From Tilletia caries (lineage: Eukaryota; Basidiomycota; Exobasidiomycetes; Tilletiales; Tilletiaceae): DNA of 64,000 nucleotides. The DNA lies in the NCBI GenBank assembly GCA_032718865.1, contig JALUTQ010000040.1, forward strand, positions 186,001-250,000. The letters are read 5' to 3'. Made by a program: the position numbers and the translations under genes. The notes below the pieces were generated by a model that saw only the letters and a program-made list of their open reading frames with translations, was not told the origin of the DNA and searched no databases. This document shows, in pieces, positions 1 to 64,000 of the stretch (position 1 is its first letter; the number at the start of each line of letters is the position of its first letter).

Positions 1-774
1 CCGGCTTACACTACATTCAGGAAACTACGCCACCACCAAAAAAACATCCTCGACCTTTCTTTTCCCGTCCGTCGGTCTCCTTCCCTGATCCAGGATCTCA
101 CCCCCACCCTTCATCTTCAACTTCTACATAAATTTGTTTAACCCTCCATCTTTTAAATCCACTCCATCTCTGCGCTCCCCCTGGCTCCTCACCTCGTCTC
201 GGTCCTACACCCTTCAATCTCTCTTGTCTCTCTTCCTCCCTCACCACATCTTCTCTGTCTGTCTGTCCGTCCTCTGGCTGTGGTTTTCTCACTCAAATCA
301 TATTCAGGCGGGGGTTATACTTCATTCATTCATTCCAGGAGCGGGGGGGGGGAAGTCTGACACCTCCACTCACGTCTTCGCGGTTCAGGAAAGCGGTTCG
401 GTTGTAACGGTTTCTTCGGGTTTCCCCATGATGGGCCGCGCGTGAAAGTCATTGGCCGGTTCCCTTTCGCGCCTCTGAAGTTACCTGGGCCATGCTCCCA
501 AATGCAAAGGGTGGAGGGACCCAAAGGTGGGTTGGATTGTCAAGGGCCGCCTCGCCCAAAGAGCAGGTTGGTGGGGTGAAGATAAAAGGTCGGACCATCC
601 CTCCAATGCCTCTCCAGCGTCGTCCGTCATCCAAAGGTGTGAGGAAGGGGGGGCGCTCGTCGTTTCCCGAGCCACGTCTGCGTTGTATGGAAGGTCGGAC
701 GGGGGACAGGCAGAGCGTAATAGGGAGGGTGTCGATCCGGGGGGTGTCCATATAACCTCGCCTTGCCCCACTTC
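1..774. other. Intergenic stretch, nothing recognised
   Basis: No reading frame here resembles a protein I know. The left 300 bases are pyrimidine-rich on the plus strand. The segment lies just past the stop codon of the minus-strand TGS1 gene, so part of it is probably its 3' untranslated region (inference). Confidence 0.5.
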
Positions 775-2758
775 TCACCCCGTCCACCCATCCCGCTCCG
801 GATCCCAAGCACTAGACAACTCGCCAAAGTACGCACAAACAGCCTTCAACCGGCCATTCAACCAACATTCCTCAAGATGGACGGGGCCCTGCTCGTACTT
901 CGTCTGTGGATTCGCCTCTGACGATGATGATGCTTCCGAGACGGAATCGACATCATCCTCATCCTCGTTTTCGTCTGTGGGTCGAACAGGCGTCCGCACG
1001 AGCGCAGCGATCTCGTCCAAGTCCACGTTCCGCGGGAGATACAGCGCGATATTCGTACCCCCCGTCGAAGCCAGCGCCGCCGCCGGCCCCGGCCCCGGCC
1101 TTTCCGCGTCCGTTGTCGTGGTGGCAGTGGAGGACGGGCTGGATGCGCACAGCGAGCGCGCGAGGGCGAAGAGTTCCGGGCCTGGGATGGGCTCGAGGCG
1201 GGTGAGGGAGTACGTGTTCGTGAAGGCGAGTTCGGGCGCTGTGCCGTGTGTGGCCCCGTTTGTGCCGACTGGGTTGACCCAGGGCGTCACTGTGATATCA
1301 CCGACGACCTCTCCCTCCTCCTCCTCCTCCAGCACAAGAACGTCCGCATCGTAGCCCCCTCCTCCTCCGTCCTCGCCGCCGGCCCCAACCTCCTCGTCAC
1401 CCTCATTATTGTCAACTTCAAGGAACCGACCGGTGAAAGCGACAGGAAGTCCGAGCTGCGCAGCAAGCGCAGCGTCGAGGCCGTCTGCCGATTTATCGGC
1501 GTCCATCCCATTCGAGACACTCCCGACGTGCCCTTCTTCTCCTTGCACTTTCTGCTCTGCGCGTCGCTGTTGTCTCCGGTTGCGCGCGTTGAGTTTCTTC
1601 GGGTCTTGTGGGAGGCCTGGGAGTGTTTTGGTTGGATTTGATCGATGGGTGGATCCTGATGGCTGGATGGGCTGTACGTATGTCGGACCGCCCCAGGGTG
1701 GTGACTGGGAGCGCAGAAGGAATACAGAAGATATCAGTACACTCTCCTTATGGAAGCGGGGCCGCACACCAATGCGCAGCATAGCAAAAACTCACCAAGA
1801 AGATGACGTCGAAATCGAGCAGCTCCGCGCCTTGCCATCGCGGATCAAGTTGTCGCTCTCCGCCCTCCTTCGACCCAGCACCATCCAACCGCGCCCTGCG
1901 ATGGGCCTCCGCAAACTCCCTCACATCCCCCGTAACAAACGTAATCCTCTCCTCCACCCCATAAATCCGTGCATTATGCCGCGCCATCTCCACCTTAACC
2001 GGATCAATCTCAACGGCGACGACCCTCTCGCACACTTTCGCGAACTGGATCGCGTTCCCCCCTGCCCCGCCGAAGGCGTCGAGGATGGTGTGCGAGCGAC
2101 AGCGTTCGGCGATGCGGGCTGCGATGGATTCGGGGGTGACGGAGAACCAGGAGGTGGCGTCGAGGGAGATTCCGGAGTCGTAGAGGGAGAAGAGGTCGTG
2201 TCTGCCGCGGAAGTATTTGCGCAGCTCGGGGGGGAGGTCGTGGTAGCGGGACAGGGCGAGTGGGTGGTGGAGTGGTGCTGGTGCTGACGGGGATCGGTTG
2301 TTTCGTTGCTTCTTCTGTGATAGCTGCTGCTCTTGCTCTTGTTCTTGCTGTTGCTGATATTGCTGTTGTTGCTGATGCTGATGCTGATGCTGATGCTGAT
2401 GCTCGATGGATACCCTCTGCTTCTTCCTGGGTGACTCCATCGCGGCCTCGTCCTCGCTCTCGTTCTCGCTGCTATCGTCCCCGTCCGAGTCTGACCCAGA
2501 ACCTGACTCCGACTTGGATCTCCACCCCGAGCGCACCGAGTCCGAGTCTGACCCTTCCGATGTCGATTGAGTTGTGCGCTTGGACTTCTCGATCGACCAG
2601 CGGGACTTCAGTGTCTGCGCTGGGCGACTGCTGCGGTCGGGTGTGCGTTTGGCTGCCACTTTCGCCGCTCTGCTGCTGACAGCACGCGAGCTGCTGCTGC
2701 TGCTGCTGCTGCCGCCGCCAGCGCTGACACCGTTGCCTTGCTTCCGTTTCCTTGCCAT
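775..2758 (-). CDS. TGS1: Trimethylguanosine synthase (snRNA/snoRNA cap hypermethylase)
   Basis: Two exons, 2758-1796 and 1704-775, give about 630 residues. The intron (1795-1705) has GTGAGT and CAG borders and joins ...DVIFL to SPPWGGP, the catalytic motif IV of TGS1 methyltransferases. Upstream in exon 1 are the S-adenosylmethionine-binding signatures LDAFGGAGGN and VVAVEID, and the segment KYFRGRHDLFSLYDSGISLD typical of this family. The enzyme dimethylates m7G caps of snRNA and snoRNA to the trimethyl form, in nucleus and nucleolus. The N-terminus is low complexity: poly-Ser, poly-Ala, a KR-rich NLS-like stretch, an acidic serine region and a His-Gln then Gln/Glu run. The C-terminal half after the catalytic motif is unusually long and acidic, with an RNRRQQRRAEQK patch. 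I took the start at MARKRKQ because it opens with a basic NLS-like peptide; a start 19 codons upstream is possible. Confidence 0.93.
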
Positions 2759-3410
2759 GTCTGAAGCTGAAGCGATGCGAGGGAAGGTGAGTCGGTGGTG
2801 GTGGATCTCCAGCACGTCCTTCGCATCGATTCCCGCTTCATCTCATCCGCCATCCGTGTCGCACAAAAATTTCTTATCTAATCTTATCAACTTTAAGAAG
2901 GTGCAGGGCGCAGGCTCGCACTTCGCAGCTTGGATTTCGGAAGCAGGCGGCTGCACAGCAGATGAAAGGAGATGCTGCCTGCTGCCAGCTTGCGAGCGAC
3001 TTGCGCATTCGGGAGCGACCCTGGTGACTGGTCAAAGCGGGATGTGAGCATGTGGAGAGGCGAGGCCAACCTTTCGGATTTTGATCTCGAGTCTCGACGG
3101 ATGCGAAACGTAACCGATGTTGGAGACATGCCGTGCTGTGATGTGGAAAAGATTTTGAAGTGGTCGATGTTGCGATGTTGGCAGCATAAATTACCGCCCT
3201 TTCTTGCGCCTGGCCAGCCACATCTATGGCACGAGCTGGAGAAGCCTGAAAAGGGGATGGTATTGTTCTGTAAAGGACAGCCGCGGCCCGCGCACATGAA
3301 GTTGAAGAGGAAAGTCAGTAGATTCTCCATCACCAGTGACTGGATCGACAAACACACCTTTGATCACCTGTGGGTTGTGGCCAATTGACGCCGACGTAGA
3401 AGGTAGTCAC
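2759..3410. other. Intergenic; right part belongs to a duplicated segment
   Basis: From about 2970 to 3410 the sequence closely matches 16600-17000, so it is the 3' flank of a duplicated gene (copy 1 at 3.4-6.2 kb, copy 2 at 17.0-19.1 kb). No convincing coding frame is shared between the two copies here, which fits a duplicated 3' untranslated region. Confidence 0.6.
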
Positions 3411-6190
3411 TCAAAATTGTCAGCCTGTGCAAAGTAATCATCGTCGCATGTGCTTCCTAAACGGGTCCCGCGGAGCGCCACATCCGTCTGTACTCACCGC
3501 GTCGTGCCATTCTGGCATATGCCCGCTCGCTTCTTGATCGTGGAGGAGGACACCCACCACCCCACCACGCGGAGGTAAGCGATAGGCAACTTGAGCATTC
3601 ATATGCGCGAGTGCACGCTGCCGGAGTTCATCCACTGACTGACGTGTCGCGGAGTCGGAAGCAGGTAAGCTGTGCTCGATTGCGAGAATGCAGAGAAGCA
3701 CGTCTCTGCACAGCCGACAGATGATGGCGGGAATGTCCCAATCCGAGTCCTCGTCGTCGTCTCCAGGCTTGGGCCAGGGCTCTTTCTCTGGCCATATGAT
3801 AGTGTCTCTGTGAGATTAGAAAAAGGACTCTTGAGACAAATGCTAAGGACGCACGCAGCAGGGCGAGGAAGGCTCCGAGCACTTACTGGTTCTGTACACA
3901 GTCCGCCTCTGCTGCATATCCCCAATGCTCGATCATGTCCATGACCCCATCCAACACATTCGAGCATGTCTCGACAGTTCGAGACGACGGATCGGCCAGC
4001 TGCGATATCAAGTGCTTTGACCAATCGATGATCACACTCTTGAGCTCGTGCGCGGCGTGGTACTGTCGACCCGTCCAGGAAAAGTTTACGTGAGCCCGCG
4101 AGCATCTGGACAAATTGAGCAGCGGAAGCAATGCGGCCACCCGTCACGACGTGAACTCACCAGGTCTTCCTTAGCATCAGCCGCTTCCTCCCATGGTTTA
4201 GACAAATCATGCTCCTCGCAGCGACCGTTCCGCTGCCGGCCGCAGGCGTAGCAGTCTTCGCTCTCCTCGCAGTTTGCATAGTGGCATGAAGCCTCTTCAA
4301 AATCGAGGCTCAACCGCTCTGCCCGGTCTTCAAAGCTAGCTGTTAGTGGGTCCGGATTCAATCGCTCCTCCAGCCGCTTTTGGTCCCGTAAAACCGTCTC
4401 GTGATCGTCTAGCATGGTCTGCAGCGACGTTTGCCACTCGACTTGATCGGCGGGGGACAACTTGTCCAACAAGCCTCCGATTCGAGTCATGAAGGCGGCC
4501 GTGCCGAGCCTGTGTGGCACGCGTTCGAAAACTTGCTGGAGAAGCTGCCCGGGTGCGCACCACCGGCTGGTCTCAAGTGGTTCTGAAGTATTGGAGGCTT
4601 TAGACTTGGGGAAGAGTTGGGGAATGATTGCGGAATAGTGGGGATGAGGAACTCAGAGAAGGCTTATGACTGAAGTATGGAACAACTCTACTGCATGTAA
4701 TGCTTCATGAAGACGTCCAGACTGAGAGTTCGGGAAGAGAAAGGTGTAAAATAGTTCGGGAAGACGTCCCAAAGAGCCGCTCCAGCGCACCCACAGAAAA
4801 ACCCTGGCACGTGACCTTGATAGAGTGATCATTCTTTGATCATCGCACGTCCGAGCAGCAGCCCACACCCCACACCCAGGATCCTCCTCCAAAACGACGC
4901 GACCCGGCGTTGCGAGAATTTCTGCCTTAGAGAATTTTCACCTTCTCACCCACTCACCCCGACCTTCTTCCACAGCCTCAGACCTCCGCTCACCATTCTT
5001 CATCCCCCATCCCGTACACCCGGGCAATAGGATGCGCATGCGCATCAGCACCCCAGCATCAGTGTCCTCCCTGCGCTCGCCCACAGCAGCACCAGCTTCT
5101 TCCCTAGCCCACCCACTCCCATCCGCACCCGCATCCGCCATCTGACTGACACTATCACTGATTTTTCACACCGCGTCACCGCCGTCTGACTACTCACTCA
5201 TCCTTCTCTTTTTCCAGAGCAGTCAGCACAGCTTGCCTTCGTCCTCTTCTCCTCCGGCGTTGACTGCTGACTTCCCTCTTCCCTTCGCCTCCGCTGATTT
5301 TTCTTCACACACCCTGTTCTCATGCGCAGATTTTTCTCTTTTTCTCGCACATTTTTTTCCCCCTCCCCCCCTCTCACCTCTGCGCTCCGTCCTCGTCCCG
5401 CCTACAGTCACAGCCCTCGAACAGACACGAACGCGCTGTGCCGGCTGGTTCAGTTCTCCTCTATCCTTGTTTTTGTTATGTATAATGTATGAGTAGTCAT
5501 TCACCGCATCGCGCATCGATCGATTCCTGCATACATATTTGTGGGCGTGATCGTGAAAGGAGGAGATCCTGAAAGTGGGGTTTCATAGGGACAGACACCT
5601 GAGAAGACTTGACCTAACCATTGCCCAAGCATTTGGGTAAGTCTTGGGGAAGTATTTGAGTCAACTATTTGGGAAGTCTTCCCGATGCGGCGATCGCCTT
5701 CGGGAAGACTTTGACTCTCGAGGCGGCCAATCATTGGGGAAGACTTGCCCCAACTATTGTGAAGACTTAAGAACAGCCGGTGGTGCGGATGCAGCATTTG
5801 ATGAGGTCGAAGTCGAAACGTCGGAAGCCGTGCTGAGTCGGGGATGCTTGCTTGTGGACTGAAGTGCATCCCCATCCGCGGGTCGCTTGCCAGAGGACGC
5901 CATCTGTTCAGGAAATGCTGAAGCGCACAGATGATAAGCTGACGATGGGAGGGAAAGGTGAGCGAAGGACAATATCAAGCTGGGGCCCCACCACCTCCAA
6001 TGAAGGCGTCCATCCCTCCGAGACGAGACGGGAGGCGAGCATGCAGCATGACAACTTGCACGGACATACTCACCAGTGCTCCAGGATGCTGGGGTGTGCA
6101 CAGAAGCGTTCCAGTTGCCTTTCGATGCGTTTTGACTTCGAGGACGTGCTGAGAACGTCCGAAGTCCGAACGTCTGGCTCCATCTCTTTT
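3411..6190 (-). pseudogene. Unrecognised duplicated multi-exon gene, copy 1, split by an insertion
   Basis: Read with copy 2 (17.0-19.1 kb) as a guide, the minus strand shows these exons: an upstream exon ending near 6079 at a GTGAGT donor; an exon starting at about 5904 (MASSGKRPADGD...) directly after a CAG acceptor; MTRIGGLLDKLSPADQ... to about 4162; ...DWSKHLISQLADPSSRT... to about 3888; WPEKEPWPKPG... to about 3497; and a five-residue end (ADNFE, stop 3411-3413). The exon of 5904 is interrupted between 5786 and 4557 by a 1.2-kb element with inverted ends. All other exons stay open and keep good splice sites. I do not recognise the family. Visible traits are a basic N-terminus, a DKLSPADQ.EWQTSL segment likely to be helical, and a conserved WP.KEPWPKPG plus RLPPRGG motif. 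Loss of function is inferred from the insertion. Confidence 0.6.
4557..5786. mobile_element. 1.23-kb insertion with 13-bp inverted ends
   Basis: Copy 2 of the host gene supplies the empty site: its CCCGGGTGC and the following GGGTGCAGC are adjacent there but lie 1230 bases apart here. The inserted DNA begins GCACCACCGGCTG and ends CAGCCGGTGGTGC, a perfect 13-bp inverted repeat. Repeats of a GGGGAAGAC-like motif in both orientations lie near both ends. The middle (4870-5500) is strongly pyrimidine-rich on the plus strand. No transposase is seen, so it is a non-autonomous element. The target duplication is ambiguous (possibly GTGC within the end). Confidence 0.7.
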
Positions 6191-6205
6191 CCATTTGGTT
6201 TTATC

Positions 6206-6496
6206 TATTGGCCGACCCCGGTCGGTACCCGACCCCTCTGAGTTACCCACTTTGACCGTCTCAGCAACGTACTTAATAAAGCGGGCTCAAATTTTGCATG
6301 GATGTCAAGGACGCCTGTACGCGTACTCATGCGAGATTTGAGGTCAATCGATGCAGAATTGCTGTTGAAAGTAAGGGAGGAGCCGTTTTCTTTGGCTTAA
6401 AGAGGCGAAAAGTGGAAGTCTTTGTGGTTTTAGAGCTCTGACTGCTCTAGTGCCGGGGTCGGCCCGTCGACCTTAACCGACCGGGGTCGGCCAATA
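6206..6496. mobile_element. TA-target MITE with 18-bp perfect inverted ends
   Basis: The body starts TTGGCCGACCCCGGTCGG at 6208 and ends with its exact reverse complement at 6494. TA dinucleotides at 6206-6207 and 6495-6496 are the target duplication, and the flanking C and G extend the symmetry. A second CCGACCCC/GGGGTCGG pair lies just inside. At about 290 bp with no coding frame it fits a Tc1/mariner-like MITE. It sits just upstream of the first exon of the duplicated gene copy 1. Confidence 0.85.
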
Positions 6497-6869
6497 GACA
6501 CGTCCTTTCCATTTTGCAGCGTTTAGCGTTTCCAAAAGCGCTTTCAGTTCGAAAATTCGGGCCCGTTACCGCGAAGGTTTCTCACATCTCACCTGGAGAA
6601 CGCAAAACAAACGTCCACCATGCGGATCCAGTTGTGTACATGGCTCCCTTTTCCCCAGCCCGCCGACTTCCATGTTGCAGACCGCAGTACCCCGTCCACG
6701 GCCAGCAGCTGCCTTTCGATCGCCTGATCCGAAGTAAAAGGGCGGACCAGGTGGTAGTCGGTAACGCTAGACACGCCCCGTAGCTTCACTCTTCAGCCCT
6801 TTGCCTTCTGACTCTCCTCCTCATGCTTCAGAAATACGTGCCACTTGAGCTCTAAACAGAAGCTAAAGA

Positions 6870-6876
6870 TATAAAG
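6870..6876 (+). promoter_or_regulatory. TATA-like box
   Basis: TATAAAG lies about 105 bases before the ATG at 6977 and 150 before the one at 7023, followed by a pyrimidine-rich leader. It plausibly serves the small secreted-protein candidate that follows. Confidence 0.4.
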
Positions 6877-7022
6877 AGGGCTTTCAGGCTCCTCTAAGAC
6901 GGCTGATGTTTCTTTCCTTTTACTTACATCACTCTGCTTCCTTCCTCTGTCCACCTTCCTTTCCATTCCGTCCAGGATGTCCTTTCATTCAAATCTGAAC
7001 AGGACCTACTCCGGCGATATTG

Positions 7023-7319
7023 ATGTTCGTCTTTATCCTAATCACTCTAGCTACAGCGACACTGTCTATCGCACCGGCCCAGGATGGCCCCTTGGAGGCA
7101 CGCGAGTGCACGATACAATGCGGTGGACGGATCGTTGTCTCCAGCCTCGTCGAGACCAGTACCACTAACAAGTGGCTCCGACCTTCAATAATCCCGCTAA
7201 AGGCATTCTGGCTGCAGATTGTCTCCTCTTTCTCTCAGTCTCTCAATACTCTTGATTCTAACCTTTGTTCCAACGTCCTTAGCACGACGACCTCCAAGAC
7301 CGAGAGTGGCCGAAGATGA
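7023..7319 (+). CDS. Putative small secreted protein
   Basis: From the ATG at 7023 the frame opens MFVFILITLATATLSIAPAQ, a good signal-peptide-like stretch, then a possible Kex2-type site (EAR) and a short ECTIQC cysteine pair. About 98 residues if unspliced; an intron in the second half is possible, since that part is Ser/Thr-rich without clear character. A TATA-like box lies upstream. No family is recognised. It is the first of two neighbouring secreted-protein candidates on this strand (the next at 7694). Confidence 0.4.
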   Translation: MFVFILITLATATLSIAPAQDGPLEARECTIQCGGRIVVSSLVETSTTNKWLRPSIIPLKAFWLQIVSSFSQSLNTLDSNLCSNVLSTTTSKTESGRR

Positions 7320-7553
7320 CCGCTCCCTTGAATCCGGCACTTCCATAACTTTTTCTCACCCATCGTTCCCTCCTCATCACTTCATTCACCCGGCCGTGGC
7401 CAAGGTTTTTTTTTTCGTGCCTTCTGCTGGCGTGACGACCTGGATGATCCGATGTCGCCTCTCGATTTCTTTGTGGCCGGTGATCGGTCAATCGGTGCAC
7501 CCGGGGCAGCGTGAACCTTGAAGATGGCAATCATGGTTGATACCGGTGCAAGG

Positions 7554-7561
7554 TATAAAAG
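7554..7561 (+). promoter_or_regulatory. TATA box
   Basis: TATAAAAG in the context GGTATAAAAGGAGC, 133 bases upstream of the ATG at 7694. The same GGTA(T/C)AAAAGG context recurs at 10825, 12133 and 12383, before neighbouring genes. Confidence 0.6.
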
Positions 7562-7693
7562 GAGCGCAATTACTGACCCAATCCCTTCGCTCACACTTCC
7601 TCACCCCACTCCCCGTTTTCTTCTTCCCAGCTCGCCTGTGCCGTGCACTGTCACCAACACACTTCGTATCCACTTATCAAGCCCAGACAAGCA

Positions 7694-8246
7694 ATGTTCT
7701 ACCCTCGCCTTCTCCTCATCGGCCCCTTCCTCCTTCTCGCCACACTGGCCAAGTCGGCACCTCTGCCGGATCCCTCCTGCGCTTCCTGCCCGATGCTGTC
7801 TCCGGCGTCCAGTGTGAGTTCCTCCCTCCGAATGTTCAGGTTGTTTTGGATTGCGCCATTGACCAGCCGATTGTTTTCGTTGATTGAGGGTTGCAGCTCA
7901 AGGTCCGCACAGGACCATTAATCTCAGGCGAAGCGGAAGGGGATGTCAAACTGTTTGCAACACTACGCAGTGAGTTTTCACATACGTCAGCATAAGTGAG
8001 GCATATACAAGATCTGACAATTTAAATCTGCCCTTCATCTGCTGTGTTGACGAGGGAGCAGAGCTCTTTATTGACAATTTCACAAAGGCCAAGTCGGCGG
8101 CGTGGGAGATAGCCCTCCATTCCGAGAATCTTTCGCCTGAGCAGCAGGAAGTTATCAAGGAGCTGGAGCAGTACGCAGAAAAAGTCGGTGGGACGGTCAA
8201 AGATTACAGCATGCGCATCGAGGAATTGAAAAATGTGCGACCCTGA
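7694..8246 (+). CDS. Small secreted protein, about 125 residues
   Basis: Three exons fit well: 7694-7813, 7897-7969 and 8062-8246, with GTGAGT donors and GCAG acceptors and matching phases. The product opens MFYPRLLLIGPFLLLATLAK, a typical signal peptide with a cleavage region at SAP. It is followed by a short CASC motif, and the mature part is mostly charged and probably helical (KSAAWEIALHSENLSPEQQE; EELKNVRP at the end). No family is recognised. With its signal peptide, small size and TATA promoter it looks like a secreted effector-like or cell-surface protein (inference). Confidence 0.7.
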
Positions 8247-8650
8247 TGCTGGACGTTGTCGGGGCAAATGGGTCGCGGCTACCTGTGGGCATTTTATGTC
8301 AAGCGCTCGTCAGGCGTGACTTTTCTACTTCAAATCAAACATACTCTCACCAGCTCCATCGTTCTGCTTCATGGCCTCAAATGATTGTCTGTTCTGAGGA
8401 TCATGGAGATGTCAGCAAAGCGAACGTTCGCCAGAAGTTCTATCATATAGGCCTGACAGGGGACATACATAGCGAGAAGGAGGCAACTGCAGTTATCATA
8501 TGAATGTGTATCTCCCTTGTAAGCTGTGATGTGGACTTGTCGAGGAGAGGAGCGGTGGGTTAAACACAGACACCAGTCGAAACGTCCTTTTTAGTCTTTG
8601 TGATCATCGATTATCTTCAATCGACCTCGTCTGGATCAGCGACTGCATAC
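8247..8650. other. Intergenic, nothing recognised
   Basis: Space between the small secreted protein (plus strand) and a weak coding region on the minus strand. I see no RNA gene or repeat here. Confidence 0.5.
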
Positions 8651-8657
8651 ATTTGTT

Positions 8658-10150
8658 CTATGGCGAGGTCGAAGGGGAAGGAGCGACCTCGCCTGCTGCG
8701 TCGCACAGGAGAAGTAGGTGATGCTCGCAGATCTCCATCCGATGCCCAGTCATACTCTCCTTCTCCTTCGACCTGCCATACCACTGCTGCTGCACTTGCA
8801 CGACAGGACCGGCGCTGATGCCGATAGTTTGAATCTTCTCTGAAGGGGTGAGAACATGACTGTGCGGGTGGTTGATCGGCACAAAGGAACCAATCAAAGG
8901 AATCTGCAGTAGAATCTCCGCAGTTTCGTCGTCTTCAATCTTCGCTGCGCTGGCCCCTACTGCGCGCACTCGCATCATCGCATCCTCGCCCGCTCGAAGA
9001 CCATTGGCTTCGGCTTCCTTCTCGCCCGGCGAGCCCACGAGGCCGAACCACGTGTCTATGACCGCTGTCCTTTCAGTCTCGTCCTTAGCTCGATCCAGAA
9101 AACGCGTTTGTTCGATCCTCGATTTCTGGAGGTTCAAAGGGGACGAGAGAGCAAGCACGAGGCAAGGGTGCGGGAGAGGAGGAAGTAGAACGGCAATGAC
9201 TAGCGAATTTTCACTCTAGAATGGTTCTGGATGTACTGTCTGTAGCAATAGCATGTTTCGGTTAAGGGCAGGTCAGTGAGTGCTCTGAGCTTGGGCGTCT
9301 CAAGAACGTTCTGTAATGCTCACAAATCGAAGATACCGATCGTTTCCGAGATGATGCCTGCAAAACTAAGACTGCGTGTCAACGAAACATTCTATAGCGG
9401 ACGCGCTGCGGTACACTCACCGACAATGAGTAGCTCATTGAAAATTGTGGCAAGGAAGGCGGCCGCGCTTGCTACGTGCTGACTACTGTGCTTGCTGTAT
9501 TGCCTGTTGAGCGTATCTGACAGGAGGAAGTAAAAGATCAAGTACAGCTGAGACAAGCACAGTACAATTGAGAGTGTCAGCCGAGCTCGAATGCAAGAGT
9601 TGCCCGTGAACAGGTGTCCGAGACCAAGAAAGCTACTCTGCAAATGCTGCGACCGTGTGGTGCCTCAATGCGGCGTTGGGCTTTCAGGGATGCAGGAGTC
9701 AGTAGGTGTACCTTCTGCCTGAGCATGAATCTGCGAAAGACGGCATGGGTCGAACAGAGGAAGAGGAAGAGGAAATGAGGAAGGCGGTCAAGTGATGCCC
9801 GATGCCCAACCGTGGGAAAGCAGCAACGCATGATCGGATGATCATGACTCCAACCGTAACCACCTCCAACTCTTCCTTCCTCAGCCATCGCCATAAGCAT
9901 CCAGAGGACGTAGACCGAACGCTTTCTGCAACCGCGTGATTTTCCTGGACCTCCTCATCCTAATTTCATCTCAAGTTGATTGACAGTCGGCTGAGATTGC
10001 CAATCAGTGAGCGTGTGCATTGTGAAGACAGTGGACTCAGAACTGAATTGTATCTGAGACACAGCGGGTGCGGGTGTCAGAATTTTCTTCCACATCCACC
10101 TCTCTAGACTGCGCACGGTGAAGGCGCGGGTCGGTAGGAAATAAATCACT
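8658..10150 (-). CDS. Possible multi-pass membrane protein, exon structure uncertain
   Basis: The minus strand shows several hydrophobic open segments separated by plausible introns: DRLPHFLFLFLCSTHAVF near 9780, LTLSIVLCLSQLYLIFYFLL near 9550, and an alanine-rich HVASAAAFLATIFNELLIVG ending in a GTGAGT donor at about 9421. A short exon IISETIGIFDL follows after a TTTTGCAG acceptor at about 9357. The open stretch 9158-8658 may be the tail or a separate frame. I cannot join these with confidence and recognise no family. Confidence 0.3.
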
Positions 10151-10677
10151 GATTCGAGTCCGGGCGTATTCTGTACTGGCTGTGTCCTGTGAGGTGTTCT
10201 GGTGGTCCTTGAGCTGGAGGCAGGGGCAGTGTGTAGTGCTTACGGTCGCCCGACATTTGACCCGTTTCCCTGAGCATGCACAGACCTGATCTCATGCTCC
10301 TGCGCTCCTCCCTCCCTCCCTCCCACAGTTCGCCCCTCTTCGCCCCTCCAGCCATCCCTCTCGGTTGACACTGAATCGAGGACGGGCGACCCCGTGTGCT
10401 CCTCTTCCTTTTCACGCTCCACTAAGTGCACGGTCCGCTTCGACTGACGGATTTTCGAAGGAGCACCGCGCACCGCGCTCAGCTGTGAACGCGAAAGAGA
10501 TGTCAGCCCTGCGGCCTGCATCCAGCAGGCACGGTCCCGTTCCGACACTCAATACTTCTGCAAGATGCGAAATGGCTCGCAACTTGCGGAGCGCTCCTTC
10601 ACTCTGACTTCCCCAACTGACCTTCTGCACCATAGCCCTTACAGTATTCAGCTCGAGATATAGAGGTGATATGCGGG
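10151..10677. other. Intergenic, weak coding signal only
   Basis: Minus-strand open segments exist between 10150 and 10760 but show no motif, no start context and no conserved feature I can name. Confidence 0.4.
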
Positions 10678-10745
10678 CCGCCTCTGTTGAGGCTCCCCTC
10701 CTATACATCAAAGTCATCGAACAGGACGGGGCATACCAGACGGGG
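10678..10745 (+). repeat. Diverged repeat, left copy
   Basis: The block CTGTTGAGGCTCCCCTCCTA through CAGACGGGGC resembles 11845-11912 (CTGCTGAGGCTTCCCTCATA through CAGACGGGGT). The two copies flank the Lys-rich secreted-protein gene in direct orientation. Confidence 0.5.
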
Positions 10746-10824
10746 CCTGCCCAGTAAGGCACACGCGCCTGGAGTGTGAAGGGGTACGAAGACCCTCTCG
10801 ATCACGTAGGCATGCAGGCGAAGG

Positions 10825-10832
10825 TACAAAAG
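10825..10832 (+). promoter_or_regulatory. TATA-like box
   Basis: TACAAAAG in the context AAGGTACAAAAGGGC, 147 bases before the ATG at 10972, followed by a CT/CA-rich leader. It resembles the boxes at 7554, 12133 and 12383. Confidence 0.5.
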
Positions 10833-10971
10833 GGCCGCATCACTCCGCTGTCTGGTGCTCGTTTGTCACTGCACTCATCCCACTCATCATACAGGACAGC
10901 TCTCGCCATCTCGCTCTTTCCTCTCTCACTCACTCATAACACTCACACTCACACCCACCCGTTCCGTCAAG

Positions 10972-11763
10972 ATGCAGCTCAACTCCAAGCTTTCTCTCGT
11001 CCTCTGCGCCCTCCTCGTGGCCCAGCCGATCGCGTCCTCTCCCGCTGCCAGCGACAACAGCGCCGCCGAGCTGGCTCCTCGCTCTGAAAACATCGGCTCT
11101 GGCCAGAACAAAGGGCTCGACGTCGGCAAGGTGTTTGGCAACTTCTTCGAAGACAACAAGAAGGGAGGCGACGACCACGGGGATGACAAAGGAAAGGGCC
11201 ACGGCGGACACCATCGCTTTGCCGAGAAGAAGCTTAAGGCTCTCAAAGCTGCTGAAAATGCCAAGAAGCACAAGGATGCTGCGGCTGTCAAGGCGTCGGC
11301 CAAGTTCAATGCTGCGGCTGCCAAGGAGGATTCCCAACACAAGGAGGCAGACTTGAAGAAGTTCAAGAAGGAGAAGAAGCAGAAATCTGGCAAGGACGGC
11401 TTTGGCGGTGGCTTCGACTTCGACCGTCGCGATGGCTTTGGGCTCGGCAGTGGACTCGACTTTGGAGGCGAGCACGGCTCTGGCCACGGCAAGGACAACT
11501 CCGGACACGGAGGCGACGACAAGGGTCACGGCAAGAGCAAGGGCAAGGGTTTCGGTGGATCCAACAAGAACAAGAAGGAGAAGGTCGAGAAGATCACGAA
11601 GCACCTCGACAAGGCCGACAAGCACAAGGCTGTGGCAAAAATCAATGCGGCCGCCAAGTTCAAGGCTGCGGCTGCTAAGGAGGATCTCAAGCACAACAAG
11701 GCCATCGCTAAGAAGCTCGCGGAGAAGAAGAAGAAGAGCGGCTCTGGCAAGGGCCTGTTCTAA
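10972..11763 (+). CDS. Secreted Lys/Gly/His-rich repeat protein, 263 residues
   Basis: A single exon. It begins MQLNSKLSLVLCALLVAQPI, a clear signal peptide cleaved around SSPA. The mature protein is low complexity and highly charged. It has two helical Lys/Ala-rich repeats, one near residues 85-140 (FNAAAAKEDSQHKE) and one near 205-255 (FKAAAAKEDLKHNK), each preceded by a Gly/His/Asp-rich linker (GDDHGDDKGKGHGGHH; SGHGGDDKGHGKSKGKGF). This two-unit helix-linker layout suggests an internal duplication. The composition would suit binding acidic polymers, metal or cell-wall surfaces, but that is speculation. Opposite-strand open frames here are compositional shadows. Confidence 0.85.
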   Translation: MQLNSKLSLVLCALLVAQPIASSPAASDNSAAELAPRSENIGSGQNKGLDVGKVFGNFFEDNKKGGDDHGDDKGKGHGGHHRFAEKKLKALKAAENAKKHKDAAAVKASAKFNAAAAKEDSQHKEADLKKFKKEKKQKSGKDGFGGGFDFDRRDGFGLGSGLDFGGEHGSGHGKDNSGHGGDDKGHGKSKGKGFGGSNKNKKEKVEKITKHLDKADKHKAVAKINAAAKFKAAAAKEDLKHNKAIAKKLAEKKKKSGSGKGLF

Positions 11764-12538
11764 ATCTTCCCACATCTCTCTCCTCTCGAAATAGATGCCT
11801 CAAGTTTCCCATCAGAACGTAGATAAGGCTGCGACCTTGTGGGCCACCACTGCTGAGGCTTCCCTCATATAGTGAAGTCAATGGACCAGACGGGGTCTAT
11901 ATACCAAAAGGGGTGCCAGAAATTCGATAATTCCGCAATTGCCTCGCAGTTTCCGATGCCGTGGGAAAAAGCCTCAATTCTAATCTCCACTTCATTCCCT
12001 CTGCGACCATGACACCTGGTCAGTTTTGAGAGCGTGACCCACGACGGCGACGCACCTGACATTCTTTGATTGCTTGATCTTCCAGGTTCTGTGCCACTGA
12101 AAGCTGCATGTCGGTGTTTGTCACGGATGTGGTATAAAAGGCTGTGTATAAAAGGCTGTATCTGTCCTATCCCTCTGCTGGATCTCAGCTGACCAGACCA
12201 TCTATCACATGATCCACTTCATCACACCCTCATATATACGCCAAATCCGGGGCCTTCGTTCTGCGACTATGAACATGATACTTGAACAACTCTGGGAGCG
12301 TGACCCAGCTGACATTCTTTGATTGCTTTCCTCTTCCTCTCAGATTCGATGCCACTGCAAGGCAGTGCTTGCTAAGACGTGGTACAAAAGGCACTGCCTG
12401 CCTGTCATGTCGCCATGGTTAAACTCTCCCCTCCCTCATCACTTTGCTCTACCGCAGCGGAGTCCACACCTTCACTTCGACTGCTGAAGCTCTTCTAACG
12501 CACCTTTCTTCCCATCTTCCTGCTTCCAGCCCTTTTCA
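11764..12538 (+). promoter_or_regulatory. Tandemly duplicated promoter-like region
   Basis: Two related blocks, about 11990-12190 and 12260-12420, share in the same order GAGCGTGACCCA, TGACATTCTTTGATTGCTT, a GCCACTG motif and a GTGGTA(T/C)AAAAGGC box. The first block carries two TATA boxes (12133, 12147), the second one (12383). The second block lies about 150 bases before the ATG at 12539, so it is probably that gene's promoter; the first looks like a duplicated copy. A diverged direct repeat at 11845-11912 matches 10678-10745. Confidence 0.55.
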
Positions 12539-14629
12539 ATGACAGACTCTATTGAGCACGGCGAAGCGATCGCTCTTCAATCGACCACTCTTCCCATGTC
12601 CACCTCGACAAGCTCCTCTCATCAAGATGCCGACGCTACTCTCACAGATCTCAATGAAAGCACTGGCGCTGGCGGCGTATCCGCTGAAGCCGACGCCAGT
12701 ACCAGTGATGATCAACATCAGCACTATTCGGGCGGAAGTGCATTGGCTGGTGCGAAACAACCAGACCCCAGTGGTGCAGGTGGCACTCAAGCTGCTCCCC
12801 AACCCAGTCCTGACGATTACCGCAACCTACGTAAGAGCTTGCTTGAAACAAGAGCTATTCTCCGCACTGCTGCCGATGCCTTTGCTGTGCTAGCATCGTC
12901 CCGTGTGAGTTCGTCAGACCTGGCAGTTCGTTCATGTGGTGAATTACAAGCACTGATTCAAACTGATTCCTCTACGCTTTTTGTATCAGCACTTCCTTGT
13001 GTCGGTACTCGAGTGCCGGTCTCGCATCGAGGCAGTGGTAGCAAAGATCGGTGACAATGAGGCTTGCCCTTTCGCTACAGAACAAAGGGACAAGATCTCT
13101 CAGTGCCTGGGTGACCTTTTCTTAGCTCTCATACGGACAAGGGAGCAGTTGGAGATTGCTACAGGAACACCATATCTTATTAACCCCTTCGAGAAGCGGC
13201 AATCCCCTGAAGACGTCATTAAAGTCGTCACATCGACTGCCACGTCTCGTCGCCAGAATACGAGCACCGTTTGCAACCAGGGAGGGAAGACCGGAGACAC
13301 AAACGCAAACGGAAATGGTTGTGAGGCCATTCCAGGTTAGCCTACAATGCATCGCTGATCTTATGGGTGTACTTTCGATTGCCAAGCATAACGATAGCTT
13401 TCACGATACGTTGGTAAGTGAACTATCGCTACACTTTTGCAGGCTCTTCAAACTTGCCACTTACTCAAATTTTGTCCCTGTTCTCTTGGGAGCAGAAGGA
13501 CGCAATCAACCAGCTTAGAGTCGACATTGACGATTTTGCTGCCATCGGGAAGCCCATGCTGCTCGGAATGCAGAAGCGCCAAAGCGATGGTGAGTTGTGG
13601 AGGCTTTTTCCTTCGAACTGAAGCAAGACGTTGTATCACACACTGAGAAAGCAATACTTGTTCGCCCAGGCAACACATTGCTGAGTGCTGCTGCATTACT
13701 CTTTGCCAGCACTGTGGCAGGGTAAGCCGAATCTCGGACTAATTGACTTGTCGAGACCGCTAACTGAGTTGTCGGGATCTTTGACAGGGTTGGCAACAGT
13801 ATCCTATTCTCCACGCGAGGAGATTCAAGCAACGTCTCGACCAGAGCAGTGCAGATCCTATGGACGATCAGTCTGTCACTCAGCATCGTTACCGCTCTCA
13901 TAGCAGCCACAGCCGTGAGTGTTCTTTAGTCTGTTTCATCCTTCTATTCTCTGTGAATAATCTGACATCTTCCACTACTTTTTGCAGGCATACTGGAACA
14001 GCGACATGTGGGGAGTAAGAAAAGCTCTTTCGGTAGAGCGAAAGCTTTCCGAATCGGTGAATAAACACCAGGATCCGGCCCTCTCCGACACAACCCAATC
14101 GGACACTGAGCCCGACGGGCTGAAGAGGTCAGTGCTGGCGGTACACAACGAGCTAGTATGGATGCGACGAGACTTTCGCTCCGTCTTCCAGGCGGCACCG
14201 GTATGTACACTTCAATCCGAAAGAGCCTCTGTCCCACTAAGCAGTTAGCTCAGCTGCACAATCCTTTCTTTCGCGATTCTCTTCCTTCCGCCTCAGGTGG
14301 TCATCTTCTCCATCAGCGTCCTCACCTTTTTTGGCGGACTTTGCGTGTCGCCCCTTCACCTCGGATTGCACGCAAGCGTGCAAATTGCCACAAGCGTCAC
14401 ATCGGGCGCTTCTGTCGTCCTCTTGGCCTTCGTCATTTGGACCACGGTTCGCAGCTTTCAACCCTCCTACCTCTGCAAACTCAAGGAGAAAGCGGATAAA
14501 CATCCACGAGGTGACGGCTGGTGGCCGCTGTCAAGTATACGACGGCGTGAGTCGCCAACCAACACGCAAGGGGGTGAGCAGATGACCAACATGCAAAGGG
14601 GTGAGGAGAGGATCCATTTTGATGTTTGA
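12539..14629 (+). CDS. Predicted four-helix membrane protein, multi-exon
   Basis: Exon 1 (12539-12904) encodes a Ser/Thr/Gly-rich cytoplasmic-type N-terminus ending PDDYRNLRKSLLETRAILRTA. Exon 2 starts at 12990 (HFLVSVLECRSRIEAVVAKI). An irregular intron (GTTTGC donor, about 13271-13337) would restore the frame to VSLQCIADLMGVLSIAKHND. Later exons give KDAINQLRVDIDDFAAIGKP, the hydrophobic TLLSAAALLFASTVAG, ILWTISLSLSIVTALIAATA, a charged loop AYWNSDMWGVRKALSVERKL and, in the last exon, VVIFSISVLTFFGGL and VTSGASVVLLAFVIWTTV. That makes about four membrane helices with a coiled-coil-like soluble front. Splice sites are mostly GTGAGT/CAG. I do not recognise the family; it resembles lineage-specific fungal membrane proteins. 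Exon borders in the middle are uncertain. Confidence 0.6.
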
Positions 14630-15090
14630 GCAGCCACGGCGAAACAAACGAGCTCCGTGCTCATTCCGCAACCAACGTACAGGAAAGTTCCTGCTCAGCT
14701 GGGTTGCGACTGGTAGAAACCCAAGACTCGTAGAATCTTGCGCTCTGTTGTCAAGTTCCGATGTCGATTTACGTTCTTCACTTGCATTCGCCAACGTCTC
14801 ACTCGAACCGACTTCATCGGGAACGCAATTTACATCCCGTCACCGCGTTCCGCCCAGGAAGCGTTTGTGAAGTTAAACGAATATATTGTCACGCGAAGAC
14901 AGTGTTGGACTTGGAGTACATATTATCACAGGGAGTCAAAGTTTAAGAAGCATGAATGATGTGCGAGAGATGTACGTCGTGGAAAGGGGGAGGCAGGATT
15001 ATGGGTCAAGTCGGATGTGTATTTTAGAACACGAACTAGAAACGAGGCGTCAGGCGTCGTTATATGACTATCCTTCTACAGCGCGGAAGA
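14630..15090. other. Intergenic, nothing recognised
   Basis: No feature can be supported between the membrane-protein gene and the transcription-factor relic. Confidence 0.5.
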
Positions 15091-15097
15091 GTTGAAC

Positions 15098-15306
15098 CTA
15101 CTCTGCGCTGAATAGGCATGTCTTCGACGAAGAAGGTCTCCCAGTTGACTCCTGGAGGTACTGAAATGGTCAGCCAAAAGAAACAATGTCATCAGCAGGT
15201 GATCCAGCAGGATGACGAAGAGAGACGAGAGTCGGACGTGGAAAGGAAACCTAGGTAGTAAGTTGTCGTCAAGCCCAGAGAAGCCAGCGTGCTCCTTTTG
15301 GATATG
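15098..15306 (-). pseudogene. Relic of the C-terminus of a Zn-cluster transcription factor
   Basis: On the minus strand, AGFSGLDDNLL is followed by an intron-like gap and PPGVNWETFFVEDMPIQRRV. The large factor at 21.2-27.3 kb ends with AGFSGFDDNFL, an intron at the same place, and PPGVNWETFLVGDVPLQRRV. So this is a copy of the last two exon pieces only. The donor expected after the first piece is lost (GTGAGT is replaced by CTAGGT) while the acceptor (TTTCAG) survives. The rest of the gene is absent, so it is a fragment. Confidence 0.75.
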
Positions 15307-15547
15307 AGCAGCCTCCTGAAAGTCTCAAGAGAGAAACGTTCGCCCGGGCTCATCCCTACCGGCTGAGCTCAGACGTCTTGCTACACAGTATGAGGAGGAA
15401 AGAGCGTGCCCGTTGAGCTCGCCCTGATTCGAGTACATGCGACTAAAAAGAAAGGGAAACTCACCTTGATCAAGCGTGACCACATCGGCCCTCATCCGGC
15501 GAGACAGATGGGGACCAGTTGACATGGTCTTCAGCGAAGAGAGCCAA

Positions 15548-16221
15548 TGGAAGGGGTCACTCACCAATTCTCAGTCAGTCCGGAACAGACGGGAGTCGTG
15601 ACGAAAATGATTCCTCTCCTGCCGAAATACTGGTTTAGCGGTTCCGAGAGCCAGCATCCTACGAAGGCCGAGGCGATGTACGGCGCCGCATTAACAAGGC
15701 CGATGATCCACGAGCGGTTGTACGTATGTGTGTTCACCAACCCATCTGGCAACGACGCCGCGTCCGAGATCCCAAACTCCGTAGGAAACGACAGATTCGC
15801 GCCGTTCGAGCTCGTCCGGTCCCGCCCCTGCGTAGCCGCGCCGACCGAGCAGAAGAAGATGGTAGTATACAGCGTCGAAGGGTCTGACCACTCACTTATT
15901 CTTGTACTCGTGGTCGATCACCCCCCGCTCTTCGTCGGTGAGGATGTCGATTGAGCGGAAGTTGGCCGGGTTTTGCGCGACGAGGGCGCCCTTTTTGAGG
16001 GTCTCGACTTCGTGTGAGAGATTCTTGTCGGCGGCGAACTTTTCGAATTTGGCGAAGAGTTGTTTGCGGGTGAGGCCGTAGAGCGGGTTGTTTAGCACGG
16101 CGTCGGTGTTCGACTTTTGGAGGGAGTAGTCGTTGTTGTATTCGACATCGTTTTGGTCGAGCTGGAGTGAGTGCTCTTCTGAGTTCTTCTTCTCCTTCGG
16201 GGTGGCTGTCGGGGAGGACAT
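15548..16221 (-). pseudogene. N-terminal fragment of an MFS sugar-type transporter
   Basis: The start at 16221 opens MSSPTATPKEKKNSEEHSLQ and runs through NPLYGLTRKQLFAKFEKF and LTDEERGVIDHEYKNK. In another frame the sequence goes on as LYTTIFFCSVGAATQGRDRT, NGANLSFPTEFGI, WIIGLVNAAPYIASAFVGCW and LNQYFGRRGIIF, the first two helices and the GRR loop of MFS hexose/polyol-type carriers. The frame change falls at AGTGAGTG near 15890; removing one AGTG would reconnect NK to WSDPST, so a 4-bp tandem duplication is the likely lesion. Beyond PVCSGLTENW the remaining roughly ten helices are missing. It is a truncated, frameshifted pseudogene; the original substrate cannot be told. Confidence 0.75.
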
Positions 16222-17000
16222 CGTTGCGCAGTCTCCAAGCTAAGGTCGCTGTTTTGATAGATGGGCTGTGATAATGGGTCTGTTTACTGTTAGGGATAAG
16301 CGATGATAGGAGGGTATGGAAGAGTAAGTTGGGAGGAGAAGCGTGTGTGTGAGAGAGGGAGAACTTGGACACGCAGGGATGGGAGAATCTCAGCTCTTTA
16401 ATACCTATATATATGTCTATAAAGCATTTGCGCTGTCCCACGCCACCCGGCAAGCATCAGCGTATGGAGACTGTCGTCGAATCGTTCCTTGCTGCGGTTC
16501 CCAAGACCCCAAATGCCAATTTACCTCGTCGACCCCAGCTTTAGGACGTGTTCAGTCGCAACGGCGCTCAAAACGCAGAGCGTGCGCCTGCATACAACTC
16601 GCCGCAAGCGACCCTGGTCGTACACATGTAGCGAGAATTCGAGCAAAGTATGTAATCAATGAGCATGTGAGAAGAGGCGAGGCCAGGATTTGGGATTTTG
16701 GTCTTGACAGATGCGGAACGTAACCGATCTCGGAGACATGCCGTGCTGTGATATGGAGTGGATTTCGAAGTGGTCGTTCTTGATAGCATCAACTGCCGCT
16801 TTTTCTTGCTTGACCAGCCACACCTACGCCATGCGCTGGAGAATCTTGCGAAGGGGTAGGTACTGTTCTGTAAAGCACAGCCGCGCACAGGAAGTCGAAG
16901 AGGAAGGTCAGTTGATTCTCTATTGACCAGTGACTGGATCGAAACACACACCTTTGATTGCCTGTGCGTTGTGGTCAATTGACGTCAACGTAGAAGGTAG
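16222..17000. other. Transporter upstream region and duplicated 3' flank
   Basis: 16222-16450 is the former upstream region of the transporter relic. From about 16605 to 17000 the sequence matches 2970-3410, the 3' flank of the duplicated gene pair. No separate gene is supported. Confidence 0.55.
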
Positions 17001-19083
17001 TCATTCGAAATGGTCAGCCTGTGCAAAGTAATCATCACCGTACGTGCTTCCTCAACAAGGTCCCACGGAGCGTCACTTCTGTCTGTAGTCTGTACTCACC
17101 GCGTCGTGCCATTTCGGCATCTGCCTGCTCGATTTTTGGTCATGGACGAGGACACCCAACACCCCACCACGCGGAGGCAGGCGAGAAGCAACCGGAATGT
17201 TCAAATGCGCGAGGGCGCGCTGTCGGAGTGCGGTCACTGTCGGGCGTGTCGCAGAGTCTGAAGCAGGTACGTCGTGCTCGATCGCGAGAATGCAGAGAAG
17301 CAGGTCTCTCCACACCCGACAGATGACAGCGGGAATGTCCTCAACGTCGTCCTCTTCGTTCTCTCCAGGCTTGGGCCAAGGTTCTTTATCCGGCCATTCA
17401 ATGCCGCTGCAGAAAAGAGGCCAAACACTCGTTGGATAAATACCAAAACCCGCAGAAGAGTGTCGGAAACTTGAAATCCTCACCCCTTCGAATAGTCGTG
17501 CTCGATAGTATGACCCCAGGCCTTGATCATACCCAAGACCCCGTCCAACACTTTTGAGCATGTCTGGACAGTCCGTCTCGACGGATCGGCCAGCTGGGAT
17601 ACCAGGTGGGCCGACCAATCCAGCGTAAGTCGTTCGAGCTCGAACCCAACAGAGATCTGTCGAAGCACATGCAACTGAGAAAACGATCATCGAAAGAAAG
17701 ACAGTCGTCTATCATGAGGTGACTCACCACATCGTTACGAACGTCTTCGGATTCTTCGTGTGGTTCCACCCAGAAATGATAATCGCAGCGATCTTGCCTA
17801 CCGCGCAGACAGTCGCAACGGTCTTTGCTGTCCTGAACGACTGTAAAATGGTAAGAAAGCTCCTCATATTTGAGGTTCAACTCCTCAACCCGGTCTTCGT
17901 AGCTAGCCGTGCCTGGGTCCCGATTCGATCGCTCTTCCAGGCGCTCTTGGTCCCGTGAAACCGTCTCGGGTTCGTCCAACATGGCCTACAGCGAAGTCTG
18001 CCACTCGGCCTGATCGGCGGGTGAAAGCTTGTCCAGCAAATCGCCCATGCGAGTCATGATGGCGGCCGTGTTGACTCTGTCTAGCACACGTTCGAAAACT
18101 TGCTGCAGAAGCTGCCCGGGTGCGGGTGCAGCATTGTATGAAGATGTAGTCGAGTTGGCGGCAGACCTGCTGAGTCGGGGATGCTTGCTTGAGGACTGCA
18201 GTGCTTCCCCATCTGCGCGTCGCTTGCCAGAAAACGACATCTGTTCAGGAAATGCTGAAGCACACAGATAATAAGCTGACGACGGGAAAGAAAGGTGAGC
18301 GAACGAAGCAAGGACCCTCACCGCTTCCAATGAAGGCGTCCATCTCCCAGTTGAGATGAGAGTCGAGCGGCGAGCGGCGAGCATCCGGTGACCGATCACA
18401 TATGTAGACGGCAGTCTTGCGACGGTCCGGAATGAGAAACTCCGTCTCTCATCTGATATCTGAGCAGGATGGAGGAAGAAGATAAGTATGTATGTTAAGC
18501 TGGAGCTCCTCCATCTGCGAAGCATCGTCGTCAAGACTGACCTGACTCTGTCTCTTTGACCCACCACGCCCTCCCTTTCTCGTTCCGATTCCAGCACACT
18601 GAAAGATTGCCTCGTCTCAGGCAGTCTGATCTCACCCGTCCTCCCCTGCGCGTGCGTCTAGGTCGCACATGTAGCCTAGGATCAGACTGGCAGGCGGGCC
18701 AGATCCTTCAGCATAACGTCTCACAGACATGCGCATCGATGATGCGCGGGCCGCGGCTACAAGTACAGGTGAAGCTGCTGCAGACAGTCACAAGCATTGG
18801 AGTGAACGAGGCAAGACAGCTTGAACGGACATAACTCACCAGGGCTCCAAGATACCTCTGACTGTCTCGGATGTGCGCAGAAGCGTTGTAGTAGACTTCC
18901 GATGCGTTTTGACTTGGAGGACGTGCTGAGGACGTCTGCGATCAATATATCTGGTCTCTTATTTTCCAAGTTGCGTTCCACAGGCCGCAAGACTCGCAAC
19001 GTTTTCTGGCCCGAATCGACTCTGATCGGTACGCTTCGGCGATATGTAAACGTTCCAAAAGGCGAATTCATCGACGCCAGCAT
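17001..19083 (-). pseudogene. Unrecognised duplicated multi-exon gene, copy 2, with an in-frame stop
   Basis: The same exon plan as copy 1: a first exon (open from about 19083, ending DVLSTSSKSKRI...PG at a GTGAGT donor near 18836); an exon from about 18240 right after a CAG acceptor (MSFSGKRRADGEALQS, then LLQQVFERVLDR and MGDLLDKLSPADQAEWQTSL); an exon with DWSAHLVSQLADPSRRT; an exon with WPDKEPWPKPGENEED and RLPPRGGVLGVL; and the tail ADHFE (stop 17001-17003). At the codon after EWQTSL copy 1 has CAG but copy 2 has TAG (about 17984), after which the frame stays open. It lacks the 1.2-kb insertion and so serves as the empty site. Either it is a pseudogene by one nonsense change, or it makes a short protein. 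The function is unknown. Confidence 0.65.
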
Positions 19084-19286
19084 GCGTCCTTCGCCAGCTT
19101 TGGAACTCAGGTTCTGTCGTTCTGTGCTCTCAGTCTCCTCTCATGATGCACCTCATGCGGGGAGAACACCCTCCCCCTTTCCTTTTCTCCCTCCCCATGC
19201 ACGCAACCTATTATGAAAGCTATCTGCGATTTGGGAAGAATGGTCGCGGGTAACAAGGCTGCCGTCGCGGCAAAAGAGAAAAACCC

Positions 19287-20404
19287 CTAATCCCGATCGG
19301 CAATGGCATCCAGGATAGCCCCAATCTCCTGCTCATTCAGCGTCCTAAAGCGCCGTTGTTGCTGCGCCTCCTTACTGGCGTCCTGAATCTGGATAGCCTG
19401 CTCCCCACCGACGATGGCGATCTCGACCTCGTTCGGCTTGAGGTCCTGCTGCAGGATCGAGGCCAGGGTGGTGATGGCGAGCTCGAGGACGGCTTGGGTG
19501 GAGAGGGACTGGGAGTGGGCTTCTGCGTCGCTGACGGCCTGGTCGGCGGGTCCGCTTGCTCCTGTTGATGTTTCCCCTGATGCTGATGTTGTTGTTGTGG
19601 GGCCAGTCCCACCCTCGCTCACAGCGGCTTTCTTGAACTTCTTCTCCAAGAAGTTGATAGCCTCCGTCTGCTTGGCGCCCGCTGCAGTAGCCCGGAAGCC
19701 CACAAAGTAACCGGCGGGGTCGATCTTGAAGATCTGAGGCTTGGCTTTGCCCGTGTCGTCATCGCGTTCGAAGTCGAGGCCGATGAGGATCATGCTGACG
19801 CCGAGGGGCCGCATGGCTGCGCGTTGGGTGTAGACCTGGTTGATGTTTGCGATACGCTTGGCGAGGAGGTCCGGTGTGATTGCGTAGCCGTACTTGTATT
19901 TGAAGTCGGCTGCTTCGGAGCGGGCGCGTTGGACTTGGGCGCGCGCGTCGGCTGGGAGGGGGGCAAGGGGGGAGGTGTGAGCATTCCATCGAGAGGTAGG
20001 GAAGGGGAAAGAGCCAAACGTACCTGTGCGACCGGTCATGATGCATCCGATGTCAGAAGTGATGTTGAAGATGTGGGTGACACTCGAGGGTTCAAGAAGC
20101 TTGTCCTGCAGGTTATGACAGAAGAGGAGTTGTGAGTATTCGAATGGCCGCTATTGATGAGGGAGGGAGGGATACTGACGGGGATCTTCTTCTGAGTGCA
20201 TACGACGGCGCAGTCCTTGCCGCGGATGGCGATGGAGGTCAGTCCCGCTGAGGACACGGCCTTGAAAGCATATCTGCAGGACATAGAGGGGAGTCAGCCT
20301 CAAGGCAGTGGGACGCTGTTCGGTCGGAATACTGACTCGACCTGGTAGAGTCTGCCGTCGGGCGAGAAGACGGTGATCATGCGGTCATAGCTGCTGCGAC
20401 TCAT
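19287..20404 (-). CDS. SCL1: 20S proteasome subunit alpha-1 (PSMA6/Scl1 type)
   Basis: Four exons read from 20404 to 19287: [63 protein letters not shown] with CIMTGRT; and [20 protein letters not shown] to the end. The alpha-type N-terminal signature, the [20 protein letters not shown] strand and the [19 protein letters not shown] block are diagnostic of alpha-1. Alpha subunits form the outer rings and gate of the 20S core and are not proteolytic. The first intron uses a GTCAGT donor (phase 2). Compared with family members, the protein has an extra Gly/Thr/Ser/Ala-rich insert ([20 protein letters not shown]) and a glutamine-rich stretch near the end ([10 protein letters not shown]), both probably on the ring surface. 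The C-terminus [10 protein letters not shown] fits the family. Confidence 0.93.
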
Positions 20405-21223
20405 GCTGGGCGAGGCGAGGCGAGGTGAGTGCTGTGCTGTGTAGGAGTACGAGTATGAAGGTACGGTCGGTGTCGAGCTGAGTGCTGCTGCTGCTGCTGC
20501 TGAGGATGTCGCGGCCTGTGCTCAACCACATCAGGGTCGCTCGAGGGTGGTGCTCTCTCGGCCGTATCTGTGCAGATCACGTGGTGCGATGGCGCGGCAA
20601 TGTAGAGTTTAGTGCGAGATCAGATCAGGCAATGCAAGTGCCGAATATGAGATATGAGACACGGTTCAGAGTTCCGAGTTCCCGAGCAACCTCAACACCT
20701 CCTCAGGCCTCAGTACTCAGTCTGCGCAGCGATGTCCGACACCCGGCACTCGTTATTGCTGGTGACTGGTCGAGCACGGGTCGACGATGCTGCTGAGTGG
20801 CGAGTGCGCTGCTGTGGGAGTGAGTGGGACCTGTCACCTGCTGCTGCTGCTGCTCTTGCTTGGTGTTGGGTGAGACTTCGGTGTCAGATTGAAGGCGAGA
20901 ATCCATTTCTGTCTCGCGTGAGAAGCGAAGTGAGACGGACTACGGACTGCGATTTACAAACTCCGACTGCTTCCTCCAGCCTCCAGCCTCCAGTCTGAGC
21001 ATGATTGATGATCTGGACCTGGGAATCCCATCGTCTGCATGCTGCTGCTCACCTTCTTCCTGCACCGCGTCCCATCGCATCCCAACGCTATAGATACTCA
21101 GCTGACTCGGCCACGCACTGCGCTCTGCTCTGCGATTCCCTATCTTCGCTCCCGACTACCCCCTTGCCTCGCCTCCCACCACCGTCACCTCCACAGCCAC
21201 AGCCAGAGCCAACAGCAGCAGCG
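20405..21223. other. Divergent promoter interval with CTG repeats
   Basis: This lies between two divergently transcribed genes: proteasome alpha-1 to the left and the Zn-cluster factor to the right. Short CTG runs occur near 20487 and 20838. No gene is supported. Confidence 0.55.
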
Positions 21224-24200
21224 ATGACAACAACAGCAGCAGGAAAACCAAGGCTCCGCGCTTTCGCAGCTTGCATCGAGTGCGTTCTTCAAAGATCTTA
21301 TCCTCACACTCCCCCACGCACTGACCCTTCTCTATCTCTCTTCGCACAGATGCAACAAGGCAAAGGTCAAGTGCGACGGAGACAAGCCGAACGGCACTCC
21401 CTGCACTCGCTGCATTGCACACACCTTACACTGCGCATGGGCAAAGTCCAAGAGAGGACGGCTTCCGGGCAGCAAGAACAAACCAAAGCAGCAGCAACAG
21501 CAGCAGCAGTCGTCGTCCAAGGAGGAGCACGAGGACTCCTCCCCAGCCTCCCCAGTCTTGCATCAAGATTTCCAGCAGCAGCAACACCAGCAGCCTCCTC
21601 AGCAACAACAACAGCAGCAGCATCAGCATCAGCAGCATACGCAGCGCGCTTCCACTTGCAGCTATATGCTCGACCCCCTCCCTCAGCAGCCCACAAAGCG
21701 CAGAAGGGTCGAACCGCAAGAAAGCGACCTGGTCGACTACCAAGGCAGATTTCAGGCACCTCCCCAGCCTCCCATGCCACAACCCGGCCCATCCTCAGAC
21801 ATGATGTTCTGGAATCACAACAGCAACAACAACAACACTCATAATCAACCCGGCGCCACCTTCGCCCACAGGATCTCTCGGCCCGGAAGTAGCAACAGCC
21901 AGCACCCGCAATACCACTACCACCAGCAAGCCCGCTACCTAGGCCACGCCCAGATGCCACCGCCTGCTCCCATGGGAACGAGCACGCCCAGCACATCAGC
22001 AGCAGCAGTCTATCCAGCCAGGCACAACCCCAGCCCTTCCTCCGCCGCCGACTTCTCCCGATTCAGCTCCTTCGGACATGACATCGGCGCCTCCTTCAAC
22101 CCGGCCTTCCACTTCGAACTCAACCATCTTGTCAATACGCCTGCCATGCCCCCTCCCCCTCCTCAGAACGCGCCTTCTTCCTCGTCCGCCGCGCCAGGCG
22201 CGGCTTCGGGCGCTATGAATCAACTCCCCATTCATCATGCGTACCAGCATCAGTTGCATCATCAGATGCAGACTGCTCCACATGCTTCCTCTGCGCAGCA
22301 GCAGCAGCAGCAGCAACATGCTCAGTCAGGTCTTTCTCACTTTCCCGGCTCAGCCAGTGGACGACTGACTCCAGCTTATCCTCCCCAGTACGCCTCCTCC
22401 TCCTCCTCCCAGCACTTTGTCCTCGCTCCCCCCGCTCCTCTCCACCCCCCACCCCTCCCATCTCCACCCTCTGCCTTTGGCCCATCCACATCAGCATTCT
22501 CATCGGCGCCTACCAGTACCCCATTTCCACCCTCCTCCTCCCCACCCACAGCGTTAGGCTCCACCCGCAATCCAGTCATCCTCCCACCTCCACCCGCACA
22601 GCCCAACCAGGGCCGTCCAGGCTCGTCAGGAGGGAGATCCATGGCAGCCTCCTCTAGCGCCCCGGTTTTTCTGCCACCCCACCCCCCACCTCCACAGCTC
22701 CATCAGGGCCGTCCGGGATCGGCGGGTGGGAGGTCTAATGCCGCTCCGTCCCCCATCCCGCGCGTAGGATCAACCACGCCCGCCCCGTCCCAGATTCAAC
22801 GACGACCCATGGTTACATCTGCCGTCGCCGCCGCTCCTTCCTCGTCGTCCCCGGCGGGGACGAGCAGTATGAAAGCGGTCCATCGAGCCCCGCTCGAACT
22901 GTACTCCCCCTCCGACCCGGCAAACCCGCTCAACCTGCTCAGCCACGCTGCCCTCACCTCCAAGCATGATGGCGCGGGTGGAGGAGGTGCTGGTCGAGCG
23001 CAGGGAGGTGGTGGAGGAGGAGGAGGGGGGTCATCGCTAGGTGCGCGGTTGGGTGGGATGCGCAATAATGGCTCACCGCGCGATGGATCCTCGTCCGCCT
23101 CACCGCATTCATCGACGTACTACTCACGTCCCTCGTCGGCCGCGGCGCGGGCTCGCTGGGGAGGAGGTGGGGGAGCAGGCACGGGGGCGGGAGCGGCTGT
23201 GCTCGATGGTTCGGCGCCGTCTTCTTCTTTGGCGGGCGCGGTGTTGCCGCCGATTCGAGACCCGCATTTAGTCTCGCGTAGCTCTTCGGGAGCGGGCGCT
23301 GTTCCTCAGCAGGGGCATCGCGCACAGCATGTAGCGGGTTCCGCGGCGGAGGGGCATTGGCATCATGACCTTGCTGCTCGGGATGGGATACGCTCCCATG
23401 CTGGGAGGGGCTGGCAGGAGAATGATGAGGATGATGAGAGGATACTGGGAAGGGGTGATCGCTCCGCCGCCGCCGCCGTGGTTAGTCGTCGCCCGAATGT
23501 CTCTGCCGACCAGAACAACCTCGAAAACAGGCTCTACCCCGACCGCTACCATCTCAGCGCGATGGACCACCGCCGCTCCTCCCTGGAAGAGACGTCGTCC
23601 CACACGCACAGCCACCCCTCGCGCGATCCGAACACGAGCAGCAATGACACCCAGCCCCGGACGGTCCTCAGCGAGCAGGAGCGGCTGCGGAGACAGCGCG
23701 AGCGTCGGAAGAGTACGCAGGCGCGGACGTTGGGGATGTTGGATGCTAATGCGTTTGACGAGGCTGGGCCTGGGGATGATGTTCGGGGTCGTGCTGCTGG
23801 TGTCAAGGGCGGGAGGGCGAAGGCGAGGGGTGCGAAGGCTCTTCGTCAGCCGTCGTCGGCGGTGAGACGGAGGGACCTGACTCGAGCTGCGTCTGCTGCC
23901 GCGTCGTCGGCTACGCGTCGGACGTCTCCTTCTACGCTCTCCCCTTCCCAGGCGTCTTCCTCGCCGTCTTCGTCGTCCTCCGGCGCGCATTCGCCCTCGC
24001 GATCTGAATCACAATCGGACGGAGAGGAGGAGGAAGACGAGGATGAGGACGATGTCGACGAGGACGACGATGATGATGATGAGTCAGAGTCGGGATCGGA
24101 GGCGGAATGTGACGCTTCGGACGCGTTCGTACTGGGTGCTACTAAGCTCCCGGATTCGAATGCGGGTCCGGGTCCGGCTGCCGGTCCTGCCCGCGACGCA

Positions 24201-27200
24201 CGACCTGGGAATAGAACGGCTCCTTCAGCAATGGATGCCGGTGCCAGAGCTGGGATGAAGAGGAGTTCTGACGATGATGCTGCCGCTGCTGGCAGCGGCG
24301 GCGCCGGAGGCGATCCATCCAGAGTGAAAGCCAAACACAGACGGAAAAGTGCGTCAGCCCAGACGAAGACAGCCGGAGGAGGAGGAGGGCCGACCTCAAC
24401 CCGCCGCGATGCCGCCGCCGCACCGCCGACAAAACCCATCACCGAAGAAGAAGAAGCGCGCGTGCTGGCCGCGTACCGGTCCCGTCTTGCCCAGCACGGC
24501 TGGACGGAGTCCAAAGTTGCGGACGCGGTTGAGGAGCGTCGTGATTTTTTCAGTGCTGGGATTATTTCTTCGGGGACGGACGTTAGGGATGTGCCGCATG
24601 TGGTTGCGTTGGGGATCTTGACGGAGGGGGAGGTGGATGATTTGTTTGATTTGTATGTGTTGAGACCCCGTTCCCTTCCCCCATTTTGGCTTCTTCTATG
24701 TGTGTATGTGTGTGTGAGAGAGGAGGGGTTCTGACTTATATTCTTTCTTTTGCTGCTCTCGGCCATGGGGACACACGACACACAGCTACTTCCGCGAACT
24801 CAACACAACCTGCGCCTTCCTGGACCCGAACCTACACACCCCCACCTACGTCCGCGCCCGCTCCAGCTTTCTCTACACAGTAATCTGCTTCGCTGCGTCC
24901 TCCGTCGACCCGCGCCCCTCCTCTCAGGCCAAAGTGGACAGGCTCGACAAACTCGCGCGGGAGCAGGTGCTTGTGCTCAATGAGGAGAATGCGCGGAGTT
25001 GTGAGATTGTGCAGGCGATGCTTTTGTATAATTTGTGGGCGTTGGAGAATGGGACTTGCGCAAGGGATCGGGGGTCTGCGTGAGTGTTCCTTCGTGGGCT
25101 TTCCTCGCATCTGGTTTTCAGAACGAGTGATTGACTCATTCGAAGCTCTCTTTCCCCCCTTTTTCTTTTTTTCTAGCTTTGTCGTCCATGCGGTCCGGAT
25201 GGCCCTCGAGCTCGGCCTCGACGTCACAGTCAAAGACCCGACTTCACCCGAGCAACACACCCGCGAAGGCAGGAACAAGCTCCGCGCCTTCATCACCGCG
25301 GTGATCCAGGACCGCAGCCTGTCCGCGTTCACGGGTCGACAGCCCGTGGCGAAGCTGGATGAGTATGGGACGGGCCTGGCGGAGTGGGTTGATATTAGCC
25401 CGGTGGCTATTCCGGCGGATGTGGAGGATGTGGGCTTCGTGACCGTGCGCTTGCTTGAGGTGAGTTCTGGGTATTCTTTGGTTCTCATCCGTAGTTGGTC
25501 CCATAGGCTGGGCCTCGTACAAAGCGGGGCTGAATGATTCTAATGCCTTGCTTTCTTTGATGTGCTTGTAGCAAGACATCCGGGCCCAGTTGGCAAAGAC
25601 TGACCCGAGCGACCACGTCGCTCTCGAACGCGTTCGGGAGGCTGCCAATACCCGAATGGGTGCGTGGATGGAACAGTGGACGACGAAGCCGATTCTGAAC
25701 GAGGGTAAGTTCCTCCTACTGAAAGATGAGGAGAGGAGTCAGGTGCCAACCACTATCCTTCCCGCGGAGAGTGCTGACCTCTGCTGTTCTCACCCACACA
25801 AATTCAAATGCAGCTCCAATCACGCGTGGAACGATGAAAGTCGTCGCTCTCCACGTCCAGCTCGTCATCAACACTGTCACCAAGAGCGCCTGCCGGGATC
25901 GCAAAGCGGACTGTCTGCGCATTGCCTCTGAGCGTGAGTTTTTATGCGGCAAGATACCTTCATTTCGAAACTTGGGAAGTTCTGGTCAATGCTGACACGA
26001 CTCTTGGTTTTCTCTCGCTGTTTAGTCCTTATGATTGTGAACACGGAACTGCATGATAGCGTCCAGTACATCCCTCGAACTATTCAGGGGATGATCGCTT
26101 GGGCAGCTGTTGTTGTCATCCAGGTATGTCGAATCGAACTCTCTGCCAGCAAGGTCCAATGATGTGCTCATTCACAATCTCTTTGCACCCATCTTCTTCA
26201 AAGCTCACGGACGGAGACATTCCCTCCCTCGCTATCGACACCGCACTCTTGATGGCTGGCAATGCCAATGATCCATACCGCACCCGTACCTTTGCGCGCT
26301 TCTACGGCCGATTCCTCCTGGCGACAATCGAGTCCGTCCATTCGGAAACCATGCACTCGTCGTTGAGCTGCAGTAGTCGGCTTTCCGAGCTAGAGGCTGG
26401 CGAGGCGGATGCGCGTGATCGTCCCGTCGTGTCCTTGGGGGATGTGCCGAATGGTGGTGGACCGGTTGGCGGTATGGAAGGCCAGGCTGGGTTAGCTGAT
26501 CCGATGGAGTGGGCGAACGACGCGGCTGCGGGCACGAACGGTCTCAATCAGAGGGGCGACGCTGATCAAGAGCCGTCGTTCCGGCCTGCTTTCGAAAACA
26601 TGCTTCCACCGGAAGTCCAGCAGCAGCAACAGTCGCAATCACATAGTGCCAGCTCGTCGTCGACCTTCCCTACGTCGGTCAACTCATCGGCGCCAACGAG
26701 CCAGTTCTCGGTCCCTCTGCAAAACAGCGGCGGCGAGTCAACGACCATGCCGAACGACAACAGCGGCAGCGATGCCAATGCGCAGCATCTCAATATCCAA
26801 CAGGCGTTCTCTCTCATGGATGGTATGGGTTCCACGGTGTCGAACGCGTACAACCTCTGTGCAAGCACTACTCGATCGTACGGGGATGAGGCTGGACATT
26901 CTTCCACTGGACAACAACAGCAACAGCAGCAACAGCACCAGCAGGATCGTCAGCGGATGCACTTTCACGGCGGTAGCCACGGTGGACACTCTACTGTGCC
27001 GAATGGTAACGGCGGCATGGGGAATGGGGCGTTCTCGCTCGTGCCTGTGCCTTCCTTGGGAATGGGAGGCGCTGGCTTCTCTGGGTTCGACGACAATTTC
27101 CTGCGTGAGTATTCTTTTCTGTTTCCCCACCCGGTCCAAGTCTTATCACTGCTCGATTCACTTTGCTGATAATATCGTCTTCTCTTGGCCTGGCCTGGCT

Positions 27201-27274
27201 GCCTTTTAGTGCCTCCTGGAGTCAACTGGGAGACCTTCCTCGTCGGCGACGTACCTCTCCAGCGCAGAGTCTAA
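21224..27274 (+). CDS. Large Zn(II)2Cys6 fungal transcription factor, about 1750 residues
   Basis: Nine exons fit with consistent phases: 21224-21279, 21350-24652, 24786-25079, 25177-25459, 25572-25704, 25814-25933, 26026-26123, 26204-27104 and 27210-27274. The first intron splits the zinc cluster: ACIE joins CNKAKVKCDGDKPNGTPC and TRCIAHTLHC, a six-cysteine binuclear cluster, followed by a basic linker (KSKRGRLPGSKNK). Then come a long low-complexity region rich in Gln, His, Ser and Pro, an acidic run (EEEEDEDEDDVDEDDDDDDE), and from about residue 1090 an ordered middle domain (YFRELNTTCAFLDPNLHTPT, MALELGLDV) of the fungal-specific factor type. The tail is Gln/Ser-rich and ends PPGVNWETFLVGDVPLQRRV. 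It should bind DNA and regulate RNA polymerase II transcription; the targets cannot be told. A relic of its C-terminus lies at 15.1 kb. Confidence 0.88.
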
Positions 27275-27797
27275 GCCTGGCCCTGCTGCCCTATCCGAAT
27301 AATTGACGGAGGAATATCATTCAGGACGGACTACGGACCCCTTCCCTAATTCAACGCCTTTCGACTCTGCCTCTCCTACTTCCTACAATCACCGGATCTC
27401 TGCAATTAATGCCCGAGCTGTGCCATGCCCCTCACCAGCTAGAACTCGCCTCGGCCCTCTTACACTCGGTTCTACATATATTCGTCTCTAGACTTTACGG
27501 TTCGTTCCCATCCCGTCTCCACACGCAGCTCTGTAATCTACTCGGCCTTTTTTCCCCGGCATCTCGCATCCCAGTTTAATGCTCCTGTAAACTAATTCGC
27601 ATCCCTTTCGCAAAGCATCCTTCGGTGACGGAATGTAAAAGTACATTCTCAGTGTACATGACAGGAGATGGGGGACTAAGATGTGACCCAAGGAGACGCA
27701 AGAGGAGGCATTGGTTGGCGTTTCAACTCGCTTCCGTGTGCGCGAACACCAGCTGACCCCTTCCGGTCTACCGTTTTCGACCGGAGTGAGCGTCGCG
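27275..27797. other. Convergent 3' interval
   Basis: This separates the stops of two converging genes, the Zn-cluster factor and the repair protein. No other gene is supported. Confidence 0.6.
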
Positions 27798-30495
27798 TCA
27801 TGTGTCAAAGGCGACTTTGTTGAGCTGTAGCGGACCTCGTGTCCAATGCTCATTGCCGACAATGAAATCCTGGAGAAGGGAGCTGTACGTCAGTGGACGA
27901 TCGAGAACGCAATGCTCTGCATCCAGAAACCCTGCTCACACTTCTGACCACCTTGTACCGCTGCAGTGTCCTTGTCCGGTCCGCATTTTCCACTCGAACG
28001 TACGCGCCTTCGACAGGCCCGTCGTAGAATGCACTCGGGCGAGTCATGTACTCCAGTAAATCCTCTCGGCTCTGGTGCGTGCTTTCCTTGATGAGCGGCA
28101 CCTGGTGGATTCCCGTATCATGTAGGGCCCGAGTCAACAGGCGTCGCGAGAGGAAGGTATCGGTGAAGCGGTCGTACAGGTCAAAGGCGAGGAACAGGTC
28201 GGCCAGCTTCGTGTAGTGGATGGAGTGCGTAGCGACGAGCCACTCGCCGAAGAGGATGTACCGCTCGGGGAATTGCTCGTCCCGGTCCAAGATCTCGCGC
28301 AGGGCGTCAGAATTACGCTCAAGCCAAGTGTCGAGCGGGCGGAACTGGGCGTGCGTTTGGCAGTTGACGTAGTGAGAGCGATTCTGAACCACAATCGTGT
28401 GTCGGTCATAGGCCAACGTAAAACCCATATTTGCGCCATCGACCTTCTCTTCGAGCGTGAGGGGAACGTTGGTGAGGAGATGGGAGAAGCCTTCAAGGAC
28501 GAGGTCGTCCGGTGTGACAGCGGCCGTGCGAACAAGGTGCGTGGTGCGAGGAAATTTGTGGATGCCGACCTCGCCTCCCAATAGCAGGGCTGCCTCGCAC
28601 GCGGCCCGGAAAGCAGAGATGGTGATAATGGCACCGAACCCTTCAGCGAGTATCGGCTTGCTCAATGTACTTGACATCTGCCGCAGAGCACCTTCGCCTT
28701 GACCCGCGCGAAGCGTGGGATGGCCGATGCGCGAATTGATACGACGCCGGCAGGTCTCGGGCTGGTAGTCGAAATAGACAGCGACGGGTGCATGCTCGCT
28801 CTGCACAAGACTCAGCCAAATTTTGCGGTCCGTCGGGTCGACATTGCAACGGTCCAGGATGACCAGCGTGTCGACGGTGTGATTGCGTCCGATCGCCGCT
28901 TCGCACGCCGAGCGCGACCGACTCTCGTCCTGGCTGATTATCAGTGTCTTTCCGCGCGGCCGACGCTTGGCGATGGCACTGGCCAACCAGCTCTTTCCTG
29001 AGCCGGGCAGGCCGATGAAGATGAGAATCTGAAGCTTGTCCAGCGCCAAACGACCATTTGGAAAGGCCTTCCGATCGAGCTGTATGTCGATAGGCGTCGT
29101 TGCAGCGCCGTCTTCTTCAAGTTCATTGAGTTGGAATTCGGAAGCAAGCCGCCAGCGATGTGAGATCCACTTCTTGACGAACGCCTCTTGCTGGCTTGTT
29201 TCGATGCTGCCAGGCCGCATGACGCGTAATTGACGGATGATTGCCGACGCATCCTGTGTAGGTGTAGCGCTGACAACGCTTCCAGAGTCTAGGTCGTTGT
29301 CTGTGTTCTGATGCATTGCCAGTAGACAGGCCACGACAGTACCGGCTCGGCCTTTACCCCCTCCACAATGCACAAGCCAGCGCCCGTCGGCATCCGCTGT
29401 GAAGCGTCTATAGATGAGATCCATCTCCGCCACGCTTGGAGCTTCATAGTTGTCGACAGGGACGCGCCACTGTCTGATCCGCTTGAACGCGAACCACGCG
29501 TCTTCGAGGGGCTCTTCCGCTGTGAGCGTAAGCACGAGGGTAACTCCCATGTCCGCGAGGGTGTCGATGTCGTTCTCGTTCCGAGGGGTACTCATCGCTG
29601 CGAGCCGATGTGGCACTAGCCATGAGAAAAGACGCGGCAGCGCGTCTGGACGGTCGAGGTAGCAAAGTCGCTTTCGAGGCTCGGTCGGCGCGGTCCAGAT
29701 GAGTGTATGGAGTCCTAATTGGGCGATGATGGAGGGGTCCCAGCGCTTGGCGACCAGCAGGCGAGGTGTCAGCTCCCACTGATCCAGCATATCCTTTTCC
29801 TCTTGCGTGACGATGGGTCCCCATAAAGCTGCGGGTTCGTCACGACCCATCCGTGCGAGTCTGCGCGAAATGTACGTTTGCAGTTCCGGATTGAGATGAA
29901 ATGCGCGGATGTATGCGAGCATGGCGATTTTGGGCTCGACGTTGACGTACTCATCGGCCAAGCGAATCAAGGCCTTGTAAGACTCCGGCCAGGTACGCAC
30001 CGTCCAGCGCGCAAGCTCAGGATGCCAGGCCGTTTTCCGCGATGCGAGCGTGTGGTCCGCAGCATCTTCCCCTAACCGGCTGAACGCATCAAAGGCGGCA
30101 TGGAGACCACCCTCGAGGGATAAGATTCCCTTGTCGATGTCGTGAACGTCGGTATCAGTGAGCGTGATATGAAAATCTTTTGACCGGAGGCCAAGGGTGT
30201 GGCGAAAGGCGTTTCCGTGGTTCCACACAACAACGAGCCATCGTGTAGCGGCCGGACCGTCTTGTGGATCGCCTCGACCGCCTGCTGATCCTACGCCGAG
30301 TATATGGACGGACGAAAGCGAGAGATTTTCAGGGATTGAGGGTCGACCGACAGCGATGTATTCGGCCTTGCTGAGGAGAGTGATGTGCAGGGTGAATGAG
30401 GATGGTACAGCGAGCCCGGGTGCTAGGCGATCCTTGGCTTCGGCCAGCTCTGGACCCACGACGGAGAGACTGTTGCGCAGAATCATGAGCTTCAT
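27798..30495 (-). CDS. Four-module nucleic-acid repair protein (2H / DSP / P-loop kinase / RNA ligase)
   Basis: Two exons, 30495-27940 and 27869-27798, give about 875 residues; the 70-nt intron (GTGAGC/CCAG) joins RYKVVRS to DFIVGNEHWT. Modules seen in order: residues 1-130, two HIT motifs (His37, His109) as in 2H phosphoesterases; 150-240, helical, perhaps TPR-like; 280-450, a dual-specificity-phosphatase-type domain with HCGGGKGRAGT (Cys377, Arg383); 485-650, a P-loop NTPase/polynucleotide-kinase-like domain with GLPGSGKS (Lys501) and LDRCNVD; 670-875, an RNA-ligase-type nucleotidyltransferase with KVDG (Lys684), FGEW, EGAYVRVE and RYKVVR, then NEHWTRG. Known fungal tRNA ligase Trl1 has ligase, kinase and 2H domains in another order and no phosphatase-type domain. 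This protein probably heals and seals broken RNA ends; substrates are inferred. All catalytic motifs look intact. Confidence 0.85.
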
Positions 30496-31264
30496 CGATC
30501 AGGCGATGCTATAAGGGATCTGGGGGAATGGGGGGAGCTGTATGTGATTCGGAGTAATGGAAGTAAAGGAGGCAAAGGCGTAAGCATTCTGGACTCTGGT
30601 CGCGGCTTCTTCTTCTTCCTCTTCTTTTATCTTCGTCCAGCTTGTCGGCACCAAAGAACGAGAGCGTCACGGCCTTCAAACAAGGCAGGCGTGAAGCACG
30701 ACAGTATCGTAGGCCGTCATGGATGACTGAATGCTCACACACTTGTTGCCACTTGCCACTCACTTGCCAGTCAGTACCCAGTAGTGGTCGAGTCATGGTG
30801 ACGAGCCAGTAGCCACGAGGTTGGGAAGGGGAAAGCTGGAAATGCCGGCTGGTGCTGTGTGCTAAGTATAGTCCCGACAATTTCCGAGCCGCCAACCACC
30901 CCTGCACTCCAGACCACCCAGCTCCTCAACCAGTGGACCAATTCACCTCAATACACCTGCTACGTTTTCTTCTTAGATAGTATTCCAAACTCTTTCTCTG
31001 TTCTGACACTACTTATTCAGGTGGATTTGGTGTGGTTGGTGTCCAAAGTCGTTGTACATACAATTTTTTTTCAATGAATCTCGAAATCTCAGATCGACCT
31101 CGACCTGCTCGCAGCACCATAGCTCAGCCGTTAGAAAGGAAAGTACGTCTCAAATTTGCATGGCGGGGTCGCTGTGGGCTAAGGAATACAGTCCATGTGT
31201 CTGCGGCTACTTTTGTTGTGTTGTGCGGTAGTTATGGTGACCGACCCACTCACTGTCCCCCGTC
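30496..31264. other. Intergenic; upstream region of the repair gene
   Basis: The segment next to 30496 is the likely 5' leader and promoter of the repair gene. Frames here are short and carry no known motif. Repeat DNA starts at about 31265. Confidence 0.5.
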
Positions 31265-32784
31265 TGACAGAATGCCCCTCCCTCGGCGCGAATTCCCCAG
31301 ACTTTAGTACTGGGGTTATAGAGGTGGTTTTCTTAAGGCCGTAGAGCTATCCGCCTACATCAATTGAAACTTTTTTCGCAATTCTGCACGTATCCTCCTC
31401 AAAACTTCTCAGCAGGGGAAGATCCCTATCCTCTGTTATGTCGCCAAGTTACGCGTCGTTTGGATGACTTTGAAGGGTGGTCAATTGGGACGTCCCCGAC
31501 CGGTTTTGACCTCGTCACGGAGTTAGCAAGTTTCCGTGATTTCCGGCGTCCACTTCACCTCCGAAAGGTCGAAACCTTAACGCCGCTTGTGGCCAGCTCT
31601 GTCATCTTCATCCCTCACCAATTCCAACCACTGACTACTGACTCTGTCCGACTCCGGACTCAACCACTTCATGAATTCCGTGGAACGGTGGAAGTCATAG
31701 GGGGGGGGTCTGGGGGGGGGAACGCCCCCAGTCAACCAGTTGTGTAATCTTGTGATAGATGGCTCCACGTGGCCACTATCTTATCTTTCCTTCCCACTAT
31801 CTCTTATCCCTTCCTCTCACACATTCCGCATAGCAACATCACTCTCACCTCCACTTTCCCACGCTATTCTCTCTCGACCTTAACCCTTATCTTTTTTCTC
31901 CACTTTCCTCTCTCCTTTCTCTCGGCCGAGATTTTTCTTTTTCCTGTCACCTTCGCATCGCACTTCCCACTGTACTTAGCTCTCATCATCGAACTACATA
32001 CCTCTTGCCTTTTACTAGTAGCTGCACCAGCTATCTAGATTCTAGTACAGACTTACAGAGCGAGGGAAAAGTGTGACGTGCGAAAAGTGGAGGCAGGATG
32101 TTGCTATGCGGAGGAGTGCGAGTGTGAGAAAAGGAAAGGAAACGAAGAGGAAGAGGAAGAGAACAGATAAGATAAGATAAGAGCCACATGGACCTCGTCC
32201 AGCACACAACCACTTCATGAATTCCGTGGAAGCCATAGGGGGCTGGGGGGGGGGAACGCCCCCAGTCAACCAGTTGTGCAATCTCGACGACGTCTACCGG
32301 TCTACCCCACGCCCCACCCTCGCACCAAGATTAGTGACAGCTTCTACCACAAACCAGGCCTATACCAATTACCACTCTGACATCAACTGAGGCCATCTCC
32401 GTGAAGTGTAACCACGACCACTTCTACCAATGTGTAGATACTCTGATCAATTTCTGGCACACGTCTTTCTCGGCCGTAAGTTGAAATGAATTAACCCTTA
32501 AATCCTCAAAAAGTCTGGGGAAAACTCTGACACGCAGAGCATGGAAGGTTGGCAACGATGCTCCATAATGGCTCATTCAACTTCAAACAAGAAAAGCACA
32601 GAGGACTGGTCATAGCCCCTTCTACCTACATGCCAAGTTTGAGGCTCCCGCGATGATTCTTTGGTTGCGGATGCTGATCTCTGGGTGTGTCAGTTGTTGC
32701 GGTTTTTTGGGGAGGGGCTTTCTGTCAAATCGGGTGGAGGAGGGCATTCTGTCCAATTCGCGCCGAGGGAGGGGCATTCTGTCA
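31265..32784. repeat. 1.5-kb foldback-type region with 30-bp inverted ends
   Basis: The block starting TGACAGAATGCCCCTCCCTC at 31265 returns as its exact reverse complement at 32755-32784. Two shorter variants of the end motif lie just inside the right copy (near 32721 and 32742). No target duplication is clear and no transposase is seen. The interior holds LTR fragments in opposite orientation (31.75-32.21 kb). Confidence 0.6.
31664..32287. repeat. Inverted LTR fragments flanked by direct G-rich repeats
   Basis: About 31750-32040 reads like the inner part of the LTR family at 35619 and 36706 (CACGTGGCC.. TATCTTATC, then pyrimidine-rich with GCATAGCAACA). About 32041-32206 is the same LTR on the minus strand, starting TGTGCTGG at 32206. 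They meet tail to tail. On the outside, a direct repeat of about 80 bp (CCACTTCATGAATTCCGTGG ... ACGCCCCCAGTCAACCAGTT) lies at 31664-31750 and 32208-32287; each copy holds long G runs. Confidence 0.65.
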
Positions 32785-32951
32785 AATAACTCACGTTCCT
32801 GCGCCTCCACGGTTTCTGAATTCGACCGCGCTGCGGAAGTGCGAAAACAAAGGGAAACTTCTGCTACATAACTGCTGGGGTGCAGACGTGCAGTCAAGGC
32901 TCAAGCGCTCAAGCTCAAGTGCTCAACGATCGAAGGTTAACACTTTAACAG
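32785..32951. other. Left flank of hAT element
   Basis: Short unique stretch ending in TTTAACAG (32944-32951), the left target duplication of the hAT element. Confidence 0.6.
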
Positions 32952-32969
32952 CAGTGTTGTTGATTGTGT

Positions 32970-33277
32970 GGGCGAACTTAATGGCCGCCCTAGGGCGGCT
33001 TTGAGCCTTTGGACGCCCCCATGCATCAGAGCAGTGTGTGTAGGATAAGCGTGGTAAATCCACGACTTTGAATTTTTTTCGGCCCATGATTTTCTCTCCA
33101 AGGCAATGTCCCTCACATCAACTTCGAATCTTCTCAAATTTGGCAAGGATGCTCAGTAAGGTGTTCTCGACATGCGTGTGAAATTTGAGCACTCGTTTAT
33201 ATGCGCGTTGTGGAGAACTCAAAGGGGGGGCGGCCTCATAGCCTTTTCCCGCCCTAGGGCGGCCATTAAGTTCGCCC
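32970..33277. mobile_element. 308-bp Mutator-like MITE with 29-bp perfect inverted ends
   Basis: It starts GGGCGAACTTAATGGCCGCC and ends with the exact reverse complement; the match covers 29 bases including the palindrome CCGCCCTAGGGCGG. A 10-bp duplication TTGATTGTGT flanks it (32960-32969 and 33278-33287), which suits Mutator-like elements. It landed just inside the left end of the hAT element and so is younger than it. Confidence 0.9.
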
Positions 33278-33639
33278 TTGATTGTGTACCCGCCCAAACG
33301 GGCACCCGTTCGGGTATGGGTAATGGGTAAGAAAATCCGGAAAATGACCCTAGTAGATCGGGTTCGGGTACGCTGGGGCGGAAGGGTTCGGGTTCGGACT
33401 TAAGGTCGGGTACCCGACCTACCCGAACTGCTCCGCCTACTCAGATCGCACTTTTTCTACATATCTGCTTCCATGATCAGTTCCCACGCAAAGATCATAC
33501 ATTCATACCACTGCTATATCCACTTCTCAACCTACTCTATTCGTCTTCTCGCCTTCACCACACACTGCCAGTCTGATCTTGCTCTCAATCCCTCGTTTTT
33601 GCTCCAGAACAGCCCCAAGCCCCCAATTACGGCCATTCA

Positions 33640-35870
33640 CAAGGGACGTAGCTGCCATTCAACCCTCAGCGGTCAGCCGCGGGCCGTACTATTGGGACTC
33701 CCATCGTCTTTGACGTCGACGACGACGATTCCTCTCCCCGTGCCATTGTCAAGCGAGCTGCTGCTTGCAGTGAGTTTAAGGAGCTGCCGGACGAAGAGAA
33801 GGTGCAGTGCGCGCACTATGGAGAGAAGCTCGTGTACAAGGGAGGCAAGACTTGGTGAGTATGCCTGATGCCTGTCTGCGTCTGCCTACTTCTCTCTCTT
33901 ACGCGTTTCTCTCACTGTTTCAGGGACTTCTTCCATGGAACGTCATCTGGAGATCTGTAAGAAGAAGTTCAGGCTGGAGGCGGGACAGCAGACTCTCTCG
34001 TTCGGCGTCATCAAGCTTCCCCACGCTGCCAAGCTCAAGATACACGGCATGATCGAGCGTTGGATGCTCCGCGACCAGCAGTCCCTCAGGCCTCAGCGTC
34101 TTGGATCACCCGGACTTCAAGGCCCTACTCAAGACTCTTCAGCCTGACTACGATTGCCCGAGCCGCAACGTTATGACGCGCAAGATTGGCGTCGATTACG
34201 GCCTCCTCAGGACTCAGGTTGGCGCTTACCTCCCCTCCCCCCCCGGCAGAGTCGCTCTCACCACGGACGGGTGGACGGCGGGAAATGGGGACCAGTTCCT
34301 GTCACTCACGGTCCACTTCATCACGGCAGACTGGGAGCTACAGACGATGCTCCTAGACTTCGCCCCTTTCCCCGTCCCTCAATCCGCGGAGAATGCCGCC
34401 AATCTCATAACCAGCGCGCTTCAAGACTATGGAATCAAGAAAAAAGTCTCCGCGTGTGTCACAGACAACACCGCCTCCGCCTACAACATTTCTACCATCC
34501 TCAAGCGTCGCGCTGCGCCGTCTCCCTTCTTCCCGTCTCGTTGCGCCGCTCACCTCATCAACCTCATCGTCAAGCACGGTCTTCAGGATGCCGGGAGAGA
34601 CGAGATCTTTGCCGAGCCCCGGGCCTTCGTCTCCCTCCTCCACCGCTCAAAGCCGACGGAAAAGGCACTGATCGCTGCATCATGCATGCGAGTTAGTGGG
34701 CATCAAGTACGCTGTCCCTCCGACCGCTATGGAGGTCAGGTGGAACTCTACGCTGGCACAGCTGCTTGGGCTGCAGCGGCTCGAGCCTGCCCTGCGTCAT
34801 CTCTTCGAGAGCGGCCACAGCACTTCTGCGTGGTCTGAGCAGGTCTGGCTTGCCATGAGGGATACGATCAAGATTCTCAACGGATTCAAGGACGTCAGCG
34901 ACCACCTGCAGGGACGCAGCTTCCCAACTATCAGCGCTGCGGCCGAAGGATACATCATCATGAACAAGGGTCTGGAAGAGCTTCGAGCGGCTTCGACTCT
35001 TACTCCTTGGGGGATGGAGGTTCTGGCGCTCTTTGATACCTGGCTTACCGAGTACCGAGAGCATCTGATTGATACGTTGGTGGTTCAGTGGGCCACCATT
35101 CTCGATCCCTCCATGAAGGCTGAAGTCATTCGTGCCGACGGAGGGAACGATCTTCGATACATCATTTCGGAACTCGAATACCACTTCTACCAACTATCCC
35201 ATCGTGGCTACGAACAATTACGCCCCAAGCTCTTCCTCTGCTCCGATCTCTGCGTACGAAAAGCGTCGGCAGAAGTTCGCTGCTGCGGCGCCCGCCCCCA
35301 TCACTATCGACGCCGGGAAGCAGCTTGAGCTCAACCTCGCTGAGCCCCCCATCCCCCACCCTGCTCCCTCAGATTTCCTTCACTACTGGTCCGTCAATCA
35401 GTCTCGTTACCCAAGCCTGGCCGCTTTGGCTCGCGATCTTTTGGCCATTCCTGCCACCAGTGTCCCTTCGGAGGCTGCATTTTCTCGTGGTGGAGAGGTC
35501 ATCACCAAGCGCAGGAACCGACTTTCGAGAACGACAGTCACCCACATCATGTGTCTCGACTCCTGGATGAACGCTGGCTTCACCACCATCAAAGACTTTG
35601 TCCTCAACGATCTGGTCGTGTGCTGGCAACACGTGGCGAAGCCACATGGCCAGTTATCTTATCTATTATTATTATCCTCCTCTCTTCCTTTCCCACACTC
35701 CCGCATAGCAACACTTCCATCCTCCACATTTCCCACACCATTCTTCCAGTCACCTCTTTTCTCTTCCTCACTTCTCTTTGTACTTAGCCTTCGAATACAT
35801 CGATGATCTTCTAGCATACGCAGCTTCCTACTTACGAACCATTGTGTTCGCACAGGTCGAGGACGAGTAG
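33640..35870 (+). pseudogene. hAT transposase, frameshifted and interrupted
   Basis: The first exon encodes an acidic start and a BED-type finger: QCAHYGEKL (second zinc cysteine replaced by Tyr), then, after a GTGAGT/CAG intron (about 33855-33923), MERHLEICKK. Next come the catalytic-core blocks (LTTDGWTAGNGDQFLSLTVH, VTDNTASAYN, RCAAHLINLIVKHGL), VRWNSTLAQLLGL, and the C-terminal dimerisation domain (YPSLAALARDLLAIPATSVP, SEAAFSRGG, RRNRLS). These blocks lie in three frames: one break near 34680 (a 7-base repeat-like insertion, TCATGCA) and one near 35220. A solo LTR splits the protein three codons before the stop at 35868-35870. It is dead as read, but young enough that all domains are recognisable. 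Confidence 0.85.
35619..35854 (+). mobile_element. Solo LTR, 236 bp
   Basis: It starts TGTGCTGG and ends TTCGCACA (TGTGC/GCACA ends), flanked by the 5-bp duplication GGTCG (35614-35618 and 35855-35859). Removing it rejoins the last codons of the hAT transposase. Its body (CACGTGGC, TTATCTTATC, pyrimidine-rich tract, GCATAGCAACA) matches the LTR family at 36706 and 31.75 kb. Confidence 0.85.
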
Positions 35871-37316
35871 CATGACTTCTGTTTCCTCTTTCATGTCTCT
35901 TCCTCTCAATCCTCTTAATCTGAGCAATCCCATGCAATCCTATCACCCTGTCTCCCTCTATGTTCCTCTGAGGTTGAAGTGTTGTTCTTTTGAACTCTCG
36001 GTAATTTTCGGATGAGCTCGGGCAAAATCGGCTGAGTGTTGTTCTCAGTTCCAGCCAAAAAATACATAGTGTCACCTAACGCAAGAGTGGCAAAAGCCCC
36101 TCTTGGGGATCCGCCGCAGGCGCAGATCCCACCTTTCAGAATTACGAGGCTCCTTCATCGGAGGAACACGAGCAACCCCCCTCCGGGACCCCCACTTACT
36201 AAGCCGGCTACTGCTGCGCATCGAAATTCAAGTTAATAATGGCTCTACTGCCTGGCGGCCCACCAAAGTGTTGCAGCCTTGCCAGGGCTCGAACCCTAGT
36301 AGTTCGCTTGAATCTCTGCGCAGCAACAGGTGGCCAGACTGAATTTCTGTCTGCAGCTGATCACCACTGAGACAGGAAAGACAGGGTGGTTACCATTCTG
36401 GACGCTCAGACAGTGTCATCACCTTGACGGCAGCTGAAAGCGCCCCTCGCGTGACTACTGTGCCACTTGTTTCTCTCCTTGTAGCGTGGGAACTGAGGTC
36501 TGAAGTGGAGGTCACATTGGTACTGCTTCAGTATGGTACCCATTCGGGTGACCCGCCCAAAGTCGGGCGGGTAGTCTCAGCTGCCTCGATCGGTTCGGGC
36601 GGGTTTCGTGGGCACTGACTTGCCACGTTTAACGTTACCCGACCCTACCCGCCCGATACCCGCCCATTACCCGAAATCAACAACACTCTTTAACAGTCGT
36701 CCTCATGTGCTGGATGACCACGTGCTTAACACGTGGCACCAGTATCTTATCTCTCCCTTTCCTTTCTCTTATCTTCCTTTCTCTTTCTCTCGCATCTCTG
36801 CATAGCAACACCTGCCTCTACTTCCCTTTCCCTTTTTCCCACGTCACACTTTTCTCTCGCCCTCATCCTTACCCTTCTCCAGCTCATCCTTGTACCTAGT
36901 TCTTTCTTCCTCGTCAATTACTCACTCTTCACTTGTTGCATATTGCTTCGCACTGCTAGTCTATCCAGTATATGGTGATGAGAGTAGATCTGCTTTGCTG
37001 AGCGAACGACGCAGGCCAAGCAACCCACAGACCACAACCCTTTCCCTCACCCTTCTCTCCTGATTCTTTTTCTTCATATCCTCACGCCCTCTCTACCTTC
37101 TACACCTCTCAATCCCGCCATCCTCTCTTCAAGACTTGCTTCATCCCGCCATCTGCACTTCCTCTCCTCAAGACCCTGCATTTACCTTCCGCGCCCCCCA
37201 ACAGCTCATCTTCAAGTTCAGATCGATCCCAGTGTCGGTGTTGAGGTCGAGGCATCCCTCCGCGCGCTACCACAGCTCCGATCGCCCCGACCTCTTCTCT
37301 ACTCCACAAGACCACG

Positions 37317-37958
37317 ATGCTCACCTTTGTCAAGTTCTCGCCGCTCGAACCGGCCCACCATGACTTCGTCTTCATCCTTCATCCGCATCTCAGGCGACGG
37401 AACATCATCAACAACGCCCTGCTGCAGCTCCCCTTTGTCGTCGACGACGAGGCACGCATACAATTACAAGGCCAGAACTCGACCATCTGTATCTGTTCTT
37501 CGCGCGTCAAGTTCGGCATTTACCTCAATCACCAGCTGCTCGGATCGACCCTTTCACCTTTCCGCGACGGCGACATCGTTGCCTTCCCGCAACATCGTCA
37601 CAATCTCAAGACTGCGGCTCTTTTTCGGGTTGTAATGGAGTCATTGGAGCTCAGCTGCGGCGTGGATCAAGAGCTGCCCGCGCTCAGGGGGTTTGCTCAG
37701 GAACTGGAGGCGGAGGAAATACGCGGGAAGTTTACAGGTCCTTCTCACAACTCTTCAGCTGCTCTAACCGGCACCAACCGCACCCCAACAAGCGCGCCTT
37801 CTCCTTCTTCACCGCCTGCGCCCACCGGCACCAATTGGACGGGCGTTCGCGGTCTGGTGGAGGGGATTCGGGTTTCGACGGCTACGATTGCAGGGCCGCG
37901 ACCAGGACGCGACCAGGGACACGAGAGGCACGCCGCGCTGACATCCGTGGCACCGTAA
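37317..37958 (+). CDS. ORF inside the LTR element, weakly FHA-like
   Basis: A 213-codon frame from the ATG at 37317. The first 110 residues contain LPFVVDDEARIQLQGQNSTI, GIYLNHQLLGSTLSPFRDGD and IVAFP, which is the order of strands and the N-G/DGD-type loop of forkhead-associated domains. The rest is Pro/Ser/Thr-rich. It could be a captured host gene piece or an unusual gag-like product. The FHA call rests on pattern only. Confidence 0.4.
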   Translation: MLTFVKFSPLEPAHHDFVFILHPHLRRRNIINNALLQLPFVVDDEARIQLQGQNSTICICSSRVKFGIYLNHQLLGSTLSPFRDGDIVAFPQHRHNLKTAALFRVVMESLELSCGVDQELPALRGFAQELEAEEIRGKFTGPSHNSSAALTGTNRTPTSAPSPSSPPAPTGTNWTGVRGLVEGIRVSTATIAGPRPGRDQGHERHAALTSVAP

Positions 37959-39090
37959 TATTCCTCGAACATTCCGCATGTCATCTCCCGTCCCTATGCG
38001 CAGCTCATCGGGCACAGCTTCCCAGAAGCCTCTCGTTCCGCCGCGGATCCATCGGTTCCTTTCCCTTTGCCTGCTTCTGCATCGCCTATTGGCCCTCCGA
38101 CACAATCCACAGCACACGGTTCGCCCGAAGCCCTTTGCGTATCAGCGTTGTCGTCATCTGGTCCCAGCAGCGCTTCGGTACAGGTACTGACTTCGGGACT
38201 GAGCCCAGTACCGGCTCCCCTTGGCCCTGGTTCTACCGCGACATCCGGCACGACCACCTCTCCCGCATTGTGCGTCGCTCAAGACACCCCAGCGCAGGCG
38301 TCCACACCATCTGGCTCCATGTCCGTGGCCGGTCCGGTTACACCTCCTCCCTCGGTGTCTTCTTCCTCGATCACGCCTTTGCCGTCGGCTCAACGCAGTG
38401 ACGAATCCGCGCGCTTCTTACCAGCGGCAGACACCGCGCTTCAGCGTGTCGGTCAAGCTTTGCTGCAGGCTCGTCTTGCCACCTCTGGCAGGTCGACGGC
38501 GGTCCTTGCCGTAGAACGAATGCGGGCCGCTTGGAGGGAGGCCCATGGCGCCATCGATTCCGTTGCTGCTTCGCTGGTTCTTCCAGTCGACGGTCCCAGC
38601 TTTCTCACTTGCCCTCCCCACAGCGTGCTCAAGAATCGAACCCATTGTGCCGACCGTGGAGTTACGCCTGGACCGCACGTTGTTGATCGCATCATCGTTT
38701 CCTCTTCTTCACCTCATTCACCAGTCCCTGCTCTCGTCGACAGTCGGTCTTCTCCTCTTGGTCGCCCCGTTGTCAGCAACTTCGCTCCGTTGCCCTTCGC
38801 TCCCACATCTCCTCCACGGCCTCAACCTCTTCGAACTTTTCAATCTGTTCCCGACCATCATCATTCGGCTGCTTACACGTTCATGCCTTGCGCTTCCTGG
38901 CCATGGACATGGCGTCCATATCTCCCACATCTTCCACTCTACAGCCACATAATACAACACGCGCCGATGCTATTCCGTTCTCTTCACCCGTGGCCGTACT
39001 CTCCTGCGCTTGTTCCCATTCCCTTCCATTGATTACTCCGCCGTGCAGTCCATGCCCATCCAGTCGACTCGGGACAGTCGTCTTTTGCCG
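37959..39090 (+). other. Pro/Ser-rich open region inside the LTR element
   Basis: A plus-strand open frame (38067-39032) is rich in Ser, Pro, Thr and Ala with no motif. It may be a continuation of the upstream frame after a splice or frameshift, or non-coding. No enzyme domain is visible. Confidence 0.35.
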
Positions 39091-39284
39091 ATGGGGATGT
39101 GCTGGATGACCACGTGCTAGACCACGTGCTTAACACGTGGCACCAGTATCTGCTTCCAAGTTCTCTTCCTCGGTCGATGTAGGCGCGGGTCAAGAAGGTG
39201 AGTTTCTTCTTCCACGCGTTTGCGCGAGATCCTCCCTCTTCTTCCACGCGCTTGCGCGAGACAGCAGTCTACACCTCAAGTCCC

Positions 39285-39765
39285 GCTGACACAACTTCCT
39301 CGGCGTCTGTGGTGTCCTCGCAGACAAGATCTGGCCCATCTCTTCCGCTGTTGATAACTCGACAACAAGATGTCCTGGGACGATGTCAAGAGGGAGATGG
39401 TCGCCGAGAAGGGATTGGACGAGGCTGTCGTTGATAAGATTGGGGAGTACGTCAAGCTCAAGGGTGAGTTTATCCCCCTTTCCCTCTTTGTTCTTCCCTT
39501 CCCACTTTGACTGAAGCGCTTCATTTGGGATATAGGCGGGGAGGAACCCCTCACTCAGCTCCAGGCCGACACCCTCCTCGCCTCCCACTCCCTCGCCTCA
39601 GCCGGTCTCAAGGATATGACCCTCCTCTTCAGCTACCTCCGCGTCTTCAACATCCTCCCCCGCATCTCCTTCGATCTAAGTCTCGCCCGCGGATTGGACT
39701 CCTTACCGGTCTCATCTACGAAACCATCACCCTAAAGGCTCTGCTCCTCCTCTCCTACGTCTGCC
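39285..39765 (+). pseudogene. Histidyl-tRNA synthetase fragment
   Basis: The plus strand carries, in order, [35 protein letters not shown] and [11 protein letters not shown], then a GTGAGT/TATAG intron, then LFSYLRVFNILPRISFDLSL, ARGLD and, in another frame, TGLIYE. This order and the RISFDLSLARGLDYYTG-type block are diagnostic for eukaryotic HisRS, the enzyme charging tRNA-His. Only the central part is present: no N-terminal motif 1 and no anticodon-binding domain. A 1-base loss in the lysine codon after AVD (near 39358) and another in the GLDYYTG codons (near 39699) break the frame. It is a gene fragment lying right next to the truncated LTR. Confidence 0.85.
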
Positions 39766-40094
39766 AAGTCTTCATTCATCATCATCGGACAACTGCCGTG
39801 TGACCCTCTCCACACTGGTCGCTCGCAGGTCTCGCGGGAGCATGCGCAATGATTCGCACCCTCTCTACACTCTTCGGCATACATACCATTTTCATTCGCA
39901 TCGTCATCCTCGCCGTCTTCACCCTAAGTTTGCAAACGCTCTTCATGGTTCGTCCATTAGCGGGTTAGAGGGAAGAGAGTGGGAAGAGAGCGTGTGGACA
40001 AGTACGAGAAGGTTAGAGAGAGAAGCATCTGATAGAGAAAATCCGTCCAACAGTAATGAATTATCAGAGTTATCAGAATGAATGATGGTTCGCT
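39766..40094. other. Intergenic, nothing recognised
   Basis: A short interval between the HisRS fragment and the recombinase gene. No feature can be supported. Confidence 0.5.
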
Positions 40095-43000
40095 TCACTG
40101 ATGAAGGAGTTGGGGTGGGATAATTTGCTGAAAGTCGCTAAGCTCGGTCTTGGTGCGAGCGCGACCAGCGGTAACTTTACTTCGCGGCGGAACCTTGATA
40201 AACTTTCCATCCGTCCTTACGATGTCGTTCACGATGGCGCCTGTAAAGTTCTTGCGCGGCTGGAAATCGCTGATTGAAATGCCGACCGGAGAGTGAGTCG
40301 CACGCACGCTATTGAAGTCTTCCTGCGTCGCCATGTTGTAGAAAATCTGGTTGATAGCGGTCTCCGTCCGTCCGTCCTCCTCCGTAGCCGCGGAGAAAAG
40401 AGTCTCGAAACCGAGGTAGTTTCGGACGAGCTCGTCAGGTGCGCCCCATGGACCGTCGTAGAATGCAGGCACGAGGCTGGGCTCGTGAACAACCCAAGGC
40501 GATGGCTCGAACACGAGCGGGACGGCGAGAGGGTGCGCAAACCATCCGGCCTCGACGGGCTCACGCCTCAGCATCGCCTGAACAAGGGTTTGATGATGCT
40601 TTTGGAGATGCTCCCGTGCATCTGCCCGAGTCTTGACCGTGCCCATCGCGGCCGCGATTACGTGACAACCCACCGTGTGGGCACCGACGTCGGCGGGCCC
40701 AACCGGAGTGCAGAACAGGCACGTCCCGAGCTCCACCATCACCGCAATCACCCTCGTCAGCGTCGCGGGACCCTCCATTGCCATATAGACGAGCCGGGCC
40801 CAACTCTCTTGCATGGCGATGGCGGTGACATCAATGTCGCCTCCGTCCTCTGAACCACCCTCCGCATCCTCTGCTTCTCCCTCCACAAAAGCCGTCGGCC
40901 ACTCCTCCTCCCCATCGTCGTCGAATAGGTCAGTGTTGGAGAAGTCGACGTCGCCATCGCTGGCTGGGCGGCTGTCAGCAGCGCGGCTTGTGTCGGTACT
41001 TGTACCGGTCGGAAGCCCTATGTCGAGTAAAGCGGCGTCGGATCGAAGCTCATGACGCATGAGGGCAAGCGTCTGCGTCCGGAGCTTTTCCCCCCGAGCC
41101 TGCGCTTCTGCTACGAGGTGTTGACGTGCAGCATTGAGGTCGTCGAATGTTGTGACCTTCCCGTCTTGAGGAACTTGACGAGCGGTTTTGGCGAGCCCCC
41201 TTCGAGTTGTTTCCCGGACCTTACCGTACGTACGAAACTCTGCCTCCAATTGATCGACGACTTGGGTATTAGAACCCTTCTTCTTCAGCGCGGCCCGCAT
41301 GTGGTCAAGCTTCTTGGTTCGTCCGGCTCTGGCCTGAAAATTGAGCTCGACGCCGCTGGCCTCGGTGGCAGCAGCGAGAGCCGTGTCGACGGACTGGCGA
41401 GCCTTCTTCACGGCAGGCTCCTCGTCCAGGTCCACATTCAAACCCTTGATGCCTGTGCGCGACCTCTTCAAGCCGCTCGACGTGGAGGACTCCTGGAGAC
41501 GCGCGTGAATTGCGTGCAATGCGGTCGCGGTGTCCATCCGCCGTGAGAAGTGTGTGTCGGGGTCGACCTGGTGCGAGCCCTCTCCGACTCTGATTGCAGC
41601 AAAGTTGTGAAGGGATAACCCCCCCTGTGTAATGTCGGTGTAGAATGTCCTTTGCTAGGCCGTGCGTCAGTGCGAGCCGCGACGCGGAATCTGAGACTGT
41701 TGAAGATTGAAAGATGACGGGGGGGAAGGATGTTTGAAGCAGGGAGCGGAGATTCAAAGTACAAATCGGGCCAGAGATGTCAGCGGCTCCCTATACCTAA
41801 CCCAGATCGTGCGAATGTCTCTCAAATGTCTCTAACCTGCAGCGGAGATGTGGGCCGCAAAATCTCGACGAATCTTGTGCCAACCCGAGTCTTTGAGCTG
41901 TGAAGGTGGGGATTCGTCAGACTTTGAGCAGGGAGGCTGATCAGGGATAAGCATATATTCGTCACTCACGCCGAGATCCCGCGCGTGTCGAGCCAATGCG
42001 TTGTCGGCTGCCGTGACATACAATGGTGCGTTCGTCATCGCATCGGAAGTCGATGTTGACATACGGAAGACAGGCGCTTCGCCGACGCCGATAAATCTGG
42101 CGGCTTTGGAGGCGAAAAAATCGTCGATGGAGACGAGCGGTTTTGCAGCACCAGCCTTCTTCAGGCTCCCGCGGCGCACTAGCAGTGCAACGAGAGACCA
42201 GATCGGACTCAGAATGACGTTCTCCTTTTGATGAAAAGATTCGATTGCTGGCTCCGCCAGCACGGCATGAGAGAGCTGGTATCCCTTTTGATAAAAAGGC
42301 AAAGAAGTCAGAAAGGCATCGCTGAATCTAAGTCACGACAGACACTCACCTTGAGGACGCGAATCTGCAGCTTGAGGGTATAACTGCCTTGGCTTGACTG
42401 TTCAATGACGATATCTCTTGCCGTAAAGGCGGGTCGGGATTGAAGTCGCCGCTCGGGATCTCGGACGAGATGAGGGACCCAATGCGCAAACCCGTACAAA
42501 AGATGAGCTGCAGGAGGATGACCCGCTGAAGAATAACTTCGCCCTCGGCCGATAGACGCGCCGCAAAGATCGAATCGAGTGGGTGGCCGAGGACCATCTC
42601 CACCTCCAAGCGGGTCCAGTACGTGGTCTCTGCCGCACGGATTGGGAGCCGATAATACTCTACCAAGTATGCTGCATGGTTGAGGAGGCCTCTGTATACC
42701 CCTTGTGTCCCATCTCCAGTGTGTCGCAGGACGGTCTTGAGGCGGACAGACGCTTCCCCTGCGCTTGCCCCCGCAACGACGTGTTTCCTCACCAGCGCAA
42801 GCGTTGACCACGTCCAAGTCATCAAGGTGCCTCTCGTAACCTTTCCCTTCCCCGCTCCTCCCATTGCCCGCTGCCTCTTGAAGGAGAGGAAACTCTCCAG
42901 GCGGTGTCGGAGGTCGGGGACGGACGCGTAGTCCAGGATGTCGGGCGGTGTGGAGCGGACTTGCCCGAAGAACCCTCGGCCGTTCAGCTGTTTATATGCA

Positions 43001-43282
43001 TCATAAAAGTGATCTAACTCGATCTTGAGGTCGATCAGCATTAGTTGCTGATGCCTTTTTACGTTCGTGCTGCGAGGAAAGAGATAGTGAGGTCAGCTGT
43101 CAGCTGCGCAGCTGAGAGTTCTCAACGCCGACTCACTGTTCGTGTGATGCTTGATCAGCTAGCAACTCCTCCAACCCAGCGGCCACATCTTCTTCGTCAA
43201 AGCGGGCTAAGACGTCACGCATTGCGTGAGGCGCCAAGGGCCTCTCCTGGCGCCGCTTGTCTGCGTCGATGATCTTTGGCAT
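40095..43282 (-). pseudogene. Tyrosine recombinase of Crypton/DUF3435-like type, two frameshifts
   Basis: Exons from the right: 43282-43137 (MPKIIDADKRRQERPLAPHA), 43069-42360, 42284-41837, 41696-40095, all with good borders; about 970 residues if repaired. Visible catalytic pieces: LQLIFCTGLRIGSL (box I Arg), WHKIRRD (H-x-x-R of box II) and DILHRHYTG (candidate nucleophile Tyr). The last exon adds a long tail with a Cys/His cluster (CLFC ... HTVGC ... HLQKHH), likely a zinc finger, and a basic/acidic linker. Lesions: a 1-base shift near 42430-42470, between SEIPSGDF and TARDIVIE, and a run of seven C (41619-41625, G on the coding strand) where six would keep the frame. Such recombinases move Cryptons and, in ascomycetes, Starships. 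No element ends or cargo could be defined here. Confidence 0.7.
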
Positions 43283-43502
43283 GACGAGAGGGGGAGAGAA
43301 GATGAGATCTGGGTTCCTGGTGGTTAAGAAGATGGGATCAGACGCGACGCGTCACGATTTTGACGCGATCCCACTCTCTTACGACGCGCATCTTTCTCTG
43401 AGTGGGTCTCCGCCGACCGAGCGGCATTGAAACTCCTTTGATTTAGGCTGGTACTATGCTTAAACTCATACTCTTCCCCCCTCGCGACCGTGCGTACAAA
43501 CA
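43283..43502. other. Upstream region of the recombinase
   Basis: A GACGCG-rich stretch (43335-43400) lies upstream of the recombinase start. No gene is supported. Confidence 0.4.
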
Positions 43503-44600
43503 GTGCATGTAAACCGCCTATATAACTTGAAATTCTTCACCAACTTGAAATTCTTCACCAACTTGGGCGGGGTCGATTCCTACCGCCTCGTCGTTCTCGG
43601 AGGTCGGGAAGTGGCAATGGGAGATGCGATCGATGGCAACGAGGAGGATAAAGGTGACGACCAAGGAGTATTCGAAGCCTGCAGGAATGGTACTTTGTAT
43701 CCGACTGTAAAAGAACGACGATAGCATCAGTCAGTGCTAAAGGAGGATAGAAAGAAGGCGATGTGTAAGAAAGAGAACTCACGTTGGATCCAACCCATCC
43801 GCCGTTGATGAGAGCTGATCCGTCGAAGCTCGCGACCCGGTTATCGGCAAAGAACGCAGTTGCGTCAAGACGTTACGAACAAAGATGTCCAGAGCATCAT
43901 CGTACCTTCGTAATCGAGCTAACCTTGTAAGCTGGTCGCTAAGTTGCAAGCCGTCGCACCCACTAGGCGGGGGTAATCGCAACGAGTCCGGAGACATCAC
44001 CAGAGTAGAAGCCAATGCGATCTGATGTAGGTCACGACGATGGCTTGGATTGCACGAAGTTTGGCTCCGATAGCAGATGCGCCATTTGGTCGAAGCAGAG
44101 GCGAGCAGTGCCGAGGACGACGTAGGCGACGTTGTGAGGTCGGTATGTTTCTTCGGCCAAGTAAGATGCTTATGGCGAGAGCCACAGTACCGGAGGAGAT
44201 GTGGGCGGGCATGCCACCATCAACGTGAAGTCAAGACCTGCAATGAAAGAAGATGGCGAGATTCAGCCTTGATACCCAGCAGCTGGTCAGAGAAAAAGAG
44301 AGACGAAACAACGCACCATCCGACGGGAGTGATGGCGACGAACATTGCCTGTGATGGAAGACGAAGAAGACATCAGTCAGCAATCTGGAAAAGCATTGGC
44401 GGAGAAAGAGGATGCAAGGAAACATACCTGATCGATGCAGTAGAAGAGTGCTGGTACGGTGACAGCAATAGAGGACCAAGGCGTGACCGGAGAAGGTTGC
44501 GAGCAGTTGCGAGGAGCTTGGGGGATGGCGAAAGACGCGGAGGCAGTGGGGAGAAGATTGGCGAAGGTTGCTTCGTCACCCCTGGCCATATGTATCCTTG
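43503..44600 (-). pseudogene. Ammonium transporter (Amt/Mep) remnant
   Basis: Pieces of an Amt/Mep channel appear in order on the minus strand: VPALFYCIDQ then AMFVAITPVG; AHISSGTVALAISILLGRR (the GGxPVHISSG region); GAKLRAIQAIVVT; GDVSGLVAITPA; DDALDIF; AFFADNRVASFDGSALINGG then WVGSN; and the tail GFEYSLVVTFILLVAIDRIS with VGIDPAQVGEEFQ. These match the second half of ammonium transporters, which conduct ammonium across the plasma membrane. Frames change several times, stops intervene, and the first helices are missing. The end shows an 18-base tandem duplication repeating VGEEFQ (about 43527-43562). Confidence 0.8.
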
Positions 44601-44784
44601 AAGATGGGTGGTTTGGAGTGTGGCAGTCAAAAGAAGATCATCCGATCTGACCCGGATCTAAGCCCGATGACATCGAAATATGCAATTGCAAAAATCAAGA
44701 ATCAGTTTAATGGCGGAAAACTTGGCTTTCACGTATCTCAGCCGGATGTCATCCATGCATCAGCTGATGACGGTTGGATGAGGG
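44601..44784. other. Intergenic, nothing recognised
   Basis: Spacer with short CATCCGGATG-type motifs; no gene seen. Confidence 0.4.
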
Positions 44785-45471
44785 TTGGATTCGGAAGACA
44801 TCCGGATGTATCTCATCCGCCTCATCTTGTGGCTGGGCCTTGGTTATCGTCATTCTCGTCGTCGCCATTGGCTACATAAGGGGGACGAGGAGTCGTATGT
44901 GAACTTGTACGCAAGGATTCTGCTACTCCTCCCGAACCAGTTTCCGGAATCGAACTGCTATTCGAGGTTCCCAATACTTAAGGCAAGCCGCGTGCGTGCA
45001 TCATGGGCATGGTTAGCGAGGGTCTACGCGCGATGCGCCTTGCTGCATGTCCCCCGTGCGTTGGGAATTGCAAACGTGCCGGGAAGGCGGTTGCAAGTTC
45101 GATGTGGACGGCTGGACGCAGTCCATTGGGTATTAGTTGAGGACGCTAATGACGCAAGCCCTACTGGGGGAAACGACCTTGTAGATTCACACTGTTCTGG
45201 TCGGTGTGCAACTGATCGATGGACCATAGAGGTCTTCCTTGCTTTCTGTAGGCTTTCTCGCATGTCAGGGGTCGGAGCTACGGCACTGCTACAAGCAAGA
45301 GGTGCGGCTGCAAGATTAGGATCAAGAGGAACAGGCAAAGGTGCCGGAGGTGCAGCGAGAGCCGTAACAGCAGGAAGTACAGGCGGAGGTGCCGGCGATG
45401 CAGCGAGAGCCGAACAAGCAGAAGGACCAGGACGATGGGATTTTCAAGCGAGTCATCTGGGTCGAATGTGA
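44785..45471 (+). CDS. Hypothetical ORF, doubtful
   Basis: A 228-codon frame with no recognised domain. The C-terminal part contains two Gly/Ala-rich repeats (TGKGAGGAARAVTAG and TGGGAGDAARAEQAEG). No splice structure or promoter is evident and the surroundings are repeat-rich, so it may be fortuitous. Confidence 0.25.
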   Translation: MDSEDIRMYLIRLILWLGLGYRHSRRRHWLHKGDEESYVNLYARILLLLPNQFPESNCYSRFPILKASRVRASWAWLARVYARCALLHVPRALGIANVPGRRLQVRCGRLDAVHWVLVEDANDASPTGGNDLVDSHCSGRCATDRWTIEVFLAFCRLSRMSGVGATALLQARGAAARLGSRGTGKGAGGAARAVTAGSTGGGAGDAARAEQAEGPGRWDFQASHLGRM

Positions 45472-47900
45472 TGATCGGCTTTTTGTGGATGTGTCCGGCT
45501 TCCTACTCCGTCCAGACCCCTTCGTTTTTAGCCCGTAGAGTAGCGCAGCTGACATCCTCTCGATGGTGAAGACGCAGCTTTCTTCTTGAAAAAGCTTTTC
45601 GGGGGGCCTTTGCGTTCATGTACATTCGCTTCAGCTTTAGTATCTGTGCGCCATTTGTCGTACGTGTCAGATTGACGCCCGCTGAAAAACAGCGAGAAGC
45701 AGGACGGGCTAGACTGCTCACTTTTTCTCAGTTGGAGGCGAAAGCAAGTATGGACGTAGGTGAGCTGGTTCGACTTGGATAAGGGAAAAAATGGTAGCTA
45801 CTGCATTTATCAACAGTTCAAATAATTTAGGCCGAATGTACAAACGTCCAACGGGTTAGTCCGCTCCGCCCATAAATTGGTTCGTTTGTCCTCTGAGTCG
45901 CTGCTCCACTCAGCCAATATTTCCTTACGCTCGCCCAATATTCACCTCCGTTCCCCCGTCATACACTCACAGACGGAGCTCCGCTCCCCCCTCTTTCTGC
46001 CCCGCCTACCCAATATCAAGAGCTAACGTACCCCAAGTTCATAGAGTCCCCTCGTCCATTTTTACCTACGTTTACCCTCTTCAAGCCTCCGTTCTCCCGC
46101 TTATATAAGCCAAGGAAAACAAGATGTTGTCCAACGAAAAGCTGGAGCATGGGACATAAAGGCAAACGGTCAGCTCTGTCTAATTCTAAGTATGCCGTCT
46201 AACCCCATGAGAATTCAACACGATTCTGTCGTTTCTACCATGGGGATGTGTGGTGAAACCATACCCACGACTTCAATCCCAAGTTTCGGTGTGGGATCGA
46301 CAGAAAAAAGTCTTGCAGCACGGTGTTGCGAACTCGCCGCACTGTGTCGCATCGCTAAATTCTCACTCAGACCTCCACATCAGCTGTCACGTGACTAATG
46401 CGCCACGTGTTTCTGTCTGCTCACTTCAATTCAGGTGGGACTTTAGCTGGACTTTTTGTTTTTATTTTGGCTAGACTATTTGTTTTCCATCACGGGGGAA
46501 CCGACCTTTTGAGGGTTGCTTGGGGGCGAACATATTTACAAGCCGGACATGTGTGGTTGTGATATTGGACAGACGGAGCAAAATTTTGGACGAGTGGGCC
46601 CTTCACTTTGGGCAGGTGGGCCAAAAAAGCGGGGGAACGGGAAAACAAACGGGATATATGAGGGTGTTATAATGGATAAATGCTGTGATTTATTGGGCAA
46701 ATCAGACTCGGTTTTCAGAGGGCGAACGGACCATGGGATAATTTAGCCTCCCTCAAACGCCCGTCGCATATTACCTACAAACGAATGCAAGTCTACAAAC
46801 CTTTTCATGGTCAAAAGGTCTATCTAACAGTTTTACAACAAGACGTCATTAAAGATTTTTCTATGTCATCAAGGTAACGTCAGCCATCGCTACAAAGGTA
46901 CAGTGAGAGAAAGGAGTAATATGTCACAGTCGCGGCTTGACATCTATGTCAAGTGGTCGGACTCCCCTTTTAGCAGGGTCAAGTTTACCCGCCCTGAGAC
47001 CGCCCTGATGATGCGCGTGGAAGGAAATGAACGTGATTATAGCTGGATGCCCGTGCATCATCATTCTCAGTGGTATTATATGTTAACAATATACAACAGA
47101 GTTTTTTCCTTACAGTGTTTTTCCTTTCGCATAACATAGACAGCCGGGTCGTCTTTCCGTACGCAAGAACGAACACGACCTCCTAAAAATGGTCCGCAAG
47201 GAGAGGAGCCTCAGGTACAACGCCGTACCTGAGGTCCTGGTGGTGGATACAAGGATTGCAAGTAGTCCGCGAGGGGCTAGAAGCCGGGTCGTATGGGACT
47301 CGTATTCGTGTTTGAATTCCTGATTGCACACGCCGCACTGGCCACTGAAAGTGTCCTCCCGAGAACCTCGTCAGCCGTTTCCTCCTCAAACGAACCTACG
47401 GTTTACTCGCCACCAAGATAAAGGATGACAACCTCAGCACCTCGAAGAGTGTAGAAAACCACTAACCCCCCCCCTCCCTAAGAATTTGGGGGGTAAGTAC
47501 CTGTGAAAAATTTAAGAACGCGCTTACCTTGCCCGAAAGAGAGTGAAACACAAGCCAGCAAACGCAAATGTGAGCTGCTATCTGTCTACTGTGTTGTGCC
47601 TTTCGCTGTGTAATTGTGTAGCCGTTTGTAAGGATTGTAGAGCCAACACGAATAAAACAGCCGCAGTAACGGTCGCCTGAACTAGGTTTTCAACCTGCAG
47701 ATTCGGTTGGAGCGGCCCACAGCCAGTCCTGATTATGGAAAGGGTCACGTCAGTGAAAGTGTAACGATTTCTCAGCTTTTTCCCCAGGGATAATCCCGTG
47801 CGAGGCTCCTAGAGTGTACCAACACACCGTCAATACATGCACGATCTGGCTTGGCTGGGGGTGTACGATCTCAATCTGCGGATTAGATTTCAGAGGCTCA
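45472..47900. other. Gene-poor, repeat-like DNA
   Basis: No convincing gene. Features seen: a stretch with repeated CTCCGCTC/CCCAATAT motifs (45860-46030), a segment rich in poly-G and poly-C strings (47468-47495), and AT-richer DNA than the gene regions. It looks like old transposon debris (inference). Confidence 0.4.
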
Positions 47901-49210
47901 CAGTCAGTCTTGATTAGACAGGCAGGCAAAATGTGAGGAGAAGGGACTGACAGAAGTATCCAAGGATCTGACTGCTGATGCCCATCCGAAGTGTCTCTTC
48001 TGCCTCCATAATGCCGGCCGAGGTGGTGATAATGACATGGCCGCAATGGCCATCGGCAGTACTGGACAGGAGAGGAGTATCCATATCTCGAGCTGGTTGA
48101 TTTTGGCTCGCATGGGCTCCTTCATGACCTCGCACCCGTTCAGATTGCCGTTGAGCTTGACAGGAATCGTATTGGGCGTACGGGGGCCGAGTTATTTCAA
48201 CTCGTCAACGTATCTTGACCAGAAATAAAAGAGATCGTAACCTAAGAAGCTGAAAGGCAGAAATCGAAGAACATTAGCAAGACTCGAAGACTCGCCATAC
48301 GTCTCCATGACGCTCAGGACGTCAAGTACAACCTGGTTGAAAGGGCGGAAAGAAAAAGTGTAGCTTGGTACAAACCATGTTGACAAAAGGAGGGAGAAAG
48401 AACTTGATGAGGAGGGGAAAATGAAGAATGAGTGGTGGTGCTGTTGCGCCTGATGAACGAGGGGTCAAAAAGAGAGTGAGCACTACGAACTTTTTTTCAT
48501 TGTGCCGACCGTATACTGTATAGCGTGTGCTTCTCCCTGATGTGACGCAGCGGCACCGCCAGCGCCACGAGAAAGCTCTGACGCACGAACGCTCTCTGCC
48601 GTCATTTTACCCCTAATTATCACGGCAGTAGCACCTGGTGCTGGGCACTTACCGATCAAGACCGATCCCACTCCCACTCCCATAAGGCCATGAGCACATG
48701 GACAGACGGGAAGACTCAGCTCTTCGCGCCATCGTCTTCGTTCCCCCTCTTCCATCCAACTCCGCTCACAGCTCATCTTGGCCCTTGCATACCTCCCGCT
48801 CGGCACATCCGTTTGGATCTCCGGTGATGCCAGAGTCCCCTCGCTGAGCCCGAGAGAGACCGTATGGTGGTTTGGGTGATTGGGTTGGTCGACCTAGCAG
48901 CCGAGATGACTTGCGGTTGAAGGAAGTCAAGCGTGGGGCGACCCGAGAAGAGGACGAAGCAGGGCGTGGAGCATGAGTTCGGGTTGATGCTTTGGGTCGC
49001 ATCGATGCTCCCGAGTGTGAGGCAAGGCCGCGCCTGAAGTCGTCCTCGTTCGCACCGAAAATCTTCTCACAGCGCGCGAAAACGTTTCGAAGCCGTGTTT
49101 CGAAGCCGTGTTTGATCTTCGTCGTGCTGGCGATGCAAATACAGGTGGCTATCGACGAGCTTAAGTGCGTCGGCGACCTAGTCTGTTTCCTCCTTGTCTT
49201 CAGGGTCAAT
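47901..49210 (-). other. Fragmentary coding potential, minus strand
   Basis: Open segments with intron-like borders occur (LIKFFLPPFVNM, then VVLDVLSVMETYGESSSLAN after a CCAG acceptor near 48331; a charged segment GFETRLRNVFARCEKIFGAN near 49090). I cannot join them into one gene nor name a family. They may be a degraded membrane-protein gene. Confidence 0.25.
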
Positions 49211-49854
49211 TTCCACAGCCAGATCCCGCAGCTTGAGATTTCCGCGCAGTACTAGAAGGATGTGGGCGCGCTCAAAAAGTCCTGGCATTGTTGAGAGGAA
49301 AAGGAGATATAAACCAAAGCCAGGGAGGAATATGGCGTGATGGGAGCAGCTAACAGCCTAACAACAGTAAGGGCGCTTAAGCGTAGCACGTTTCCTGACT
49401 TCCGGATGCGTTAGAGACCTCAGTGAATACATCAAAGTGTGGAGGAAAAAAAGGAAAAAGAACGTCTGGAGCTCAAAAATAATTTGTGACCACCCTTCAT
49501 GGTTGGCCAGCTAAAGGCTTTCAGGTCTCAGACTCCGGCTATGTGAGTGGCGCTAGGTAACTACTCAGGGTGCTGTAACCCTGACCTTCCCTGTAAGAGA
49601 TGTTATGGAGTCGCTAGATCCCCGCCCGGCCCGACCGTGCCGTTAATAGGCCGATACCAAGGGGTCGACAAGAGTTCGGGTACAAGTCGAGTATTACCAA
49701 CAGTGCACTCTAAAGTGTGATTACAGCCTTGGGTATCGGCACTCCCATACCCTAGAATTCAATACTGGAGTACAACTTGGGTAACACTTGCCATACTCGA
49801 CCCTTAACCAAGAATGCACTCACCTGTGAGATTATGACCGCTCAGGTGTGATTT
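49211..49854. other. Non-coding, short palindromes
   Basis: No gene seen. Towards the right, pairs such as ACAGTGCACTCTAAAGTGTG and CACCTGTGAG ... CTCAGGTGTG lead into the CACTATAGTG-type array. Confidence 0.35.
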
Positions 49855-50060
49855 TGCCACTATGGCCATATCATGATGTTTAGTGTAGCATCTGTCACTA
49901 TAGTGAGAATGTAGTGAGGAACTTGTCACTGTAGTAATTAGTGACATACTGACATTATAGTGCAAAATCTGTCACTATAGAGATAGTATTAGTGTAACAT
50001 CTATGATTATAGTTCTATTTGATCACTATAGCAGTAATTTTCAGTAAGTGACAATGTTCA
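49855..50060. repeat. CACTATAGTG-type palindrome array, left block
   Basis: Many variants of the 10-bp palindrome CACTATAGTG and half sites (TGTCACTA, TAGTGACA) lie in about 200 AT-rich bases. Similar arrays are at 54715-54820 and 61940-62150. Such arrays resemble the subterminal repeats of hAT-type elements. Confidence 0.6.
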
Positions 50061-50229
50061 CTGTGCTATTTGAGTCTTTGATCGTCAGGAGTCTTTGATC
50101 GTCAGACTATAGCTAAAGGTACAGTGGAAATTAAAATACGTGTAACCATTGTAATCAATGCCATGGTCCGGGAAGAGGGCGAAGTTGGTAAAGTGATCGG
50201 GTGACAGGTCGGTCACGAGCTCGGCGTTA

Positions 50230-50620
50230 TGTGCTGGTATCGTGCTCCCTTTCTCTTTCTCTTTCTCAGTGCTTTCTCTCTCTTTTCCTTTCCGCTCCGT
50301 TCCGATCCCGTTCCGATCCCGTTCCGTTCCTTTCCGTTCCCTCTTCTGGCTCGATCCCTTTTCCGCTACCAAATCGTTGCGCAATGGCTCGCTCCTCTCT
50401 CACTCGCTCACCTTTCCGACGACTTCCTTTACTCTTTCCCGCCCTTACCAAGCTGGCCTCGAGTATATAACGACTCATTGTACTTAGTTCTTTCTCGAAT
50501 TCCACATTCTTCTTCCCATTCTCTTGCTTTGCATACCTTGAGGACCTCGTCCTAATACTCAGAGGACTTCGTCCTATGTCTTCTCCAATCAACAGGTTAG
50601 TCCCTCTTGATTGCGGCACA
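50230..50620 (+). repeat. 5' LTR
   Basis: 391 bp, pyrimidine-rich promoter-like front (CTTTCTCTTTCTCTTTCTCA) and CGAGTATATAACGAC, a TATA-type box, near 50459. It differs from the right LTR mainly by one extra GATCCCGTTCC unit and a single T. Confidence 0.93.
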
Positions 50621-50654
50621 TGGTGATGAGAGTGGGATTCGAACCCACGCCCTT
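50621..50654 (+). promoter_or_regulatory. Primer-binding site complementary to a tRNA 3' end
   Basis: TGGTGATGAGAGTGGGATTC and the following GAACCCACGCC are complementary to CCA plus the acceptor and the whole T arm (GTGGGTTCGAATCCCAC) of a tRNA, probably a leucine tRNA by the variable-arm-like GCC...GGC stretch that follows. The match is much longer than the usual 10-18 bases. Confidence 0.75.
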
Positions 50655-50809
50655 TCGGACTACGGCCTCAACGTTGTAAGGATGCTTTTGCTGCCATCCT
50701 ACACCAGGTGTTTCCGACTACCGCGTCAACCCCCGCTGCCAGCAGCGACACCATTGCCGCGTTCCCCGTTTCTGTCCATCTGCTGCCTCCGCGCGTTGCC
50801 AAAGAACTA

Positions 50810-51868
50810 AGGCTGGCATGCGGAGTAACTCATTTTACACTTTTGCGGAGTACTCCGCAATTTTTCATGTTTTACTCCGCATTTTTACTCCGCACAGCAC
50901 TCCGCAAAAAGTACGGAGTGACTGCGGAGGGGCCAAAAACTCCGCGGAGTACTCCGCATAACTTGGGGAATTTCACCAAAATCTGCGGAGTACTCCGCTT
51001 CAAATTCCCCAAAATTGTGCGGAGGACGGAGGAAGCTCGCCGGAATGTTCCTCCACCAGTGCGGAGTAGGGAGTAAAGTTGTTCGGACCGCCAAAAATGC
51101 GGAGTACTCCGCTTACTCCGCACTTTTTGGAATTTCATTTTTTTCCCGTTTTTGACTTTTGTGGCCTCCACAGCGCGCATCACTTTCTCACGGGCAAACA
51201 ATAGTCTCACGTGATATGCCCCTTCTCTCGCGCTGGGCGCAACGTGACCTCCCTCAGGCACAGCATGAGGGCACGCAAACTCGCCAAGGTCGTTGCTGTT
51301 GGCCAATGGTTCCTAGACGACTGGGTTCCCACAACACTGCTGACGGACATTCTGGAGCGCGAGCAAGAGGTCAAGGAGGCGGCCAAGGTGAAAAAGAAGC
51401 GCAAGCGCAAGCTTGAAGCGGACCGGGCGCGCAAGAAGCGGAAGGTGACGCCACAGGAGGACGGGGAGCAGTGACTAGAGCTTCTTCTTCCATATGTTCA
51501 TAGTTTCTGAATTCCACTCCGCAAAACTCCGCACTTGCGGAGTAAAAAAATCACTCCGCAAATAAATTCTTCGTTGCGGAGTACTCCGCAGCAAAAAACG
51601 ACTTTTTTTGCGGAGTGCGGAGTGGCCTTGCCAAAATTTTACTCCGCCACTGCGGAGTAGGGAGGAACTTTCTGAAAATCTTCCTCCGCAGTGGCGGAGT
51701 AGGGAGTAACCGCGGAGGAGCCAGCAAAAATCTGCAGAGTGACGGAGTACTCCGCACTTTACCTCATTTCGCTGAAAGCAACTGCGGAGTACTCCGCACT
51801 TTGCCAAAAAGTGAGTTACTCCGCCAGTGCGGAGTAAAACTCCGTACATTTACTCCGCATGCCAGCCT
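50810..51868. mobile_element. 1.06-kb TA-target element made of GCGGAGTACTCCGC repeats
   Basis: Ends AGGCTGGCATGCGGAGTAA (50810) and TTTACTCCGCATGCCAGCCT (ending 51868) are inverted repeats, flanked by TA (50808-50809, 51869-51870). Both outer 300-bp arms are packed with the palindrome GCGGAGTACTCCGC and halves. The centre is unique and holds a small basic ORF. Removing the element rejoins the retrotransposon frame exactly (…ALPKN to YKERW…). No transposase is present. Confidence 0.88.
51265..51474 (+). CDS. Small basic ORF inside the TA-target element
   Basis: A 69-codon frame in the unique centre of the element: MRARKLAKVVAVGQWFLDDW, then a TDILEREQEVKEAAKVKKKR helix and a strongly basic NLS-like KRKRK...RKKRKV. 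It may be the remnant of a protein once encoded by a larger relative, or a captured piece. No family recognised. Confidence 0.4.
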   Translation: MRARKLAKVVAVGQWFLDDWVPTTLLTDILEREQEVKEAAKVKKKRKRKLEADRARKKRKVTPQEDGEQ

Positions 51869-51870
51869 TA

Positions 51871-53723
51871 CAAAGAACGGTGGATTGCGTGGATACGGAT
51901 GGATCGGCATTTCGCTGGCATCTATCGACGGTTGTCGGAGACTGCGGACGGTGCGGACGACGAATGGACTCTGACGGATGGTCTTCTGGTCCGTCGCGTC
52001 GATGGCAAGCTGGCGCTGCCCGAGGGTGCGATTGCTGAGGTGTTTCGACAGGTGCATGATCACCGCGGCCATTTCGGGTTCTTGCGGACCTACTTAGCCG
52101 TGTCGCGCGATTTCTGGCGCCCTCAGCTCTCGTTGGCCGTCCGCGCGTGGATAAAGCATTGTCCGTCGTGTCTTCGGACCAAGCGCGTTCCAAAGACCGG
52201 TTCTCTTGACGTCGATCAGGACCCGCAGTTCCCGTTTTCAACCATCAGCCTGGACATCCTGTATGGTTTTCCGCGCACCCGTTCCGGGAACGATGCCGTC
52301 GTCGCGATCCATGACGTTTTTCTCTCGGATGATCATCCTCGAGCCCTGTTCCGCATCCATCACTGCGGAAGGCGTAGCGGCGGTCGTGAGCGACCGGGTC
52401 CTCCGGTACGGGTGGCGTCCTCGTCGGATTGTGACCGACTCCGAATCTCGAGTCTCTGGCGCGGTGATGCAGGTGTTGGCTCGTTCCCTTCGTGCTGAGC
52501 TCACTCCGTCCCCGCCGCATCATCAGCAGGCGAACTCTGTCGAGCGGGCAATCCAAACCGCGCAGATGGTACTGCAGACGATGAGCTCGGAGGGACGCGC
52601 GCACTGGGATCGACGACTGGTACCCACGGTAGAGTTGGCGATGAACTCCACTCCGTCTTCGGTGTCTGGTTTCCGGCCCTTGGACCTCGTGTTCGTCAGC
52701 CACCCGGATGTGTGCCATGCCGTCTTTGACGACGACGACCACCTGGGCGTGTCTTCCTTTGCCGAGCGGTTAGCTGCAGCGGAGGAACGCCTTGGTGATG
52801 CCCGCTTGGCGATCGCGCGGGCTCGCGCGGAACAGCAACGGCGCTATGGTCGACGTCGTGCCGCTCCCGTGGAGATGGTCGTTGGCGACGAAGTCTTCGT
52901 TCGCCTGACGGATCGACCGATCCCGGGACTGCGTGTGGACAAGCTGGATCCACGGAAGGCTGGTCCCTATCGGGTTCAGGAGATCTTGTCGCCGCACCGT
53001 GTTCGTCTTGAGTTGCCGGCGGATGTGGGTGTTGGTGACGAGTTCAGCGTCGAGCAGCTCGATCTCGTTCCTCGTGAGCCCGATCCCTTCTTTGCCGACC
53101 GAGCGGCCTTGCCGGTACCGCCTGTCGATCCTCCTGTCTTGCATGGCGACGCGCCGGTCGACGATGGCGGCGGAAGCGCTGATCTCGAGGCGCATCCACG
53201 TTTGTCGGGGGAAGGTGACTCCGTGGCCGAGGTGCCGTCGAACCGTCCCGCGCGCCATCGACAGCTTCCTCCGAATCTTCGAGGATTCGACCTCGGCTCC
53301 GTCCGTTCGTCCTCGTCGTCCGCGCTTGCCGACGCGCTTCGTGGTCCGATCTTTACCTCCAGGACTGTGGACGTGGACGGTGTCAGCGTTGAGTTGCGGG
53401 AGCGGCCGATTGCTTTCCTCTCGCGACTTACCTCTGTGGCCGAGAAGAAGATGGTGGCCTCTGAGCTAGAGCTCTGCTGCCTGGCTTGGGCGTTCGCTCG
53501 GTTTGCGCATCTTCTTGAAGGGGCCGAGGTGACTGTCGTGACCGATCACGCTCCGCTCGGCGCGATGCTGCTGTCGACGGCGGAGATTCCGTACGGACCA
53601 ACCATCTCTCGGTGTCGGGCCCTGCTTATGCCGCATCTGCCGAACTTGCGCTTTATTCACCGCCCAGGTCATCGACACACAAACGCGGATGCGCTCTCCC
53701 GACTTCCTTTGCCGCCTTCTTGA
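51871..53723 (+). pseudogene. Integrase followed by an RNase H fragment (pol remnant)
   Basis: Order seen: a spacer and DGLLVRRVDGKLALPE; the HHCC zinc domain (HDHRGHFGFL ... CPSC); the integrase core with all three acidic residues (SLDIL, VTDSES, NSVERAI); the GPYRVQEI C-terminal module; a Pro/Ser-rich tail; then RPIAFLSRLT, ELELCCLAWAF, VTDHAPLGAML and HRPGHRHTNADALSRL, which is the Ty3-type RNase H domain without its first (DAS) motif. In Ty3 elements RNase H normally precedes integrase, so the order is permuted. The first part is in another frame; an extra T in GACGTTTTTC (about 52317) is the break. The frame upstream continues on the far side of the 1.06-kb insertion. Confidence 0.85.
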
Positions 53724-53761
53724 TTTCTGGCCCGGGACGACCAGCTCTTCAACGGTGGGGA

Positions 53762-54142
53762 TGTGCTGGTATCGTGCTCCCTTTCTCTTTCTCTTTCTCA
53801 GTGCTTTCTCTCTCTTTTCCTTTCCGCTCCGTTCCGATCCCGTTCCGTTCCTTTCCGTTCCCTCTTCTGGCTCGATCCCTTTTCCGCTACCAAATCGTTG
53901 CGCAATGGCTCGCTCCTCTCTCACTCGCTCACCTTTCCGACGACTTCCTTTACTCTTTCCCGCCCTTACCAAGCTGGCCTCGAGTATATAACGACTCATT
54001 GTACTTAGTTCTTTCTCGAATTCCACATTCTTCTTCCCATTCTCTTGCTTTTGCATACCTTGAGGACCTCGTCCTAATACTCAGAGGACTTCGTCCTATT
54101 TCTTCTCCAATCAACAGGTTAGTCCCTCTTGATTGCGGCACA
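53762..54142 (+). repeat. 3' LTR
   Basis: 381 bp, nearly identical to the left LTR. The polypurine tract CGGTGGGGA lies immediately upstream. Confidence 0.93.
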
Positions 54143-54714
54143 CGTTATCGTCGTCAAGAAATGCGAACATGGGCCCAAGGTGAAAGGTCATCTTGGCGGA
54201 CCTGGTACGCTCCCCAGAGTGAGGCCCGCTTAGAAGGAACCCCAGGTGGACTAAGGAATCGATGTCGATTGAGCCCGGAGATCCGGAAGCGGCGAGGGCG
54301 ATCGTGGAGATGACGCCATCATTGAGCGTTGCTTGAACGAGGACATCGGTGTCATGGTCGGGAACGATAGGGAGGTTAAGCAATGAGACGAGGGAAGTGT
54401 TGAAAAGCATGCCGGCCTCGTTTTCGGATGGAACAGAATTTGCGGGCTGATCCTTCTCCCAGTCGGCAAGGAGGAGGTTGAAGAAAGAGTCGAGGGCCAA
54501 GCTCATGAGTCTCGATTCTTTGAAGGAGTTGCCGCGTGCCTCGTTTTAGTCGACAACAGTGTCAGTGGAGTCGACGTTGATGACGGTCCGAATGATGGCG
54601 GAGGCAGCAATAGCGACCTGCTCCTCCTCGGTAAAGATCGTGGAGAGCAAGAGGTCGAAGCTGTCGTCGGTTTCCACGGAGACAATGACCGACTCGGGCT
54701 CACAGTGATGGTGA

Positions 54715-54820
54715 CATGCTTGTGACTATAGTGACATACCTGTAAATATATTATATAGTGAGATAAATACGACTATAGTGATAATGTAGTGCTGGAAGTT
54801 AGCTACAGTGACGAGGTATG
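54715..54820. repeat. CACTATAGTG-type palindrome array, right block
   Basis: GACTATAGTG, ATATAGTGAG and TACAGTGACG variants, matching the array at 49855-50060 and bounding the interrupted gene fragment on its other side. Confidence 0.55.
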
Positions 54821-55441
54821 CCAATGATAGAGCTGATTGCGCATATATACATCACATTTTCGAGCATCGTTTGTGCTTTACTTGAGGAAATGAGAAGAAG
54901 AGATTGTGTGGCCAAATTGTTCTCTCAAAAATGCTCTAGAGTAATAGCAATGGCAAGTATAAGTATCGGTCTCGAGGAGATAGAAAAGCTCACGAGAGTC
55001 CAGTGTGGGAGGGCAAATGCCCAGGACTTTATCCATGCCGACCTCTGAATTGGAGGGTGTAAGGATCATATTTAAGCCCCGGCACAGGGCAGGCCCTGAT
55101 AAAACTCAAAGCCCAAAGGAGAAGGTGAAGTCTGACAGGAGACTGAGATTTCGCGTCCTTATATACCTATTTCTTGATTGCTTGCCATTCGAACGCACAG
55201 CTTAGTCGCTTCAACAATAATTAGAATCAAAGCACGGAAAAAATATTACACAGGCTTTCTCAGACGCATATTCGCGCGTTCTACGCGATCAGTGCTCCAC
55301 ACGTGTTAGACTCAAGCCTGGTCATCCCGCCCGTAAATTGACCGGGCTTTTCCATTGTAAGAATCTCAGACAGCGGTCGGGCACGCGGGTATCACGGATC
55401 ACTTTCTCAAGGCCCGGACTACTTCATGCCCAAGCTCGCTA
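54821..55441. other. Intergenic, nothing recognised
   Basis: AT-richer DNA with only short frames. No gene, RNA or repeat could be supported. Confidence 0.45.
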
Positions 55442-56031
55442 CACCAGCAGACCTGGGGGACTGACTGGGAGGGTCCCAGGGCGGGAGTGTCCCGGGATGA
55501 GACCACAGGGCTGACCGGGACTGTCCTAGCGCAAAAACCCCGGTATTGTCCCACGGGGACCGTCCCAGGACTGTCAATGTAAATAACAGGATAATCTACT
55601 CTTCTTTCCAAATGCCTATGCTCAGGGTGGTTCCCTGAGGTGTGATCCGAGACTTTTTGGGCGAGTTTTCTTAACCAGCCTCGCGATAATGCCAATTTGT
55701 AGTGTATAAGTACTGATTAGAGAATGATTTGCCGTGCTGAAAAAGCGCGTATGGTCCAGTGGAAAGCACTGGTCATTCTGATTGGGCGGGTCGAGAGTTC
55801 GAACCCCATAGATTTTGATTTTTCGTTTTTTTTAATCAAATTTTTTCCTCTTTCTCGGACAGTCCTGGGGCGGTCCCGGTGCCGGTCCCAGGATTTCGCT
55901 CCCAGTCAGTCCCGGGATAGCGGAGGAAACGCCGCCGGGACAGTCCCCCGCTGGCTGGGCCCATACAGATCTGGGACCGCCCCGGGAGATCCCGCGGGAC
56001 CGCCACAAACTGTCCCCATGGTCTGCTGGTG
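55442..56031. mobile_element. 590-bp TA-target element with GGGAC/GTCCC palindromes
   Basis: Ends CACCAGCAGACC (55442) and GGTCTGCTGGTG (ending 56031) are inverted repeats flanked by TA (55440-55441, 56032-56033), with GC/GC extending the symmetry. The arms are filled with GGGACNGTCCC-like palindromes. The middle carries a tRNA-like stretch (55744-55810) and T runs. No coding capacity. Confidence 0.8.
55744..55810 (+). other. tRNA-like pol III promoter stretch
   Basis: TGGTCCAGTGG (55752-55762) fits the A box and AGTTCGAACCCC (about 55795) the B box, followed by long T runs that could end pol III transcription. The arms do not pair well enough for a working tRNA, so a tRNA-derived relic or SINE head is more likely. 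Confidence 0.4.
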
Positions 56032-56322
56032 TAGCCCGCCCGTTTCAGAACAAAATATTTACCAAACGGCCCCATTCCTGAGACGAAATTTTCAGACAGT
56101 CTCAATCGCATAAACAATTGCGAAATAGCCCTCAATTACGCGGAGACCAGTGTGATTCTCACCAAGGCCATTTTTATTTTATTTTTAAACTCAGGATACA
56201 ATCTATAGCATCCGCTAAATTGTCCACCATGAGAGTTTCACTCGGACGCCTATATAACATCTCCAGAGCTCTCATTTCCGCCCTTCACTTTGCACTCACC
56301 AACCCCCTTACTACACACACAG

Positions 56323-56372
<50 letters not shown>

Positions 56373-56700
56373 ACGCAGCATAAACCCTCACAACCCAACA
56401 CCAGCAACGACAAGATGTCTACTCTTTGCTCTCGCGCAATCCCCACCGGTAGAGCCAATGCTCTCATCCTTGTCACCTTCCAGGTCACTCAGAGCACCCA
56501 GAAGACCAAAGCCTCGGACTCTACGAGTTATAAGCTCCTCTTCTCAGATCAAGACACTCAAGACGGCGATGACAAATATGGGCCCGAAGGACGACCGGCA
56601 ACGGCGCTATCGACGTGCAGTTGATCAACTTCGTCCTCGTCGTCCCCTTCAGAGCCGTGCATTTTAGCGGTTCCATTGTCGGTGAGATACGAGTCGCCGT
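56032..56700. other. Interval with TATA box, CA microsatellite and a weak ORF
   Basis: TATATAAC near 56250 looks like a TATA box. A (CA)n microsatellite follows at 56324-56370, then an ATG at 56415 (AAGATGTCTACT) opening a short frame (MSTLCSRAIPTGRANALILV). The possible gene would continue to about 56700, where the next element begins. No family recognised. Confidence 0.35.
56324..56370 (+). repeat. (CA)n microsatellite
   Basis: About 23 uninterrupted AC units in the putative 5' leader of the weak ORF at 56415. Confidence 0.9.
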
Positions 56701-56708
56701 TCTCCTTA

Positions 56709-57400
56709 AGGATCTTCCCGGAGTAGGCCCCGGAGTAGCATTCCCCGGAGTTCCGCGGACTCCGGGGGACGCTCTGCACGGGTACGGAGCACGGAGCGAG
56801 ATTTGAGCGTTTTTTACTAGCTTTAGATTTGCGGAGCTACTCCGCCAAGGTATGACTGCAACGCCCCGGAGCACGGAGTGAGTTTACTTGCATTGTCAAA
56901 AAAGCCCCGGAGTACGGAGCAGACCCCGGAGTCCGGCGGACTCCGGGGATGGCAAAGTGGGTCACGTGATGGCCAAAACTGAGTAACGTGACTGGTTTTT
57001 GAGGGATTTCTCGGCCGAATCAGTTCGAAATCATCTGTATTTCAGCTTCCTGGGGGCAGTAAACCCTTGGAAAGGAATGATATAGGCTTCTAATGCTGCG
57101 ATTGAACTGTTTCGATGATATTTGACTTTCTGCTGAGCCCATATTGGACTTATTTTATGACAGCCTGGAGTACCCCGGAGTCCGCGGAGCTATTTTGCGG
57201 AGCACGGACTCCGCCTGTGAAAATTTTACGGAGCACGGAGTAGATTCTTGCGCGCAACCGCGACTTCGACGGAGCACGGAGTGCTCGCCAGCTGATCACC
57301 AGAAATTTTGCGGAGCGCGGAGCTGGCCAAATGTCAGACGGAGCTGAGCGGAGCGCCGCCCCGGAGTCCAAGCTCCGGGGATCTACTTCGAGAAGATCCT
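56709..57400. mobile_element. 692-bp TA-target element with CGGAG/CTCCG repeats
   Basis: Ends AGGATCTTCCCGGAGTAG (56709) and CTACTTCGAGAAGATCCT (ending 57400) are inverted with two mismatches, flanked by TA (56707-56708, 57401-57402). Both arms are full of GGAGCACGGAG and CGGACTCCGG motifs. No coding capacity. It is the same design as the elements at 50810 and 55442, with different repeats. Confidence 0.82.
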
Positions 57401-58134
57401 TAGTTCTCCTCCTCAGAGCCAGGAGGCGAGAGCTGCAAGTCCTTGATGGGCGCGTGGCGGACCGGTGTCTGGCCAGAGGTGTTTCTCATCGAGGATGTAA
57501 AGAACAAGCATATGAAGACAGGGAGGAAGGGTAGGGGGTGAAGGATACGTCGATATAGAAGGATGCAGGATGCAGCGACTTAAATACAGAGGCGTGAAGC
57601 GCGGACTGAGGCTCGAGTCAGCCTAAGAACGACATGCGCCCCTGCGATGGCGGTGTCCTAGCTCACCTCATCTCCCACCCGGCCCTGCCATTAACCCTCC
57701 AGGTGTATAAGTGAATGAAGGCGGCAAACAAAATCTTTCCTGGACCAGAGGAGACGGACCAGAGGAGACGGACCAGAGGAGACGGACCAGAGGAGACCGG
57801 CTCCCAATCAATGGGACGAGTACTGAATCGAGTGGATCGCGAGTTAAGAGAGATCACGGAGGATGAATTGATGAGGCCCGCATGACGTGACCGACTGAGA
57901 GTAGTAGATAGGAGATATGGGAGGATGAGTAGAAAGGGTTGGAGGAAGAAGGGAAATGGGGTTGGCATCAAGGCCTTTCTCCGCGGAGCCGACGGGCAAG
58001 GTGCATACCCTTGGGTCCAATGGTAACACGACGCGACTATCTTGGCGAAATGCAAGGCTATCTGAGTGATCGTGTCGGCGTCCAATCCGAAGCTGCTGGC
58101 TGCGTTTGCAATGGCAGACATCGAGTGCAGTGAG
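57401..58134. other. Interval with a short tandem repeat and weak minus-strand frame
   Basis: GACCAGAGGAGACG is repeated four times in tandem near 57740-57800. A minus-strand segment SAIANAASSFGLDADTITQI (near 58110) could be an exon, but cannot be joined to a gene. Confidence 0.35.
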
Positions 58135-58557
58135 TTAGACGACTGCTGGTCTTGGCTCTTCCCGATCCTTGTGTCTACCTTTCTTGTCTTTGCTCCGATG
58201 GGTGCCTTTCACAGGTTCTTTGCCTTTGCCTGTCACTGGTAGGAAATCCAGCTCGCTAGAATCGTTCGACGTGCCCATGCCCGTGTCTGTCATCGTCATT
58301 GGAGTCCTGGTCGCTGCAATCCTGGTCCTGATTGCTGACTTCGCCGTCTGAGGACTGTGCTGGACGGGATTTATCCTGCATGTATCGTCCTCATACTCGC
58401 TGCCAGTTTGGTCGAGTGCGTGGACGGTCTTGGTCGGACTGTGTCGGTTCGGAATCTTCATCAATTTAATGTAGTCCTTGCACTTCTTCCTCGCAAACGA
58501 CCGTGCTGATCGCTCCCGGGTTGCGTCCTTCGTCTTGTCGGACGGAGATCTTGGCAT
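58135..58557 (-). CDS. Hypothetical basic protein, 140 residues
   Basis: From the ATG at 58557: MPRSPSDKTKDATRERSARS, FARKKCKDYIKLMK, a Thr-rich middle and a Lys/Arg-rich tail (RSKDKKGRHKDREEPRP). It resembles a disordered, nuclear-type basic protein. No family. Its 5' end overlaps a plus-strand gene candidate, so at most one of the two is likely to be right here. Confidence 0.3.
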   Translation of the reverse strand: MPRSPSDKTKDATRERSARSFARKKCKDYIKLMKIPNRHSPTKTVHALDQTGSEYEDDTCRINPVQHSPQTAKSAIRTRIAATRTPMTMTDTGMGTSNDSSELDFLPVTGKGKEPVKGTHRSKDKKGRHKDREEPRPAVV

Positions 58558-58559
58558 AG

Positions 58560-61293
58560 ATCTGGAAGGAAAGCGGGCAAACGTTCAGAATGCGTCCTCA
58601 TGGCTCATTGTGGCTACTATGAGGCAGAAGACTCGCCTAGAGGGTTTGGTTCGCGGGAAAGAGTTGGTCGAGCTCACCGCCTTCTTGTTATGTTTAGTAG
58701 GGAGCATCGCGGGTTCTACGGTGAGTGTGAGAGATGATGTGTATCAATCTTTGAGTCAGTTGTGCATCATGGGATAGCCCGGATAAAGGATGAGCCCGGA
58801 GCGCCTCGGAGTGCTCCGTACTCCAGGGCCTATACTCCGGGGCGCTCCGCTGACTTTCTGTGGTGCTCCGTGCTCCGTCTATTTTTAAAGTTACCCCAGC
58901 ATCCTACTCCGTACTCCGTCAAGATAGGGAGCGCCAGAGGAAACTTATCCGTGTTCCGTCCAGATACAGAGTGTTTCAGAAAGTCTACCCCGTACTCCGT
59001 AGTTACGGATCCCGGATATTCCGGGGGAGCTCCGTACTCCGGGAGATGATCTCACGAATTTCGAAATATGGTACAAATTCAGAAATGTGTACGCTCGCAA
59101 TCAAGCTTGTAACATCTGTGTTTAGGGAACAGTCTGAGAGCGCTTGAAGAGCTGTTTTGGTCAGATTTAGACAGCGAGATGAGATTTGTGAAAATAGTTT
59201 TTGAGAGTTGACTCCAAAATACCCTCAAAATATCCATGCTTACGGGAAATTATCTTCCTTATGAGAAAAAGGTGGAGGTCCCGGAGCGCCCCGGACTCCG
59301 GGGGTAACTCCGTACTCCGTCACATTTCACAGGTATTTACTCCGTACTTCGGGGAATTTTCCGCAACGCCCAAAGGTCAGCTCCGTGCTCCGGGAAATTT
59401 CATGCGACCCTCAAACGCCAGCTCCGTGCTCCGGCAACGGTGAGACATTCTCCTGATTCTCACTCCGTACACCCGGCTCCGGATATCGGAGCTTTGCTGG
59501 CAGGAGTACGGATCTCTATTGCAATTCGAACGGACAAGTACCCTGGGATCAATCTTAACGGAGCGCAGTTAATGTTCCCTCTGTCCTGATCAAACCAAAC
59601 GTAAGTCGTCCAAGTCTACGCCAGGTTTGACGGCAGGGTCGATCTCCTGTGTCTGGCAGCTTCTCGCCCCGACGCTGAACGCTATGCTGGTCTTCAACTT
59701 TTTTGCGGTGCAAGATAACGAAGTGTTCAAGCTCACCAAGATCAGCATCGATGCTTTCGCTGAGACCGATAGGAGCAAGGTCGGTCGTCAACTGCAGAGC
59801 AGCATCAGACGCCTAATGGAATGTCTTTCGCTTGCTCGACACAGCATTCAGAACGGAGCGGCCTGTGAATGGACCTTGTGGCGCTGGGTGGCCACAGAGC
59901 CAAGTCAGTCGCTTGGACAGCTCTGTGCGCTCGAGAACGAGGTGCAAGCGATGGACCCTCCCAAGGTGACACCTCATGAGAGAAAAATCTCTGGGAACCG
60001 AGCCCGAGATGTGATTCTTCAAGCTGCACTTGAAGGACATCTCCGAGTCCGCGTTCTTCTCTCCAAGCTCGACAAAACCGGCGACTCTTTTCGCATACAA
60101 GCTTTCGGCGAACAGGCATTCGTGTAAAACATTTTGCTGCAACGGCCGCCAAGCTTCAGATCATCGGCGCGTCAGGACAGGAGAGTACAAGATCCCAAGC
60201 TTACCTTCGGGCTCAAGCGAGCAACGGTCGGTGGAACATCCAGCTTCAACATCGAACTGCTTTCGATGTCGATCTCCGCCGAGATCGCAAGAAAACTTGG
60301 ACCTTCAGGCAGTCGGTTTCAGAAGGACGACTACAGAGCGGTGGAGACAGCCGTAGGAACCGAGATCATCGCCAAGTACTCCTCGCCATTCAGTCTCATT
60401 ATTACCAGCAGGCATGGATCGCATGAGGTTTCAGCGTTCGAAGCCTCGATGTGGACAAAGTTTCTCCTGCTGTAGGTAGGGCCTTGCTTGCCATCGACTC
60501 TATGGCAAGGCCCAATATCGACCCACTCCTGTAGGTGACATTAAGCACCAGTTCACAACATTTTCGTCGATCACTGACAGGTAACACCCTCGCATCTTTT
60601 ACACCTTACAATTTCTGCGGCTGGCCTCTGGAAAAGATCGTTAGGACGAACGTCAAGGACATCGACTGGAAGGTTCAACTCGACTTTCAACTATGAGATT
60701 TCAGAATTTTACTCGGCCTTGCGTGGAAAAAATCCAGCAAAGAAGAGCATCTACGACTATGCTGCAAGCATTCGTCAGAATGCTTCTGGAGATCAAGGCG
60801 AGTCACACTTGAGTTCAATTCACTATCGAGTCTGATGACTGACCAACAATCTGTACATTCAACCTTGCAGGCATCGTTTGGCTGTTCCGCTCGATGGAGG
60901 CAGTGTTTGCCGTTCGGCCCCGGGTTTGAGATCGGCCTGCCCAAGGAGCTTAAGATCCTTGCCCCATTGGCCAAGAGCGGTGTGATGCACTTGTTTGTGT
61001 ATTTCTGCTCGACCGGTTTCAAGCCCACAAACGAGTATCACGCCAACACGGACCAAGATCACCAGCATACGACCTTGTTTGCAATCGCGGTCGACAACCT
61101 GGTCGGACCTCTCAGCGAGATGACGGAAGTTCCCGGCGCTGTCGTTCACCTCCACACATCCGAGGCGTGCAACGCTGTGACCGGACGAGATTGTATACCT
61201 CCGCCCCCACCACCGGACTGTGAGCGGCGAGTGCGAGCGGGTCGCGACGACAGACCAGACGTTGTCGAGGCAATGGGCGACGAGAACAGATGA
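58560..61293 (+). CDS. Unrecognised multi-exon gene with an element in an intron
   Basis: Plus-strand pieces in order: ANVQNASSWLIVATMRQKTR, ELTAFLLCLVGSIAGST up to a GTGAGT donor at about 58721; after a GGCAG acceptor near 59660, LLAPTLNAMLVFNFFAVQDN, LTKISIDAFAETDRSKVGRQ, SIRRLMECLSLARHSIQNGA and more to about 60126; then ELLSMSISAEIARKLGPSGS and LFVYFCSTGFKPTNEYHANT near 60990, ending at about 61293. Two hydrophobic stretches sit at the first splice. If right, the first intron (about 940 bases) holds a palindrome-rich insertion. I know no family; frames change between 60127 and 60140, so it may be broken. Confidence 0.4.
58785..59520. repeat. Palindrome-rich insertion, GCTCCGTACTCCG type
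   Basis: Dense GGAGCGC/CTCCGTACTCCGG motifs on both sides of a unique centre (about 59055-59270), the same plan as the TA-target elements at 50810 and 56709. I could not fix the terminal inverted repeats, so the borders are approximate. Confidence 0.6.
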
Positions 61294-61424
61294 CGAGGAG
61301 AAGGAGGTTGATGATTACGACCGTAGTGGCGATGTGGTTGCAGTCGCGGGTGGGTGTAGGAGCTGTGGTTGATGCGGTTGAGCATGATAAGATGGTGTGT
61401 GTTGTCGGCAAGGTTGTCCCCGGA

Positions 61425-61765
61425 GTTGACGCGGAGCTGAGGTTTTGCGGACTCCGCACTCCTCCGACGGAGCGCGGAGCTCACTTTTTAGAAATTTTTG
61501 ATCTTAAAAAAGCGCGGAGTCAGCCTGGAGGACTCCGCCGGAATTTACGCGGAGTGCGGAGCCCAACTCTAGACCCACTAGCCAAAAGTGCGGAGCGCTG
61601 AGTCGTCAAAATGATGTGGTAATTCCGGCGGAACTTCCGGGGAATTCCGACGCAGCTGTGAGGTCACGTGATGGTCAAAAAGAGGGGTCACGTGACCTCA
61701 TTTTGGGTGCGTTCCGCCGGAATTCCGCAAAAGTTCCGCGGAAATGTGCGGAATTCCGAGAAAAT
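61425..61765. repeat. Palindrome-rich insertion, GCGGAGT and TTCCGCCGGAA type
   Basis: The left part repeats GCGGACTCCGC/GCGGAGCGCGG, the right part TTCCGCGGAA/GGCGGAACTTCC. Two GTCACGTGA palindromes (61662 and 61685) lie between. Borders not fixed. Confidence 0.55.
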
Positions 61766-61939
61766 AGCCATCGTCGAGACACGCTCAGGGGATAAGACAA
61801 GCATCATCATCCGTTGAGAGCTTCAAAATAGCACTGGAGTCAATAGTTCAATACCGCAACAATGTCGGACGGTGAATTAATCGCTCTGATTGTATTAGAG
61901 TCATTCTGAGAGCAACTTATACCCAAGGCTCGGCAAGCT

Positions 61940-62150
61940 ACTAGAGTTACCACTTGTTTTTTGAAATAGTATAATCAAGTTATAGTGAGTGGTTGCCTCG
62001 GCGCGACATAGTATAGTCAAGTGAGACCTAGTCACCTAGCCACTATAAAAACTTATAGCTACTATTTCAGATATGCAAAATCCTGGCTAGCTTTTTGGTG
62101 AAATGGTCACTATAGTGACTCGTAGTAACTCCCAGTAACTATGTCGGTCC
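61940..62150. repeat. CACTATAGTG-type palindrome array near a hAT gene
   Basis: Repeated ATAGTATA, CACTATAGTG and TAGTAACT motifs, as at 49.9 and 54.7 kb. It lies 200-400 bases upstream of a hAT transposase start and may be the subterminal region of that element. Confidence 0.55.
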
Positions 62151-62366
62151 AAATTACGATCACGTGAACTAGCGGCTACAGTGACTCCACGTGATCACCG
62201 AGTCACGTCGCAGTCTGTGGCTTCTCACCTGAAACTTTTCACAGCGATCCTCGGTCTGCCAGAGTCCACAAGCTGCCACTCCCTGCCACTCTCTGTAGCT
62301 CCATATCCCCTCTCACCGCAACCTCTCTCCCACTCTCTCGACTAGCCCAAGACTGGCATCAACGAC

Positions 62367-64000
62367 ATGACGAGCAACGAGCGGGCGCTGCCCCAGTTCG
62401 TCACCCAGGCCGCAGCGCAACGCGAGGCCGCCGCCGAACCAGACCAACCAGAAGCAGAGCAGGACAATTCCACCGCCTCCGCCGCCATCGTGCCAGCAGA
62501 GCAAGACCGGCGCTGCTTCGTCATCGCTTGCTCGTACCTATTCGGCGATCTCGCACTACTCCAGGCCGGTGAACAACTCGACGCGCTCTCCCTCGGTCCC
62601 CTGCGCAGGAAGAACTTCGGCACTTTCCTGAGTGCACTTGACGAGGCCAAGTCGACTGATGGCTTGACGCCCACGTCCGATTGCTGGGCCATAATGGTGA
62701 GTTCTTTCTTGCTCTTGCCATGGTCATTGCACTGTCGACTCACGTCTGATTGTCCCCCTCATTGTCTCTCAGCCTGCCTCCGCCACGCAAGACGGGGACA
62801 AGCTCTGGGCCGCCTTTCAGGTGGAACTCACCGTCGACAACCAGCGGCGGCTCCTTAAGGCGTACAAGTCGGGGGCTTCCGAGTCGGGACTCGGTAAGCG
62901 TCGGCGTCGGGCGCCGGGTAGCCTCTCCGACTATGCTACCGACGGAGAGGGGCGGTCATCCCGGCAGGACACGGCAGGCTCTGGCAGCGCCACGGCTATC
63001 CGACAAGCAAAGCAGCCACGCTACGTGGCCGCCCCGAAGGGCGCCCCCATCAGCACCGGCTCGGACGGCAACGAAACCGAGCGCCCCATTCCTCCTGGGC
63101 GCTCGAAGGGGAAGGGGAAGGCCGTCATCTCCAAGGTTCCGCCCAAGAAAACCCAGTCCTCGGCGAGCAAGACTGCCAACCCTTTGCTCTCCGACAAGCG
63201 ACGCGCTCTTACGGCGTCGGAGAAACGGATCATGGCCAAGGCCAGGACAGGGAAGGCTGGCTCGGACTCAGGCTCTCCCGGCGGCATGACCTCCGACGAT
63301 GAAGAACAGCTGCCCGGGACATCGACTCGCAACCGCACGGCCGGACAGACGGCCTCATCCAAGTCTGACGACGTCCAACAAGACAGGGGCTCGGAAGGCG
63401 ACGACGAGGAGGACGATCTCCCCGAGATGGAGAATCGGACTTCCACACGATTCTTCAAGTTCATCCAATCGAGCAAGAAGCCTAAGACTCGCCGGACCGG
63501 CGAGAAGTACGTCGGCACCGATGAGACATGGCAGTGTCGTCTCTGCGGCGGCCACTACACCGCCCATCCGGAGAACCGGTCCAACCTGGCGCTGCATCTC
63601 AATCAGAAGGTCAACGGCTCCTTCTGCAGCCGGCTCTTTGATCCCATCGACAAGTCGTTCGCCGGGGCCTTCCAGCGAATTCAGCCCGACACCGGCAAGG
63701 ACAAGTTAGGCTCGCCCGCCATGTCGTCTTTCTCGACTCCGTCTGTTCGGCCGGGTCGGGGTCAGCAAGGACTTGACGGTTGGATGAGCGCCCAGAAAGC
63801 TCAGGCGACGGATGCCAATATCACTGAGGTCTGCCGACTGGTACTCAAGTGGGTGGTCGCGTCGAACCAGCCCTTCACCGATCCCCAGAACCCTCACTTC
63901 AAGGAGATCATCCGGGCGATCAACCCTTCCCTCTCGCCGGCGCTCACCTCGGCTCGGACGGTTCGTCGCGATCTGGATGCCGCCCACAAGGAGATCCTTC
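62367..64000 (+). CDS. hAT/BED-type transposase, N-terminal part (runs off the window)
   Basis: Exon 1 62367-62696 (MTSNERALPQFVTQAAAQRE ... TSDCWAIM), a GTGAGT/CAG intron, then exon 2 from 62773, open to the end of the window. Residues about 110-330 are disordered and charged. Then comes a BED-like zinc finger: TWQCRLCGGHYTAHPENRSN followed by LALHLNQ (C-x2-C, His). Next LVLKWVVASNQPFTDPQNPH and FKEIIRAINPSLSP fit the start of the hAT catalytic domain. No frame break is seen in the visible part, so it may be intact. The CACTATAGTG-type array upstream suggests the element's left end at about 61.9 kb. Confidence 0.75.

Follow-up and report, generated by a model that had tools for sequence, protein, structure and literature searches.

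Trl1, the fungal tRNA ligase, joins a 2H phosphoesterase, a P-loop kinase and a nucleotidyltransferase ligase in one chain, and its mode of sealing leaves a 2'-phosphate. In the T4 Pnkp/Rnl and bacterial HD-Pnk/Rnl systems, an Rnl-type ligase joins ends that have been healed by a kinase and a phosphatase, and these activities are encoded by separate genes. A further group of proteins carries the name "Swiss Army Knife" (SAK), which Pfam uses for two enzyme domains, 2H-SAK (PF22547) and PTP-SAK (PF22784); we take the presence of a kinase and an RNA ligase in the same chain to be part of the definition of this family. Burroughs and Aravind reportedly treated such fungal fusions in 2016. An excerpt of PMC7824862 links the SAK name both with RNA repair and with Burroughs and Aravind 2016, and uses it in jumbo phages for a HAD phosphatase, while an excerpt of PMC7765460 quotes a database entry that reads "HAD domain in Swiss Army Knife RNA repair proteins". 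The "Swiss army knife" wording in an excerpt of PMC11090510 belongs to a reference on Cdc48 and is irrelevant to SAK proteins. A literature search by titles and the beginnings of abstracts retrieved nothing on a fungal four-enzyme fusion, no paper on an Asn-for-Asp state of the SAK phosphatase and none in which a fungal SAK protein of the PTP type was assayed; with most subscription literature outside its scope, this search is weak evidence of absence.

The window analyzed here, a 64,000-nucleotide stretch of Tilletia caries DNA, contains a two-exon gene whose product carries 2H, cysteine phosphatase, polynucleotide kinase and RNA ligase modules in a single chain (Table 1). Judged by its matches to both SAK profiles and its fused kinase and ligase, the protein belongs to the already named SAK family, for which the same end-healing and sealing role is proposed. 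It has a 2H module, a P-loop kinase and a nucleotidyltransferase ligase in common with Trl1; however, their order is reversed, they match other ligase, kinase and 2H profiles, and a phosphatase is added. This reversal and addition, pointed out in the first-pass annotation, are supported by the domain matches, the structural model and the layout of the relatives. The fungal protein resembles the T4 and HD-Pnk systems in that end healing by a kinase and a phosphatase would precede Rnl-type sealing, but it combines a 2H domain with a cysteine phosphatase in place of their HAD or HD phosphatases, and does so in one chain. The cysteine phosphatase likewise sets it apart from the jumbo phage proteins, where the SAK phosphatase is of the HAD type.

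The gene runs on the minus strand from a start codon at 30495 to a stop codon that ends at 27798. Its spliced product is identical, letter for letter, to P0001, a protein of 875 residues deposited under Tilletia laevis, and the splice is predicted through that identity. The coordinates originally assigned to the gene are exact, and its description as a single, nearly intronless gene is borne out by the one short intron and the match to P0001. A division into two separate genes is rejected, because one open frame with a short intron reproduces the deposited protein exactly and because the full layout recurs in 105 of the 120 listed relatives. An adjoining frame on the plus strand (26099-27169), convergent with the repair gene, is Gln- and Ser-rich and has no Pfam match at 1e-3.

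Table 1. Positions of the repair gene and of its encoded domains, motifs and residues in the window.
Feature	Coordinates	Strand	Basis
Repair gene, two exons, 875 aa	27798..30495	-	Spliced frame identical to P0001
Exons of repair gene	30495-27940 + 27869-27798	-	Spliced frame compared with P0001
Single intron, 70 nt, GT-AG, GTGAGC...CTCCAG	27870..27939	-	Predicted from identity with deposited protein
2H phosphoesterase domain, residues 1-120	30136..30495	-	Pfam 2H-SAK 1.3e-14 at 32-118; model
First HxT motif, residues 37-39	30379..30387	-	Motif and alignment of listed relatives
Second HxT motif, residues 109-111	30163..30171	-	Motif and alignment of listed relatives
Helical, perhaps TPR-like region, about residues 130-272	29680..30108	-	Between 2H and phosphatase
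DSP/PTP-type cysteine phosphatase domain, residues 287-445	29161..29637	-	
Phosphatase P-loop HCGGGKGRAGT, residues 376-386, nucleophile Cys377	29338..29370	-	C377 and R383 in 120/120 listed
Asn349, at place of DUSP23 general-acid Asp65	29449..29451	-	Alignments; N in 119/120 listed
Glu432, equivalent of DUSP23 Glu134, predicted general acid	29200..29202	-	Alignments; E in 120/120 listed
Gln436, equivalent of DUSP23 Gln138	29188..29190	-	Alignments; Q in 120/120 listed
Polynucleotide 5'-kinase (P-loop) domain, residues 486-642	28570..29040	-	
Walker A GLPGSGKS, residues 495-502	28990-29013	-	
RNA ligase nucleotidyltransferase domain, residues 643-875, split by intron	27801..28569	-	
Lys684 of RNA ligase domain	28444-28446	-	

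All four modules were detected by a Pfam scan of the unspliced 881-residue frame, in which PTP-SAK (167.3 bits), RNA_ligase (98.2 bits), 2H-SAK (54.9 bits) and AAA_33 (43.4 bits) each scored above the curated cut-off of 27. The motifs noted at first pass (two HIT boxes, HCGGGKGRAGT, GLPGSGKS and the ligase set) are in place, the latter as KVDG at residues 684-687, FGEW at 749-752, EGAYVR at 829-834 and RYKVVR at 846-851, and the numbering of Cys377, Lys501 and Lys684 is correct. Simple patterns for the four motif sets occur together in only one of the 224 stop-to-stop frames of at least 100 residues in the window, and the modules are a real combination rather than a chance set of motifs. The 16 Pfam families matched at E values up to 1 include neither the Trl1-type families (RNA_lig_T4_1, tRNA_lig_kinase and tRNA_lig_CPD) nor a HAD family, and the scan revealed no phosphatase domain besides the cysteine phosphatase. 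The NCBIfam PNK-3'Pase profile reaches 26.6 bits against a cut-off of 502.8, over the kinase stretch 487-630 only, and the fusion of a HAD phosphatase to the kinase that defines T4-type Pnkp is absent. PADLOC returned no match for the protein.

The predicted structure is confident (pLDDT 88, pTM 0.82) and agrees with three of the modules, as structure searches matched its folds to DUSP23, a bacterial polynucleotide kinase and Rnl2-type ligases. The phosphatase thus combines the HCX5R P-loop with a DSP fold, and the ligase combines the nucleotidyltransferase motifs with the fold of T4 Rnl2-type enzymes. Both HxT/S motifs of the 2H superfamily are present, but a PDB sequence search with residues 1-286 gave nothing better than an E value of 0.24, and fold searches with this part were dominated by TPR proteins, with no 2H structure among the 50 matches listed per search. 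The helical region that follows the 2H domain is an addition to the modules recognized at first pass.

The protein is one of a family, which removes the impression of uniqueness given by the first-pass annotation. A protein search yielded 445 relatives at E values up to 1e-3 among 7995 candidates scored, of which 120, including the protein from the window, were listed. Every named organism among them is a fungus, and a Coprinopsis cinerea orthologue (P0064) is included; presumably they comprise many Agaricomycetes, some Tremellomycetes, smut relatives, Dothideomycetes and one Leotiomycete. Using domain profiles cut from the alignment of these relatives, we found the order 2H-middle-phosphatase-kinase-ligase in 105 of the 120, the window's own protein included, so the same fusion, in full and in the same order, does occur in other fungi. 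The 2H region is missing from the other 15, of which 12 read middle-phosphatase-kinase-ligase, two also lack the middle region and one has repeated ligase matches. These may be either true short forms or proteins with missed first exons; some are encoded on long contigs (P0024, P0028 and P0113). The catalytic residues are highly conserved: C377, R383, E432, Q436, K501, D523 and K684 are kept in all 120 listed relatives, D686, E751, E829 and K848 in 119 (with one gap), and R549 in 114. In the 2H domain, H37 is present in 100 of the 120 (17 gaps, three Tyr) and T39 in 100, and H109 in 102 (13 gaps, five Tyr) and T111 in 102 (Ser in three); most of the remaining rows have a gap at these four positions.

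A search for stand-alone relatives of the phosphatase domain returned 27 proteins, all with the PTP-SAK profile and eight also with the kinase profile; the corresponding kinase search returned seven. Because these 27 look like pieces of the same fusion, they do not date the Asp-to-Asn change described below. In a tree of 39 SAK rows, a single clade for the proteins of Tilletia and Acaromyces, both Exobasidiomycetes, was rejected (AU p 1e-26, in a test for which three further rows were grouped with Acaromyces after the tree was seen), and four named Ascomycota rows were weakly rejected as one clade against the named Basidiomycota (p 0.017). This pattern may reflect either transfer between fungi or an old duplication.

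Outside the fungi, the best 80 of 532 bacterial and archaeal loci and 80 viral loci revealed no source from which the whole fusion might have come; only the listing of protein relatives contained it complete. Searches of bacterial and archaeal contigs matched at least 589 stretches, 532 of them with an encoded relative; the best 80 of these resemble the ligase end only (31-41% identity), and at 1e-3 no frame in the fetched stretches matches the profile of the 2H, the middle or the phosphatase region. Viral contigs gave 216 matched stretches, and all of the 80 loci returned match the ligase profile, 62 of them with the ligase alone and 18 with a kinase profile as well, in a separate frame within a stretch of at most about 12 kb; the 2H, middle and phosphatase profiles are unmatched in these 80. 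In one of the 80 bacterial loci, from Myxococcales, a frame (L006:5959-7985) that encodes both an HD and a polynucleotide-kinase (AAA_33) domain lies downstream of the ligase relative, the HD match starting about 180 bases past the end of the ligase frame. A kinase-ligase partnership can therefore be seen outside fungi, as both the viral and the Myxococcales loci pair the two. When the HD-kinase protein was used as a query, its own locus was the only hit, none of the other 79 having a match at 1e-5, and a single neighbourhood of this kind is insufficient to guide the reading of the phosphatase. Separately, a metagenome bin of Klebsiella pneumoniae contains one stop-to-stop frame (L052:3022-6663) in which a defence-type ATPase stretch (AAA_15/AAA_21/DUF3696; PADLOC HEC-03B 3.2e-63, AriA 2.8e-12) is combined with a complete RNA ligase that is a relative of the fungal one; this is a possible defence ATPase-RNA ligase fusion.

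The phosphatase differs from its closest solved relatives in its catalytic acid. Upon alignment to DUSP23, residue 349 falls at Asp65, residue 432 at Glu134 and residue 436 at Gln138. Position 349 is an asparagine in all listed relatives except P0082, which alone has an aspartate, whereas the four PDB proteins aligned (DUSP23, 25xa, SsoPTP and ShufPTP) have an aspartate at this place. The WPD-loop aspartate of DUSP23-type phosphatases, including human DUSP23/VHZ and archaeal TkPTP and SsoPTP, is thus lacking, while the Q-loop pair is retained. This replacement of the aspartate with retention of the Q-loop glutamate is a new detail; the fungal domain further differs from these enzymes in being fused to RNA repair domains. 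Excerpts of PMC9038691 and PMC5965843 describe Glu134 as the primary general acid of DUSP23, with Asp65 secondary and Gln138 stabilizing both, and the simplest reading of the alignment is that the fungal SAK phosphatase depends on Glu432. In the excerpt of PMC12848742, the D63N substitution lowers the kcat of TkPTP, which also has the Q-loop glutamate, from 4.7 to 0.01 per second, and the matching variant of ShufPTP goes from 8.6 to 0.12. In view of the collapse seen in TkPTP D63N, it cannot be taken for granted that the fungal domain acts on substrates with poor leaving groups, ribose phosphates for example. PFA-DSP1, a PTP without this acid, cleaves inositol pyrophosphates (PMC9038691, excerpt). 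Given the losses in TkPTP and ShufPTP and the action of an acid-less PTP on pyrophosphates, the substrate of the phosphatase is the weakest step of the model that follows.

We think it probable that the protein is a single-chain enzyme of the SAK kind that repairs RNA breaks, and infer the following series of reactions, together with the phosphate that is taken off and the RNA that is mended. As its motifs suggest, the 2H domain would open the 2',3'-cyclic phosphate that cleavage by a metal-independent RNase produces, and the DUSP23-like phosphatase would then remove the resulting 2'- or 3'-monophosphate using Cys377, with Glu432 as the general acid. The kinase and ligase belong to well-conserved families, in keeping with which the kinase would phosphorylate the 5'-OH and the Rnl-type ligase, adenylated at Lys684, would seal the 3'-OH to the 5'-phosphate. 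This would yield an ordinary phosphodiester bond, with no 2'-phosphate left behind and hence no need for a Tpt1 step. The likeliest RNA to be repaired in this manner would be a cleaved tRNA or other structural RNA. Counted for this reading are the modules above their Pfam cut-offs, the confident model, the layout in 105 and the catalytic residues in all 120 of the listed proteins, the viral loci with kinase and ligase, the Myxococcales HD-kinase locus and the standing of the SAK name in RNA repair. Counted against it are a phosphatase without its canonical acid, whose nearest solved relatives are named protein phosphatases in the PDB, a 2H domain without a PDB sequence relative or a listed 2H fold, and the 15 listed proteins without 2H. 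The earlier general idea of a self-contained enzyme for RNA end healing and sealing is supported by the modules, the model and the family layout.

The Asn349 substitution also invites two other views of the phosphatase. It could trim 5'-tri- or diphosphates to the monophosphate, allowing primary transcripts to be ligated too, with the 2'- or 3'-phosphate handled elsewhere. Since a 5'-tri- or diphosphate is an anhydride, such trimming is conceivable without a general acid; PTP-type RNA triphosphatases exist, and both the near-universal loss of the aspartate among the listed relatives and the activity of PFA-DSP1 fit this view. We consider it unlikely, however, as Glu432 and Gln436 are invariant, and an Rnl2-type ligase acts on a 2H product only after a phosphatase, of which the chain contains no other. 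Changing this aspartate to asparagine is a common way of crippling a PTP or making it trap its substrate, and the TkPTP and ShufPTP variants lose most of their activity, so that the domain, inert or of low activity, might instead serve to hold RNA ends or a phosphoprotein, with the phosphate staying in place or left to another enzyme. This would be quite surprising, as a mere holder hardly needs Cys377 and Arg383, yet both are kept throughout, and in DUSP23 the main acid is the glutamate.

The genome bears on a different proposal, in which the protein is a second tRNA or HAC1-type splicing ligase that backs up Trl1. PF09414 and 2H-SAK each match the 38.1-Mb assembly (40 contigs) once, and in both cases the match is the repair gene. 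A separate TRL1, the presence of which had been raised as a question at first pass, was found as an open frame (C19:439276-442083) matched by the RNA_lig_T4_1, tRNA_lig_kinase and tRNA_lig_CPD profiles; the first part of its ligase lies immediately upstream, in a different frame. A Tpt1-type 2'-phosphotransferase gene is located on contig C15. No RtcB match was found in the genome with genes matched exon by exon, a search that detected the family in nine of 14 controls. The HAD_SAK_1 profile has no match in the genome and none in any control either, and is hence uninformative. The repair protein does possess the three activities of Trl1 in another order, but a backup ligase is improbable in a genome with its own Trl1 and Tpt1-type genes, and Trl1-type sealing keeps the 2'-phosphate, yet this protein has a phosphatase. 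The suggested role in mRNA splicing under stress becomes less likely for the same reason, the presence of separate Trl1 and Tpt1 genes. With ordinary tRNA splicing provided for by these genes, we favour the view that the SAK protein supplies an additional route of RNA repair.

A fuller version of the repair reading, in which a Glu-dependent phosphatase acts on RNA 2' or 3' ends, one chain carries out complete scarless repair of RNase-cut RNA without recourse to Trl1 or Tpt1, and the history of the gene among fungi is one of transfer or duplication, as for a conflict gene, is one that we put forward tentatively, as possible rather than probable. Should the prediction be true, fungi with the gene would have an all-in-one enzyme for mending RNA, here beside Trl1, which would point to frequent RNA breakage in fungal life, for example by rival toxins. 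It would also place a cysteine phosphatase on RNA 3' ends and offer a natural test case of how such phosphatases manage without the usual catalytic acid; the residue swap makes this a clear, testable prediction.

Elsewhere in the window, a frame at 52206-53720 has RNase H-like (reverse transcriptase) and Tf2-1-like SH3 matches, and on that account is a retroelement or its remnant.
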